Source: Sinomonas mesophila
GTDB lineage: Bacteria > Actinomycetota > Actinomycetes > Actinomycetales > Micrococcaceae
Assembly: GCF_001999765.1 (NCBI RefSeq)
Contig: NZ_KV908322.1
Location: 426,889-466,177, forward strand
Direction of reading: 5' to 3'
Length of the DNA stretch: 39,289 nt
Position numbers and translations under genes: made by a program. Every line of letters begins with the position of its first letter. Position 1 is the first letter of the stretch. Under the pieces are notes generated by a model. It worked only from the letters and a program-made list of their open reading frames with translations. It searched no databases and had not been told where the DNA came from. Positions 1 to 39,289 of the stretch are shown here, one piece after another.

Positions 1-1
1 C

Positions 2-223
2 GACGGCGAGAGCGCAGGCGACGGCGAGGTGCTGTTCATCGTCGGCCCCGAGGGCGGGATCAGCCCCGCGGAGCTGGAGCGGTTCACGACGGCGGGGGCG
101 CGCACCGCGCTGCTCGGCCCGCACGTCCTGAGGTCGTCCACGGCCGGGCCGGCGGCCCTGGCCGTCGCGGGGGACCGGCTTGGGCGCTGGCCCGCCGGGG
201 CCCGCGAGCCAGAGGCGGACTAG
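2..223 (+). CDS. rsmE: 16S rRNA (uracil-1498-N3)-methyltransferase, 3' end only
   Basis: This is the C-terminal ~73 residues of an RsmE-type SPOUT methyltransferase; the 5' part lies outside the window. RsmE methylates N3 of U1498 in 16S rRNA using S-adenosylmethionine. The visible GPEGGIS motif followed by a GPHVLRSSTAG segment is the knotted SAM-binding end of this family (more usually LGxRILRxETA). The frame is open from base 2 and stops with TAG at 221-223. The next gene is convergent, with only 25 bases between the stops. The identification rests on the SPOUT motif; nothing can be said about the N-terminal PUA-like domain. Confidence 0.85.
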   Translation, partial: DGESAGDGEVLFIVGPEGGISPAELERFTTAGARTALLGPHVLRSSTAGPAALAVAGDRLGRWPAGAREPEAD

Positions 224-248
224 CGGGGCGCAGCGTCGGCCCGGCCCC

Positions 249-1220
249 TCAGGGCCCGATGCGGAACGCCTTCGTGTCCCACGCGGTGCTCCCGGCGTTG
301 GCGGGCGCCGCGGCGTCCGCCGCCGGCAGGATGCGCAGCTCGTAGTCGCCGTCCTCGAGGTTGACCACGAAGGTGAACTCCCCGCCCTTGCCCGGCTCCT
401 GGCCGGAGGTGATGCCCCCGCTGAGGTACACGGACTTCGAGCCGGAGGCGTCTCGCTTCAGGACCTGCCACGCGAGGGGCGTGCCGGCGGGAACGGCGCG
501 GCCGAACACCTTGAGCTGCCCGCCGAGCCGCGTGTCCTCCTGCGGGTCGATGATCCACCCCGGGGCCGCCATGGACGCGTCGCGCTGCATGAGCTGCCCG
601 AGCTGGACGCGCTCGAAGGCCAGCTGCGCGGTCCGCCCGTCGACGAGCAGCATGACGGACGTGGGCTGCTCGGTGTCGACGAGGCCCGCGCTGGCCGCGG
701 CCGCCGTCGCGGTGTACACGAGCTGCTGGACGGCCAGCTGGGCCGTGGGCTCGTCGACGTTGCTGTTGAACGCGTCCGAGGAGACGTCCACCGTGATGAT
801 GTTCTTGCCCGAGATCGACGCCGCGAGCTTGCGCGGCTGCTGCCAGGGAGTGAAGTAGTCCGGGTCCAGCGGCTTCTGCGTCATCATGAGCTTGAGCGCC
901 GTCGTGACGGGGTTGTCCTCGCCGCCCGCCTCCCGGAACTCGCGGTAGAGGTAGATCCCGTCGCGGGAGCGGCCGAGCCAGTAGACCGGGCTCTTGGCGG
1001 AGGTCTGTGACGTCTCGAGCGGGACGGAGGCCTGGGTCGTGCGGTCGGCCGAGCCCGCGGGGGTCGCCCCGGCCGCGACGCTCGGCTCCGGCGCCCCGCC
1101 GGCCGTGCAGGCGGACAGCGCCATGCCCGCGGAGAACAGGACGCCGGCGAGCACGGCGGCGCGGGCGGCGCCGGCCCGGCGTCGCCACGGCACGCGCTCA
1201 CGCGGCGCTGCACTCGGCAT
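249..1220 (-). CDS. GerMN-domain lipoprotein
   Basis: A 323-residue secreted lipoprotein. The N-terminus is basic (RRR at 13-15), then a hydrophobic stretch ends in ALSAC, so Cys38 is the likely lipidated residue. An Ala/Thr/Ser-rich linker follows. A GerMN-like domain lies at roughly 90-190 (VDVSSDAFN, then a TAQLAVQQLVYTAT helix and a VMLLVDGR strand), and a C-terminal beta-rich domain (LKVFGRAVPAGTPLAWQV) resembles the Ig-like Gmad2 fold found with GerMN in actinobacteria. The ATG at 1220 is chosen because GGAGG sits a few bases upstream; the longer open frame upstream is antisense to phoH and ybeY. Its precise role is unknown; GerMN domains occur in spore germination and cell-envelope lipoproteins. 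It is divergent from phoH. Confidence 0.75.
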   Translation of the reverse strand: MPSAAPRERVPWRRRAGAARAAVLAGVLFSAGMALSACTAGGAPEPSVAAGATPAGSADRTTQASVPLETSQTSAKSPVYWLGRSRDGIYLYREFREAGGEDNPVTTALKLMMTQKPLDPDYFTPWQQPRKLAASISGKNIITVDVSSDAFNSNVDEPTAQLAVQQLVYTATAAAASAGLVDTEQPTSVMLLVDGRTAQLAFERVQLGQLMQRDASMAAPGWIIDPQEDTRLGGQLKVFGRAVPAGTPLAWQVLKRDASGSKSVYLSGGITSGQEPGKGGEFTFVVNLEDGDYELRILPAADAAAPANAGSTAWDTKAFRIGP

Positions 1221-1469
1221 GGATCCTCCGCAGGTCAGCTGCGCGGTCCCGGCCGCCCGACGTGGGCGGAGACTCCCGGTGAGCCGACAGCACCATCCAG
1301 CTTGGCACAGTCCCGGTGGCCCGGACGGCGCCAAGGGGAACCGTGCCCCAAGTGATGCGGGATTGATACGTTCACGGTCCCGCGGAGGCATCCCGGCAGT
1401 ACGATGTGTCCAGGCCCGCCCGGCCAGACCGGCCGGGGGCGACGGCCCCGACAAGGAGAGAGACCGCCT
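1221..1469. promoter_or_regulatory. Divergent intergenic region with candidate phoH -10 box
   Basis: These 249 bases separate the minus-strand lipoprotein from phoH. A TACGAT hexamer at 1400-1405 fits the actinobacterial TAnnnT -10 pattern and would give a leader of about 60 bases before the phoH start. No good -35 box is visible at 16-18 bases. An AAGGAGAGAG Shine-Dalgarno lies at 1453-1462. No other structure was recognised. Confidence 0.3.
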
Positions 1470-2540
1470 GTGACAGCGGAGTTCCCGCACACGACCCCCG
1501 CATCCCGTACCGAGGTGCTGCGCTTCGGCTCGAGCGAGGAGATGGTGAAGATCCTGGGCCCGCACGACGAGGCGCTGCGCTTCGTCGAGGAGCAGTTCCC
1601 CTCCGTGGAGATCCACGCCCGCGGCAACGAGCTCACCATCGTGGGGCCCCCGGCCGAGGCCCCGAACCTCCGCCGGCTCTTCGAGGAGATCGCCGCGATG
1701 GCGGAGGCCGGGACGCCCGTCACGCCCGCGTCCCTCGCCCAGCTCGTGTCGATGCTGCGGGCGCAGACGGTCGCGAGCCCCTCGGACGTCCTCACGCACA
1801 ACATCCTCTCGAGCCGCGGCAGGACGATCCGGCCCAAGACGGCGAACCAGAAGGACTACGTTGACGCGATCGACGCCAACACGGTCATCTTCGGCATCGG
1901 CCCCGCAGGGACGGGCAAGACGTACCTCGCGATGGCCAAGGCCGTCCAGGCCCTCCAGCACAAGGAGGTGAGCCGCATCATCCTCACGCGCCCGGCCGTC
2001 GAGGCGGGGGAGCGGCTCGGCTTCCTGCCCGGCACGCTGAGCGACAAGATCGACCCCTACCTGCGCCCGCTCTACGATGCCCTGCACGACATGCTGGACC
2101 CGGAGTCGATCCCGCGGCTCATGGCCGCCGGCACCATCGAGGTCGCGCCGCTCGCGTACATGCGCGGTCGCACGCTCAACGACGCGTTCATCATCCTCGA
2201 CGAGGCCCAGAACACGACCCCCGAGCAGATGAAGATGTTCCTCACCCGCCTCGGCTTCGGATCGAAGATGGTGGTCACGGGCGACGTCACGCAGGTCGAC
2301 CTGCCGTCCGGGACCTCCTCCGGGCTGCGGATCGTCCAGGAGATCCTCGACGGCATCGAGGACGTGAGCTTCTCGGTCCTCGACGCCTCCGACGTCGTGC
2401 GGCACCGGCTCGTGAGCGACATCGTGGACGCCTACGGCCGCTGGGACACCCAGCAGCGGGCGCAGCAGGAGCGGCGCCGTGCCCGCGCGGCCGCACGCCA
2501 GGGCGGGCCGGCGGCCGCTGGCGGTGTGGCTGGCGGTTAG
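1470..2540 (+). CDS. phoH: PhoH family P-loop ATPase
   Basis: A 356-residue cytoplasmic PhoH-like protein. The Walker A motif GPAGTGKT lies at residues 144-151 and the Walker B motif FIILDEAQN at 240-248, followed by the GDVTQVDLP segment typical of the family. PhoH/PhoL proteins are RNA-helicase-like ATPases linked to RNA processing and commonly encoded beside ybeY. The GTG at 1470 is preferred over the in-frame ATG at 1404 because AAGGAG lies about 11 bases upstream and PhoH similarity starts only after it. The last ~25 residues are Arg/Ala/Gly-rich and probably disordered. ybeY starts 9 bases downstream, so the two are co-transcribed. Confidence 0.9.
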   Translation: MTAEFPHTTPASRTEVLRFGSSEEMVKILGPHDEALRFVEEQFPSVEIHARGNELTIVGPPAEAPNLRRLFEEIAAMAEAGTPVTPASLAQLVSMLRAQTVASPSDVLTHNILSSRGRTIRPKTANQKDYVDAIDANTVIFGIGPAGTGKTYLAMAKAVQALQHKEVSRIILTRPAVEAGERLGFLPGTLSDKIDPYLRPLYDALHDMLDPESIPRLMAAGTIEVAPLAYMRGRTLNDAFIILDEAQNTTPEQMKMFLTRLGFGSKMVVTGDVTQVDLPSGTSSGLRIVQEILDGIEDVSFSVLDASDVVRHRLVSDIVDAYGRWDTQQRAQQERRRARAAARQGGPAAAGGVAGG

Positions 2541-2549
2541 GCTGGATCC

Positions 2550-3023
2550 GTGAGCATCGAAGTCAACAACGAGTCCGGGGTCGAGGTCGACGCCGAAGCC
2601 ATCGTCCGGCTGGCCCGGTTCGTGTTCGAGCGGCTCTGGCTGCACCCCCAGACCGAGCTGTCGATCCTGCTCGTCGACGAGGAGGCGATGGAACGCCTGC
2701 ACCTCGAGCTCATGGACGAGCCCGGGCCCACCGACGTGCTCTCCGTCCCGATGGACGAGCTGACCCCCGGCGTCCCGGGCCGGCCCACGCCCCAGGGCAT
2801 GCTCGGCGACATCGCCGTGTGCCCGCAGGTCGCCCGTGAGCAGGCCGCGCGCGGGGGCCACTCGGTCGACGACGAGATGCTCCTCCTCACGACCCACGGG
2901 ATCCTGCACCTGCTCGGCTTCGACCACGCCGAGCCGGAGGATCGGGAGGAGATGTTCGGCCTCCAGCGCGAGCTGCTCACGGAGTTCCTCGGGCGCCCCG
3001 CGCCGAGCGAGACGGTGGCGTGA
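2550..3023 (+). CDS. ybeY: Endoribonuclease YbeY, rRNA maturation factor
   Basis: A 157-residue single-strand-specific metallo-endoribonuclease involved in 16S rRNA 3'-end processing and 70S quality control in bacteria. The zinc motif H-x3-H-x5-H is intact in HGILHLLGFDH (His116, His120, His126). The upstream DVLSVPMDE segment is the conserved TDVLSFP block. The start is GTG at 2550, within a tight operon after phoH. The stop overlaps the next start by four bases (GTGA), so translational coupling is expected. Length is normal for the family. Confidence 0.93.
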   Translation: MSIEVNNESGVEVDAEAIVRLARFVFERLWLHPQTELSILLVDEEAMERLHLELMDEPGPTDVLSVPMDELTPGVPGRPTPQGMLGDIAVCPQVAREQAARGGHSVDDEMLLLTTHGILHLLGFDHAEPEDREEMFGLQRELLTEFLGRPAPSETVA

Positions 3024-4321
3024 CCACCGTCCTCCTGATCGGACTCGCGCTCGCCTTCGTCGCCCTCGCGGGGTTCCTCGCCGCCGCCGAGGCAGCGCTC
3101 GCCTTCCTCCCGCGGCACGACGCAGAGCTCCTCATCGAGGAGGGCCGCGCCCCGTCCCTCCGGCACCTGCTCGAGGACCCCGTGCCCCATCTGCAGGCCC
3201 TGCGCTTCTGGCGCATCTGGTTCGAGACCGCCGGGGCCGTCGCGGTCGCCGTGCTCGCGCACAGCTGGCTCGGCAACGTGTGGCTCGCAGGTCTCGCGGC
3301 GACGGCGGCCATGGCCGTCGTCGGGTTCCTGCTCGTGGGCGTCTCGCCGAGGCAGCTCGGGCGCCAGCACGCCCTGCCCGTCGCTTCCGCCGCCGCGCCG
3401 CTCGTGCGGACCCTGCGGCTCGTGCTCGGGCCCGTGCCGGCGTGGCTCGTCGCGCTGGGCAGCTCATCCACCGGGACCGACCCGCGCCACGAGGACTCGA
3501 CCTACAGCGCGACCGAGCTCCGTGAGTTCGTCGAGCGCGCGAGCGACGCCGAGGACTTCGAGGAGGAGCAGGCCGAGCTGCTCCAGTCCGTGTTCGAGCT
3601 CGGCGAGACGCTCGTGCGCGCCGTCATGGTCCCGCGGACGGACATCGTCGCCGTCGAGTCCGGCGCGAGCCTCGCCCAGGCCATGTCGCTGTTCCTCCGG
3701 TCCGGCTGCTCCCGCGTTCCCGTGTTCCGTGAGAACCTCGACGATGTGGGCGGCGTGCTGTACCTCAAGGATGTGGCGGCGCGCCTGCACGAGGATCCCC
3801 ACGCGGCCTCGGAGGAGGTCGACACCCTCGCGAGGGAGCCACGGTTCGTCCCGGAGTCCAAGCCGGTCGACGACCTGCTCAAGGAGCTCCAGCGCGAATC
3901 GATCCACTTGGCCATCGTCGTCGACGAGTACGGCGGTACCGCCGGGCTCGTGACGCTCGAGGACCTCATCGAGGAGCTCGTGGGGGAGATCGTCGACGAG
4001 TACGACGTCGACGCCGACGAGTCGGTGCCGCTCGGCGATGGCCGCTACCGGGTCGCGGCGCGGATGAGCCTCGACGACCTCGGCGAGCTGTTCGACACCG
4101 ACATCGAGGACGACGAGGTCGAGACGGTCGGGGGGCTGCTCGCCAAGGGCCTCGGCCGCGTCCCCATCGTCGGCAGCACCGCGGAGGTCCACGGCATCCG
4201 CCTCACGGCCGAGCGGATCGAGGGCCGACGCAACCGGATCAGCCACGTCCTGGCGGAGCGCGCCGAACCGGCCGAGACAAGCACTGAAGCCACCGACGAA
4301 GCGGAGAACACCCATGGCTGA
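3020..4321 (+). CDS. CNNM/CBS-domain membrane protein (HlyC/CorC family)
   Basis: A 433-residue inner-membrane protein. The N-terminal CNNM (DUF21) region has a first membrane helix at about 2-27 and further hydrophobic segments at about 60-80 and 90-115. A CBS pair follows, marked by MVPRTDIVAVESG and by HLAIVVDEYGGTAGLVTLEDLIEELVGEI (split by the usual acidic turn). A CorC/HlyC transporter-associated domain lies in the last ~90 residues. Family members are implicated in Mg2+/Co2+ efflux or regulation; older 'hemolysin' labels are misleading. The GTG start overlaps the ybeY stop by four bases, and the stop overlaps the era ATG by eight bases, so it is the middle of a coupled phoH-ybeY-CNNM-era operon. 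Confidence 0.88.
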   Translation: MTTVLLIGLALAFVALAGFLAAAEAALAFLPRHDAELLIEEGRAPSLRHLLEDPVPHLQALRFWRIWFETAGAVAVAVLAHSWLGNVWLAGLAATAAMAVVGFLLVGVSPRQLGRQHALPVASAAAPLVRTLRLVLGPVPAWLVALGSSSTGTDPRHEDSTYSATELREFVERASDAEDFEEEQAELLQSVFELGETLVRAVMVPRTDIVAVESGASLAQAMSLFLRSGCSRVPVFRENLDDVGGVLYLKDVAARLHEDPHAASEEVDTLAREPRFVPESKPVDDLLKELQRESIHLAIVVDEYGGTAGLVTLEDLIEELVGEIVDEYDVDADESVPLGDGRYRVAARMSLDDLGELFDTDIEDDEVETVGGLLAKGLGRVPIVGSTAEVHGIRLTAERIEGRRNRISHVLAERAEPAETSTEATDEAENTHG

Positions 4322-5270
4322 CAGCCGAACACGCGACGGCGATGCCGCCGAGACCTACCGAGCAGGATTCGCCGTCCTCGTCGGGCGCCCGAACGCCGGC
4401 AAGTCCACTCTGACCAATGCCCTCGTCGGGCAGAAGGTCGCGATCACGTCCGCGAAGCCGCAGACGACGCGGCACACGATCCGCGGCATCGTCCACCGCG
4501 AGGACGGGCAGCTCATCCTCGTGGACACGCCGGGGCTGCACCGCCCCCGCACCCTCCTCGGGCAGCGCCTGAACGACCTCGTCGCCGAGACGCTCTCCGA
4601 GGTCGACGCGATCGGCTTCTGCCTGCCCGCGGACGAGCGCATCGGCCCGGGCGACCGGTTCATCGCGAATCAGCTCGCCGCCGTCGGCCGCAAGCCGATC
4701 GTCGCGATCGTGACGAAGGCCGACCTCGTCGACCGCGGCCGGCTCGCCGAGCAGCTCCTCGCCGTCGAGGCCCTCGGCCGCGAGGTCCTCGGCGGCGAGG
4801 GCTGGGCCGAGCTCGTCCCCGTGTCGGCGAAGGACGGCTACCAGGTGGCTATCGTGGAGAAGATCCTCATCGCGCACATGCCGCCGTCCCCGCCCCTCTA
4901 CCCGGACGGGGAACTCACGGACGAGCCCGAGGCGGTCATGGTCGCCGAGCTCATCCGCGAGGCGGCGCTCGAGGGGGTTCGGGACGAGCTCCCGCACTCG
5001 CTCGCCGTCGTCGTCGAGGAGATCGTGCCCCGCGAGGGCCGCAGCGAGGACAACCCGCTGCTCGACGTCCGCGTGAACCTCTTCGTCGAGCGCCCCTCGC
5101 AGAAGGCGATCATCATCGGCCGGGGCGGGGAGCGCCTCCGCGAGGTCGGCACGGCGGCCCGGCGGGGGATCGAGGCCCTCCTCGGCACGCGGATCTACCT
5201 CGACCTGCACGTCAAGGTCGCCAAGGACTGGCAGCGGGACCCGAAGCAGCTGGGGCGCCTGGGCTTCTAG
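4314..5270 (+). CDS. era: GTPase Era
   Basis: A 318-residue essential GTPase that binds the 3' end of 16S rRNA during 30S assembly. The G1 loop GRPNAGKST lies at residues 24-32, G3 is DTPG, G4 is TKAD and G5 is the SAK segment. The C-terminal KH domain contains IIGRGGERLREVG. All motifs are intact and the length is typical. The ATG lies inside the end of the CNNM gene (8-base overlap), which indicates translational coupling. The pairing with ybeY fits a shared function in 16S rRNA maturation. Confidence 0.95.
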   Translation: MADSRTRDGDAAETYRAGFAVLVGRPNAGKSTLTNALVGQKVAITSAKPQTTRHTIRGIVHREDGQLILVDTPGLHRPRTLLGQRLNDLVAETLSEVDAIGFCLPADERIGPGDRFIANQLAAVGRKPIVAIVTKADLVDRGRLAEQLLAVEALGREVLGGEGWAELVPVSAKDGYQVAIVEKILIAHMPPSPPLYPDGELTDEPEAVMVAELIREAALEGVRDELPHSLAVVVEEIVPREGRSEDNPLLDVRVNLFVERPSQKAIIIGRGGERLREVGTAARRGIEALLGTRIYLDLHVKVAKDWQRDPKQLGRLGF

Positions 5271-5356
5271 GCGCGCCGCCGAGCGTGTTCACAGCACGTT
5301 CCCAGACCGCCCCGCTACCATGGACTGACCCCAGAACCTCCAGGAAGGCCACTTCT

Positions 5357-6883
5357 TTGGCTCGACGTGCTGACGTCGCCGGCCCGGTGACCCGCGCCGG
5401 CGTCCACCACGCCAGCCCCGGCGAGATCCCTCCGCCGCGGCATCTGAGGCCGGCGCATCGACATCCGGCGCTCCGTGCAGCGGCCGTGGTGCTTGCCCTC
5501 GTCCTCGTCGCGCTCGTGGCCGCCGCCGGCTACTGGGTCGTCCGTCTCCAGACGAACCTGCGCCAGGCCCCCCTCTCGGCGGGCAGCGCGAGCGCCGACG
5601 CCTCGAGCGACGCGACGGACCGCCTGCAGCTGCTCATCGTGGGCACGGACACGCGCGACGGCGCCAACGGCGCCTACGGAACATCCGAGGACAGCGCGGG
5701 CAGCGGGAACGCGGACGTCATGATCCTCATGGACATCTCGGCGGACAACCAGCGCATCACGATGGCGAGCTTCCCCCGCGACCTCATGGCGCCCATTCCG
5801 GCGTGCACCGACCCGAAGAGCGGCACGCGGCACGCGGCCCTGGCGGTGGGCCAGCTCAACTCGTCCATGTCCCTCGCCGGGCCCGGCTGCACCGTCGACA
5901 CGATCAACCACCTCACCGGGCTCTCCATCGACCACTTCCTCGTCGCGGACTTCAACGCCGTGAAGGAGCTCTCCAACACGATCGGCGGCGTCGACGTCTG
6001 CGTCAACGCGGCCATCGACGACCCGAGCTCCGGCCTCAGGCTCGCCGCCGGCACCAACAGCGTCCAGGGCGAGCAGGCCCTGGCGTTCCTGCGCAGCCGG
6101 CACGGCGTCGGCGACGGCAGCGACCTGTCCAGGATCAAGTCCCAGCAGGCCTTCCTCGCGTCCCTCGCGCGCAAGGTCCGGGGTGACGGCACGATCGGCA
6201 ACGTGCCCAAGATGCTGGGCATCGCGGACACGATCACGAAGAACCTCACGGTGGACGAGGGGCTCGCGAACCCGCAGGCCCTCCTCACCATCGGGAACCG
6301 GCTCAAGGACATTGACCTTGCCAAGGTCGCCTTCGTGACCGTCCCGACGGAGGCCTACGTGGCCGACCCCGCCCGCGTCCAGCTCAAGGAGCCGGACGCC
6401 GAGGGCCTGTTCCAGGCGCTGCGCGAAGGCCGCGACCTCACCGCGCCGGCGACGCCCACGACCGCTGCGCCCGCGCCGTCGTCGTCCGACCCCTCCACCG
6501 GAAGCACCCCTCCTGCACCGCTGTATGAGAAGTCGGTGCAGCCCGTCGCAGTGGCGAACGGCTCGGGCCTGCCGGGGCGGGCACAGGAGCTCGTCCGCTA
6601 CCTCGCCGCCGAGGGCTTCGCCCAGGCCTCCTCGTTCGCCGCCGCCCCCATCGCCTCGACGGCGGTCTACTACGGCCCGGGCTACGAGCAGGTCGCGGCG
6701 GACATCGCCGCCCGCTTCGGGCTTCCCCCCGCGCAGGTGCTCCCGTCCACGGCCGTCGCCGGCGTCCAGCTCTACATCGGGCAGGACTTCACGTCAGGCG
6801 ACCGGTTCGAGGCGAGGGTGCCCGACGGCATCGTCGCGCAGACGGCCGCGGACGCGACCTGCCAGACGGCCTTCGGCTACTAG
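5357..6883 (+). CDS. LytR-CpsA-Psr (LCP) family protein with LytR_C domain
   Basis: A 508-residue type II membrane protein. A hydrophobic helix lies near residues 42-62 (RAAAVVLALVLVALVAAAGYWVV). An extracytoplasmic LCP domain follows (IVGTDTR, ASFPRDLM, INHLTGLSIDHFLVADF, FLRSRHGVGDGSDLSRIKSQQ), then a Thr/Pro/Ser linker and a C-terminal LytR_C domain starting at VQPVAVANGSGLPGRA. LCP enzymes attach undecaprenyl-linked glycopolymers to peptidoglycan; LytR_C is common in actinobacterial members. TTG at 5357 is chosen as start because AGGAAGG lies about 9 bases upstream. The in-frame GTG at 5285 has no Shine-Dalgarno and would add an unusual 24-residue extension. The gene stands alone and is convergent with the M13 peptidase gene. 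Confidence 0.85.
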   Translation: MARRADVAGPVTRAGVHHASPGEIPPPRHLRPAHRHPALRAAAVVLALVLVALVAAAGYWVVRLQTNLRQAPLSAGSASADASSDATDRLQLLIVGTDTRDGANGAYGTSEDSAGSGNADVMILMDISADNQRITMASFPRDLMAPIPACTDPKSGTRHAALAVGQLNSSMSLAGPGCTVDTINHLTGLSIDHFLVADFNAVKELSNTIGGVDVCVNAAIDDPSSGLRLAAGTNSVQGEQALAFLRSRHGVGDGSDLSRIKSQQAFLASLARKVRGDGTIGNVPKMLGIADTITKNLTVDEGLANPQALLTIGNRLKDIDLAKVAFVTVPTEAYVADPARVQLKEPDAEGLFQALREGRDLTAPATPTTAAPAPSSSDPSTGSTPPAPLYEKSVQPVAVANGSGLPGRAQELVRYLAAEGFAQASSFAAAPIASTAVYYGPGYEQVAADIAARFGLPPAQVLPSTAVAGVQLYIGQDFTSGDRFEARVPDGIVAQTAADATCQTAFGY

Positions 6884-6889
6884 TCCTGC

Positions 6890-6941
6890 TGCCGCCGCCC
6901 GCCGGAAGCCGCCGGAAGGCGGCCGCCGTCGGGCGGCGGCA
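6890..6941. terminator. Bidirectional hairpin terminator
   Basis: A perfect 12-bp stem (6890-6901 with 6930-6941, TGCCGCCGCCCG) encloses a second perfect hairpin, GCCGCC-GGAA-GGCGGC, at 6908-6923. It lies between the convergent LCP and M13 peptidase genes. There is no T-run, as in many actinobacterial terminators. Confidence 0.6.
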
Positions 6942-6949
6942 CGTGGGCG

Positions 6950-8914
6950 TCACCAGATCGCGACGCGCTCCCCGGGCTCGAGCCACATGCCGTCCCCCGG
7001 GGCCACGCCGAATGCCTCGTGGAACGCATCGAGGTTCTTCACCACGGCGTTCGTGCGGAACTCGTTCGGCGAGTGCGGGTCGATCGAGAGGCGGCGCAGG
7101 GTCTCCTCGGGGCGGCAGACCTGCCGCCATACCGTGGCCCACGAGACGAAGAACCGCTGGGCGCCCGTGAGCCCGTCGATCACGGGGGGCTCCTGCCCGT
7201 CGAGGCTCAGCTGGTAGGCCTTGTAGGCGATGCCCAGGCCGCCGAGGTCCCCGATGTTCTCCCCGAGGGTCAGCCGCCCGTTCACGGCGTGGCCGGGCGT
7301 CTCGGCGGGGGAGAGGGCCTCGAACTGGCCCACGAGCTTGGCCGTGAGCGCCTCGAACGCCGCACGGTCCTCGTCGGTCCACCAGTTGCGGAGGGCGCCG
7401 TCGCCGTCGAACTGCGAGCCCTGGTCGTCGAAGCCGTGGCCGATCTCGTGGCCGATCACTGCCGCGATGCCGCCGTAGTTGACCGCCGGATCCGCGTCCG
7501 GGTGGAAGAACGGCTCCTGGAGGATGGCTGCGGGGAAGACGATCTCGTTCATGAGCGGGTGGTAGTACGCATTGACCGTCTGCGGCGTCATGAGCCACTT
7601 GACGTGGTCCACGGGCTTGCCGATCTCGTCGAGGAGCCGGTCCAGCTCGCCCTCGTGCGCGCGGCGGACGTTGCCGAGCAGGTCGCCGTCGCGGATCTCG
7701 ACCGGGGAGAAGTCGATCCACTCGTCCGGGTAGCCGATCTTCGGCCGGAAGGCGGCGAGCTTGGCGAGCGCCCGTTCGCGCGTCTCGGCGCCCATCCACG
7801 GCAGGACCGAGATGCTCTGGCGGTACGCCTCGACGACGTTCTCGACGAGCGTGGCCATCTCGGCCCGGTGCTCCTCCGGGAAGTGCCGGGCCACGTAGAG
7901 GCGCCCCACGGCCATCCCGAGCCCGGACTCGACGGCGCCGACGCCGCGCTTCCACCGCTCCTTGTTCTCCGGCGTGCCGGACAGGACCGTCCCGTAGAAG
8001 GCGAAGTGCCGGTCCACGAAGGCCGACGACAGGAAGGGCGCGGCCGCGCCGATCACATGGCCGGTGAGCCACAGCTTCCAGGACCGCAGCGGGATCTCCT
8101 CGAGCAGCCCCGTGATCCCGGCCAGGTAGTCGGGATTGCCGACGACGAGCTCGGCCCGCGCGTCCGCGGCCACCCCCGCCGCCTCGGCCCAGAGGGGGAA
8201 GTGCCCGAACGCCTCGGTGGCCTGCGCCTCGGTGCGCAGGTTGTAGGTCTTCTGCGGGTCGCGCAGCGTCACCCGGTCCCAGTGCAGCCCCGCGATGCGC
8301 CGCTCGAGCGCGAGGACGTCCTCGGCGTCCTGCGCGGCGGAGTCCGAACCGAGCAGGGCGAAGACGTCGCGGAGGTAGTCGCGGTACTGGCCGACCGTCT
8401 CGGCGAACTTCTCGTCCCGGTAGTAGGACTCGTCCGGCAGGCCGAGCCCACCCTGGCTCAGGTACAGGACCACGCGCTCGGGGTCGCCGGCGTCGGGCGC
8501 GGCGTAGTAGCCGAACAGGCCGTCGGTCCCGCCGCGGCCGAGCCGCGCGGAGGCGGCGACGAGGCCGGCGGCGTCCTCGACGGAGTCGACCTCGTCCAGG
8601 AGCGGGGCGAGGGGTTCGGCGCCCAGGCGCTCGACGCTGTCGACGTCCATGAACGAGCGGTACAGGGCCCCGATCTTGGCCTCGTCCGAGCCCTCGGGGT
8701 GCTCGGCCCCGGCGAGCTCCTCGACGAGGGCCCGCACTGCCTCCTCCGAGCGGTCGCGCAGCTGGATGAAGGTTCCCACGAGCGCGCGGTCCGCGGGGAT
8801 CTCGGTCGAGCGGAGCCACCCGCCGTTCACGTGCCGGTAGAGGTCGTCCTGCGGGCGGACGCCGTCGTCGAAGTAGTCGCGGTCGACGCCGGATGGCGCA
8901 CTCGAGCTGGTCAT
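6950..8914 (-). CDS. M13 (neprilysin/PepO-type) zinc metallopeptidase
   Basis: A 654-residue M13 peptidase. The zinc motif HEIGH is at residues 489-493 and the third ligand Glu552 sits in GENIGDLGGL, 63 residues after the first His, which is the spacing seen in neprilysin. NAYYHP precedes the catalytic block, as in the family (NAxYxP substrate-binding motif). No N-terminal signal or membrane helix is visible, so it is probably cytoplasmic, like many bacterial PepO-type oligopeptidases. The ATG at 8914 has AGGAGG just upstream; longer in-frame extensions run into the leuA leader region. It is divergent from leuA and probably monocistronic. Confidence 0.9.
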   Translation of the reverse strand: MTSSSAPSGVDRDYFDDGVRPQDDLYRHVNGGWLRSTEIPADRALVGTFIQLRDRSEEAVRALVEELAGAEHPEGSDEAKIGALYRSFMDVDSVERLGAEPLAPLLDEVDSVEDAAGLVAASARLGRGGTDGLFGYYAAPDAGDPERVVLYLSQGGLGLPDESYYRDEKFAETVGQYRDYLRDVFALLGSDSAAQDAEDVLALERRIAGLHWDRVTLRDPQKTYNLRTEAQATEAFGHFPLWAEAAGVAADARAELVVGNPDYLAGITGLLEEIPLRSWKLWLTGHVIGAAAPFLSSAFVDRHFAFYGTVLSGTPENKERWKRGVGAVESGLGMAVGRLYVARHFPEEHRAEMATLVENVVEAYRQSISVLPWMGAETRERALAKLAAFRPKIGYPDEWIDFSPVEIRDGDLLGNVRRAHEGELDRLLDEIGKPVDHVKWLMTPQTVNAYYHPLMNEIVFPAAILQEPFFHPDADPAVNYGGIAAVIGHEIGHGFDDQGSQFDGDGALRNWWTDEDRAAFEALTAKLVGQFEALSPAETPGHAVNGRLTLGENIGDLGGLGIAYKAYQLSLDGQEPPVIDGLTGAQRFFVSWATVWRQVCRPEETLRRLSIDPHSPNEFRTNAVVKNLDAFHEAFGVAPGDGMWLEPGERVAIW

Positions 8915-8989
8915 GCTGCCTCCTGTGTGGGTTGGCTTCATCTTAGGCAGCTGCGTCCCGGGGCGAGCGGGCGGCTCGCGGCGGGGTGC

Positions 8990-8995
8990 TATGGT
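8990..8995 (+). promoter_or_regulatory. -10 box of the leuA leader transcript
   Basis: TATGGT fits TAnnnT and ends six bases before the GTG of the Leu leader peptide at 9002. Transcription would start at or next to the leader start codon, giving a leaderless leader peptide. No clear -35 box is visible. Confidence 0.4.
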
Positions 8996-9001
8996 TGCCG
9001 T

Positions 9002-9049
9002 GTGCCGAACGCGCTGCTTCTTCTTAGCTGCCGTGGCGGGGCCCACTAG
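9002..9049 (+). CDS. leuL: leuA leader peptide (15 aa)
   Basis: A short ORF encoding MPNALLLLSCRGGAH ends about 100 bases before leuA. It has four consecutive Leu codons, CTG CTT CTT CTT, three of which are CTT, a codon little used in this very GC-rich genome. This is the expected layout of a leucine-sensing attenuation leader, and such Leu-rich leaders upstream of leuA are known in actinobacteria. The GTG start has no Shine-Dalgarno but lies six bases after a TATGGT box, which suggests a leaderless start. Its reading frame lies within a long open frame antisense to the M13 peptidase gene, which hides it from ORF-length criteria. Confidence 0.75.
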   Translation: MPNALLLLSCRGGAH

Positions 9050-9116
9050 TCGCTGATCCAGCGCAGGCCGGATCCCCGCCGCGGAGTCTTCACGTGCCCC
9101 CGGCCGCCGTGGATCC
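9035..9116 (+). promoter_or_regulatory. Candidate alternative RNA structures of the leuA attenuator
   Basis: GGCGGGG at 9035-9041, inside the leader ORF, can pair with CCCCGCC at 9074-9080. The overlapping GGATCC at 9070-9075 can instead pair with GGATCC at 9111-9116, close to leuA. The two pairings are mutually exclusive because 9074-9075 is shared. There is no T-run, so regulation may act through Rho or translation. The pairing is inferred from sequence complementarity only. Confidence 0.4.
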
Positions 9117-9125
9117 CAGCGATGA

Positions 9126-10892
<1,767 letters not shown>

Positions 10893-10929
10893 GAGGCGGC
10901 CGCGCGCCCCGCTCCGCCGAAAGGGCGGA

Positions 10930-10977
10930 GGACGCCGTCGGGCGACCCGGGCGTGTGCGGGTCGCCCGACGCCGTCC
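10930..10977 (+). terminator. Hairpin terminator after leuA
   Basis: A 20-bp stem with one mismatch (10930-10949 with 10958-10977) has an 8-base loop. A smaller hairpin CTCCGCC/GGCGGAG at 10912-10930 lies just before it. It sits between leuA and recO and has no T-run. It probably ends leuA transcription or attenuates read-through into recO. Confidence 0.55.
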
Positions 10978-11002
10978 GTGCTGCCGTGGGAGAATGGCGC
11001 CC

Positions 11003-11767
11003 ATGGCCGAGACGACGTTCGCAGCACGGAGCTACCGTGACGACGGCGTCGTCCTGCGCACCCACCGGCTCGGCGAGGCGGACCGGATCGTGGTCTTCCT
11101 CACGCGCCGGCATGGCCAGGTCCGGGCCGTCGCCCGCGGCGTCCGGCGCACGAGCAGCCGCTTCGGGGCCAGGCTCGAGCCCTTCATGGTCGCCGACCTC
11201 CAGCTCGTGCACGGCCGCTCGCTCGAGGTGGTGAGCCAGGCGGTCGCCCGCGCAAGCTACGGCGCGTCCATCGTCTCCGACTACGCGCGCTACACGGTCG
11301 CGGCGGCAATGGCCGAGACGGCCGAGCGTCTCACGGCCTCGGACACCGACGCCGGGCCCGCCCAGTACCAGCTGCTCGTGGGGGCCCTCGCGGCCCTGAG
11401 CCGCGGCGCCCACGAACCGGGGCTCATCCTCGACTCGTACCTCCTGCGCGCCCTCGCGACCGCAGGCTGGGCGCCGAGCTTCACCGACTGCGCCCGCTGC
11501 GGCGGGGCGGGCCCGCACTCGGCGTTCAGCGCCGCGCTCGGCGGGATCGTCTGCCCCGGCTGCCGGCCCCCCGGCTCGCCCGCGCCGGCGGCCGAGACGG
11601 TGGCGCTCCTTGCGGCCCTGCTCTCGGGCGACTGGGCGGCCGCCGACCCCTCCGAGCCGGTGCACCGCCGGGAGGCCGCGGGCCTCGTGGCCGCGTACGC
11701 CCAGTGGCACCTCGAGCGGGCCGTCGGCTCCCTGCGGCTCGTCGAGCGGGAGCCCGCCGGACCCTGA
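11003..11767 (+). CDS. recO: DNA repair protein RecO
   Basis: A 254-residue RecO, the RecFOR mediator that loads RecA on SSB-coated DNA. The N-terminal OB-fold is recognisable in [47 protein letters not shown] (first ~50 residues; given here as family landmarks [11 protein letters not shown] and EADRIVVF). A four-Cys zinc-finger-like element follows (CARCGG, then CPGC). ATG 11003 is preferred over ATG 10994 because GGGAG at 10988-10992 is correctly spaced for 11003 only. The frame is also open far upstream, antisense or out of frame to leuA, which is spurious. The order leuA-recO-uppS is typical of related actinobacteria. Confidence 0.9.
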
Positions 11768-11861
11768 GACCCGGCTCCGCGCCGTCGTGCTTCCCCCACA
11801 CGGCCCAGCGCGTGGCCCTGACACCAACACCCCTGCCCCACACCCGGATGGTGACGACCCC

Positions 11862-12677
11862 GTGACATCGACCCCGCGACGCCCCCGCGCCGAGAGGCCA
11901 GCGCCCGTGCGCCCGTTCCCGCATCCATCGGGCGCGACCCCGCCTGACATCCCGCGCCAGTTCATCCCGCGGCACGTCGCGATCGTCATGGATGGCAACG
12001 GCCGGTGGGCGAACCAGCGCGGGCTGCCGCGCATCGAGGGGCACAAGGCGGGCGAGCCCGCCCTCCTGGACGTGATGGCCGGCGCGATCGAGCTCGGGAT
12101 CGAGTACGTCTCGGTGTACGCGTTCTCGACCGAGAACTGGAAGCGCTCGCCCGAGGAGGTGCGCTTCCTCATGGGCTTCAACAAGGACGTGCTCCGGCGC
12201 CAGCGGGACACGCTCGACTCCTGGGGCGTGCGCATCCGCTGGGCGGGCCGGCGCCCGAAGCTGTGGGGCTCGGTGATCCGCGAACTCGAGGAGGCCGAGG
12301 CCGCGACCCGCGCCAACACGACGTGCCACCTGACGATGTGCGTCAACTACGGCGGGCGCGCAGAGATCGCCGACGCCGTCGCGGCCATCGCGCGCGACGT
12401 CGAGGCCGGGCGCCTCAGCGCGCGCAGCGTGGGCGAGAAGACCGTCCAGCGCTACCTCGACGAGCCGGACCTGCCCGACGTCGACCTGTTCCTGCGCAGC
12501 TCGGGCGAGCAGCGCCTGAGCAACTTCCTGCTGTGGCAGTCCGCCTACGCCGAGATGGTCTTCATGGACACGCTGTGGCCGGACGTCGACCGGCGCACGC
12601 TCTGGGAGGCCGTCGAGATCTACGCGCGCCGCGACCGCCGGTACGGCGGCGCCGTCGACAGGGCACCGGCGGGATAG
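11862..12677 (+). CDS. uppS: Isoprenyl transferase (undecaprenyl diphosphate synthase family)
   Basis: A 271-residue cis-prenyltransferase that makes polyprenyl diphosphate, the lipid carrier for cell-wall precursors. The signature [13 protein letters not shown] holds the catalytic Asp44; [24 protein letters not shown] and [22 protein letters not shown] are further conserved blocks. The GTG at 11862 gives a normal Pro/Arg-rich N-terminus of about 36 residues before the domain; no strong Shine-Dalgarno is present, so the start is somewhat uncertain. It follows recO by 94 bases and is convergent with a hydrolase gene 34 bases away. Confidence 0.92.
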
Positions 12678-12711
12678 CACCGGCGCTGTGGCCAGGTCCA
12701 CCCGTCCGGGC

Positions 12712-13683
12712 TCACCCTGGCGAGGGCCCAGGCCGGGCCACCCGCGCGAGCCACGCCCCGAGCCGTGCGTAGGCCTCGCTCCGCACGGCCGGGGCGGAGA
12801 GCAGGACGTCGTGCAGGCCGCCCTCAACGATCGCCTCGTCGAGGTCCGCGCACAGCGCGGCGGCCGCCCGGCGCATCGGCGCGACGTTCAGCACCGCGTC
12901 CCGCGAGCGCATCTCCTCCCGCCACAGCAGGCCCGTGTCCGAGGCGCCCGAGGCCAGCAGCAGGGCCGGAAGGGCGATCCGCGGCCCCGAGCGGAGGGCA
13001 CGCTGGGCCTCGAGCACGCCATGGAGCCAGCCCACGCGCACGGGGAAGGCGTTGCGCGGGCGCAGGTCGCTGCGCAGCTCCCACTCGCCGCCAGCCTCCT
13101 TCGCGATGGCCCGCCAGTAGTACCCCCGCGGCGGCAGGGGGAGCCGGGCCCGCGGCCAGCGGGCCGAGGCCGGCTGAAGGGCCGCCTCGAGGACACGGCC
13201 GGCGACGGGGCCGCCGTGGGGCACGAGCCATGGGCTGCTGAGCACGAGGCCCGAGAGCTCCCCGGGGCGGCGCTGCGCGAAGAGCGCAGCCGCGAGGCCG
13301 CCGGTCGAGTGGCCCATGAGCACGGGGGAGCCGCCGGACTCGTCCGCGGCGGCGCGGACGGCGGCATCGACGCTCTCGAGGTAGTGCTCTGCCGAGCCCA
13401 CGTACCCCGGCACGGTCCCGTGGCCGATGCTGCGCCCATGCTCGGGCAGGTCGAGGGCGAAGAAGCGCAGGCCGAGCCCGTCGGCGAAGCGCGCGAGCTC
13501 GAGGTTGAAGAAGTAGTCGCTCCAGCCGTGGACGTAGACCAGCGCGCGTCCGGCATCGTCGCCCCCAGCTCCCTGAGGGCCGCGGTAGCGCACGAGGATC
13601 CCGAGTGGGCCGGATGGCCCGCGGCCGAGCGGAGCGGCCTCGACCCCGTCGCCCAGGAAGTCGGGCGACCACGCACGATCCAC
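12712..13683 (-). CDS. Alpha/beta hydrolase (lysophospholipase/monoacylglycerol lipase-like)
   Basis: A 323-residue serine hydrolase of the S33/Hydrolase_4 type. The nucleophile elbow GHSTGG places Ser126 as the catalytic serine. [12 protein letters not shown] is the oxyanion-hole strand region, [10 protein letters not shown] the following conserved turn, and the C-terminal [10 protein letters not shown] holds the likely catalytic His. No signal peptide is seen, so it is probably cytoplasmic. The GTG at 13683 has GAGGAGG about 7 bases upstream. Substrate is unknown; the family includes monoacylglycerol lipases and lysophospholipases. It is convergent with uppS and divergent from pyrD. Confidence 0.8.
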
Positions 13684-13800
13684 GGGACACCTCCTCGCGC
13701 CGTCCCTGCCCCGAGGGTACTCCGAGCCGCGCCAGCGCGCCCGAGCGCCTGCCCTCGGGCGCATTTGGGAACCGGCCCGCGGAGACGGGAGACTGGGACC

Positions 13801-14886
13801 ATGCGCATCTACCCCCTCTTCTTCCGTGCCGCGTTCTCGTGGATGGACGCCGAGCGCGCCCACCGGATCGGCTTCGGCGCCATCCGCGCGGTGCACGCGT
13901 GCGGCCTGGGCAAGGCCCTCGCGCGCTTCACGGCGCCCTCCGGCGCCCTGCGCACCGAGGCCTTCGGCGTCTCGTTCCCGTCCCCGTTCGGGCTCGCGGC
14001 CGGCTTCGACAAGGAGGGCCGGGGGATCGAGGCCCTTGCCGAGCTCGGCTTCGGACACATCGAGGTCGGCACGATCACGGGGCAGGCGCAGCCGGGCAAC
14101 CCGACGCCGCGCCTCTTCCGCCTCGTCGAGGACCGTGCCGTCATCAACCGGATGGGCTTCAACAACGACGGCGCCGAGGCCGTCGCCCCGCGCATCGCCA
14201 TCGCCCGCGCGGCCCTCGAGGCCCGCTACGGCGCAGACCGGCCGGTCATCGGCGTCAACATCGGCAAGACGAAGGCGGTCGAGCTCGAACACGCCGTCGC
14301 GGACTACCGCGTGAGCGCACGGCTCCTGGCCCCCGTGGCGGACTACCTCGTGGTCAACGTGAGCTCGCCCAACACGCCGGGCCTGCGCCTCCTGCAGAGC
14401 GCCGAGTCGCTGCGCCCGCTGCTCGCCGCCGTGCGCGAGGAGTCCGGGGCCGCAGCGGGCCGCCACGTTCCGCTGCTCGTGAAGATCGCCCCGGATCTGA
14501 GCGACGAGGACGTCGACGACGTCGCGCGGCTCGCGCTCGAGCTGGGGCTCGAGGGCATCATCGCCACGAACACGACGATCGGCCGCGAGGGGCTCTCGGC
14601 CCCGGCCGCCAAGGTCGAGGCCGCGGGCGCGGGCGGGCTCTCGGGCGCGCCGCTCAAGGCCCGCTCGCTCGAGGTGCTGCGCCGGCTGCGCGCCGCGGTG
14701 GGGGATGGGCTCGCGCTCGTCTCGGTCGGCGGCGTCGAGACCCCCGCCGACGTGCGCGAGCGCCTCGACGCCGGCGCGACCCTCGTCCAGGGCTACACGG
14801 CCTTCCTCTACGAGGGCCCCTTCTGGGCCGCCCACATCAACGCGGGGCTCGCGGTCGACGCCGGGCTCGCGCGCATCCGCCGCTAG
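13801..14886 (+). CDS. pyrD: Quinone-dependent dihydroorotate dehydrogenase (class 2)
   Basis: A 361-residue class 2 PyrD, a membrane-associated flavoenzyme that oxidises dihydroorotate to orotate and passes electrons to quinone in pyrimidine synthesis. The N-terminal helical part ([21 protein letters not shown]) is the quinone-tunnel domain typical of class 2. [34 protein letters not shown] (containing the catalytic Ser) and LVSVGGV are flavin or substrate blocks. ATG 13801 has GGGAG at the right distance. It lies away from other pyr genes and ends in a strong bidirectional hairpin. Confidence 0.93.
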
Positions 14887-14911
14887 CGGCGCGGCCGGTC
14901 AGGGCCTGGCA

Positions 14912-14954
14912 GCACGACGGCGCGGCACCCGAGGCGGGTGCCGCGCCGTCGTGC
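14912..14954. terminator. Bidirectional hairpin terminator
   Basis: A perfect 20-bp stem (14912-14931 with 14935-14954) closes a 3-base loop between the convergent pyrD and DUF3043 genes. It is extremely GC-rich and has no T-run. Confidence 0.65.
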
Positions 14955-14977
14955 GCGCCCTGTGGAGGGCGGTGGGA

Positions 14978-15568
14978 TCAGGAGGGGTAGGCCCCGCGCT
15001 TGACCTGGGGCTTGGGCAGGCGGAGCGGGCGGAACTGGAGGGCGCGCATGCTCCCGTACCAGACGGTGCCGCGCTCGACGTCTCCGAACTTCGCCGCGAG
15101 GCGCTTCTTGAGCCGGCGCGAGAGCCAGAACGTGTCGGCGAAGACGAGCAGGAAGACGACCCAGAACGCGCTCAGGATGTAGACCTGCGAGACGCTGTCC
15201 GTCGGGACGACGAACGAGGCCACGACGAAGATGAGCGCGGCGAACATGAGGTACTCGCCCAGGTTGAAGCGCGCGTCGACGAAGTCCCTGGCGAACCGCT
15301 TCTGGGGGCCCCGGTCGCGCCACGGCATGTGCCGCTCGTCGCCGGTTTCGAGGGCGCGGCGCACGCGCGCCCGCTCATCGGCGGCAGCCTGCCGCTCGGC
15401 GGCCTTGGAGGCCTTCCGGTCGGTCGGGACGAGGGGCCTCCGGCGGGCCGCCTCCTGGTCCTTGCGCCGCGGGGTCGGCGCCCCCTTGCCCACGGCGGGG
15501 CCGGCGTTCTGTTCCTCGGGCTGCCCGGGGCTCTCGGCGGCGGGCTCGTTCTTGCGTCCAAACACCAT
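14978..15568 (-). CDS. DUF3043-like integral membrane protein
   Basis: A 196-residue protein with a highly charged N-terminal half (Lys/Arg/Glu-rich, residues 1-100) followed by the block MPWRDRGPQKRFARDFVDAR and two adjacent hydrophobic segments (LMFAALIFVVASFVV and ILSAFWVVFLLVFADTFWL). It ends in a basic, Tyr/Arg-rich tail. This matches DUF3043, an actinobacteria-specific family of unknown function. The ATG at 15568 begins MVFGRKNE, the usual family N-terminus. It is divergent from the M20 peptidase with 65 bases between. Confidence 0.7.
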   Translation of the reverse strand: MVFGRKNEPAAESPGQPEEQNAGPAVGKGAPTPRRKDQEAARRRPLVPTDRKASKAAERQAAADERARVRRALETGDERHMPWRDRGPQKRFARDFVDARFNLGEYLMFAALIFVVASFVVPTDSVSQVYILSAFWVVFLLVFADTFWLSRRLKKRLAAKFGDVERGTVWYGSMRALQFRPLRLPKPQVKRGAYPS

Positions 15569-15598
15569 CTCAGGATACCGGCGCGCGGGAGCGCGTGA

Positions 15599-15627
15599 TT
15601 GATGGCCGCGCCGGGCTTGCGTAGTGT
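15599..15627 (+). promoter_or_regulatory. Promoter of a leaderless M20 peptidase mRNA
   Basis: TTGATG (15599-15604), a 17-base spacer and TAGTGT (15622-15627) form a good sigma-A type promoter. The -10 box ends six bases before the ATG at 15634, so the transcript should start at the start codon. No Shine-Dalgarno is properly placed. Confidence 0.6.
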
Positions 15628-15633
15628 CAAGGC

Positions 15634-17058
15634 ATGCCTTCACGCTCTGCCCCGCCTGCGGTGCCGGACGACGACGTCGCCGCCCTGCGCTCGTCCGTCG
15701 CCCGCCGCTTCGCCCAGACCGTCGAGGAGCTCTCCCGGCTCGTCGCCATCCCGGGCATCGCCTGGCCGGCGTTCCCGCCCGAACAGCTCGAGCGCAGCGC
15801 CGAGGCAGTCCAGGAGCTCGTCCGCGCCGCCGGGTTCGCCGACGCGGAGATCCTGCGCGCCACGCGGCCGGACGGGAGGCCCGGGGGGCCGGCCGTCGTC
15901 GCGCACCGTCCGCCGGCCCCGGGCCAGCCCACCGTCCTGCTCTACGCCCACCACGACGTCCAGCCCACGGGCGACGCGGAGCTGTGGGACACGGAGCCCT
16001 TCACCGCGACCGAGCGCGACGGCCGGCTGTACGGGCGCGGCGCCGCGGACGACAAGGCGGGCATCCTCGTCCACCTCGGCGCCTGCATCGCCCTCGCTGA
16101 CGTGTACGGGAAGGCGCCGGGGGTCGGGGTCACGCTCTTCATCGAGGGGGAGGAGGAGGCTGGCTCGCCGAGCTTCCGCCGCTTCCTCGAGGCCCACCGC
16201 GACCGCCTCGCCGCGGACGTCATCATCGTGGCGGACTCCAGCAACTGGGCGGTCGGCACGCCGGCCGTGACCACGAGCCTGCGGGGCCTCGTGGATGGCA
16301 CCTTCGAGGTGTCGGTCCTCGCCCACGCCGTCCATTCGGGCATCTTCAGCGGGCCGGTCCTCGATGCCCCGACCGTGCTCGCCCGGCTCATCGCGACGCT
16401 GCACGACGAGGAGGGGAACGTCGCCGTTGCAGGCCTCGTCGCCGGGGACGACCCCGACATCGAGTACCCCGAGGAGCAGTACCGCCGCGACGCAGCGGTG
16501 CTCGACGGCGTCGAGCTCGCCGGCAGCGGGAGCGTTTCCGCGCGCCTGTGGACGCGCCCAGCGCTGTCCATCATCGGCCTCGACGCCCCCGGCGTCGCCG
16601 TCGCGTCGAACTCCATCCAGCCGCGCGCGCGGGCCAAGTTCAGCCTGCGCCTCGCCCCGGGGCAGGATCCCGACGCGGCGCTCGAGTCCGTGCGGAAGCA
16701 CCTCGAGGCGCACATCCCGTTCGGAGCGCACCTGCGCTTCGAGCCGGGGGAGCGGGGCAGCGCCTACCTCGCCGACACCGAGTCGCCCGCCGCGACGCGC
16801 CTGATGTGGGCACTCGAGGCCGCCTGGGGGACGAGCCCGGTCCGCATGGGCATGGGCGGGTCCATCCCCTTCATCGCGGACCTGACCGAGGTGTTCCCCG
16901 ACGCCGACGTGCTCATCACGGGCGTCGAGGATCCGGACTCGCGCGCCCACAGCGCCAACGAGTCGCTCCACCTCGGCGAGTTCGGGCGCTGCATCCTCGC
17001 CGAGGCACTCCTCCTCGCGGCGCTCCGACGCCCCCCGGGTGCCGCCGACGCCCTGTGA
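15634..17058 (+). CDS. M20 family metallopeptidase (dipeptidase)
   Basis: A 474-residue zinc aminoacyl-peptidase of the M20/CPG2 family. The first ligand His is in LLYAHHDVQPTG, the bridging Asp in GRGAADDKAG, and the general-base Glu pair in FIEGEEEAGSPS. A distal ligand is in RAHSANESLHLGEF near the C-terminus. The central lid/dimerisation domain starts around TTSLRGLVDGTFEVSV. No signal peptide is visible, so it is cytoplasmic. The gene probably has a leaderless mRNA from the promoter ending at 15627. Family members hydrolyse dipeptides; the substrate cannot be fixed from sequence. Confidence 0.88.
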   Translation: MPSRSAPPAVPDDDVAALRSSVARRFAQTVEELSRLVAIPGIAWPAFPPEQLERSAEAVQELVRAAGFADAEILRATRPDGRPGGPAVVAHRPPAPGQPTVLLYAHHDVQPTGDAELWDTEPFTATERDGRLYGRGAADDKAGILVHLGACIALADVYGKAPGVGVTLFIEGEEEAGSPSFRRFLEAHRDRLAADVIIVADSSNWAVGTPAVTTSLRGLVDGTFEVSVLAHAVHSGIFSGPVLDAPTVLARLIATLHDEEGNVAVAGLVAGDDPDIEYPEEQYRRDAAVLDGVELAGSGSVSARLWTRPALSIIGLDAPGVAVASNSIQPRARAKFSLRLAPGQDPDAALESVRKHLEAHIPFGAHLRFEPGERGSAYLADTESPAATRLMWALEAAWGTSPVRMGMGGSIPFIADLTEVFPDADVLITGVEDPDSRAHSANESLHLGEFGRCILAEALLLAALRRPPGAADAL

Positions 17059-17099
17059 GTGTTGCCACAGGGGGTTAGCACCGAGTCAGGGGTGGGTCG

Positions 17100-17105
17100 T
17101 AGCAT
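17100..17105 (+). promoter_or_regulatory. Candidate -10 box for the Fe-S carrier gene
   Basis: TAGCAT lies about 60 bases upstream of the ATG at 17169 and fits TAnnnT. The -35 region is poor: TTAGCA at 17075-17080 has a 19-base spacer. The gene also has a clear GAGAGAAGG Shine-Dalgarno. Confidence 0.3.
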
Positions 17106-17168
17106 GGATGGAAGGCCCAGACGGCCGTCGGCGTCCCCGAGGCGTCGGCCATGGAGAGAAGGTAGAGA

Positions 17169-17534
17169 ATGAGCACTGCAACCAACGAGTCCGCAGAAGC
17201 CCTGGGGTCCCACGAGGTGACGCTCACCGAGGTGGCCGCGGGCAAGGTCCGCAGCCTCCTGGAGCAGGAGGGCCGCATGGACCTGCGCCTGCGCGTCTCG
17301 GTCCAGCCGGGTGGCTGCTCCGGCCTCATCTACCAGCTGTACTTCGACGAGCGGATCCTCGACGGCGATGCAGTGCGCGACTTCGACGGCGTCGAGGTCA
17401 TCGTCGACAAGATGAGCGTGCCGTACCTCGCGGGCGCGACCATCGACTTCGAGGACACCATCTCGAAGCAGGGCTTCACGATCGACAACCCCAACGCGCA
17501 GGGCTCGTGCGCGTGCGGCGACTCCTTCCACTGA
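17169..17534 (+). CDS. erpA: HesB/IscA-family iron-sulfur cluster carrier (ErpA-like)
   Basis: A 121-residue A-type carrier that delivers Fe-S clusters to apo-proteins. The three conserved cysteines are present: one in QPGGCSGLIYQL and two in the C-terminal CACGDSFH. Length and motif order match ErpA/IscA of actinobacteria. It lies just upstream of the cytochrome oxidase genes, whose partner complex contains a Rieske cluster, but it is separated from them by a 13-bp hairpin. A good Shine-Dalgarno (GAAGGTAGAG) precedes the ATG. ErpA is chosen over other A-type carriers by genomic context only. Confidence 0.82.
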   Translation: MSTATNESAEALGSHEVTLTEVAAGKVRSLLEQEGRMDLRLRVSVQPGGCSGLIYQLYFDERILDGDAVRDFDGVEVIVDKMSVPYLAGATIDFEDTISKQGFTIDNPNAQGSCACGDSFH

Positions 17535-17551
17535 GCCGCCCCGCACCCCCT

Positions 17552-17598
17552 CGGCCGTGCCCCCAGGAGCCCAGACGGGCCCGCCGGGGGCACGGCCG
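17552..17598 (+). terminator. Hairpin terminator after erpA
   Basis: A perfect 13-bp stem (17552-17564 with 17586-17598, CGGCCGTGCCCCC) has a 21-base apical part with a minor GCCC/GGGC hairpin. No T-run follows. It separates erpA from the ctaC promoter region; the A+T-rich patch at about 17640-17670 probably holds that promoter. Confidence 0.6.
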
Positions 17599-17742
17599 AC
17601 GCGTGCCGGGGACATGTGGGCGATTCGCCGGGGATAGCTGTAAGCTCTACACCGAGTAGTAAAACTATGTCTTCCCGACACTCTGCGCGACAGTCCTGCC
17701 GTGCCGGGCGCCGGAGGAAAGCACCAAGAGGAAGGGCCGTCT

Positions 17743-18600
17743 GTGAGGTCGCAGAACCGAACCAGCAGCCAGCGCACTCGCATCATGACGGTCGCGGCTG
17801 TTGCCGCTGCCGGTGCGCTCGCACTGTCTGGATGTTCACCGGAGGTACAGCGAGGCTGGCTGCCGACTGAGAGGGACACGACCAGCAATACGGGCATCCT
17901 GACGGACCTCTGGGTCAACTCCTGGATCGCGGCCATGATCGTCGGCGTGATCACGTGGGGCCTCATGCTGTGGTGCGTCGTCGCGTACCGCCGTCGCAAG
18001 GGTGCGAAGGGCTTCCCGCGTCAGATCAGCTACAACCTGCCGCTCGAGATCTTCTACACGGCGATCCCGCTGTTCCTCGTCGTCGTGTTCTTCTACTTCA
18101 CGGACCGCGACCAGCGCGCCGTCGACAACCCGAACGCGAACCCGGACGTGACGATCAACGTCGTCGGCAAGCAGTGGTCCTGGGACTTCAACTACGTCCA
18201 GGGCGGCATTGTCCGCGAGGACGTCCATGAGGGCGGCGTCCAGGCACACCTCACGGGCAAGGCGTACGACCTCGAGCAGCTGCCGACGCTCTACCTCCCG
18301 GTGAACAAGAGCGTCACGGTCGAACTCACGTCGCGCGACGTCATCCACTCCTTCTGGGTTCCGGCCTTCCTGCAGAAGCGGGACATGATCCCGGGCAAGC
18401 CCAACTACATGTACTTCACGCCGCAGAAGGAGGGCGTCTACGAGGGCAAGTGCGCCGAGCTCTGCGGCGAGTACCACTCCGAGATGCTCTTCCGCGTCAA
18501 GGTCGTCTCGGAGGCCGAGTTCCAGACCCACCTCGCTGGCCTCGACAAGGGCCTGCTGGACGAGAAGTACGACCGCAACCCGAACCTGAACGAGAAGTAA
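17743..18600 (+). CDS. ctaC: Cytochrome c oxidase subunit II (lipoprotein)
   Basis: A 285-residue CuA-bearing subunit of the aa3 oxidase. A lipobox LALSGC predicts lipidation at Cys31. Two membrane helices follow (WIAAMIVGVITWGLMLWCVV and LEIFYTAIPLFLVVVFFYF), then the periplasmic cupredoxin domain with the aromatic segment KQWSWDFNYV and the CuA site CAELCGEYHSEM. GTG 17743 is chosen because GAGGAAGGG lies just upstream, and an earlier GTG at 17701 would put 14 extra residues before the signal. It is the first gene of ctaC-ctaD-ctaF, which ends at an intrinsic terminator. Confidence 0.93.
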   Translation: MRSQNRTSSQRTRIMTVAAVAAAGALALSGCSPEVQRGWLPTERDTTSNTGILTDLWVNSWIAAMIVGVITWGLMLWCVVAYRRRKGAKGFPRQISYNLPLEIFYTAIPLFLVVVFFYFTDRDQRAVDNPNANPDVTINVVGKQWSWDFNYVQGGIVREDVHEGGVQAHLTGKAYDLEQLPTLYLPVNKSVTVELTSRDVIHSFWVPAFLQKRDMIPGKPNYMYFTPQKEGVYEGKCAELCGEYHSEMLFRVKVVSEAEFQTHLAGLDKGLLDEKYDRNPNLNEK

Positions 18601-18606
18601 GGGACC

Positions 18607-20328
18607 ATGGCTACCTATACACAGTCGCCTTCGGCCGGCGCTCTGAGCGCGCCGGTGGTGCCGAAGTCCAAGGGGCGCATCGTCGTCAACTGGATCACGT
18701 CCACGGACCACAAGACCATCGGGTACATGTACCTGATCGCCTCGTTCGTCTTCTTCTGCCTCGGTGGCGTCATGGCCCTGCTGATCCGTGCCGAGCTCTT
18801 CGAGCCCGGCATGCAGATCCTGCAGACCAAGGAGCAGTACAACCAGCTGTTCACGATGCACGGCACGGTCATGCTGCTCATGTTCGCGACGCCGCTCTTC
18901 GCGGGCTTCACGAACGTGATCATGCCCCTGCAGATCGGCGCACCCGACGTCGCCTTCCCGCGACTCAACGCGCTGGCGTTCTGGTTCTTCCTCTTCGGCT
19001 CGACGATTGCCACGGCCGGCTTCATCACCCCGCAGGGTGCAGCCTCCTTCGGCTGGTTCGCCTACGCGCCGCTGTCCAACACGACGTTCACGCCCGGCGT
19101 GGGCGGTGACCTCTGGGTCTTCGGCCTCGGCCTCTCCGGCTTCGGCACGATCCTCGGCGGCGTCAACTTCATCACGACGATCATCTGCATGCGCGCCCCC
19201 GGCATGACGATGTGGCGCATGCCGATCTTCACCTGGAACGCCCTCATCACGTCGATCCTCGTGCTCATGGCCTTCCCGCCGCTCGCCGCGGCCCTCTTCG
19301 GCCTCGGCGCCGACCGCCGCTTCGGTGCACACGTCTTCGACCCGGAGAACGGCGGAGCCGTCCTGTGGCAGCACCTCTTCTGGTTCTTCGGCCACCCAGA
19401 GGTGTACATCATCGCGCTGCCGTTCTTCGGCATCGTCTCGGAGATCTTCCCGGTGTTCAGCCGCAAGCCGATCTTCGGCTACAAGGGCCTCGTCTTCGCG
19501 ACCATCGCGATCGCCGCCCTGTCCGTGACGGTGTGGGCCCACCACATGTACGTGACCGGCGCCGTCCTCCTGCCGTTCTTCGCCTTCATGACCATGCTCA
19601 TCGCGGTCCCCACCGGAGTGAAGTTCTTCAACTGGATCGGCACGATGTGGCGCGGCTCGCTGACCTTCGAGACGCCCATGCTCTGGAGCATCGGCTTCCT
19701 CATCACGTTCCTCTTCGGCGGCCTCACCGGCATCATCCTGTCCTCGCCGCCGCTGGACTTCCACGTCTCGGACTCGTACTTCGTCGTGGCGCACTTCCAC
19801 TACGTCGTCTTCGGCACGGTCGTCTTCGCGATGTTCGCGGGCTTCTACTTCTGGTGGCCGAAATGGACCGGCCGGATGCTCAACGAGCGCCTCGGCAAGA
19901 TCCACTTCTGGCTCCTCCTGCTCGGCTTCCACGGCACCTTCCTCATCCAGCACTGGCTCGGCGTCATGGGCATGCCGCGCCGTTACGCGGACTACCTCAT
20001 CGAGGACCAGTTCACGTGGATGAACCAGTTCTCCACGGTCGCCTCGTTCGTGCTCGGTGCCTCGCTCATCCCGTTCTTCTGGAACGTGTACATCACGGCC
20101 CGCAAGGGCAAGAAGGTGACGGTTGACGACCCGTGGGGCTTCGGCGCCTCGCTCGAGTGGGCCACCTCCTGCCCGCCGCCGCGGCACAACTTCACGTCGC
20201 TCCCGCGCATCCGCTCGGAGCGCCCGGCGCTCGACCTGCACCACCCTGAGCTGTCCATGGCCGGTGCGATCCAGCACGCCGGGACCGCCGCTGCCGTGAC
20301 CGCACCCCGGAAGGACGCGACCAAGTGA
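18607..20328 (+). CDS. ctaD: Cytochrome c oxidase subunit I
   Basis: A 573-residue catalytic subunit with about 12 membrane helices that holds heme a and the heme a3-CuB centre. The motifs [14 protein letters not shown] (CuB His and the cross-linked Tyr region), WAHHMYVTG (CuB His pair) and HFHYVVFG (heme a3 and heme a ligands) are intact. The first heme ligand lies in [14 protein letters not shown]. It starts 6 bases after ctaC with an AAGGG Shine-Dalgarno and overlaps ctaF by four bases (GTGA), so the subunits are made in a coupled way. It works with the bcc complex encoded on the opposite strand nearby. Confidence 0.96.
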
Positions 20329-20726
20329 AAATCGAGACCTGGCTCTTTGGCACGGGCATCTTCTTCTTCATTCCGGTGGCCGTCGTCTACGGCTTCATGA
20401 CGAACTGGAGCGAGTGGGTCGGCATCCTCGGGATGCTGCTCGTGGGCGGCCTGGCCGGCATGATCGGCAGCTACCTCGGCGTGACCGCCAAGCGCGTCGG
20501 CATGCGCCCCGAGGACCGCGAGGACGCCGAGATCCACGAGGGCGCCGGCGAGCAGGGGCACTTCAGCCCCTGGAGCTGGTGGCCGCTCGTCCTCGGCCTC
20601 GCCTGTGCGACCGGCTTCCTCGGCCTGGCCGTAGGCTGGTGGATCCTCTTCATCGGCGCGGGCATCGCCCTCGTCGCCCTCGTCGGATGGGTCTTCGAGT
20701 ACAGTCGCGGGGACCACGCCCACTGA
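20325..20726 (+). CDS. ctaF: Actinobacterial cytochrome c oxidase subunit IV
   Basis: A 133-residue membrane protein with four hydrophobic segments: two near the N-terminus ([40 protein letters not shown]) and two near the C-terminus ([37 protein letters not shown]). A charged [20 protein letters not shown] loop separates the pairs. This is the CtaF subunit of actinobacterial aa3 oxidases. It overlaps ctaD by four bases and is followed 25 bases later by an excellent intrinsic terminator. Confidence 0.92.
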
Positions 20727-20751
20727 GGCATCGCCCCTCCGGGGCACTCTG

Positions 20752-20796
20752 GGGCCGGGGCCGGCATCCTCACGGATGCCGGCCCCGGCCCTTTTC
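20752..20796 (+). terminator. Intrinsic terminator of ctaC-ctaD-ctaF
   Basis: A perfect 18-bp stem (20752-20769 with 20774-20791) with a TCAC loop is followed directly by TTTTCT. This is the clearest Rho-independent terminator in the window. Confidence 0.93.
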
Positions 20797-20900
20797 TGCG
20801 TGGGCGTGGGGAGGCACGTGGGTGTGTCACGATGGATGCGGAACCATGACCGTCCCACGCGGACCGGCTGCCCGCCGGCCGCCCATCGGCAAGGAGAGCC

Positions 20901-21689
20901 GTGGAGAACGCGGAGGCCATCGACGGGGAGCTCGACCGCTCCTCGAAGACAGCCATGTACATCCAGCTGAGGGAGATCCTCCGCTCGCACATCACCACGA
21001 AGCTGGCCCCGGGGGCGCCCCTTCCGTCCGAGCGCGACCTCTCGCTGCGCTTCGGCGTGGCCAGGATGACGGTGCGGCAGGCCATCGACGCCCTCGTCGC
21101 CGAGGGCGTCCTCGACCGCATCGTGGGCCTCGGCACGTTCGTGAGCCGGCCGAAGCTCGACCTCCAGATGAAGCTCACCTCCTACAGCGAGGAGATGCAG
21201 CGGCGAGGGATGGTGCCCGACGCCCGGGTCCTGAGCTTCGAGCAGATCGGCGCCTCGGCGTACCTGGCGCGGGAGCTCCAGATCGACGAGGGGACGCCCG
21301 TCGTGAGGTTCCGGCGTCTGCTGCTCGCCGACAAGGAGCCCATGAGCGTCGACGAGAACTACATCGTGGCGCACCGCGTTCCGGGCATCCTCGACGGCCC
21401 ACCGCCCACGTCCCTCTACCAGGTGCTCAGCGAGACCTACGGGCTCGTCATGGAGTGGGGCGAGGACACGATCGAGGCAACCGCGGCCTCGCCCTCGACC
21501 GCGCGCCTGCTCAACGTCGAGATGGGCTCACCCCTGCTCAAGATCCAGCGGCACGCCTATGTCTCGAAGTCGATCGTCGACTACTCGGTCTCCTACTACC
21601 GCGCCGACCGCTACAAGCTCTGGGTGCCCCTCCAGCGGCCCGGAATCCGGGCTCCGCGCAACTATTCCACCAAGCGCTTCCCGGGCTGA
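20901..21689 (+). CDS. GntR-family regulator with UTRA domain (HutC/DasR-like)
   Basis: A 262-residue transcription factor. The N-terminal winged HTH (residues ~15-80) includes PLPSERDLSLRFGVARMTVRQAIDALVAEGVLDR, the GntR signature. A UTRA ligand-binding domain covers residues ~95-250 and ends in SVSYYRADRYKLWVPLQRP. UTRA regulators respond to small metabolites, often amino sugars or histidine intermediates; the ligand here is unknown. GTG 20901 has AAGGAGAG at good spacing. It sits alone between the ctaCDF terminator and the bcc/ctaE terminator, so it is transcriptionally independent of both respiratory operons. Whether it regulates them cannot be told. Confidence 0.85.
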   Translation: MENAEAIDGELDRSSKTAMYIQLREILRSHITTKLAPGAPLPSERDLSLRFGVARMTVRQAIDALVAEGVLDRIVGLGTFVSRPKLDLQMKLTSYSEEMQRRGMVPDARVLSFEQIGASAYLARELQIDEGTPVVRFRRLLLADKEPMSVDENYIVAHRVPGILDGPPPTSLYQVLSETYGLVMEWGEDTIEATAASPSTARLLNVEMGSPLLKIQRHAYVSKSIVDYSVSYYRADRYKLWVPLQRPGIRAPRNYSTKRFPG

Positions 21690-21725
21690 GGACGGCGCGC
21701 ACGCGGCCGCTCACGCCACAACAAA

Positions 21726-21763
21726 CAGGAGGGCCCCGCAGCGTCAGCTGCGGGGCCCTCCTG
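21726..21763. terminator. Terminator of the minus-strand qcr operon (also ends the GntR gene)
   Basis: A perfect 17-bp stem (21726-21742 with 21747-21763) has a GTCA loop between convergent genes. On the minus strand it is followed by TTTGTTGT, so it acts as an intrinsic terminator for ctaE-qcrCAB. On the plus strand there is no T-run. Confidence 0.85.
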
Positions 21764-21783
21764 CAGGAACCAAGCTCCGGGCG

Positions 21784-23469
21784 TCAGTGGCCCAGGCTCT
21801 TGGCGGTCTCCTCCTCGTGTGCGGCGATGGCCTCGTGGCCGTGCTCATGCGCGGCCTCGAGCTCAGCGACTGTCACCGGTGCGACGCGGTCCTCGAAGAA
21901 CCACCGCGAGAGCTTCGCGCGGCGACGCTCCTTGCGGTCCACGATGCCCCTGGCGTTCGGCTGGGCCGGGAGGACGGCCGGCGACTCGAACGAGACGAGC
22001 CGGTAGCGCTTGTACTCGTCGAGCGGCGCGTGCACTTCGATGAACTCGCCGTGCGGCAGGCGGACGATGCGGCCCGTCTCGCGACCGTGCAGGGCGATCT
22101 CGCGGTCCTTGCGCTGGAGGCCGAGGGCCACGCGCTTGGTCACGACGAACGCGATGATCGGGCCGAGGAAGAACAGCGTCCGCAGCCAGTAGGTCACGTC
22201 GTTGAGAGAGACGTGGAAGTGCGTCGCGATGAGGTCCGACGCGGCCGCAGCCCACATCACGCAGTAGAACGTGAAGCCGGCCATGCCGATGGCGGTGCGG
22301 GTCGGGGCGTTGCGCGGACGGTCGAGCACGTGGTGCTCGCGGTCGTCCTTCGTGATCCAGCGCTCGATCCACGGGTACGTGAACAGCACCGTGAAGACGA
22401 TGCCCGCCGGCACGAGGGCCGGGAGGAGGACGTTGAGCGTGAGCGTCTGGCCGAAGATCACGAACTCGAAGTGCTGGCGGTAGCCGTCCACCGAGCCGAG
22501 CACACCGGGCATGAGGCGCAGCGCGCCGTCGACCCAGCCGATGTACCAGTCAGGCTGGGTGCCTGCGGACACGGGGGAGGGGTCGTACGGGCCGTAGTTC
22601 CAGATCGGGTTGATCGTGAAGGCCGCGGCCATGAGCGCGACGACGCCGAAGACGATGAAGAAGAAGCCGCCGGCCTTGGCCGCGTAGACCGGGCCGAGGG
22701 GGTAGCCCACGACATTGCCGTCGTTGCGGCCCGGGCCGGGGTACTGCGTGTGCTTGTGGAGGACCACGAAGAACAGGTGCAGGACCAGCAGCAGGAGGAT
22801 CAGCGCCGGGACGAGCAGGATGTGCAGCACGTACAGGCGGCCGATGATCGCGGTGCCCGGGAACTCGCCGCCGAAGAGGAAGAAGGAGATCCACGTGCCG
22901 ACCAGCGGGATTGACTTGATCACGCCGTCGATGATGCGCAGGCCGTTGCCAGAGAGCAGGTCGTCCGGGAGGGAGTAGCCGGTGAAGCCCGCGGCCATCG
23001 CGAGGATGAGCAGGAAGCCACCGATGACCCAGTTGATCTCACGCGGCTTGCGGAACGCGCCGGTGAAGAACACGCGGAGCATGTGCACGCCGAGGGAGAC
23101 CACGAAGAGCAGGGCAGCCCAGTGGTGCACCTGGCGCATGAACAGGCCGCCGCGGACCTCGAAGGAGATGTCCAGCGAGGACTGGTAGGCGACGGACATC
23201 TCCATGCCGCGCAGCGGCACGTAAGCGCCCTCGTAGTGCGTCTCCGCCATCGACGGGTTGAAGAAGAAGGTGAGGAACGTGCCCGACAGCAGCAGGATCA
23301 CGAAGCTGTAGAGCGCGACCTCGCCGAACATGAAGGACCAGTGGTCCGGGAAGATCTTGCGGCCGAACTCGCGCAGGAGCGGGGACGCGCCTGTGCGCTG
23401 GTCGACGAAATCGGCGATGCGTCCGACCTTGGTCGGCGGCTGGTAGGAGGAGGCGGTAGCGCCGCTCAC
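21784..23469 (-). CDS. qcrB: Cytochrome bc1 complex cytochrome b subunit
   Basis: A 561-residue cytochrome b that carries hemes bL and bH and the quinol sites of the actinobacterial bcc complex. The heme-ligand helices are visible (VHHWAALLFVVSLGVHMLRVF and VLHILLVPALILLLLVLHLFFVVLHKH; given as landmarks HHWAALLF and LHLFFVVLHKH). Downstream helices are followed by a long hydrophilic C-terminal extension (about 110 residues, ending near His561), a hallmark of actinobacterial QcrB. The GTG start overlaps the qcrA stop by four bases. It is the last gene of ctaE-qcrC-qcrA-qcrB. Confidence 0.95.
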   Translation of the reverse strand: MSGATASSYQPPTKVGRIADFVDQRTGASPLLREFGRKIFPDHWSFMFGEVALYSFVILLLSGTFLTFFFNPSMAETHYEGAYVPLRGMEMSVAYQSSLDISFEVRGGLFMRQVHHWAALLFVVSLGVHMLRVFFTGAFRKPREINWVIGGFLLILAMAAGFTGYSLPDDLLSGNGLRIIDGVIKSIPLVGTWISFFLFGGEFPGTAIIGRLYVLHILLVPALILLLLVLHLFFVVLHKHTQYPGPGRNDGNVVGYPLGPVYAAKAGGFFFIVFGVVALMAAAFTINPIWNYGPYDPSPVSAGTQPDWYIGWVDGALRLMPGVLGSVDGYRQHFEFVIFGQTLTLNVLLPALVPAGIVFTVLFTYPWIERWITKDDREHHVLDRPRNAPTRTAIGMAGFTFYCVMWAAAASDLIATHFHVSLNDVTYWLRTLFFLGPIIAFVVTKRVALGLQRKDREIALHGRETGRIVRLPHGEFIEVHAPLDEYKRYRLVSFESPAVLPAQPNARGIVDRKERRRAKLSRWFFEDRVAPVTVAELEAAHEHGHEAIAAHEEETAKSLGH

Positions 23470-24521
23470 GAGTACTCACGCTCCCAGTAGCTAGGTCCAA
23501 CAGGTTCGTGGAAGTCCGAGGAGGCGACGAGGTAGCCCTCGGCGTCGACCTCGATGGGGAGCTGCGGCAGCGGCCGGCTCGCCGGCCCGAAGATGACCGC
23601 GCACTCGTTCGTCAGGTCGAAGGTCGACTGGTGGCACGGGCACAGCAGGTGGTGCGTCTGCTGCTCGTAGAGCGCCACGGGGCAGCCGACGTGGGTGCAG
23701 ATCTTCGAGTAGGCGACGATGCCGTTGTAGCTCCAGTTCTCACGCCCGGCGCTGATGTTGAGGTCAGCCGGGTTGAGGCGCATGAGAAGGACGACGGCCT
23801 TGGCCTTCTCGTTGAGCTTGCCCTCGTGGAGCTCGTTGAGCCCCTCGGGGATCACGTGGAACGCCGAGCCGATCGTGACCTCGGACGCCTTGATGGGCGT
23901 GCCGTCGGGGTCGCGGGTGAGGCGGACCTTCTGGCCCGTGGCCTCGTCCGGCGCCCACATCGTGTGGCGCAGCTTCTGGTCGGGGCGCGGGCCCAGATCG
24001 CCGAACACCGCGACGGCCGGGAACACGGAGAGCACCGTGGCGCCGATCAGCGTGTTGCGGATGAGGGGACGGCGCTTGACGCCGGTCTCCTCGAGGATGT
24101 CGTCGACGATCTTGACCGCGGCCTCGCGGTCCTCGTCCGTGCGGATCCCGTGGCGCGCCTCGGAGACCTCGTGGTCCGGCATGAGGGCCTTGGCCCAGTG
24201 CACGATGCCCGTCCCGATGCCGAGCATGGCGAAGGCGGTTCCGAGGCCGAGCAGGAGGTTCTGCAGGCGGATCGTGGCAATGTCGGAATCGTGCCCGAGG
24301 TCGATGGCGAAGTACGCGACGAGGAACACGACAGTGCCGATCACCGAGATGATGAACAGCGCCGTGACCTGGCGCTCAGCGCGCTTCGCAGCCCTGGGGT
24401 CGAGGTCGGCCAGACGGGGGCGATGCGGTGGGAGACCCGGATCCGCGAACGCCTGCTCAGTCTGACCAGCCGTAGCTACGGCGCCCCCGTGCTGGGGAGC
24501 TCCGTCACTATGGTTGCCCAT
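23466..24521 (-). CDS. qcrA: Cytochrome bc1 complex Rieske iron-sulfur subunit
   Basis: A 351-residue Rieske protein. The N-terminal part has three hydrophobic segments (VTALFIISVIGTVVFLVAYFAI, LLLGLGTAFAMLGIGTGIVHW, TLIGATVLSVFPAVAVFG), as in actinobacterial QcrA. The [2Fe-2S] cluster site has both blocks, CTHVGC and CPCHQS, with the intervening YEQQTHHLL. ATG 24521 is preferred because GAGGGGAAAT lies directly upstream; ATG 24533 and a longer frame are possible alternatives. It is 93 bases downstream of qcrC and overlaps qcrB by four bases. Confidence 0.94.
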   Translation of the reverse strand: MGNHSDGAPQHGGAVATAGQTEQAFADPGLPPHRPRLADLDPRAAKRAERQVTALFIISVIGTVVFLVAYFAIDLGHDSDIATIRLQNLLLGLGTAFAMLGIGTGIVHWAKALMPDHEVSEARHGIRTDEDREAAVKIVDDILEETGVKRRPLIRNTLIGATVLSVFPAVAVFGDLGPRPDQKLRHTMWAPDEATGQKVRLTRDPDGTPIKASEVTIGSAFHVIPEGLNELHEGKLNEKAKAVVLLMRLNPADLNISAGRENWSYNGIVAYSKICTHVGCPVALYEQQTHHLLCPCHQSTFDLTNECAVIFGPASRPLPQLPIEVDAEGYLVASSDFHEPVGPSYWEREYS

Positions 24522-24614
24522 ATTTCCCCTCATCCTTCCTGGCCCCGGTGCAACCGGGACGGTATTCAAATCCTTGCCGCCGCTGGGGCGGCCCAATAGT
24601 GCTGGGCTGCAGTG

Positions 24615-25400
24615 TCAGGAGCTGCGCGAAGTCAGCCAGATCGTGAAGCCGATGATGACGCCGAGGCCGCCGACCCACGCGAACAGGCCCTCGGAGACCG
24701 GGCCGAGCGCGCCGAGGTCAGCGCCGCCGGGCGAGCCCTGCGTCTCGATGGTCTTGAGGAACGTGATGATGTCGCGCTTGCCCTCGGGGGAGATGTTGGC
24801 ATCGCTGAACACGGGCATGTTCTGCGGCCCCGTGGCCATGGCCTCGTAGATGTGCTTCTCCGTGACGCCGGCGAGCGACGGCGCGAACTTGCCGCGCGTG
24901 AGAGCACCGCCGGCGGCGGCCGCGTTGTGGCACATGGCGCAGTTCACGCGGAACAGCTCGCCACCATGCGTCGCGTCACCCTTGCCGTCGAGCATGGCCT
25001 CGTCCGGGAGCGCGGGGCCCGCGCCGAGGGAGGCGACGTAGGCCGAGAGCTGCTTGGTCTGCTCCTCGTTGAACTGGGCCGGCTTCTTGTAGGCCTGCGG
25101 GCCCTGCATCTGCATGGGCATGCGGCCCGTGCCGACCTGGAAGTCAACGGCGGCTGCGCCGACGCCGATGAGCGAGGGGCCGGAGTCCGAGCCTGCGCCG
25201 CCCATGCCGTGGCAGGTCGCGCAGTTCGCCACGAAGAGCTTCTCGCCCTCGCTGATGTCGCTCGCCGTGTAGGTCGTGTCCGCCTTCGCCTGGTTGGCCG
25301 AGCTGGCCATTGCGTAGAGTCCGCCGGTCAGCAGCAGGCCCATGACCAGCAGCGCCAAGACTGCCAGCGGGTGACGCCGCTTCTGCGAGAGTGCCTTCAC
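24615..25400 (-). CDS. qcrC: Diheme cytochrome c subunit of the bcc complex
   Basis: A 261-residue membrane-anchored diheme cytochrome. An N-terminal hydrophobic segment (PLAVLALLVMGLLLTGGLYA) is followed by two c-type heme motifs, CATCHG and CAMCHN, and a C-terminal membrane helix (WVGGLGVIIGFTIWL). In actinobacteria this protein replaces cytochrome c1 and passes electrons directly to CtaC, so no soluble cytochrome c is needed. GTG 25400 is chosen because AGGAA lies about 10 bases upstream. It follows ctaE by 70 bases in the same operon. Confidence 0.94.
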   Translation of the reverse strand: MKALSQKRRHPLAVLALLVMGLLLTGGLYAMASSANQAKADTTYTASDISEGEKLFVANCATCHGMGGAGSDSGPSLIGVGAAAVDFQVGTGRMPMQMQGPQAYKKPAQFNEEQTKQLSAYVASLGAGPALPDEAMLDGKGDATHGGELFRVNCAMCHNAAAAGGALTRGKFAPSLAGVTEKHIYEAMATGPQNMPVFSDANISPEGKRDIITFLKTIETQGSPGGADLGALGPVSEGLFAWVGGLGVIIGFTIWLTSRSS

Positions 25401-25470
25401 TAAATCGTTCCTATCCGTTTCCTGCCGCGGCCAAGGGGCGCGGCCCAAGATCTGCTGCGGTGCTGCGGTC

Positions 25471-26109
25471 CTACTTCAGGACGTAGATGACCAGGAAGAG
25501 GCCGATCCACACGACGTCGACAAAGTGCCAGTAGTACGACGTGACGATGGCCGAGGTTGCTTCGAAGTGGCCGAAGCGCTTGGCCGCGTACCCACGGCCG
25601 ATGATGAAGAGGAAGGCGACGAGGCCGCCGATGACGTGCAGGCCGTGGAAGCCGGTCGTCATGTAGAAGGCGGACCCGTAGGCGTTCGTCGAGAGCGAGA
25701 CGTGCTCGCTGACGAGCATCGCGTACTCGGTGGCCTGGCCGGCGACGAAGAAGGCGCCCATGAGGAACGTGAGCAGGAACCACTCGATCATGCCCCACCG
25801 CAGGAAATCGAACGCTCCGCCACCACGGCGGGGCTGGAGGCGCTCGGCGGCGAAGACCCCCATCTGGCACGTGAAGGAGCTCGCCACAAGGACGATCGTG
25901 TTCACGAGGGCGAAGGGGAAGTTGAGCTTTGCCGTCTCCTCGGCCCACATCTCGCCGGAAGCGGCGCGCAGGGAGAAGTACATGGCAAAGAGCCCGGCGA
26001 AGAACATCAGCTCGCTGGACAGCCACACCACGGTCCCGACCGAGACCATGTTGGGGCGATTCAGCGTGGGATGTGCCGGGGCTGTCGGGGCATGGGTCGC
26101 TGTCGTCAC
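25471..26109 (-). CDS. ctaE: Cytochrome c oxidase subunit III
   Basis: A 212-residue membrane protein with about five helices, a typical actinobacterial CtaE. Landmarks are [57 protein letters not shown] and [15 protein letters not shown]. It is separated from ctaC-ctaD and heads the bcc operon ctaE-qcrC-qcrA-qcrB, as in many actinobacteria. The GTG at 26109 has no Shine-Dalgarno, but a CATAAT -10 box ends six bases before it, so the mRNA is probably leaderless. An in-frame upstream extension would run through that promoter. Confidence 0.93.
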
Positions 26110-26115
26110 AAGGAC

Positions 26116-26145
26116 ATTATGTCTGCAAACGCCGGGTTCGCCCAA
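26116..26145 (-). promoter_or_regulatory. Promoter of leaderless ctaE-qcrCAB mRNA
   Basis: On the minus strand, TTGGGC (26145-26140), an 18-base spacer and CATAAT (26121-26116) precede the GTG at 26109 by six bases. The +1 would coincide with the start codon. Confidence 0.55.
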
Positions 26146-26222
26146 CGCGAACCGCCCCCTGACGGAACTTTTTCTACAAAGCCTCGAAATTCCGCGGATC
26201 GGCGGGGTTCCGCCTCCGAGTC

Positions 26223-26246
26223 ATCCGTCGGGCCATCCGTCGGGCC
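26223..26246 (+). repeat. Short tandem direct repeat upstream of trpD
   Basis: Two exact tandem copies of ATCCGTCGGGCC lie at 26223-26234 and 26235-26246, in the divergent ctaE/trpD region. They are too short to assign a role; an operator or replication slippage is possible. Confidence 0.6.
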
Positions 26247-26277
26247 GATCACATTACGCCGCCGGGCCGGACGTCGA

Positions 26278-26283
26278 TAGCAT
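26278..26283 (+). promoter_or_regulatory. -10 box of trpD
   Basis: TAGCAT ends seven bases before the GTG at 26291, and no Shine-Dalgarno is present, which suggests a leaderless transcript. No convincing -35 box is seen. Confidence 0.45.
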
Positions 26284-26290
26284 CGGACGC

Positions 26291-27361
26291 GTGACTACGG
26301 ACTCCACAGCCCCCGCCGCGACTCCTGTGACTCCGCCCACTTGGCGTTCGCTCATCAGCACGCTCGTGGCGGGCCACGACCTGACGCAGGCCCAGACGGA
26401 GTGGGCCATGGACACGATCATGTCCGGCGAGGCGACCGAGGCGCAGATCGCGGGCTTCCTCGTCGGTCTCAGGGCCAAGGGCGAGACGGTCGACGAGCTC
26501 GCCGGTCTCGTCAGGGGCATGGTGGCCCGCGCGACGCCGATCACGATCGCGGGCGAGAAGCTCGACATCGTCGGCACGGGCGGCGACCAGCAGAACACGG
26601 TGAACATCTCGAGCACCGCGGCGCTCGTCGTCGCCGGCGCCGGGGCGCGCGTCGTCAAGCACGGCAACCGCGCAGCGTCGTCGTCGTCCGGGTCCGCGGA
26701 CGTCCTGGAGGAGCTCGGCGTGCGCCTCGACATGAGCGTCGAGCGCGTGGCCGCGGCGGCCGAGGCGTGCGGGATCACCTTCTGCTTCGCGCAGGTGTTC
26801 CACCCGTCCTTCCGGTACACGGCCGTGCCCCGCAAGCAGCTCGCGATCCCGACGATCTTCAACATCCTCGGTCCGCTGACCAACCCCGCCCAGGTGCAGG
26901 CCTCGGCCGTGGGCGCCGCGGACGCGCGCATGGCGCCGCTCATCGCGGGCGTGCTGGCCGACCGCGGCAGCCGCGGCCTCGTGTTCCGGGGCGACGACGG
27001 GCTCGACGAGCTGACCATCACGACGACGTCCCGGATTTGGGAGGTCCGGGACGGGAAGGTCACGGAGTCCGTGCTGGACCCCGCCGACCTCGGCATCGGG
27101 CGCGCCCCGCTCGAGGCGCTGCGCGGCGGCGACGCGGCGCACAACGCCGCCGTCGTGCGTCGCGTCCTCTCCGGCGAGACCGGGCCGGTGCGCGACGCCG
27201 TCGTGCTCAACGCCGCCGCTGGCCTCACGGCCTATGACACAGCCGCCGACGGCCCTCTCCTCGACCGGCTCGCCCACGCCAAGCTGCGCGCCGAGCATGC
27301 GATCGACTCCGGCCAGGCGGCCCGGACGCTCCAGGCCTGGGTGGACTTCAGCCAGTCGTAG
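26291..27361 (+). CDS. trpD: Anthranilate phosphoribosyltransferase
   Basis: A 356-residue enzyme that joins anthranilate and PRPP in tryptophan synthesis. The PRPP-binding block [14 protein letters not shown], the [21 protein letters not shown] region and the [14 protein letters not shown] block (with the [10 protein letters not shown] anthranilate-site segment) are all intact. GTG 26291 gives a normal N-terminus. A longer frame starting upstream is antisense to ctaE. It lies away from other trp genes but next to the bcc/ctaE operon, an arrangement also found in Mycobacterium. The stop is 8 bases from the convergent Lrp-like gene. Confidence 0.95.
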
Positions 27362-27369
27362 CCCGGGCC

Positions 27370-27648
27370 CTAGGAGAGCCCGAGGGAGAACGCCGCCTCG
27401 AGATCGTGCCGCGAGTACGCCCGGAATGCGATGTGCGTCGTGGTCTCGATGACGCCGTCCACCTTCGAGAGGCGGTCCGCGACGACGTCGGCGAGTTCCT
27501 CGTGCTCGCGGACGCGGGCGATGGCGATGAGGTCCCACTCGCCCGTGACGGAGTAGACCTCGCTGATGCCCGGGATCGCCGAGATCTTCTCGGCCACCTC
27601 CGGGATCTGGGCCGTGTCGGTCTGGATGAAGACGAATGCCGTGATCAT
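27370..27648 (-). CDS. Stand-alone AsnC/Lrp effector-domain (RAM) protein
   Basis: A 92-residue protein consisting only of the AsnC_trans_reg/RAM domain (ITAFVFIQTD, then EVAEKISAIPGISEVYSVTGEWDLIAIARV and HIAFRAYSRHDL). It has no DNA-binding HTH. Such stand-alone RAM proteins form oligomers that bind amino acids in other bacteria; regulation is likely through protein or ligand binding rather than DNA. GGAGG lies directly before the ATG at 27648. It is convergent with trpD, which makes an amino-acid link attractive but unproven. Confidence 0.85.
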   Translation of the reverse strand: MITAFVFIQTDTAQIPEVAEKISAIPGISEVYSVTGEWDLIAIARVREHEELADVVADRLSKVDGVIETTTHIAFRAYSRHDLEAAFSLGLS

Positions 27649-27711
27649 GATCCTCCGATCGGGAAGCGGTCTGGCTGCGTCCAGCCTACTGGCCAGCGGG
27701 CGCGCGACCCG

Positions 27712-28116
27712 CTAGGAACGGCTCCGGGCGGCGCGGGCCGAGAGACGCCGGACCGCGAGCGCGATCGCCCGCCAGCCGAGCAGCAGGAGCCCAAGCGTCA
27801 CGAGGGCGACGACGAGGAACGGGACGGCCGTCCCCGCGCCGGTGGCGGCCCGCAGCAGCATGCCGATCGCCCAGGCGCCGGCCCACGCGGCAATCCCTGT
27901 GGGCCAGAGGGCGAGCGGGCGGCGCCATGCGCGCACGGCGGCCCACGCGGCCGCGAGGCCAACGAGGAACGGCCACGCGGTGGCAAGGACGCCGAGGACG
28001 GGGTTCTCGACCGTGTGGAAGCCGCGGCCCACGGCCGCGAAGACGAGCACGACGGCGATGTCCGCCGCCGCCGCGAGGGCGCGGGCAGGTGCGGCATGTG
28101 ATGGCGAGGACTTCAT
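27712..28116 (-). CDS. DUF3054 family membrane protein
   Basis: A 134-residue protein with four hydrophobic helices. The N-terminal helix and motif DIAVVLVFAAVGRGFH matches the DUF3054 pattern (D-x-VLVFVxxGRxxH). Later segments are FLVGLAAAWAAVRAW, IAAWAGAWAIGMLLRA and FLVVALVTLGLLLLGWRAIAL, and the C-terminal tail is strongly basic. The family is widespread in actinobacteria, with no known function. It is divergent from the VOC protein gene. Confidence 0.75.
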   Translation of the reverse strand: MKSSPSHAAPARALAAAADIAVVLVFAAVGRGFHTVENPVLGVLATAWPFLVGLAAAWAAVRAWRRPLALWPTGIAAWAGAWAIGMLLRAATGAGTAVPFLVVALVTLGLLLLGWRAIALAVRRLSARAARSRS

Positions 28117-28250
28117 CCCCCCAGCCTACGGCGGCAGCCGCGGCACCGCCGTCGTGCATGACCGCCCTGGCCGGCGCGGGATCTTCCCACGGCGCGGAGG
28201 CCGCGGAAGAATGCCGAGGGCAGAGCACCCCCGAGCAGCCAGGAGCAGCC

Positions 28251-28730
28251 ATGCCAGCGATGACCACGTGCCTGTGGTTCGACACCCAGGCCGAGGAGGC
28301 CGCCACATACTACACAGGGATCTTCCCGAACTCCCGGATCACGGCTGTCGACCGCTACGGCGAGGCCGGGCCACGCCCGGCAGGGACGGTCGTGACGGCG
28401 TCGTTCGAGCTCGACGGGAGGCCCTTCGTCGCCCTCAACGGCGGGCCCGAGTTCACGTTCGACGAGGCCGTCTCCCTCCAGGTCCACTGCGGGGACCAGG
28501 AGGAGGTGGACTGCTACTGGGACGCGCTGACGGCCGACGGCGGCCAGGAGAGCATGTGCGGCTGGCTCAAGGACCGCTTCGGGTTCTCGTGGCAGATCAT
28601 CCCGAACCGGCTCACGGAGCTGCTCAAAGACGCGGACCCCGGGCGAGCGCAGCGGGCCATGGAGGCGATGCTGCAGATGAGGCGGATCGTGGTCGCGGAC
28701 CTCGAGGCGGCGGCCGACGGCGCCCTGTGA
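28251..28730 (+). CDS. VOC superfamily protein (PhnB/3-demethylubiquinone methyltransferase-like)
   Basis: A 159-residue protein of the glyoxalase/dioxygenase fold, of the PhnB-like type. Landmarks are CLWFDTQAEEAATYYTGIFPNS at the N-terminus, ALNGGPEFTFDEAVSLQV, and GWLKDRFGFSWQIIP near the end. Its catalytic activity is unknown. AGGAG precedes the ATG at 28251. It lies in a same-strand group with the YCII protein and an ECF-type sigma factor, a grouping recurrent in actinobacteria, so it may belong to the sigma factor's target set. Confidence 0.8.
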   Translation: MPAMTTCLWFDTQAEEAATYYTGIFPNSRITAVDRYGEAGPRPAGTVVTASFELDGRPFVALNGGPEFTFDEAVSLQVHCGDQEEVDCYWDALTADGGQESMCGWLKDRFGFSWQIIPNRLTELLKDADPGRAQRAMEAMLQMRRIVVADLEAAADGAL

Positions 28731-28832
28731 CGCCACGCCATGATGCCCTGTTGGGGCCCTGTCGAAATCCGGCACTGCCGATCGTCCAGTAGGCGAGGGG
28801 CCACACGGGCCCCGACAGGAGGAGCGAGAACG

Positions 28833-29183
28833 ATGGCACAGTACCTCATCAGCATGTACCAGCCCGACGGCGTCGTGCCGCCGCCCGAGGTCCTCGCGCC
28901 GGTCATGGCACAGCTCGGCGTGCTCACCGAGGACCTCAAGGCCGCGGGGGCGTTCGTCTTCGGCGACGGGCTCACCGACGCGTCCTCGGCGACAGTCCTG
29001 AAGGCCGAGGAAGGGGACGTGCTCATCACCGACGGACCGTACCTGGAGGGCAAGGAGCATCTGGGCGGCTTCGACATCATCGAGGCCCCCGACCTCGACG
29101 CCGCGCTCGGATGGGCGCGCCGCTTCGCGGAGATCACGGGCCTGCCCATCGAGGTCCGGGCGTTCGCCGGCTTCGCCGGATGA
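28833..29183 (+). CDS. YCII-related (DGPF) domain protein
   Basis: A 116-residue YCII/DGPF-domain protein. The signature DGPYLEGKEHLGGFDIIEAPDLDAAL is present (as DGPYLEGKEHLGGF and the following acidic helix). Such proteins are ferredoxin-like folds of unknown chemistry. They are characteristically encoded next to ECF42-type sigma factors, as here, where the sigma gene starts 10 bases downstream. AGGAGG lies just upstream of the ATG. Confidence 0.88.
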   Translation: MAQYLISMYQPDGVVPPPEVLAPVMAQLGVLTEDLKAAGAFVFGDGLTDASSATVLKAEEGDVLITDGPYLEGKEHLGGFDIIEAPDLDAALGWARRFAEITGLPIEVRAFAGFAG

Positions 29184-29193
29184 GCCGGGTGCG

Positions 29194-30402
29194 GTGACGG
29201 CGGACGCCCTCGACGCGGTGTTCCGCGAGGAGTACGGGCGGGCCGTGTCCATCGTCCTGCGCACCACCGGCGACCTCGGGCTGGCCGAGGATGCCGTCCA
29301 GGAGGCGTTCGCCGTGGCCGCGCAGCACTGGCCGGACGAGGGACTGCCCCAGCATCCGGGAGCCTGGATCATCACGACGGCGAGGCACCGCGCCGTCGAC
29401 CGCTTCCGTCGTGAGGCGGCGCGGGGGGAGAAGGAGGCCGAGGCGGCGCTCCTGCGGGCCGCCTCGGAGCCTGAGCCGGACCCGTTCGGCGATGACCGGC
29501 TCAGGCTGCTCTTCGCCTGCTGCCATCCCGCGCTCGCGATGCCCGCGCGCGTCGCCCTGGCACTGCGCATCCTGGCCGGGCTCACGACGGCGCAGATCGC
29601 CTCCGCGTTCCTCGTCGCCGAGGCGACCATGGGGCAGCGGATCTCGCGCGCGAAGGCCAAGATCCGCGATGCCGGGATCCCGTTCAGGATCCCCCCGGCG
29701 GACGAGCTGCCAGCGCGCCTCGCCGGGGTGCTCGCCGTCGTCTACCTCGTGTACAACGAGGGGTACTCGGCCGGACTCGGCGCACCGCCGGCGCGGGCTG
29801 GCCTGTGCGCGGAGGCGGTTCGGCTCGCGCGGATCCTGCGGCGTCTCCTGCCGGATGAGCCGGAGGTCCGGGGACTGCTGGCGCTCATGCTGCTGTCCGA
29901 GGCCCGCCGCGACGCCCGCTCCGGAGCGGACGGGGTCCTCGTGCCGCTGGACGAGCAGGACCGCAGCCGCTGGGACGCGTCCCTCCTCGCGGAAGGCCTC
30001 GGCATCGTCAAGGTCTCGCTCGGGCGCGGCCTGCTCGGGCCCTACCAGCTGCAGGCGGCCATCCAGGCCGTCCACTGTGCGGCACCCAGCCCGGCCGCGA
30101 CCGACTGGCGGCGCGTGCTGCGTCTCTACGACCTCCTCGCCGAGGCGGCTCCGGGGCCCGTCGTCGAGCTGAATCGCGCCGTGGCGCTGGCGGAGGTGGC
30201 GGGGCCGCGGGAGGCGCTCGACGCCGTCGACGGTCTCCCGCTGGCCGGCTACCACGTCTTCCACGCGGTCAGGGCGGACCTGCTGCGCCGGCTCGGGCGC
30301 ACCGAGGAGGCCTCTGCGGAGTACGCGGAGGCGGCGCGGCTGGCGCCGAGCGCCGGAGAGCGGCGCTTCCTCGAGCGGCGCGGCGCCGAGCTCGACGCCT
30401 GA
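29194..30402 (+). CDS. ECF-type RNA polymerase sigma factor with long C-terminal extension (ECF42-like, DUF6596)
   Basis: A 402-residue sigma factor. Region sigma2 (VFREEYGRAVSIVLRTTGDLGLAEDAVQEAF) and sigma4 (ILAGLTTAQIASAFLVAEATMGQRISRAKAKI) occupy the first ~175 residues. The remaining ~225 residues (VYLVYNEGYSA, LYDLLAEAAPGPVVELNRAVALAEV) are the DUF6596/TPR-like extension typical of ECF42. In this group no classical anti-sigma factor is known; the extension and the adjacent DGPF/YCII protein mark the module. The frame LFACCHPAL is diagnostic. GTG 29194 is close behind the YCII gene, so both are probably one transcript. Confidence 0.88.
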   Translation: MTADALDAVFREEYGRAVSIVLRTTGDLGLAEDAVQEAFAVAAQHWPDEGLPQHPGAWIITTARHRAVDRFRREAARGEKEAEAALLRAASEPEPDPFGDDRLRLLFACCHPALAMPARVALALRILAGLTTAQIASAFLVAEATMGQRISRAKAKIRDAGIPFRIPPADELPARLAGVLAVVYLVYNEGYSAGLGAPPARAGLCAEAVRLARILRRLLPDEPEVRGLLALMLLSEARRDARSGADGVLVPLDEQDRSRWDASLLAEGLGIVKVSLGRGLLGPYQLQAAIQAVHCAAPSPAATDWRRVLRLYDLLAEAAPGPVVELNRAVALAEVAGPREALDAVDGLPLAGYHVFHAVRADLLRRLGRTEEASAEYAEAARLAPSAGERRFLERRGAELDA

Positions 30403-30449
30403 GACCGGGTTGGGCCGTGGCCGACGGCGACCGGTCACGCAGCGGGTCG

Positions 30450-31112
30450 TCAGGCGGCGCGGGCCTCGGCGGCAGGGGCTGCGGTCGTCCTGCGCCGTCG
30501 GTCGCGCAGCAGGAGGCCGATGTAGGCGAGGTCCAGCACCGAGCAGAGCAGCCCGATGCCGAGGACGAAGGGGGAGAAGGACAGCAGCCCCCACTGGATC
30601 GCCTGGGCGAGCGTTCCGAGCCACTTCGCCACGGCGATCGTGAGCGACTGGCCCCGGGATCCGCCGCGGGCGACGAACATCGCGATGAAGAGCCCGGACA
30701 TGAGCAGGTTCTGCAGGAAGGCGGAGTACACGGCACCCTGCCGCTCTCCGAACTCCACCAGGAACAGGAGCTGGACCGTGACGGCGGCCGCGAGCAGCAC
30801 TGCGCTGCCGGCGAGGAACTCGCCCCGGCCGAGCCTCGCCGAGAATTCGGCATACCCGAACCTGAGGAACGTGTAGAGGATGACGACGTCGGCGACGCCC
30901 CAGAGCAGGTTGACGTACGCCTGCAGGCCCGGGGTGTCGCTCAGACCGATAACCGCGTATTGCCATTCCCACGCGATGTTGAGCGCGAGCGCGGCCACGG
31001 GGATGGCGTACGTCCGCTGGGCGAAGCCGAGGCGGATGGCCTCGGCGTACACGGTGGTCCAGGCGATCCCGCTGACGAGGATGAGGGCGTAGACGAGGAT
31101 CCCGTCGTTCAT
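30450..31112 (-). CDS. Polytopic membrane protein, putative transmembrane terpene cyclase-like
   Basis: A 220-residue protein with seven predicted hydrophobic helices. NIAWEWQYAVIG near residue 50 and LLWGVADVVILYTFL about 30 residues later place an acidic residue in each of two helices, resembling the Pyr4/PaxB-type transmembrane terpene cyclases. A third acidic site, LCSVLDLAYIGLLLRDR, lies near the C-terminus. This assignment is from pattern resemblance only, and no prenyltransferase or other terpenoid gene is seen nearby. The start ATG 31112 (MNDGILVYALILVSG) lacks a strong Shine-Dalgarno. It is convergent with the sigma factor gene. Confidence 0.55.
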   Translation of the reverse strand: MNDGILVYALILVSGIAWTTVYAEAIRLGFAQRTYAIPVAALALNIAWEWQYAVIGLSDTPGLQAYVNLLWGVADVVILYTFLRFGYAEFSARLGRGEFLAGSAVLLAAAVTVQLLFLVEFGERQGAVYSAFLQNLLMSGLFIAMFVARGGSRGQSLTIAVAKWLGTLAQAIQWGLLSFSPFVLGIGLLCSVLDLAYIGLLLRDRRRRTTAAPAAEARAA

Positions 31113-31506
31113 GGTCTGTAGGTTGGTACCGCGCCGCGCCGAGGGCAAGGCCCGGGGAGGGCCGCCTTGTAGTCTCTTAGCCTGCTCGCCGGGTTCTTTG
31201 TCGCGCTCCTATTCACTGGTTCGGACGCCTTGGTCGCCTGGCTCGCTACTCGTTCGCGAGGGCGACCTCCGCGGTCCGGCCAGCATGTCGGTGAATGTCG
31301 GGCGCCGAGTTCGACGCCGGGGGCGATTCGGCGGGGCAACAGGGGAGCAGTCCAGACTGTCGTATTCGCACCTGCTGCGAAGGCATCCTCTACTGGCACC
31401 CCTGCGTCAGGCTTGGACGTATTCAGCCCCGACGAGGGTAGGCGGAGTCCGAGGACAGCTAGGCCGACAGACGGAGACGATACGCCGTGGGTGGCAGGAT
31501 TCGACT
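31113..31506. other. Intergenic region without recognisable gene
   Basis: These 394 bases lie between the divergent membrane protein gene and the small gene at 31507. Composition is mixed and several frames are open by chance. No motif-bearing protein, tRNA or clear hairpin was found. Confidence 0.5.
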
Positions 31507-31848
31507 ATGGAGACGGTCACCCTTTGGCGCCCTACCGGTCCGGAGGAACTCGCGCTTGTCGAGGCCTCGGGCTGGCGCGAATGGCCGCCGAGATTGCCGG
31601 ACCAGCCGATCTTCTATCCAGTCCTCAACGAGGAATACGCGACGATGATCGCTCGCGATTGGAACGTCAGGGCCAGCGGAGCCGGCTTCGTCACCCGGTT
31701 CGAGGTTCGCAAGGACTTTCTTGACCGCTACCAGGTTCAGCAGGCTGGCGGAAAGACCATTCTGGAGTACTGGATTCCGGCCGAGGATCTGCCCGAGCTC
31801 AATGCGAACATCGTCGGGATCATCGAGGTCGTTGCCGAGTACCGGTAG
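31507..31848 (+). CDS. Conserved small protein ('ADP-ribosylation/crystallin J1'-type annotation)
   Basis: A 113-residue cytoplasmic protein beginning METVTLWRPTGPEEL and containing GWREWPPRLPDQPIFYPVLNEEYA, DWNV, FVTRFEV and YWIPAEDLPELNANIVGIIEV (conserved blocks given separately). Proteins with exactly this layout are widespread in bacteria and usually carry the inherited label 'ADP-ribosylation/crystallin J1'. No catalytic motif supports that name, and the function is unknown. The ATG has no strong Shine-Dalgarno. It is the last chromosomal-looking gene before the dif-like site and the integrated element. Confidence 0.75.
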   Translation: METVTLWRPTGPEELALVEASGWREWPPRLPDQPIFYPVLNEEYATMIARDWNVRASGAGFVTRFEVRKDFLDRYQVQQAGGKTILEYWIPAEDLPELNANIVGIIEVVAEYR

Positions 31849-32035
31849 CGGGTCCGCACTGAAGCGATCCCATCCTTCGGCATGCAACCTCCCCAATGTG
31901 ACACTCAGAGATGGCTCCTCAGATCTGCATAACGTGCCTAGGGCTCAGCCGCGGCTTCGTCGGCGACCAGTGGCGGCGGCCGGTTGCGGGTGGGGAAGGG
32001 TTCTGTGATTCATCCGATGAGATACGCAGAGTGGT

Positions 32036-32063
32036 ACCTGACATAATGTCGATTATCGGCGGT
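32036..32063 (-). other. dif: dif-like Xer recombination site
   Basis: Read on the minus strand, the 28 bases consist of a left arm ACCGCCGATAA, a 6-base centre TCGACA and a right arm TTATGTCAGGT. This is the 11-6-11 layout of bacterial dif sites, with inner ATAA and TTAT(GT) ends bound by XerC and XerD. The right arm shares TTATGT with the E. coli and B. subtilis dif arms, and the whole closely resembles actinobacterial dif sites (CCGATAAT...CATTATGTCA). XerCD act here with FtsK to resolve chromosome dimers. It could be the chromosomal dif itself or a mimic carried by a mobile element; a recombinase unit begins about 190 bases away. No second full copy is in the window. Confidence 0.7.
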
Positions 32064-32116
32064 TAAGGAGCGGGAGTTGCATTAGGTGCGAGAACTGCCG
32101 CCTCATCGCGATTCAG
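32060..32116 (+). repeat. Direct repeat copy 1, abutting the dif-like site
   Basis: This 57-base segment matches 37596-37653 in the same orientation. Identical blocks include GAGTTGCAT, GGTGCGAGAAC, GCCG and TCGCGATT, with few substitutions and one single-base gap between 32074 and 32116. Similarity is weaker at 32060-32073. It starts in the edge of the dif-like site and precedes the recombinase genes by about 130 bases. Confidence 0.8.
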
Positions 32117-32224
32117 GCATTTTCGCAGGTCAGAAGCCGATTGTGCACGAACGTAGACTCTGCGCAGACAGCCTGGTTTTGGCGAGCTTGCCCGGTCGAC
32201 TGTAGGTTTCCTGCATCTAATGCA
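32078..32224. repeat. Inverted 8-mers upstream of the recombinase
   Basis: TGCATTAG at 32078-32085 (inside the direct repeat) and CTAATGCA at 32217-32224 are exact inverted copies. The second is part of a local palindrome, TGCAT-CTA-ATGCA, at 32212-32224, just before the recombinase gene. These are candidate recombinase or HTH-protein binding sites. The remaining bases of 31849-32249 show no gene. Confidence 0.4.
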
Positions 32225-32249
32225 TGTTTCCATGGTTTAGGGGGCGGGA

Positions 32250-33377
32250 ATGGACGGTGCTGTTCCGGGCGCAGTGCCGCGATTGCTCAGCGATCCTGGC
32301 GTCGGGCTGTTCCGCGCCGACGAGCGCGTCTTCGAGATGATGCTGGAGCGCTGGCGCGCGCAGATGCTGGCCCGCGGGCTGACCACCGGGACCATCAAGA
32401 GCCGGTGCGGCGTGGTGGGTAGGTTCCAGGAGTTCACCGGCGAGTTCCCGTGGCAGTGGCGTCCGGTGGACGTCGAGGAGTTCCTGGCCGAGCTGCGCTC
32501 CGGGCCGAAGCCGGTCAGCCTGACCACGCTGCGCTCGTACAGCAACGCCGTGGCGATGTTCTGCGCCTACCTGACCCATCCGGCCTACAGATGGGGCGAG
32601 TTCTGCGAACGCACCTTCGGAGACATCCCCACCCAGATCTGCTTCGAGTGGAACACGCCCCGGCACACCACGGACGACGCCGTGCCGCCGAAGAAGCGTG
32701 CATTCACCGTGCAGGAGCTGCGGCGGCTCTTCGACCACCAGGACGACCTCGTAGACCGAGAATACGCCGCCGGGAGCAAGCGGTGGCTGCACCTGCTGCG
32801 GGACTCGATCGCGTTCAAGGTCTGCTACGCCGACGGGCTGCGGCGCCGGGAACTGACCATGCTCGAGCTCGAGGACTTCGGCCCGAACCCGCACGTGCCC
32901 GACTACGGGCGCTTCGGCGCCATCCAGGTCCGCTGGGCCAAGGGCACCGCCGGCTCCGGCCCGAGGCGCCGGACCGTGCTGACCGTGCCCGAGTTCGACT
33001 GGGTCGTGGCCCTGCTCGCGGAGTGGACCCGGGGCGGGATGCGGGAGCGCTTCGCCACCGCAGAACGGTCCTCCGCGCTCTGGCCGAGCGAGCGGTCCGG
33101 CCGGGTGGCCGTGGGCAGCCTCGGAGACGCCTTCGCCGCGGCCCGCGACGCCGTCGGGCTCCCGAAGGAGCTCGGCCTGCACTGCCTGCGCCACTCCTAC
33201 GTCACCCACCTGATCGAGGCCGGCTACGACCCCGCATTCGTCCAGACCCAGGTCGGGCACGCCTACGCCTCCACCACCGGGCTGTACACCTCGGTATCGT
33301 CGGACTTCAAGCAGAAGACCGTGCAGAAGATGATCGCCCGGCGCATCGCCAAGCCCGAGGAGGAATCCAGTGCCTGA
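32250..33377 (+). CDS. Tyrosine recombinase/integrase
   Basis: A 375-residue site-specific recombinase. The N-terminal core-binding domain (about residues 25-125; GLTTGTIKSRCGVVGRFQEF) precedes the catalytic domain. All key residues are present: Arg198 in ADGLRRREL, His311 and Arg314 in HCLRHS, His337 in VGHAYAS and the nucleophile Tyr346 in TTGLYTSV. It is therefore predicted to be active in strand exchange. The ATG has AGGGGG upstream. The stop overlaps the HTH gene by eight bases, so the unit is translationally coupled. It lies right of a dif-like site and a direct repeat, which suggests site-specific integration there. Confidence 0.92.
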   Translation: MDGAVPGAVPRLLSDPGVGLFRADERVFEMMLERWRAQMLARGLTTGTIKSRCGVVGRFQEFTGEFPWQWRPVDVEEFLAELRSGPKPVSLTTLRSYSNAVAMFCAYLTHPAYRWGEFCERTFGDIPTQICFEWNTPRHTTDDAVPPKKRAFTVQELRRLFDHQDDLVDREYAAGSKRWLHLLRDSIAFKVCYADGLRRRELTMLELEDFGPNPHVPDYGRFGAIQVRWAKGTAGSGPRRRTVLTVPEFDWVVALLAEWTRGGMRERFATAERSSALWPSERSGRVAVGSLGDAFAAARDAVGLPKELGLHCLRHSYVTHLIEAGYDPAFVQTQVGHAYASTTGLYTSVSSDFKQKTVQKMIARRIAKPEEESSA

Positions 33378-33723
33378 ACAACGCAGGATCGGCTACCACT
33401 GGAACCTGCGCGCCCTGATGGCCCAGCGCAACCTCTGGAAGACCACCGAGCTGATGCCCCTGCTCCGCTCCCGCGGGATCAACCTCTCCGAGAGCCAGGT
33501 CTACCGCCTCGTCACCAGCACCCCCGAGCGCATCCCTGCACGGACGTTCGCGGCCCTGTGCGACATCCTCGACTGCACTCCGAACGACCTCTTCGAGCCC
33601 TTCGTGGAAATGCGCGCCGCCTCAACTGCCAACGCGCCCAAGCGCAGCGAGGACCTCGGCATCCAGCCCCGCAGCCCCATCGCCAAACGCATCCGGCTCG
33701 TGACACCGGACGAGGATGAGTAG
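33370..33723 (+). CDS. Small Cro/C1-type HTH DNA-binding protein
   Basis: A 117-residue protein. An HTH_26/XRE-like fold covers residues ~10-80: WNLRALMAQRNLWKTTELMPLL, SESQVYRLVTSTPERIPARTFAAL and CDILDCTPNDLFEP. The ~35-residue C-terminal tail is polar and unrelated. It is coupled to both neighbours by eight-base overlaps (GTG start inside the recombinase gene, stop inside the third gene). It may act as a recombination directionality/architectural factor or as autorepressor; neither is shown by sequence alone. Confidence 0.82.
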   Translation: MPEQRRIGYHWNLRALMAQRNLWKTTELMPLLRSRGINLSESQVYRLVTSTPERIPARTFAALCDILDCTPNDLFEPFVEMRAASTANAPKRSEDLGIQPRSPIAKRIRLVTPDEDE

Positions 33724-35170
33724 GCCTCGCAAGGCCGAGGACCCCACCCGCTGGCCGGTCCCCTGCTCACGCTGCGGCCAGCACCACCAGACCGTCGCCA
33801 CCTGGCCGGACGGCGGTGTCTGCGGTTACTGCTACCAACAGGCCAAACGCACCCGCGGGACCTGCGCCTGTGGCCACGAAGGCATCCTGCCCGGCCTGAC
33901 CGACGGTGCACCGGCATGCCGCGCCTGCTCCGGGGTGAAGCTCAACATCGACTGCAAATCCTGCGGCGCCGAGGACGAGCTCCAGAGCGGTGCCCGATGC
34001 TGGAGCTGCGTCCTCGGAGACACCGTCGACAGCCTCCTCGCCAACCCGTCGAGCGGCAGCATCCCGCCCGAGCTCGTCCCGCTCCCAGCGGCCCTGAAGT
34101 CGATGAAGCGAGCCAACAGCGGCCTTACCTGGATCCGCCAGAAGCACGTCACCGAGTTCCTCCAACGGCTCGCCCACACCCCCGCCGTCACCCACGAGAC
34201 CCTCGACCAGTTGCCGAACTCACGCACCCGCGAATACGTCAGGGGGCTGCTCGTCGAACACGGCGTCATCCCCCGCCGCGACGAGCTCCGCGCCCGCTAC
34301 AACCACTGGGCCGAAGAATCCCTCGAGCGCATGAACGACCCGGGAAACCGTGAGACCGTCCGCCGCTACATCCGCTGGCACCACCAGCGCCGGATGAACC
34401 AGATGGACGAAGTCGGCCAGGGCACCTTCCAGCGCAGCAAGCAGACCGTCACCGTTGCCATCGACTTCCTGAACTGGCTCACAGACCGTGGCGCCGGCCT
34501 CGCAGAACTCGAACAGGCGCACCTCGACGCATGGCAGGCCGAAGGTCCCACAACCCGGGAGATCGCCGACCGGTTCCTCAAATGGGCCATCAAGACCAAG
34601 GCCGCTCCCTCGGGCCTGAAGATGGCACCACATCGGCGCGGAACCAGCGCCAGACTCAGCGCCGCAGCCCAAGAGGCGGCCGTCCAGCAAGTGGTCCACA
34701 CTGACCAGCTGCCTGCCCGGGATCGGGCTGCGGCGATCCTCGTCGTCGTCTTCGGCCAGCAGATTGAAGACGTCGCCGCCCTGAGCTGGAACGACGTCAC
34801 GGTCACCGACGAACTGGTCACCATCCGGCTCGGCAGCATCGAGATCGCCCTGCCCGACCCGCTCGACGGCCCTTGGCGGCGCCTGGCATCCGATCCCGGA
34901 CACGGCCTCACCGCAGCGCACCCCAACAGCAGCTGGGTCTTCCGCGGCGTCTCCCCCGGCCGGCACATCAACCCCAGCCACCTGCGCGAAAGGCTCCGGA
35001 CCGTCTTCAGCACCCGCGCAGCCCGGCTCGGGACCCTCCACGAGCTCACCAAGCTCGCACCCCTGCCCCTCATCGCCGAAACCCTCGGCTACTCCCCGGC
35101 CACCATCGAACGCCACGCCACCGACTCGGCAGCCGCCTACGCCCAGTACATCGCTGCGGTGAGAACATGA
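33716..35170 (+). CDS. Triple zinc-ribbon protein with recombinase-like C-terminal region
   Basis: A 484-residue protein. Twelve cysteines in the first 100 residues form three regular modules: C17/C20 with C36/C39, C50/C52 with C68/C71, and C80/C83 with C95/C98. A helical core-binding-like region follows (~130-320). The last ~160 residues resemble a tyrosine recombinase catalytic domain, but key positions are changed: the box I Arg is Gln349 (FGQQIEDVAALSWND), the LGH His is Tyr459, and the expected nucleophile region reads IERHAT with His467. It is thus probably a non-catalytic DNA-binding partner of the upstream recombinase. The C-terminus could alternatively be read as an HTH. It is coupled to the HTH gene by an 8-base overlap. 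A decayed partial copy lies at 37675-38048. Confidence 0.75.
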   Translation: MSRPRKAEDPTRWPVPCSRCGQHHQTVATWPDGGVCGYCYQQAKRTRGTCACGHEGILPGLTDGAPACRACSGVKLNIDCKSCGAEDELQSGARCWSCVLGDTVDSLLANPSSGSIPPELVPLPAALKSMKRANSGLTWIRQKHVTEFLQRLAHTPAVTHETLDQLPNSRTREYVRGLLVEHGVIPRRDELRARYNHWAEESLERMNDPGNRETVRRYIRWHHQRRMNQMDEVGQGTFQRSKQTVTVAIDFLNWLTDRGAGLAELEQAHLDAWQAEGPTTREIADRFLKWAIKTKAAPSGLKMAPHRRGTSARLSAAAQEAAVQQVVHTDQLPARDRAAAILVVVFGQQIEDVAALSWNDVTVTDELVTIRLGSIEIALPDPLDGPWRRLASDPGHGLTAAHPNSSWVFRGVSPGRHINPSHLRERLRTVFSTRAARLGTLHELTKLAPLPLIAETLGYSPATIERHATDSAAAYAQYIAAVRT

Positions 35171-35252
35171 CCGGCGGCGCAGACAGGGTCCGGGCATGTA
35201 TTTCAGGGGCAGACCGTTGGGGTCGCATCCTGAGTCGACATGAGGGGAAATG

Positions 35253-36098
35253 ATGAGGGATCGCGAGCAGGCCGGGGAGCTTGTTGTGACCAGGCCCTGG
35301 ACAGCCCAATCGGCACGGATCTTCGAGGAGGGACGCGCCCACCGCCTAGTGCTGAATTGTGCGCTCGGATTCAACGAACCGTCGCTCGAGTTTCTCCGGG
35401 GGCTTCCGATCCGCGAGTTGCAGATCATTGATCGGCGCCTGACAACCCTTGAGCCCATCTACTCGCTTGCCCCGACCCTGGAGTCGCTCCATGTGACCAC
35501 CCATCCTGACCTGAAGATCAGGCTCACCGAGCTGCCAAGGCTCCATAGCCTCGGGGCGTTCTGGGCACAGGTAAAGGACACCATCGGCCAAATTGCTGGG
35601 CTCGAGCACCTGTTCCTGCTGACATACACGCCCGACGACTTGGAGCCGCTGTCTTCGCACGTGGCCCTGGAAACCCTCCGGATGAAGGACAGGCCGAAAC
35701 TGAGCTCCCTGGCTGGCCTGTCTCAATTCCCCAAGCTTGACCAACTCGGCATCTACTTGGCCTCTCGGCTTAAAGACATATCTGCACTGCGCAGCCGATC
35801 CGCGATCCGCGAGCTCGAGCTGGAATCCTGCAAGAAGCTGAAGAAGATCGATGACCTCGCAGAGTGCGTGGGACTGCGGCGGCTCAATCTCGCCGACTGC
35901 GGCGACATCGAATCTCTAGGTCCCTTGAGAGGGCTGACCCAGCTGGAGGAGCTCTACCTCTACGAATCGACCAAGATCTTGGACCAGGACCTCTCGCCCA
36001 TAGCAGGCCTTCCGAGACTCAGGATCCTTCGAATGATGAACCGCCGTGGATACAACCCGTCCGTGCATGAACTCCAAGCGCGGATGGACGGGACCTGA
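35253..36098 (+). CDS. Leucine-rich-repeat protein
   Basis: A 281-residue protein. From about residue 50 to 265 it is built of irregular ~22-residue leucine-rich repeats (LPIRELQII, LESLHVTTHPDL, LEHLFLLTY, LETLRMKDRPKLSSLAGL, IRELELESCKKLKKIDDL, LRRLNLADCGDIESLGPL, LEELYLYESTKI, LRILRMMN). There is no signal peptide or membrane helix, so it is cytoplasmic. ATG 35253 is preferred over the adjacent ATG 35250 because GAGGGG at 35242-35247 is better spaced. Base composition is lower in GC than the chromosome, consistent with acquired cargo of the integrated element. The binding partner is unknown; the C-terminal end may be rearranged (see the fragment at 36071-36241). Confidence 0.7.
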   Translation: MRDREQAGELVVTRPWTAQSARIFEEGRAHRLVLNCALGFNEPSLEFLRGLPIRELQIIDRRLTTLEPIYSLAPTLESLHVTTHPDLKIRLTELPRLHSLGAFWAQVKDTIGQIAGLEHLFLLTYTPDDLEPLSSHVALETLRMKDRPKLSSLAGLSQFPKLDQLGIYLASRLKDISALRSRSAIRELELESCKKLKKIDDLAECVGLRRLNLADCGDIESLGPLRGLTQLEELYLYESTKILDQDLSPIAGLPRLRILRMMNRRGYNPSVHELQARMDGT

Positions 36099-36241
36099 AC
36101 CCTCCTCGCCAGACGAGCTCCAAGAGCCACCAACTCCCGGCTCACGAATTAAGTGGGACGGGCGAGACCGACTACGGATCACCAGACGTTCTGGAGTTCT
36201 ACGACATGTCTGGTCTATGGAGGGAAACTTCGGCCGGATGA
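36071..36241 (+). pseudogene. Possible 3' fragment of a gene lacking its 5' end
   Basis: An open frame with no usable start runs from 36071 to a TGA at 36239-36241. Its last ~26 codons (TGETDYGSPDVLEFYDMSG, then LWRETSAG) have high third-position GC and protein-like composition. The stop overlaps the ATG of the next gene as ATGA, the usual coupling signal. This suggests the remnant of a gene that once preceded the small acidic protein and whose 5' part was lost at the junction with the LRR gene, or a frameshift in the LRR gene. It may also be chance. Confidence 0.3.
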
Positions 36242-36579
36242 GTTCGAACCCACCACAAATCATCTGGCGGACGGATGCCCCGACAGGAATCACCGACTTG
36301 ATCAGCAAAGGAGCCGAAGTGATCCGGATCTCCAAGCGGTTCCAAGAAGCCGCGCAGAGGATCTTGGATGGCGACGAATCCAAGATCGCTGCTGCAGCGT
36401 TGGAAGGTGTCCTGCTCGATGAGCACCTGGGCGAAGAAGACATGGAAGATCTACTCTTCGCCCTCTCGCTCTACGCTCCAGGCGACGGCCCCGAGTACTA
36501 CGACGGCCCCCAACTTCGAAGAACCCTCAGGGAAACCCTCAGCAACGTCCTCCCCCCAAGAGAGGAAGAACAGCCCTAA
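36238..36579 (+). CDS. Small acidic hypothetical protein
   Basis: A 113-residue protein of unknown family, beginning MSSNPPQIIWRTDAP. The centre is helical (VIRISKRFQEAAQRILDGDESKI) and the C-terminal half acidic (DEHLGEEDMEDLLFALSLYAPGDGPEYYDG), ending in a Pro/Glu tail. ATG 36238 is chosen because it overlaps an upstream stop as ATGA; ATG 36217 and a longer frame from 36046 inside the LRR gene are alternatives. Small acidic proteins coupled to a preceding gene are often immunity or antitoxin proteins, but nothing here proves that. Confidence 0.5.
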   Translation: MSSNPPQIIWRTDAPTGITDLISKGAEVIRISKRFQEAAQRILDGDESKIAAAALEGVLLDEHLGEEDMEDLLFALSLYAPGDGPEYYDGPQLRRTLRETLSNVLPPREEEQP

Positions 36580-36660
36580 CCGCAGAAAGCCGGGAAGGGT
36601 CACCCGAACGGTCCGACTCGTCCCACATCAACACGTCTCGCTGCCACTCAAAGAACGGGA

Positions 36661-36807
36661 GTTGCGTTTGACCCACTGGTCCTGACTGAGTCCTCCAGCC
36701 GATTGGCCTTGGTAGACGCCGAGAACGGCCGCTCGCTGGCTGGGGCCGAGATTGCAGGCTCGCTGGGCCTCGGAGTCAGGACGCTCTACCGGTGGCTTGC
36801 CCTATAG
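36661..36807 (+). pseudogene. Transposase HTH remnant
   Basis: The frame reads VAFDPLVLTESSSRLALVD, then AENGRSLAGAEIAGSLGLG and VRTLYRWLAL before a TAG. This is the N-terminal helix-turn-helix of an IS-type transposase (pattern GRSxAEIAxSLGVxxxTLYRWL). The catalytic part is absent, and flanking sequence does not continue the gene, so it is a decayed insertion-sequence relic. The 10-mer CGGGAGTTGC at 36656-36665 just before it also occurs at 32071-32080 in the direct repeat. Confidence 0.5.
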
Positions 36808-36846
36808 AGACGCACCGAGGATACGACCGATGCCCTCCTTGCGGGT

Positions 36847-37149
36847 TTAGCGATCGAACTCCCAGTCCTCAAGCTGTGTGTGCACAGGGATCAGATTGAT
36901 CACGAGGTCGGTGCGACCTTCAACCTCGACGAGTTGGGTGCGGCATGCCTCAGCGACCTGACGGGAGGAGAACGCTCCGATCTGGCCACCGCTGTTGCCT
37001 TCTGCGTCCTCCCACTCGACGGCATATACAGCCTCCGGGCTGCGGTATCCCCTTGGAAGCTTCATGAACGGGCTGCGCCAAGTTCGGAAGTGCCATCGCC
37101 CTATACGGAGACGGATGTGGCGAAGGTCTTGAATTTCGAATTCGAACAC
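36847..37149 (-). CDS. Small hypothetical protein
   Basis: A 100-residue protein of unknown function. The region from MKLPRGYRSPEAVYAVEWED through GAFSSRQVAEACRTQL to TDLVINLIPVHTQLEDWEF reads as a compact alpha/beta domain with good codon structure on this strand. Start is uncertain: GTG 37149 has AGGA about 8 bases upstream, whereas ATG 37065 would give a 72-residue form starting at MKLPRGY. It is the only minus-strand gene among the cargo. No similarity was recognised. Confidence 0.5.
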   Translation of the reverse strand: MFEFEIQDLRHIRLRIGRWHFRTWRSPFMKLPRGYRSPEAVYAVEWEDAEGNSGGQIGAFSSRQVAEACRTQLVEVEGRTDLVINLIPVHTQLEDWEFDR

Positions 37150-37595
37150 ACTGAAATCCTATTGGTGGTCAGGGGCGATTTCTTGTTTCGCTGCCGACGC
37201 TTTCACTCGACACGGCACCAGCGGCAGGCTGGACGGATGGCCAGAGGGCACCACTCTCGCGATGAGGAAGCTCCTCGGCGGGAGGACCATGAAGATGACT
37301 GCAGGGTCTGCCCGGCTAAGTCCGAAAATCAGGGCGTATCGGAGACGAGTACTGACGGTGGAGGCTTGGGGCCCCTGTGAGAACAGGGCCCCCGGACTCG
37401 GCCTGACTCGAACAGGCTGCCACCCTCTCCATCATGGGTGCGGTCATCTGGAGCCAGCACACCTTGAGCGAGGACAGGATCATGGACTCACACTTGCAGC
37501 GGCGAAGCGAGTCGGCGGGCTTCAGATACCCCGCATCACATCCGGGCCTGGTGCACAAAGCCTTCTACTCCCGTGCCAGGAATACCCGTGCATGC
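37150..37595. other. Cargo region without recognisable gene
   Basis: This stretch has lower GC than the chromosome and no convincing ORF. An imperfect GGGG-rich hairpin with a GAGA loop lies at 37368-37393. A small hairpin at 37401-37417 (GCCTG/CAGGC around a 7-base loop) resembles a tRNA T-arm on the minus strand, but no full tRNA could be built around it. The region is probably scrambled mobile DNA. Confidence 0.4.
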
Positions 37596-37653
37596 CAGTT
37601 AGCCAACGCGAGTTGCATCTGGTGCGAGAACCGCCGTCTCGTCGCGATTTCAG
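37596..37653 (+). repeat. Direct repeat copy 2
   Basis: This is the second copy of the segment at 32060-32116, same orientation, exactly 5536 bases away over most of its length. Here it is not preceded by a dif core (no ATAAT) and leads within about 20 bases into the decayed third recombinase-unit gene. Together the two copies bracket the intact recombinase unit and its cargo. Confidence 0.8.
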
Positions 37654-37674
37654 CACACCAGGCACGCTGCGCCT

Positions 37675-38048
37675 GTCACCGAGCTCCTCCAACGGCTCGT
37701 CATCAACGCAGGCTCGGAACCAGCCTGAGGCTAGCGCCTCACCCCAAGAGGCGGCGTCCAGTGAGTGGTCCACGCTGGCTAGCTGCCTGTCGTGGATCGG
37801 GCTGAGGTGATCCTCGTCGTCCCATTCGGCCAGCAGATCGAAGAAGTGACCGCGCTGGACCTGACGATGTCAGCGTCACCGAGGAACTAGTCACTATACG
37901 GCTAGGCAGCATCGAGATCGCACTGCCCGACCCGCTCGACGGCCCCTGGCGCCATGTGGCATCCGATCCTGGCCATAGCCTGACGGCAGCACATCCCATG
38001 GGTCTACCGCGGCGTCTCCCCCGCCGGCACATCAACCCAGCCACCTGA
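37675..38048 (+). pseudogene. Decayed, internally deleted copy of the triple zinc-ribbon recombinase-like gene
   Basis: The DNA matches two parts of the intact gene at 33716-35170. 37675-37712 matches the stretch near 34148-34172, and from about 37711 it continues with the stretch from about 34635 to 34990, so ~460 bases are deleted. Very similar blocks include CAGCATCGAGATCGC, CTGCCCGACCCGCTCGACGG and CCCAAGAGGCGG. Small indels and stops break the frame. No trace of the recombinase or HTH genes precedes it. It is the relic of an older or tandem copy of the same element. Confidence 0.85.
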
Positions 38049-38133
38049 CTCGTCAGTACTCCGCCACGATTTAGGTCGCTGGCCTAACCTGCGCCGACGG
38101 TCGGTACGAGGATCGCGGTCAGATCGTGCGCGG

Positions 38134-38316
38134 TCACCGCGACCACCACAGCCATTTGGTCTCATTGATGACGGCATGGGCGCGGCAGGTGTAACTCACC
38201 GCCCCGTTTTCCCAGTACCGGACGACCGCGGTGCCCTTGCACCAGTGGCAATGCGTTTCCGTCCGCCCGTGATGTGTGCGCGACGACATGATCGAAGGCA
38301 CCAACTCGGGGGTCAT
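38134..38316 (-). CDS. Small zinc-finger-like protein
   Basis: A 60-residue protein, MTPELVPSIMSSRTHHGR onward, with HCHWCKGTAVVRYWENG and YTCRAHA. The CxxC pair followed by C-x2-H suggests a single zinc-binding module. Its ATG overlaps the stop of the preceding gene as ATGA. It is the last gene of a three-gene minus-strand operon of tiny proteins. Function unknown; such proteins are common in phages and integrative plasmids. Confidence 0.6.
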   Translation of the reverse strand: MTPELVPSIMSSRTHHGRTETHCHWCKGTAVVRYWENGAVSYTCRAHAVINETKWLWWSR

Positions 38317-38525
38317 GCTGCTGCCTCTACGATGAGCCCCGGTGCTCGGTGCGGGCCTGCTGCCCATTCCGCATGCATTGCCGGGATGTGGTTGCCGATC
38401 GAGTCATGCTCCGCCAGCTCCGCTTTGAGGCCGGAGATCAGTTCGCGCAGGATCCGGTAGTTGCCAGAGTCCTCCTGGAGAGACTGGGCGAGGTCCAGGC
38501 ACTCGCCCAAGCGTGCCCGGCTCAT
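38313..38525 (-). CDS. Small helical hypothetical protein
   Basis: A 70-residue protein (MSRARLGECLDLAQSLQED, then ILRELISGLKAELAEHDSIGN) with a likely amphipathic helix pair. It overlaps the next gene by ATGA and the previous gene by TGATG, so all three genes are translationally coupled. No family was recognised. Confidence 0.55.
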   Translation of the reverse strand: MSRARLGECLDLAQSLQEDSGNYRILRELISGLKAELAEHDSIGNHIPAMHAEWAAGPHRAPGLIVEAAA

Positions 38526-38707
38526 CACGCCGCCTCCAGCTCGGGGGCCCACTGCACATTGCAGTTCGAGGGCCCATCGTCCAAGGCCCGGCATGGGCCT
38601 GCGGGACGATTCGCGGTCAGTGCCTGGGCGTAGAGGCCCAGACGGTCATTCGGCGTCCGGTGTCCGGAACGGTTCCACATCTGGACGACTTCATCGACAT
38701 CCACCAT
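38525..38707 (-). CDS. Small hypothetical protein, first gene of operon
   Basis: A 60-residue protein (MVDVDEVVQMWNRSGHRT, NDRLGLYAQALTANRP, CRALDDGPSNC). GAGGAGG lies upstream of the ATG on the minus strand and a good promoter is present at 38807-38780. It overlaps the next gene by one base (TGATG). No family was recognised. The operon is divergent from a GntR/FadR-type regulator, its likely controller. Confidence 0.55.
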   Translation of the reverse strand: MVDVDEVVQMWNRSGHRTPNDRLGLYAQALTANRPAGPCRALDDGPSNCNVQWAPELEAA

Positions 38708-38779
38708 GGCCCCCGCCTCCTCGGTCTAGCTCTAAGGGCGGTCGGTCCGGGATCCTCATCCCGTCCCGCTGTTGTTTTA

Positions 38780-38815
38780 ACTCTAAACCTATGAGTTCAC
38801 ATGTCAAGGGTTTAG
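38780..38815. promoter_or_regulatory. Divergent promoter with operator-like inverted repeat
   Basis: On the minus strand TTGACA (38807-38802), a 16-base spacer and TAGAGT (38785-38780) form a strong promoter for the small-gene operon. An inverted repeat CTAAACC (38783-38789) / GGTTTAG (38809-38815) overlaps the -10 box and borders the -35 box. On the plus strand TAGTAT (38813-38818) is a candidate -10 for the regulator gene. A repressor bound here could control both directions. Confidence 0.6.
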
Positions 38816-38848
38816 TATGAAATAGATCACAAGGAGGAGGATGGACAC

Positions 38849-39289
38849 GTGAGCAGCTGGAGGGAACAACTGGCCTTCGCACCGCTGGAGAACGCGGTGC
38901 GCGGAGAGGAGACCGGCCGCCGGCTCCGCCAGGCGATCGAGCTGGGGCTCCTCGAGGACGGCACGCAGCTGCCGAGCGAGAACGACCTCGCCGCGATGAT
39001 GGGGATCTCGACCCAGACCCTGCGCTCCGCCCTGGCCGAGCTCCGCCACCTGGGCCTCGTCGAGACCCGACGCGGGCGCGGCGGCGGCAGCTTCGTCAAG
39101 GCCAACACCGGCGACCTGGCGAAGGCGCGCCGGGAGACGCTCGCCGCCTACTCGCTCGAGGACCTGCGCGACATCCGCGAGTACCGCGCCGTCCTGGCCG
39201 GCTCCGCCGCCGCCGCCGCGGCCGGAAGGTCACAGCAGATCTCCGTCAGCCGCCTCGCCTCGCTCGCAGCGATGGTCGGGACCGCCGAG
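38849..39289 (+). CDS. GntR-family (FadR/FCD-type) regulator, 5' part
   Basis: The first 147 residues of a regulator that continues beyond the window. A winged HTH covers residues ~15-85: RLRQAIELGLLEDGTQLPSEND, then LAAMMGISTQTLRSALAELRHLG and the wing ETRRGRGGGSFV. The helix after it (YSLEDLRDIREYRAVLAGSAAAAAA) is the start of an FCD-type effector domain. GTG 38849 is preceded by AAGGAGGAGG; an ATG at 38841 is followed almost at once by a stop. It is divergent from the tiny-gene operon with an inverted repeat between them, typical of a local repressor. Confidence 0.85.
   Translation, partial: MSSWREQLAFAPLENAVRGEETGRRLRQAIELGLLEDGTQLPSENDLAAMMGISTQTLRSALAELRHLGLVETRRGRGGGSFVKANTGDLAKARRETLAAYSLEDLRDIREYRAVLAGSAAAAAAGRSQQISVSRLASLAAMVGTAE

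Follow-up and report, generated by a model that had tools for sequence, protein, structure and literature searches.

The window, by which we mean the whole 39,289-nt stretch of Sinomonas mesophila DNA that was analysed, contains a 28-bp dif site with small elements docked on both of its sides. Four elements lie to the right of dif, the side of the XerC arm, and one element together with the end of an older one lies to the left, the side of the XerD arm. The first element on the right encodes a trio of genes, for which the labels recA, hth and recB were coined here (recA and recB are unrelated to the repair protein RecA). The features are as follows.

31357..31390, minus strand: head of an older left-side element, GAGGATGCC-TTCGCAGCAGGTGCGAA, cut off from dif and resembling the dif-adjoining head in locus L047
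31391..32034, minus strand: left-side (XerD-side) element, 644 bp, no recombinase genes; head from 32034 (..CTCTGCGTATCTCATCGGATGAATC), tail ..GTGCCAGTA ending at 31391
31507..31848, plus strand: cargo open reading frame of the left-side element, 113 aa, no Pfam match
32036..32063, minus strand: chromosomal dif, 28 bp; XerC arm ACCGCCGATAA (32063-32053), centre TCGACA, XerD arm TTATGTCAGGT (32046-32036)
32065..36149, plus strand: right-side (XerC-side) element 1, the trio and a leucine-rich-repeat gene; ends defined from relatives
32070-32101: inverted repeat at the head of element 1, GCGGGAGT..ACTGCCGC
32250..33377, plus strand: recA, Xer-like tyrosine recombinase, 375 aa, Phage_integrase domain
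33370..33723, plus strand: hth, Cro/C1-type (HTH_26) DNA-binding protein, 117 aa
33716..35170, plus strand: recB, large partner, 484 aa, N-terminal CxxC clusters
35250..36098, plus strand: cargo of element 1, leucine-rich-repeat protein, 282 aa
36132-36149: tail of element 1, AACTCCCGGCTCACGAAT, the end of the tail being lost
36150..36649, plus strand: right-side element 2, GACGAGT subtype by its tail (GACTCGTCCCACATCAACACGTCTCGCTGCCACTC, 36615-36649), no recombinase left
36650..37600, plus strand: right-side element 3, CGGGAGT subtype; head AAAGAACGGGAGTTGCG, tail CTACTCCCGTGCCAGGAATACCCGTGCATGCCAGTT to 37600
37601..38047, plus strand: right-side element 4, decayed; head AGCCAACGCGAGTTGCATC.., recB remnant to 38047

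RecA finds XerC as its best NCBIfam model, with a score far under the cut-off of that model, and its relatives in the PDB are XerD, XerC-like and XerA proteins and an integron integrase. The closest relative in a named species is that of Sinomonas cellulolyticus (91% identity). Residues R198, K231, H311, R314, H337 and Y346 are unchanged across nine sequences; going by the motif, we take these to be the catalytic set of a tyrosine recombinase (Arg-Lys-His/Arg-His-Tyr). RecB shows a weak similarity to phrog_216 (integrase; E 0.0016). It has no Pfam match and no PDB relative in a profile search up to E = 1, the canonical catalytic arginines were not seen at the expected positions, and a profile comparison of RecA with RecB was negative. 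Its AlphaFold model is poor (pLDDT 48). Element 1, with part of its tail missing, may be immobile.

The left-side element is recognised through its relatives. Its head and the adjoining dif match L042 at 87% over 60 nt, and its tail resembles the ends of L125 and L099. Cargo varies between elements: in the window it is a leucine-rich-repeat protein in one case and the 113-aa protein in another, and the gene for the latter is found again ahead of recA in L074, from an Arthrobacter bin (86% nucleotide identity over 188 nt).

A direct repeat, 32062-32113 and 37598-37649, had been taken for the edges of a single element. The repeat exists; its copies, however, are not the terminal repeats of one element but the heads of two, the first and the fourth in one stack, and its reading as an att repeat was rejected. 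A tail for element 4 was searched for and none was found. Stacks of this kind recur elsewhere. Among 25 distinct tails, two of which end their contigs, 12 of the 23 with following sequence run, by our own reading, straight into another head. Thus, a newly arriving element takes the place next to dif, ahead of its predecessor. Stacking on the left was seen in L064 and in the window; left-side tails, when searched for, were clear in L064, L123, L125 and L099 and nowhere else except the window itself.

Identity of the dif site

The original prediction described the minus strand of 32036-32063 as ACCGCCGATAA-TCGACA-TTATGTCAGGT, two 11-bp arms around a 6-bp centre, and the window reads the same when inspected again. 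The XerD arm (TTATGT..) is named after the Acinetobacter consensus in PMC10132070. A loose arm pattern has two overlapping matches in the window, both corresponding to this site, where 0.23 are expected; five of 100 shuffled sequences also reach two. In the source genome (4.01 Mb in 47 contigs) the 28-mer has a single match at up to three mismatches. Its core, ACATAATGTCGATTATCGG, is present with no more than three mismatches in 57 of a set of 58 genomes and, within the family, in 148 of 149, the source genome being counted in both sets; the reversed pattern, used as a control, gives 0-1 matches per genome. When the centre is ignored, the exact arms ACATAAN6TTATCGG are likewise found in 148 of the 149, against one control match in the whole table. 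The sole family genome lacking an arm-perfect site, G168, has ACATAATATAGATTATAGG, with three mismatches. In G017 and G178 the arm-matching site listed is not the chromosomal one.

As the source genome is fragmented, the position of dif relative to dnaA was measured in seven relatives whose listed dif shares a contig with dnaA, each contig being taken as circular; an eighth genome searched, G059, is without a listed dif position. The distance amounts to 0.49-0.53 of the chromosome in six of the seven and to 0.35 in G089. GC skew, sampled as 20 segments of 20 kb from one relative (G002), gave no clear switch. The genes to the left of dif, encoding a YCII-domain protein and a sigma factor (28.7-30.4 kb in the window), are kept in whole or in part at 10 of 14 loci of the same genus. 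Among 15 same-genus genomes, a total that counts the source, five have dif with no recognisable element end in flanks read by eye. The relatives without an element, the conserved genes on the left and the place opposite dnaA support the first of two options offered by the original prediction, namely that this is the chromosome's own dif with an element docked alongside. On these sequence comparisons, the site at 32036-32063 is the native dif of the chromosome and not a mimic.

Many of the empty dif sites (L174-L213) are flanked, by eye, by sequence like GGAAGGGGC on the right and like GGGGGA on the left; these stretches are possibly orientation signals for FtsK.

Spacing, sides and spread of the family

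The recombinase sample comprised the matches listed with E of about 1e-49 or better in the 149 family genomes (all but G070:C139), to which were added 21 loci from genomes of named species, obtained by a pattern scan whose reach is limited to close relatives, and 11 plasmid records out of 190. At 84 recombinase places the distance to the nearest upstream arm-matching site was measured. Six loci (G089, G161, G017, G070, G131 and G097) were chosen once their adjacency had been seen, and the sample behind the counts is therefore not random.

Thirty-six places have at least 60% identity to the recA of the window (L063 and L094 being one locus counted twice). Of these, 28 were testable in having a start codon and at least 230 bp of upstream sequence, while five have no start and three have too little upstream sequence. 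At 25 of the 28, ACATAAN6TTATCGG lies in one orientation 173-191 bp before the start of recA, with at most one mismatch in the 13 arm positions. The exceptions are L065, which has no site, L073, with three mismatches at the same place, and L076, with a perfect site at 358 bp. Control windows of 650 bp downstream of 83 places never do better than four mismatches in 13. Of the 48 more distantly related places, 16 show the site turned round relative to these, at 221-311 bp, which puts those elements on the XerD side. Of the other distant places, L061 is a decayed right-side copy and L060 and L122 have the site further away. In L060, beside a left-side trio, two dif-like sites (2284-2302 and 2603-2621) lie about 320 bp apart, as if a small recombinase-less element sat between them.

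The two sides are also separated in a tree of 71 of the 84 recombinases, from which duplicates and copies shorter than 280 residues to the first stop were left out. All 22 right-docking rows fall in one clade of 27 (support 100/100), and the 14 left-side rows are scattered over several clades within a group of 27. A further 26 of the 71 rows have no dif-like site, one of them lying behind a run of N and some having short upstream sequence. Related trios away from dif-like sites are seen in L093, L103, L111-L114 and other rows, and divergent recA copies in L064 and L071.

A pattern search that starts from dif instead of recA is free of the bias from the six loci chosen for their visible adjacency. 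With one mismatch tolerated, dif followed by a CGGGAG head occurs in 41 of 395 family genomes, where the reversed control has no match, and in eight of 198 at the level of the order; given that tolerance, some of the weakest rows may be chance matches. Within the genus, six of 15 genomes, the source counted, have the trio beside dif, and 10 of 15 have the trio or a recognisable head in flanks read by eye. Heads were further surveyed at 45 family dif sites taken in list order (40 new and five earlier; G178 and G017 omitted). An automatic test found a right-hand head at four (0.03 expected) and a left palindrome at seven (1.06 expected), three of these seven being unrelated hairpins; by eye, about 12 of the 45 have a left head. 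Most of the 45 sites have no recognisable head and dif-like sites also stand alone, so docking is common but not general. Comparison of these sequences shows docking at dif to be common to a family of elements, two-sided and repeated, which the original prediction had not noticed.

Taken together, we put at about 0.8 the probability that dif is flanked by a family of small site-specific mobile elements which possess their own recombinase, insert just outside Xer sites and stack in a last-in-first-out order. That the family is mobile is something we infer from its sequences. An alternative is that the trio is a domesticated helper, kept by Xer sites to assist dimer resolution or replicon partition. 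Adjacency to such sites on chromosomes and plasmids alike, and catalytic residues of RecA that are invariant in the nine sequences, would suit a helper of this kind. Against it, stacks of decayed copies and cargo genes resemble a mobile element, as does the spread of the trio over several families and plasmids, and its occurrence is patchy even among close relatives of the same genus. Domestication is therefore judged improbable.

Element ends and target sites

Two contigs, L066 and L069, are apparently one element long and expose both ends. Heads of the common subtype beside dif read AAnnACGGGAGT-16 nt-ACTCCCGT and the corresponding tails CTACTCCCGnCCCAnGAATACCCGTGCATGCCAGTT. Right-side copies with both ends visible measure about 3.2-6.9 kb, the longest, L088, holding an IS21 copy. 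Every intact member of the family encodes the trio: a Xer-like tyrosine recombinase, the small HTH protein and the large partner. The subtypes of the two ends vary together: CGGGAGT heads go with ACTCCCG tails and GACGAGT heads with ACTCGTC tails (L045, L087 and L088), as would be expected of binding sites for the element's own proteins. The spacer of the tail begins with CAGTT in 21, CAGTC in three and CACTC in one of the 25 distinct tails; on the dif side the corresponding bases are mostly CGnnn.

One full pair of filled and empty sites is available, L079 and L020. The empty site reads TTATCGG-CGTTA/TGAGTGCGGG, and the filled one TTATCGG-CGTTA/AAATAACGGGAG at one end of the element and GCATGC-CAGTT/TGAGTGCCTG at the other (slash, junction). 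Counted from the inner edge of the XerC arm, the junction comes after 12 nt, one base beyond the 11-bp arm; dif is left whole, with neither loss nor duplication of target bases. The pair can be aligned well along its right flanks, and on the left poorly past about 20 nt. In the genome from which the empty site comes (G022), no close recA was found. A partial second pair, the plasmid copy L083 against L122, concerns the right flank only and has one base unexplained. A plasmid search with the flanks of L083 for a clean pair returned the query alone for the left flank and the query with three weak matches for the right. Left-side heads (TTATGTCAAGTA and variants) appear to start at the mirror position, 12 nt away from the XerD arm as counted from its inner edge, and it is there that the left-side junction would lie; a filled and empty pair for the left side was sought and none was found.

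These ends bear on the second option of the original prediction, in which the element carries a dif mimic and exploits the host XerCD. Insertion would then be at the centre of dif and would duplicate the site. The location at dif is what such an element would have, extra dif-like sites do occur in many genomes, and known integrative elements that exploit Xer (IMEXs), such as LME-1, insert in this way through the host enzymes (PMC9765430). The prediction of a mimic was not borne out: no dif-like arms are found by the 25 distinct tails, the best match within 60 nt having four mismatches in 13. Together with a junction outside the centre of dif, this argues against hijacking of XerCD. Moreover, the element encodes a recombinase of its own, and the source genome has a single such site. 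We regard this option as very improbable.

The targets extend to plasmids. All nine circular plasmids examined that have a recA of at least 62% identity have a site with the same arms upstream of it (eight perfect, one with one mismatch), 195-208 bp from site start to start codon, each with its own six-base centre. No such site accompanies two plasmid recA genes of 48% identity, one from a linear Streptomyces plasmid. In the Kocuria rosea plasmids L084 and L091, divergent trios flank one dif-like site on both sides. It might be supposed from the constant distance in these nine plasmids, and from the paired trios of Kocuria, that the dif-like site belongs to the element, travels with the trio and seeds copies of dif on plasmids. 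The six-base centre, however, differs among the plasmids and from the chromosome, and the chromosomal site exists without an element. Furthermore, all of 20 additional dif-like sites taken from other genomes lack a recA relative nearby, over about 5 kb or as far as the contig reaches; such sites thus exist on their own and serve as targets, and it is hardly to be expected that the element brings them.

Chance, in which the elements passively accumulate in a terminus region and are close to dif by accident, has practically no probability left: terminus regions are generally insertion-tolerant, but the spacing varies within 18 bp in 25 of 28 copies, holds on plasmids too and is accompanied by empty control windows, so that accidental closeness is already refuted by the fixed spacing.

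Sites with the chromosomal arms and often a different six-base centre were seen on Micrococcaceae and Rhodococcus plasmids and other contigs (L083-L091 and L134-L153). The differing centres could keep plasmid Xer-like sites from recombining with the chromosomal dif.

Proposed mechanism and comparison with known systems

A mechanism may be proposed for the mobile family as follows. The element would form a circle in which its tail (..GCATGCCAGTT) meets its head (AAnnACGGGAGT..). With HTH and RecB as helpers, RecA would recognise a single Xer arm, in dif or in a dif-like site of a plasmid, as one half of the target; the circle would then enter one base past the 11 bp of that arm, at 12 nt counted from its inner edge. 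The head would thereby land next to an intact dif and the former flank of dif would be shifted behind the tail. The XerC arm would be read by one recombinase clade, giving right-side elements as in the window, and the XerD arm by others, giving left-side elements. As dif is left whole each time, further elements can insert between it and the previous one, leading to last-in-first-out stacks. Comparison of sequences shows the identity of the site, the fixed spacing, the right-side junction, the orientation, the stacking order and the ends that change together; the circular intermediate, the proteins required and the reading of the arm by RecA itself are probable by analogy with the biology of tyrosine recombinases.

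The ordered stacks are a record of successive insertions at one place. dif is needed for the resolution of chromosome dimers and must stay intact. The elements apparently use dif and plasmid Xer sites as a harmless address, and so could hop between chromosome and plasmid, damaging neither. A recombinase that adds DNA beside an undisturbed dif might be a useful tool, and the elements might serve as a marker for plasmid Xer sites in Actinomycetota.

In the literature searched, with most subscription papers and all preprints outside its scope, no report was found of tyrosine-recombinase elements that dock beside dif. The closest known systems are the dif hunters of the IS1202/ISAjo2 type, the IMEXs and the SE, GInt and Tn554 elements. 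The ISAjo2 group of the IS1202 family has been named ‘dif site hunters’, as its members target both chromosomal dif and plasmid pdif sites; they insert in a fixed orientation, 5 bp from the XerC arm, and leave the site intact (PMC10132070). They are described there as having a DDE (TnsB-like) transposase, a length of about 1.5 kb, a 5-bp target duplication and a distribution confined to Acinetobacter. On this description, the window family is like them in having its own enzyme, in targeting dif and plasmid dif-like sites, in its fixed orientation and in sparing the site. Unlike them, it has a tyrosine recombinase (Phage_integrase/Xer-like) and two partners in place of a DDE transposase, it shows no target duplication in the one full pair of filled and empty sites, and, whereas they are found in Acinetobacter on the XerC side, it occurs in Actinomycetota, with separate clades for each side and in stacks. 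A second paper on them is that of Siguier et al. 2023 (Plasmid).

The ‘res site hunters’ of the Tn5053 type transpose into the res sites of resolvases by a DDE-type system; they likewise aim at sites of site-specific resolution, but by DDE-type transposition.

IMEXs (LME-1, GGI, CTXphi and others) integrate at dif, use the host Xer proteins and carry a dif mimic, and LME-1 and GGI leave a second, modified dif (PMC9765430). The window family shares the location at dif and, compared with that description, differs in its own recombinase, its arm-free tails and its junction outside dif.

SEs have four core genes, intA-tfp-intB-srap, IntA and IntB both being of the RHRY type; in the survey of their authors they occur in Gammaproteobacteria only, and a 6-bp fingerprint from the left flank is copied to attR (PMC10214605, a text in which the word dif is absent). 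Resemblances to what is described there are several adjacent genes of the tyrosine-recombinase type, target specificity, an operon at one end and a short spacer by the half-site of the target. The window family is set apart from the SEs, by their description, in having three genes, recA-hth-recB, of which the second encodes an HTH_26 protein. L083, a short copy, has only about 110 bp between the end of recB and that of the tail, too little for a fourth gene like that of the SEs described. The tail spacer is also nearly constant, and is not copied from the donor flank as in the SE description.

GInts (ginABCD), several of which are at ssb (PMC5385486), are, together with RIT elements and Tn554, likewise multi-recombinase and site-selective. 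By the available descriptions, these three are set apart from the window family by other targets and other gene sets. We know of no HTH gene between two recombinase-like genes in GInts, RIT elements or Tn554. The comparison with ISAjo2, IMEX and the SE, GInt, RIT and Tn554 elements thus gives a family that behaves like a dif hunter with an enzyme resembling the recombinases of the Xer or SE type, and it fits neither completely as SEs, GInts and dif hunters are described. Tentatively, and at somewhat below even odds, it would form a distinct class of element, in which Xer-like recombinases read the outside of a single Xer arm, perhaps docking on dif-bound XerCD. Chromosomes and plasmids with a Xer site would in that case be two-sided, self-regenerating landing ports, at which elements pile up with their cargo in ordered stacks. 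A classification of tyrosine recombinases is given in PMC8138268. In Bacillus subtilis, the terminus hot spots of Tn916 do not coincide with dif, according to PMC12084037.

A last observation concerns G135, in which a second dif-like site flanked by element ends (C1:3651667, L104) shares a contig with the main dif (C1:1468155), at a great distance from it; this second site is perhaps an integrated plasmid.
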